Shown piece by piece: positions 1 through 7,120 of a DNA stretch of 7,120 nt; position 1 is the stretch's first letter, and each line of letters opens with the position of its first letter. Under the pieces are notes generated by a model. That model made no database searches and was not told the DNA's origin. It worked only from the letters and a program-made list of their open reading frames with translations. Made by a program: the position numbers and the translations under genes. This DNA is from Candidatus Latescibacterota bacterium (GTDB taxonomy: Bacteria; JAAXHH01; JABIQT01): the NCBI GenBank assembly GCA_018667995.1, contig JABIQT010001083.1, forward strand, positions 1 to 7,120, given 5' to 3'.

Positions 1-968
1 AACGTTAACCGTTGTCCGTCCGCGCTGGCTATTCCGGTTATGATATCCCCGTCCACATTACTCGTAAAAGTACCGTCGTCACTAATAGAGTACGTGAATG
101 ACCCGGTGGCGCCCTCCTCCGATTGCGTGGACGCCCCACGAACTTCGAAAGTGCCATTGCCGTTGCCATCGAAGATGATTAAGAGTTTCTCAGAAACATG
201 TGCCTCGTGCGTCTCGTCTCCAATATTGAGCAGCAGAAAATCGAAAGCATACGCCCCAGAGATACTGGCATTGGTGTTACCTGTGGATTTCTTGATCCCA
301 ACGCTGATGGATTGGTGGTCCGGTTGGGTGTTAATCATCGTAAAGCTTCTGCTATCGGGACTGACAATTCCGATTCCTGTGTTTCCGCTGTCAACGGTAA
401 AGGTTCCGTCATCCGCAACAGCGTAGGTAAATGCACCAATCTCCCCTATATCAGACGGAATCGAACTTGAGAGTATCTCGACCGTACCGTTTCCATTCCC
501 GTCTACAACAATTTTGGTCACGCTGACATGGGCATCTATACCGTCCGCGAGAATGGGATTCTCATGGTCCACGATCCCCAGGTAATTGGTGTAAATAAAC
601 TCGCCAACCAGATCGGCGTTTGTGTTTCCAGTAGACTCTCTTATACCAAAAATGAGTGACCTGAAGTTATCATCAAGGCTAACCCCTGAAAAAGTCTGCC
701 CGTCCGGGCTGATGGCCGAGAGGAATGCCGTGTTCTGGTTGTCATCAGTCGGAAAAACCACTGTGAAATTCCCGTTGCTGTCGGCGAAATAGGTAAAAGG
801 TCCTGCATCCCCGACAGTCGTGGGATCCGATGAGGCAAGAATCTGAAAGGTTCCGCCGCCAATTCCATCAAACGTCGTGGCAAGTTGCAGCGTTAATACC
901 TCATCAGAATCAGGCTCGTCAGCATTCCTGGTTTGTGCGTATACGTTGACGACGAAGTCGCCGGTTAT
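1..968 (-). repeat. Protein-level tandem repeats of ~117 residues (two full units and a partial third)
   Basis: Unit A covers residues 33-150 (bases 615-968), unit B 151-266 (267-614) and unit C 267-354 (1-266, cut by the edge). Each begins with a short strand (ITGDF, LVGEF, ISGAY). A G-rich turn follows: GIGGGTF in A, DGNGNGT in B and C. Next come FTY plus a D/N-G turn (SNGNFTV, DDGTFTV, DDGTFTS) and an SPDG-like or SADG turn. Units A and B both end in STGNTNA. The units are clearly related in protein but diverged in DNA, so the duplication looks old. Confidence 0.8.
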
Positions 969-1064
969 GCGGGCTTCTGGCACCTGGGCGAAGGCAACAG
1001 TGGATAGGGTTGTGAGGATCACCGTGGAAAACAGGAGTACCTTGATATAGATTTGAGAAAACAC
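1..1064 (-). CDS. Secreted protein with tandem ~117-residue repeats, N-terminal part (partial)
   Basis: The frame is open from a GTG codon at 1064-1062 to the window edge: 354 codons, with the C-terminus missing. The GTG follows an AAGGAG ribosome binding site (1072-1077) by 7 bases. An in-frame TAG lies about 30 bases upstream with no ATG in between, which fixes the start. Residues 1-26 form a signal peptide: Lys8, a hydrophobic core at about 9-23, and an AFA cleavage site before Gln27. The product is therefore exported. From residue about 33 the protein consists of repeats rich in Gly, Asp, Asn, Thr and Ser, with alternating hydrophobic residues as in beta strands. Recurring motifs are GNGNGT, FTY, DDGTFT and STGNTNA. 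I see no catalytic motif or membrane anchor in the visible part. I do not recognise the family. A surface or extracellular beta-structured protein is an inference. Confidence is high that this is a gene and low for any function. Confidence 0.88.
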   Translation of the reverse strand, partial: MFSQIYIKVLLFSTVILTTLSTVAFAQVPEARITGDFVVNVYAQTRNADEPDSDEVLTLQLATTFDGIGGGTFQILASSDPTTVGDAGPFTYFADSNGNFTVVFPTDDNQNTAFLSAISPDGQTFSGVSLDDNFRSLIFGIRESTGNTNADLVGEFIYTNYLGIVDHENPILADGIDAHVSVTKIVVDGNGNGTVEILSSSIPSDIGEIGAFTYAVADDGTFTVDSGNTGIGIVSPDSRSFTMINTQPDHQSISVGIKKSTGNTNASISGAYAFDFLLLNIGDETHEAHVSEKLLIIFDGNGNGTFEVRGASTQSEEGATGSFTYSISDDGTFTSNVDGDIITGIASADGQRLT

Positions 1065-1071
1065 TGATAAT

Positions 1072-1077
1072 CTCCTT
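1072..1077 (-). promoter_or_regulatory. Ribosome binding site of the secreted repeat protein
   Basis: AAGGAG on the minus strand sits 7 bases before the GTG at 1064. It decides the start, because no ATG lies between the upstream in-frame stop and this GTG. Confidence 0.85.
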
Positions 1078-1126
1078 ACAACGTTGTGGTAATGCTATGT
1101 TCGTGAGATCGGTAGATCTTGCACAG

Positions 1127-1157
1127 ATTTAATGCACACTGGTCGTAGATCGGTCAA
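1127..1157 (-). promoter_or_regulatory. Weak candidate promoter for the secreted repeat protein
   Basis: TTGACC (1152-1157) resembles a -35 box, and TTAAAT (1127-1132) matches 4 of 6 bases of a -10 box. The spacer is 19 bases, longer than ideal. It would give a leader of about 55 bases before the GTG. Weak sequence evidence only. Confidence 0.25.
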
Positions 1158-1494
1158 ATATCCTGCAGATGTCATGTAACCTTAAGCCCGTTCTGTTGCA
1201 GGTCAACCAAATACTGAAATGGGCGATCTTCAATTGTGGACCACGCATGCAATACCTATATGCGGTGTGCCTGGTTGTGGTAATTGTTCTCCATTGGTTG
1301 TAGCTCGACTGAGCATGCTCTGATGTGTCAGCTTAGGATTATGATATTGAGAATTTGATGGAATAAAAGACAGGATTGTCTGAAATTAGATTTGTACCGA
1401 CACCTGTCAATGATTTTCAACGGAATGCGAAGGATTGTCCTTGGCACAACCATGACATCCCTATACACCGCGCTCACGTGGCGAATCTTTACGT

Positions 1495-1518
1495 CCCGCT
1501 CGTGTGGTTTCGAGCGGG
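1495..1518. other. GC-rich perfect hairpin in the intergenic region
   Basis: CCCGCTCG (1495-1502) and CGAGCGGG (1511-1518) are perfect inverted repeats with an 8-base loop, TGTGGTTT on the plus strand. No T-run follows on either strand, so it is not a standard intrinsic terminator. It could be a structured RNA element or a protein-binding palindrome. Confidence 0.5.
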
Positions 1519-1808
1519 GCAACCATCCTAGGGCCTCTTGATGAACACAGACTATCTGTTCTTAATCTCAGGGCATCTGTGATGATGCGCGATAGTGGAA
1601 CGGTCAGAATTGGGAAGCAGGTGGTGTCCTCGCGCAACCGACTCTGATGTGGACAAGGACAAGCAGTTGTGGGATAGTAAATGTGGCAGAACTGGAAGAA
1701 CGTATCTATTGACTGTATAGGTATTCAGAGCGAATCGCGGCAAGCCCTAGCATCGGACCTGCACGTTTCTATTATGTGCGATAGAAGAGCATTCCGAGTC
1801 CAAAAGCA

Positions 1809-1843
1809 GAAAGCCCTTAACTTGTTGAAAGTTAAGGGCTTTC
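1809..1843 (-). terminator. Terminator-like hairpin downstream of tRNA-fMet
   Basis: GAAAGCCCTTAACTT (minus strand) pairs perfectly with AAGTTAAGGGCTTTC: a 15-base-pair stem with a 5-base loop (1824-1828). It begins 5 bases after the tRNA 3' end. On the minus strand it is followed by TGCTTTTG, a short, imperfect T-tract. Position and stem length fit an intrinsic terminator or 3' processing structure for the tRNA transcript. The stem is symmetrical, but no gene approaches it from the plus side. Confidence 0.8.
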
Positions 1844-1848
1844 GTGTA

Positions 1849-1922
<74 letters not shown>

Positions 1923-1936
1923 CCGATTAGGTTCCT

Positions 1937-1965
1937 AAAATAGGAAGTGCTCCCTCGATTGTCAA
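1937..1965 (-). promoter_or_regulatory. Sigma70-type promoter of tRNA-fMet
   Basis: On the minus strand a perfect -35 box TTGACA (1960-1965) is separated by exactly 17 bases from TATTTT (1937-1942), which matches 4 of 6 bases of the -10 consensus. Initiation about 7 bases later would give a short 5' leader, removed by RNase P before the mature end at 1922. Confidence 0.85.
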
Positions 1966-2011
1966 GCGGTATTTACACCAATGCCCGTTGGCTGGTCCTG
2001 CGGGCTGCGGG

Positions 2012-3052
2012 TCACACGCTCCGGATCTGGGGTTTGCTGCCATCCGGCTTCAGGGCGCGACCATCAGGAATCCCACAGCCGTGGAACAGTACACGCTGTA
2101 CCGCCAGATCGTGGGCCGCCGAATAGTCGGGTTCCTTATCCCCACGGATGCAAGCCGCCAGTTCCCGTAGAAGAGTGGGGAAGTCGTCTGGCGTTTCTAT
2201 GGTGAGATCCTGCCAGCCGGTCTGGTATCCTTCGCGGCCTGTTTCCAGACAGAGACTCAGGTTGTTCGAGCCAATCTGATTATGAATGGCTGTGCCCTCG
2301 GTTCCATACAACTCTATCCTGCGCGTTCGATCGGTACCCACATGCATGGCTGCCGTTTCAACAATGGCGGTACAATCGGATCGGAATTCATACAGCACGA
2401 CAGCATTGTCAACTTGGGACTTATTCCCGAAATGCTTACCAAGTACTGATTGTGCCCTCACAGGCTCTCCCAAAAGAGCGACCATGAGATCCACCAGATG
2501 GCCAGCCATTTCGAAGTAGACACCAGCCTGGTACTTACCCAGGGTGGATTCGATTTGGGGATGCCAGGATTTGGGCTTTGGAATATGTCCCCGGTAGTAA
2601 AATAAATCCCCCAGGGCGCCGGATTTCGCCATTCTCAACATCTCATGGATGGCTGCATTGTAGCGCCACATGTAGGCCACCTGAAGTTGTAGCCCGCGCT
2701 CTTGTGCAAGATTCTGGAGTTCTTCGAGTCGCGCCAGGTCGATTCCTGCGGGCTTCTCCAAGAGCACATGCTTTCCTGCTTTCAGTGCTTTTTCAACATA
2801 GTCCAGATTCTGATGGATTCTGCCTTCTACAATGACGGCCTCGGCCTCGCTGAACAGTACTTCTTCGACATTAGCATATACCTGAATGTCCGGCACGAAT
2901 TTCGTCCACTGCAGCCACTTCTGCTGGCGCACGGCCTCTTCCGGTTCGTACATGCCCACAATCTGGAACTCGTCGGGCCTCAGAGCGGCCTCGCGCACAT
3001 GCAGCACGGCGTGACTGTGCCAGACACCCAAATAGGCTAATTTCAATGGCAT
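2012..3052 (-). CDS. Gfo/Idh/MocA-family NAD(P)-dependent oxidoreductase
   Basis: The product has 346 residues, a normal length for the family. These enzymes oxidise or reduce sugars, inositols and related polyols using NAD(P) in the cytoplasm. The N-terminal Rossmann half opens with LKLAYLGVWHSHA (residues 3-15), where the usual GxGxxG loop is replaced by GVWHSHA. The EKP motif, whose lysine is a family catalytic/cofactor residue, is at 99-101 after KAGKHVLL. The C-terminal half carries EMAGHLVDLMVALLGEP (181-197), the GHxxD element that supplies active-site residues. The frame is open upstream to an ATG at 3157, but I start at 3052. A ribosome binding site AAGGGA lies 8 bases before that ATG, homology begins there, and a promoter sits inside the upstream extension. 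It is divergent from the heparinase-like gene. No clear terminator separates it from the tRNA downstream. The substrate cannot be told from sequence. Confidence 0.92.
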   Translation of the reverse strand: MPLKLAYLGVWHSHAVLHVREAALRPDEFQIVGMYEPEEAVRQQKWLQWTKFVPDIQVYANVEEVLFSEAEAVIVEGRIHQNLDYVEKALKAGKHVLLEKPAGIDLARLEELQNLAQERGLQLQVAYMWRYNAAIHEMLRMAKSGALGDLFYYRGHIPKPKSWHPQIESTLGKYQAGVYFEMAGHLVDLMVALLGEPVRAQSVLGKHFGNKSQVDNAVVLYEFRSDCTAIVETAAMHVGTDRTRRIELYGTEGTAIHNQIGSNNLSLCLETGREGYQTGWQDLTIETPDDFPTLLRELAACIRGDKEPDYSAAHDLAVQRVLFHGCGIPDGRALKPDGSKPQIRSV

Positions 3053-3060
3053 TGATGGAA

Positions 3061-3066
3061 TCCCTT
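3061..3066 (-). promoter_or_regulatory. Ribosome binding site of the oxidoreductase
   Basis: AAGGGA on the minus strand, 8 bases before the ATG at 3052. It supports the shorter 346-residue protein over the 381-residue frame starting at 3157. Confidence 0.65.
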
Positions 3067-3072
3067 CGGAGT

Positions 3073-3096
3073 GTTGTCCGCTCCCCAGCGGCCAAC
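3073..3096. promoter_or_regulatory. Imperfect palindrome in the oxidoreductase leader
   Basis: On the plus strand GTTG-T-CCGCT (3073-3082) mirrors AGCGG-C-CAAC (3087-3096) around CCCC: 9 of 10 positions pair. It lies in the inferred 5' leader of the oxidoreductase, between promoter and ribosome binding site. It could be a repressor operator or a leader hairpin. Confidence 0.4.
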
Positions 3097-3119
3097 GTGG
3101 TAATGCTTGTTTCGAGTCT

Positions 3120-3150
3120 ATTATATGCGTCATTACCAAGAAATTGTCAA
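3120..3150 (-). promoter_or_regulatory. Promoter of the oxidoreductase gene
   Basis: On the minus strand both boxes are perfect: TTGACA (3145-3150) and TATAAT (3120-3125). The 19-base spacer is 2 longer than optimal, which may weaken the promoter or make it dependent on an activator. Transcription would start near 3112 and give a leader of about 60 bases before the ATG at 3052. Confidence 0.7.
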
Positions 3151-3178
3151 GTATCACAATGGGAGAAATACGTTGACA
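3145..3178. promoter_or_regulatory. Candidate operator: interrupted inverted repeat between the divergent genes
   Basis: TGTCAAGTAT (3145-3154) is mirrored by ATAC-G-TTGACA (3168-3178) with a single inserted G, around a 13-base centre. The left arm is the -35 box of the oxidoreductase promoter. The right arm is a perfect TTGACA facing the heparinase-like gene. A dimeric regulator binding both arms could control both genes, but paired -35 boxes alone would give part of the same symmetry. Confidence 0.35.
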
Positions 3179-3209
3179 GTAGTCCCGAAATCAAAGAGAC
3201 TGGCCGACC

Positions 3210-5147
3210 ATGGGACCACATCTCTTACTGACCGAACAATCTCGGAATGGACTGCGCTCCTTAGCTGATGTCAAGCGGTCCGTTATGTCCGGGCATGGTC
3301 AGAAACTCTGGACATCGTTAAAACTCCGAGCAGACAGGAGCGCCAGTGGTGCCCCGCTGGTGCCCACGGATATGATACCTGGCCGCGATCCTCTAATGGC
3401 CAAACACGGGAACGCCGATTACGTGATCGTGCAGGCGGCAGCTGATCGCATCATGGATGCGGCACTGGTCGCCCTCATCACGGACGACCTCAGCTATAAA
3501 GACGCAGCGCTCGTACAGATAGAAGCGCTCTATGATGCTTCTCATTGGCCGGAGTGGAGGGATCTTGCGCACCACTTTGTAGCGGCGGATCTGCGAACAG
3601 GGCAGCTCTGTCAGGCGGTTGGATTCGCCTTCGACTGGTTATATCCCATGCTATCAGAGCATGAACGAGAGTGGATCGTCGATGGCATTGACCGTTGTGG
3701 AATTCGGCCTTATATGCAGGCTTACGATGAGAATGCATCGTATTTCGCCCGGCAGAATAACTGGCAGACTTGCGTAGTGGGCGGCCTGGGTATTGCAGGG
3801 ATGGCTCTTGAACACCACCACCCGGATGCACAACAGCTCATGGATATGGCCCACAAGCGCATGCTGGCCTATCGGTCCGTCTATGGCCCCGCGGGGGAGT
3901 TCAACGAAAATCCGGGATACGCTGGTGCGACGCGCCTTCCAGTAATCTATTTTTCGGCCCACCGATATCATACGGGTGGTGGCGAGAACCTGCTCGCCGA
4001 AGCTCCATTCCCGGAAACATGCAAATGGTACATGTACTTCACCGCTCCGCCCGACCGCGTGGTCGATTTCGGAGATACCCATGCGAATGCCCCGCCTGGC
4101 AGTAGCCACTATGCGGCTGTAGCAGCGGCAACGGGAAGTAGCATGTTGCAGTGGTACTATCTGAACTACCAGAATCGAGAGGACTCATCGCTCCTACCGC
4201 TCGAGCTGCTCTGGTATGACGACACCATTAAACCTGAATCGCCCGACGGCAGTCTTCCACTCGGGGACGCCTTCCCCGCCCACGGCGGATGTATCAGCAG
4301 TCGGTCCGACTGGCACGAGCGTCGTCCGCATACGGTCGTGTTCAGCAAGGCGGGCCACGGGTCTGAGGCGCACGGCCACCACGATGCCGGGCAGGTGTGT
4401 GTGGATGCGCACGGAGAACGAATGATCGTTGATCTTTGTTCACCGCCTATGTATCCCGAGGATTTCTTCGAAGAAAATCGGTACCGCTACTACAATGCCG
4501 GTGTTCTTGGCCACAATGTGCTGATGTTTGATGGGCAGGAGACGTTCGCTGGCGAAATGCACAGAGCCGAGATCGAACATGCTCAGTTCGACGAGCATGT
4601 AGGTGGGGGGTGGCGTCTCGACCTATCCGGATGCTACGAGGGCTTAGTGCGGTATAAACGAGCGGTGGCCCACCTGCTACCCGGCATAGTTGCTGTGCTC
4701 GACGAAGCAGAACTAACTGGGTCCCGGGACATCTCATTGCGGTGGCACACGGTCGATCAATCGGAGCCCGATAGGGAAGGTCGTTTTGTAGTCCGGTCGG
4801 GTACGACGGCGCTGTCCGCCAGGATTGTCGGACTCGACGGTATCGGGTTGACCTATCAGCGCCGCCGACATGCCTACCACGAGCCCTATAACAAAGGTCG
4901 TCTTGGAGATATATTCGAGGATAGGCATGAAAGCTACGTGGAGGCGCAATGCCAATCGGATCGATGCCGTTTGCTTACCTTATTCTATGTCCCGGCTGCT
5001 GGCGATCCTCCTTGTGACTGGGAGGCGCTCGAGGACGGTTGGAGCCCGGTTGGCGAAACGTCACAAGGCATTGTCAAGGTAGGTGCACAGTCTCTTTCCG
5101 TGTGGGCGGCTACGCCGGGGCGCAGCGTGCGTGTCGGACTCGACTAA
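3210..5147 (+). CDS. Heparinase II/III-family protein (putative polysaccharide or oligosaccharide lyase)
   Basis: The product has 645 residues and the two-part plan of heparinase II/III and related alginate lyases. These cleave uronic-acid-containing glycans by beta-elimination. Residues about 1-330 look like the helical toroid, with NNW (183-185) and NENPGY (232-237) in expected active-site regions. Residues about 355-645 look like the beta-sandwich. Its entry motif HGHHD (388-392), followed by GERMIVDL, matches the His/Asp element of the heparinase II/III C-terminal domain. LGHNVLMFDGQE (433-444) is the usual H-N motif. There is no signal peptide or membrane segment, so it should work in the cytoplasm, probably on imported oligosaccharides. 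ATG 3210 is the only ATG, GTG or TTG start after an in-frame TAG at 3180. The Shine-Dalgarno sequence is poor (AGAG, about 11 bases away). It is first in a plus-strand cluster with trmH (38 bases downstream) and an EamA gene. The exact substrate is unknown. Confidence 0.88.
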   Translation: MGPHLLLTEQSRNGLRSLADVKRSVMSGHGQKLWTSLKLRADRSASGAPLVPTDMIPGRDPLMAKHGNADYVIVQAAADRIMDAALVALITDDLSYKDAALVQIEALYDASHWPEWRDLAHHFVAADLRTGQLCQAVGFAFDWLYPMLSEHEREWIVDGIDRCGIRPYMQAYDENASYFARQNNWQTCVVGGLGIAGMALEHHHPDAQQLMDMAHKRMLAYRSVYGPAGEFNENPGYAGATRLPVIYFSAHRYHTGGGENLLAEAPFPETCKWYMYFTAPPDRVVDFGDTHANAPPGSSHYAAVAAATGSSMLQWYYLNYQNREDSSLLPLELLWYDDTIKPESPDGSLPLGDAFPAHGGCISSRSDWHERRPHTVVFSKAGHGSEAHGHHDAGQVCVDAHGERMIVDLCSPPMYPEDFFEENRYRYYNAGVLGHNVLMFDGQETFAGEMHRAEIEHAQFDEHVGGGWRLDLSGCYEGLVRYKRAVAHLLPGIVAVLDEAELTGSRDISLRWHTVDQSEPDREGRFVVRSGTTALSARIVGLDGIGLTYQRRRHAYHEPYNKGRLGDIFEDRHESYVEAQCQSDRCRLLTLFYVPAAGDPPCDWEALEDGWSPVGETSQGIVKVGAQSLSVWAATPGRSVRVGLD

Positions 5148-5185
5148 ATCACGTCATCCGGATGTGGGGATCTTTCGAGATAACA

Positions 5186-5866
5186 ATGGGAAACAGTCAA
5201 AGGCGTTTCAGCAGAATCAAAGCGATTATCGATCGGCGCCAGCCGGATCTGACGGTTATGATGGATAACGTGCACAAGACCCATAACCTGGCCGCCATTT
5301 TGAGAACTTGCGATGCCGTGGGTGTGCCGACCATTCACGCTGTAACCTATCACGATCAAATGGGCGTGCGCCGCGCCGCTGCAAGCGGTTCCGAGAAGTG
5401 GGTGGATCTCGTGATACATCGGCGGCTGGAAGATGCCTACGGAGTGTTGAGATCTCAGAATATGAAGATCCTGATCGCCCATCCGTCCGGGTCTGGACGC
5501 GACTACCGGTCCGTAGATCTTACCCGACCTACAGCCATCGTGGTAGGCGCCGAACTCGATGGGCTATCCGAAAATGCTATCGCACTGGCCGATGACAGTA
5601 TATCGGTTCCTACCCACGGCATGGTAGATTCACTGAATGTCTCTGTGGCATCTGCCGTTATACTCTACGAAGCCCTCAGGCAGCGAGAGGCCGCCGGCAT
5701 GTACAAATCATGCCGGGTTGATCAGGAAACGAGAAAGCGCCTTCTGTTCGAGTACACCTATCCGGCAGCCGGTGCCCGGTGCAAGAAAGAGGGGCTCCCC
5801 TACCCTCGACTTGACGAAGATGGTGGCATCATTCCTGCCTCTGACCAATCCCTTGATCATTCATGA
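5186..5866 (+). CDS. trmH: TrmH (SpoU) tRNA (guanosine-18) 2'-O-methyltransferase
   Basis: The 226-residue protein is collinear with Escherichia coli TrmH (229 residues) from start to end. It transfers a methyl group from S-adenosylmethionine to the ribose of G18 in the D-loop of tRNAs. SPOUT motif 1 is HNLAAILRTCDAVGV (33-47), with Asn34 and the catalytic-type Arg40. Motif 2 is VVGAELDGLSENAIALAD (119-136). Motif 3, forming the knotted cofactor site, is VPTHGMVDSLNVSVASA (141-157), followed by ILYEALRQREAAGMY. The C-terminal extension with RLLFEYTYP and GLPYP is the tRNA-recognition tail also seen in the E. coli enzyme. The frame is open upstream to 5039 inside the preceding gene, but homology begins at the ATG at 5186, preceded by a weak GAGA (5177-5180). 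It lies 38 bases after the lyase gene and overlaps the transporter start, so all three probably share a transcript. General TrmH versus a close SPOUT relative is the only real ambiguity. Confidence 0.95.
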   Translation: MGNSQRRFSRIKAIIDRRQPDLTVMMDNVHKTHNLAAILRTCDAVGVPTIHAVTYHDQMGVRRAAASGSEKWVDLVIHRRLEDAYGVLRSQNMKILIAHPSGSGRDYRSVDLTRPTAIVVGAELDGLSENAIALADDSISVPTHGMVDSLNVSVASAVILYEALRQREAAGMYKSCRVDQETRKRLLFEYTYPAAGARCKKEGLPYPRLDEDGGIIPASDQSLDHS

Positions 5867-6732
5867 GTACTTCACTATTCCTGGTTGTTCTGGTCGCCGC
5901 CGTCTTTCATGCCGTGTGGAATTTCTATGCGCGGAAAATGTCAGGGAATATCGTCGTCTTCTGGTTTGCCTTGTGGGTCTCTGTTCTGGTGCTGCTGCCC
6001 CTTGTTGCGGGACTGGTGGTGCTTGAGGGCGTAGACGCCATATGGGCCATGTACCGGCAGGGATATCCCTATATGATAGGTACCGGCATATTCCACATCG
6101 GTTATTTCATTCTGTTGGCGCGCGCCTATGAATATGGGGAGATTTCGGTAGTCTATCCCGTGGCAAGAGGCTCAGGGATCGGCGCCACCGCATTCTGCGG
6201 ATGGCTCTTTCTCAACGAGGACATCAACTGGATCGGGGCGACCGGAATTGGACTGGTGTGTCTGGGTATCCTGTCCATGGGCGCTGGCGTGCTGCGTCAG
6301 AATGAACAGGCTATAGATGGCTTCAAGTCCGCACTGGGCGTAGGAGTGACGATCATAGGATATTCGGTTATCGACAAAATGGGCGTGGGAGTAGTCAATC
6401 CGATTCTTTACATCTGGACCATGTTTCTTGTCACAGTGCTGGCAATCTGGCCGCTTGTGATCTCTCGACACCGTGGCGAAGTGCGTAAGATACTGGCTCG
6501 TTCCCGTCGGTCGATTCTCATAATCGGAACTGGATCCGCGGGTACTTATCTGACCATTCTGTTTGCATTTACCATGGGGCCTGTGGGATACATCGTAGCC
6601 TTACGGGAATTCGCCGTGGTGGTCGGAGCGGTACTTGGCGTGGTATTACTCGGGGAAAAGCTCACGGCGGGGAAAGTCGTTGCAATAGGGACAATTGCGG
6701 CCGGACTCGTTTGCATCAAGCTCGCCAGTTGA
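5863..6732 (+). CDS. EamA-family (DMT superfamily) membrane transporter
   Basis: The 289-residue protein has ten predictable membrane helices, near residues 3-21, 29-54, 70-87, 94-118, 123-143, 156-175, 180-201, 215-235, 240-264 and 269-287. It has the two-fold EamA plan of five plus five. The end of helix 3 into helix 4 carries RAYEYGEISVVYPVARG (87-103). The second half has the matching AFTMGPVGYIVALREF and GEKLTAGKVVAIGTI, both common in EamA permeases. Positive residues cluster at the loop around 202-216 (SRHRGEVRKILARSRR), a likely cytoplasmic side. The family exports or imports small metabolites such as amino acids, nucleosides or sugars, and the substrate cannot be predicted here. Its ATG overlaps the trmH stop (ATGA), which implies translational coupling, and it has no clear ribosome binding site of its own. 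It converges with the dehydratase gene 109 bases downstream, with no obvious terminator between them. Confidence 0.92.
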   Translation: MSTSLFLVVLVAAVFHAVWNFYARKMSGNIVVFWFALWVSVLVLLPLVAGLVVLEGVDAIWAMYRQGYPYMIGTGIFHIGYFILLARAYEYGEISVVYPVARGSGIGATAFCGWLFLNEDINWIGATGIGLVCLGILSMGAGVLRQNEQAIDGFKSALGVGVTIIGYSVIDKMGVGVVNPILYIWTMFLVTVLAIWPLVISRHRGEVRKILARSRRSILIIGTGSAGTYLTILFAFTMGPVGYIVALREFAVVVGAVLGVVLLGEKLTAGKVVAIGTIAAGLVCIKLAS

Positions 6733-6841
6733 GAGCCGCTCTGCATTCAATATTCGTACTCACTCTTTCGTGACAGATGGGAAATAGGGGATCAACATTC
6801 ATGCCGCACAAACAGATCCGCCCATACCAAAAGATCTCCAA

Positions 6842-7120
6842 TCAAGAGGCACGTGTGCCAGCTAGAAGCTGGGCTAAACGAATTGGATCGATGTTGCCGC
6901 CCGAAAGTACGCACAGGGCTGACCGCGCGTCTCCGATGGATATCTTATTCGAAAGAAGTGCCGCCACGGAAGCCGCCGCCGCGGGTTCGGCAACGACTTT
7001 GCACCGCTCGAGAATGATGCCCATGGCCATAGCGATTTCCTCGTCCGCCACCAGCACCATATCATCTACATAGGATTGGACATGCCGTAGATTGTGCGCC
7101 CCCACGAAGGGAGCCGCCAG
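6842..7120 (-). CDS. PLP-dependent threonine/serine dehydratase, C-terminal part (partial)
   Basis: Ninety-two codons are visible before a TGA at 6844-6842, and the frame stays open to the window edge, so the N-terminus lies outside. The segment YVDDMVLVADEEIAMAMGI, then LERCKVVAEPAAAASVAALL and VLSGGNIDP, is the C-terminal end of the fold-type II dehydratase domain of threonine ammonia-lyase. The enzyme deaminates threonine to 2-oxobutyrate (or serine to pyruvate) with pyridoxal phosphate. SGGN is a conserved motif of the family. The protein stops about 17 residues after SGGNIDP, so there is no ACT-type regulatory domain. That fits the short catabolic (TdcB-like) form or a serine/threonine dehydratase over feedback-regulated IlvA. 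The PLP lysine is not in the window. It is convergent with the EamA gene. Confidence 0.88.
   Translation of the reverse strand: MAAPFVGAHNLRHVQSYVDDMVLVADEEIAMAMGIILERCKVVAEPAAAASVAALLSNKISIGDARSALCVLSGGNIDPIRLAQLLAGTRAS

Follow-up and report, generated by a model that had tools for sequence, protein, structure and literature searches.

A GTG-started gene at one end of the window encodes what appears to be a Sec-exported chain of three or more small calycin-like barrels, which we regard as most likely an extracellular or cell-surface binding or adhesion module. The window, meaning the whole stretch of DNA analyzed here, is one whole contig (C407; 7120 bases) from a draft genome of 6.06 Mb that is 85% complete and broken into 1165 contigs. 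The repeats, the occurrence of the family across genomes, the strand signature and the pattern of turns and loops were computed, the export signal was read from the sequence, and the fold is predicted; surface exposure in this organism and binding are what we infer. The features referred to in the text are as follows.

3..1064, minus strand: GTG-started gene for the putatively exported tandem-barrel protein (open reading frame of 354 codons; 3′ end missing at the contig edge)
1072..1077, minus strand: Shine-Dalgarno sequence AAGGAG (sequence read; 7 nt spacing to the GTG)
987..1064, minus strand: putative signal peptide, residues 1-26 (MFSQIYIKVLLFSTVILTTLSTVAFA), with an AxA site and without a lipobox (sequence read)
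618..974, minus strand: predicted barrel repeat R1, 119 aa (self-alignment and repeat profile)
270..617, minus strand: repeat R2, 116 aa, predicted to fold as an eight-stranded barrel (self-alignment, repeat profile and structure prediction)
3..269, minus strand: predicted barrel repeat R3, truncated past the would-be strand F where the contig ends, 89 aa from its start (self-alignment and repeat profile)
483..503, minus strand: predicted B-C hairpin turn DGNGNGT of R2 (structure prediction and repeat alignment)
954..962, minus strand: strand A signature G-D-F of R1 (repeat alignment)
597..605, minus strand: strand A signature G-E-F of R2 (repeat alignment)
249..257, minus strand: strand A signature G-A-Y of R3 (repeat alignment)
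639..641, minus strand: Arg as the basic residue at the end of R1 strand H (repeat alignment)
291..293, minus strand: Lys as the basic residue at the end of R2 strand H (repeat alignment)

The GTG codon lies at 1064-1062 on the minus strand, and this start is well supported since AAGGAG precedes it at a spacing of 7 nt. The hydrophobic signal sequence ends in STVAFA, followed by Q as the first residue after the cleavage site, and contains no lipobox cysteine, so export of the protein and its release by signal peptidase I are to be expected. The mature part (328 residues) lacks both Cys and Trp and is acidic (46 D/E versus 11 K/R). A preliminary description of this DNA had proposed the GTG-started frame, the signal peptide with its AFA cleavage site and the loss of the gene's end at the edge, and all three were recovered here, the frame by its Shine-Dalgarno sequence, the signal by direct reading and the truncation by an open reading frame that is still open at the contig end (base 3). 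When the rest of the gene was sought, the 22 bases at the contig end matched nowhere else in the assembly.

The protein had also been described as a series of ~117-residue tandem repeats, and this was confirmed. A repeat profile delineated three abutting copies (119, 116 and at least 89 aa), and gapped self-alignments of R1/R2, R1/R3 and R2/R3 scored 25, 9 and 19 standard deviations, respectively, above 500 shuffles each. An ungapped offset scan of the same protein gave no single strong period because the copies differ by insertions and deletions. The motifs said to be shared were found only in part as described: FTY is present in R1, R2 and R3 and STGNTNA at both repeat junctions, but GNGNGT and DDGTFT are exact only in R2 and R3 and are degenerate in R1 (GIGGGT and SNGNFT). 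A profile search of the window's genome found no further copies. The protein itself could hold more than three, because its end is missing.

No family in Pfam, NCBIfam, PHROGs or the PDB sequences claims the repeat; a profile search, as the preliminary description had called for, returned no convincing match in these four libraries. Judged by its sequence, the repeat is a family new to the libraries searched; "unrecognised", as it had been called, therefore stands for the sequence but not for the fold, which is predicted to be a familiar calycin-type barrel. DUF5640 (PF18692) produced a weak local match to R3 (11.8 bits, E 0.23, 25 profile positions only), and membership was rejected at a score far under the curated gathering cut-off of 28.5 bits. 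A cadherin repeat (PDB 5uz8), with a best single-domain i-Evalue of 0.55, was likewise set aside, the predicted fold being an eight-stranded meander barrel instead, and the cadherin, xylanase-module, virginiamycin B lyase and VH matches among PDB sequences were marginal or short. No known calycin family in Pfam, NCBIfam or PDB matched by sequence, and lipocalins were reached by Foldseek only at E ~1e-3. The repeat family did not come up in literature searches for bacterial proteins with lipocalin-like domains in tandem.

Relatives bearing three copies each were found in five further lineages belonging to distinct groups (L006, G143, G142, G341 and G279). A profile of the three window repeats led to L006 (a contig of MAG Zod_Metabat.896; 35% identity, E 4e-11, three copies), a six-repeat profile of the window and L006 led to the G143 lineage (three copies; present in 5 of the 7 genomes of G143's phylum), and a wider profile led to G142, G341 and G279 (three copies each), some of whose copies were recognized only by inspection and alignment. 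With the window-only profile, L006 and G143-type repeats scored 11-46 bits, except for one L006 copy at 1.3, against 9.3 for the best shuffled domain; with the next profile, the whole repeat regions of G142, G341 and G279 scored 26-69 bits versus 13.7 for shuffled sequence. These scores above shuffled controls support the steps of homology, with G279 appearing as the weakest of the relatives. The repeat was found in none of 15 other genomes of the window's phylum, indicating that the gene is sporadic, and searches of viral, phage and plasmid collections found no relative. Two other candidates were dropped: L002, the first relative to be returned (E 0.003), is a pilin-like protein, and a G376 match (E 0.006) is a short fragment.

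AlphaFold2, run on R2 with five other repeats, predicted eight strands in up-and-down (meander) order (pLDDT 85.9, pTM 0.77). Each repeat is predicted to form an eight-stranded up-and-down calycin-like β-barrel, and the calycin arrangement, a closed eight-stranded +1 antiparallel barrel, is present by prediction only. Together with the export signal as read, this predicted barrel agrees with the β-rich extracellular module suggested earlier. A full-length model from a two-row alignment was poor (pLDDT 60); a similar strand pattern recurs in it three times, and its quality does not allow the packing of the barrels to be read. A Foldseek search with the R2 model gave lipocalins as the top rows, at weak E-values (1e-3 to 1e-2) and TM-scores of 0.4-0.58, and against viral models it gave weak lipocalin-like and unrelated rows only. 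By VIA-align, the R2 model matched eight-stranded barrels along most of its length, among them the de novo barrel 8ah9 (Z 12.1, 1.8 Å, 94 residues) and quinohemoprotein amine dehydrogenase 1jmx (Z 11.8, 2.3 Å, 95 residues). Since OmpA and designed barrels also reach Z 8-12, such a match shows shape and not lipocalin descent.

The OmpA rows themselves (Z 9-11, up to 11.0) and a topology of short turns and long loops in common could suggest that the repeats are tandem transmembrane eight-stranded OmpA-type barrels in the outer membrane. We consider this highly improbable, as the strands predicted for R2 are short, at 5-11 residues, the final one closes with K or R (I/V-K/R) and lacks a terminal aromatic β-signal, and the relatives bear lipoboxes or fuse their barrels to soluble RCC1, FN3 or FGE-sulfatase domains. 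Strand length also bears on another reading, in which the barrels, like true lipocalins and fatty-acid-binding proteins, would each hold a small hydrophobic ligand in a cup. Such a cup would suit the calycin-like predicted fold and its signature, and a barrel of similar size, that of Cap15, has a PDB title naming it a cyclic dinucleotide receptor; yet short strands in repeats of ~115 aa, compared with ~150-170 for most matched lipocalin chains, mean that the interior may be filled, and a ligand cup seems to us decidedly unlikely.

A binding or adhesion module, the reading that we favor, draws on what is constant and what varies among the aligned repeats. Strand A carries a Gly in 23 of 24 non-redundant repeats and an aromatic residue at +2 in all 24 (9 W, 11 Y, 4 F; background 10%), and strand H ends in a basic residue in 21 of 23 (background 4.6%). 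Trp, which gives the literal GxW, is confined to the G341 and G279 lineages; the window repeats have F, F and Y. In outlier bacterial lipocalins, what persists of the family signature is GxW on strand A together with a basic strand H residue that stacks on it (PMC5040251). Contact between the aromatic and the basic residue is expected because strands A and H are neighbors in a closed barrel, and the former would then pack on the latter.

Turn lengths are fixed across the family, with 6-7 residues in the D-E turn and 5 in the F-G turn (27 of 27 repeats). Over the same 27 repeats, the segment holding the A-B loop spans anything between 18 and 73 residues, and the C-D, E-F and G-H loop segments vary by 7-8; given the up-and-down order, these variable loops would all lie at one end of the barrel. 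The Gly/Asn/Asp turns correspond to the β-hairpin turns B-C, D-E and F-G in the predicted structure and the alignment. They had been suggested to bind metal, which did not hold up: they are hairpin turns, and the acidic position of B-C is not conserved in the relatives. No catalytic or metal residues are conserved across the repeat alignment. In the G143 phylum (L014, L029, L030, L031 and L032), the A-B loop of repeat 2 contains a Cys-rich insert, for example CSSYTDQTNCEEASGCYWDGYFC, which resembles a short PSI-type motif and is absent from the window protein.

By analogy with lipocalins, the G-x-aromatic of strand A and the basic residue of strand H probably hold the barrel closed. The fixed-length hairpin turns B-C, D-E and F-G would close one barrel end, and the barrels would serve as scaffolds whose variable end contacts a ligand, a polymer or a partner protein. 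Fixed turns combined with variable loops at one end have the look of a scaffold with a recognition face, and thereby suggest a binding role. Alternatively, the barrels could serve only as structural spacers, binding nothing, within a surface layer or a stalk: the conserved residues all look structural (turn glycines and the strand-end signature), with no catalytic or metal residue among them, and the repeats diverge freely (22-42% identity to R2). However, a plain spacer would have no need of loop variation concentrated at one barrel end, including a Cys-rich A-B insertion in one lineage, and we think spacers unlikely.

The relatives are lipoproteins or multidomain exported proteins, which we count in favor of placing the binding module at the surface or outside the cell. 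Carriers from G395, G394 and G142 have a lipobox followed by GGGG (CGGGG lipobox proteins). At L050 (G341), two adjacent genes (1-1137 and 1232-3439) each end in three barrels; the complete gene encodes a lipoprotein with an RCC1 propeller before its three barrels, and the first, truncated where the contig begins, still shows the closing part of the same RCC1 propeller. The G279 carrier has a signal sequence, an FN3 domain before the barrels and an FGE-sulfatase domain after them. Eight related open reading frames (G143, G394, G395, G396, G397, G142 and both from G341) stop at most a few residues past repeat 3, where neither a sorting nor an anchor domain follows, and two others continue into further domains. 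Separately, L006 (2-3355) and L051 (2467-5655), from two different genomes, combine their barrels with a common unmodelled N-terminal repeat containing GYWIKM / GYWVYM motifs.

The gene neighborhood, consisting of a tRNA-Met, a Gfo/Idh oxidoreductase and a heparinase-like gene, with ~780 bp of non-coding DNA adjoining the barrel gene, is uninformative on the role of the barrel protein, and we count this against the binding reading. As to these neighbors, the tRNA-Met (1849-1922, minus strand) has an inverted repeat, AAAGCCCTTAAC...GTTAAGGGCTTT, directly downstream (1812-1848), which is likely an intrinsic terminator. The gene at 3210-5147 encodes a heparinase II/III-like protein with a DUF4962 match and adjoins the Gfo/Idh oxidoreductase on the other strand; the two are possible polysaccharide degradation genes.

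In a tree of 27 repeats, the three from the window group together (support 0.94), as do the three from L006 (0.87), and the repeats of the G143 and G397 genomes group by position with their counterparts. Because some repeats group per protein and others by position, triplication seems to have occurred more than once, on a tree whose branches are long and whose support is moderate. We raise tentatively, as a doubtful broader proposal, that these are uncatalogued natural arrays of three calycin-like barrels, triplicated apparently repeatedly and independently and displayed on exported proteins of several uncultured lineages, in which the variable loops at one end would give each barrel its own specificity.

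With this analysis, a repeat missed by the libraries searched and present in several poorly known lineages acquires a domain identity, boundaries and a profile that can be used. What would be annotated as a "hypothetical secreted protein" becomes a barrel module that can be tested and whose variable face is defined, and provides a case of a predicted calycin-like domain occurring as a tandem array and not as a single domain.

Among known systems, the Cap15 barrel (PDB 7n34) is similar in size (~108 aa) and shape (Z 11.7, 1.9 Å over 91 residues), but it is only 6% identical and is titled a cyclic dinucleotide receptor, a role that nothing in the context of the window gene suggests. The TbpB C-lobe and NHBA are likewise eight-stranded barrels on exported surface lipoproteins (Z 8-9), although no sequence similarity to them was found and they differ in taxa and domain context. 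Compared with lipocalins, the repeats have no sequence match, carry Phe or Tyr in the window and Trp in two relative lineages only, are shorter and stand in tandem, three per protein, with a presumed aromatic/basic contact. What they have in common with lipocalins and the calycin superfamily, including the outlier Tp0751 (PMC5040251), is a predicted eight-stranded +1 barrel, a G-x-aromatic strand A and a basic strand H.
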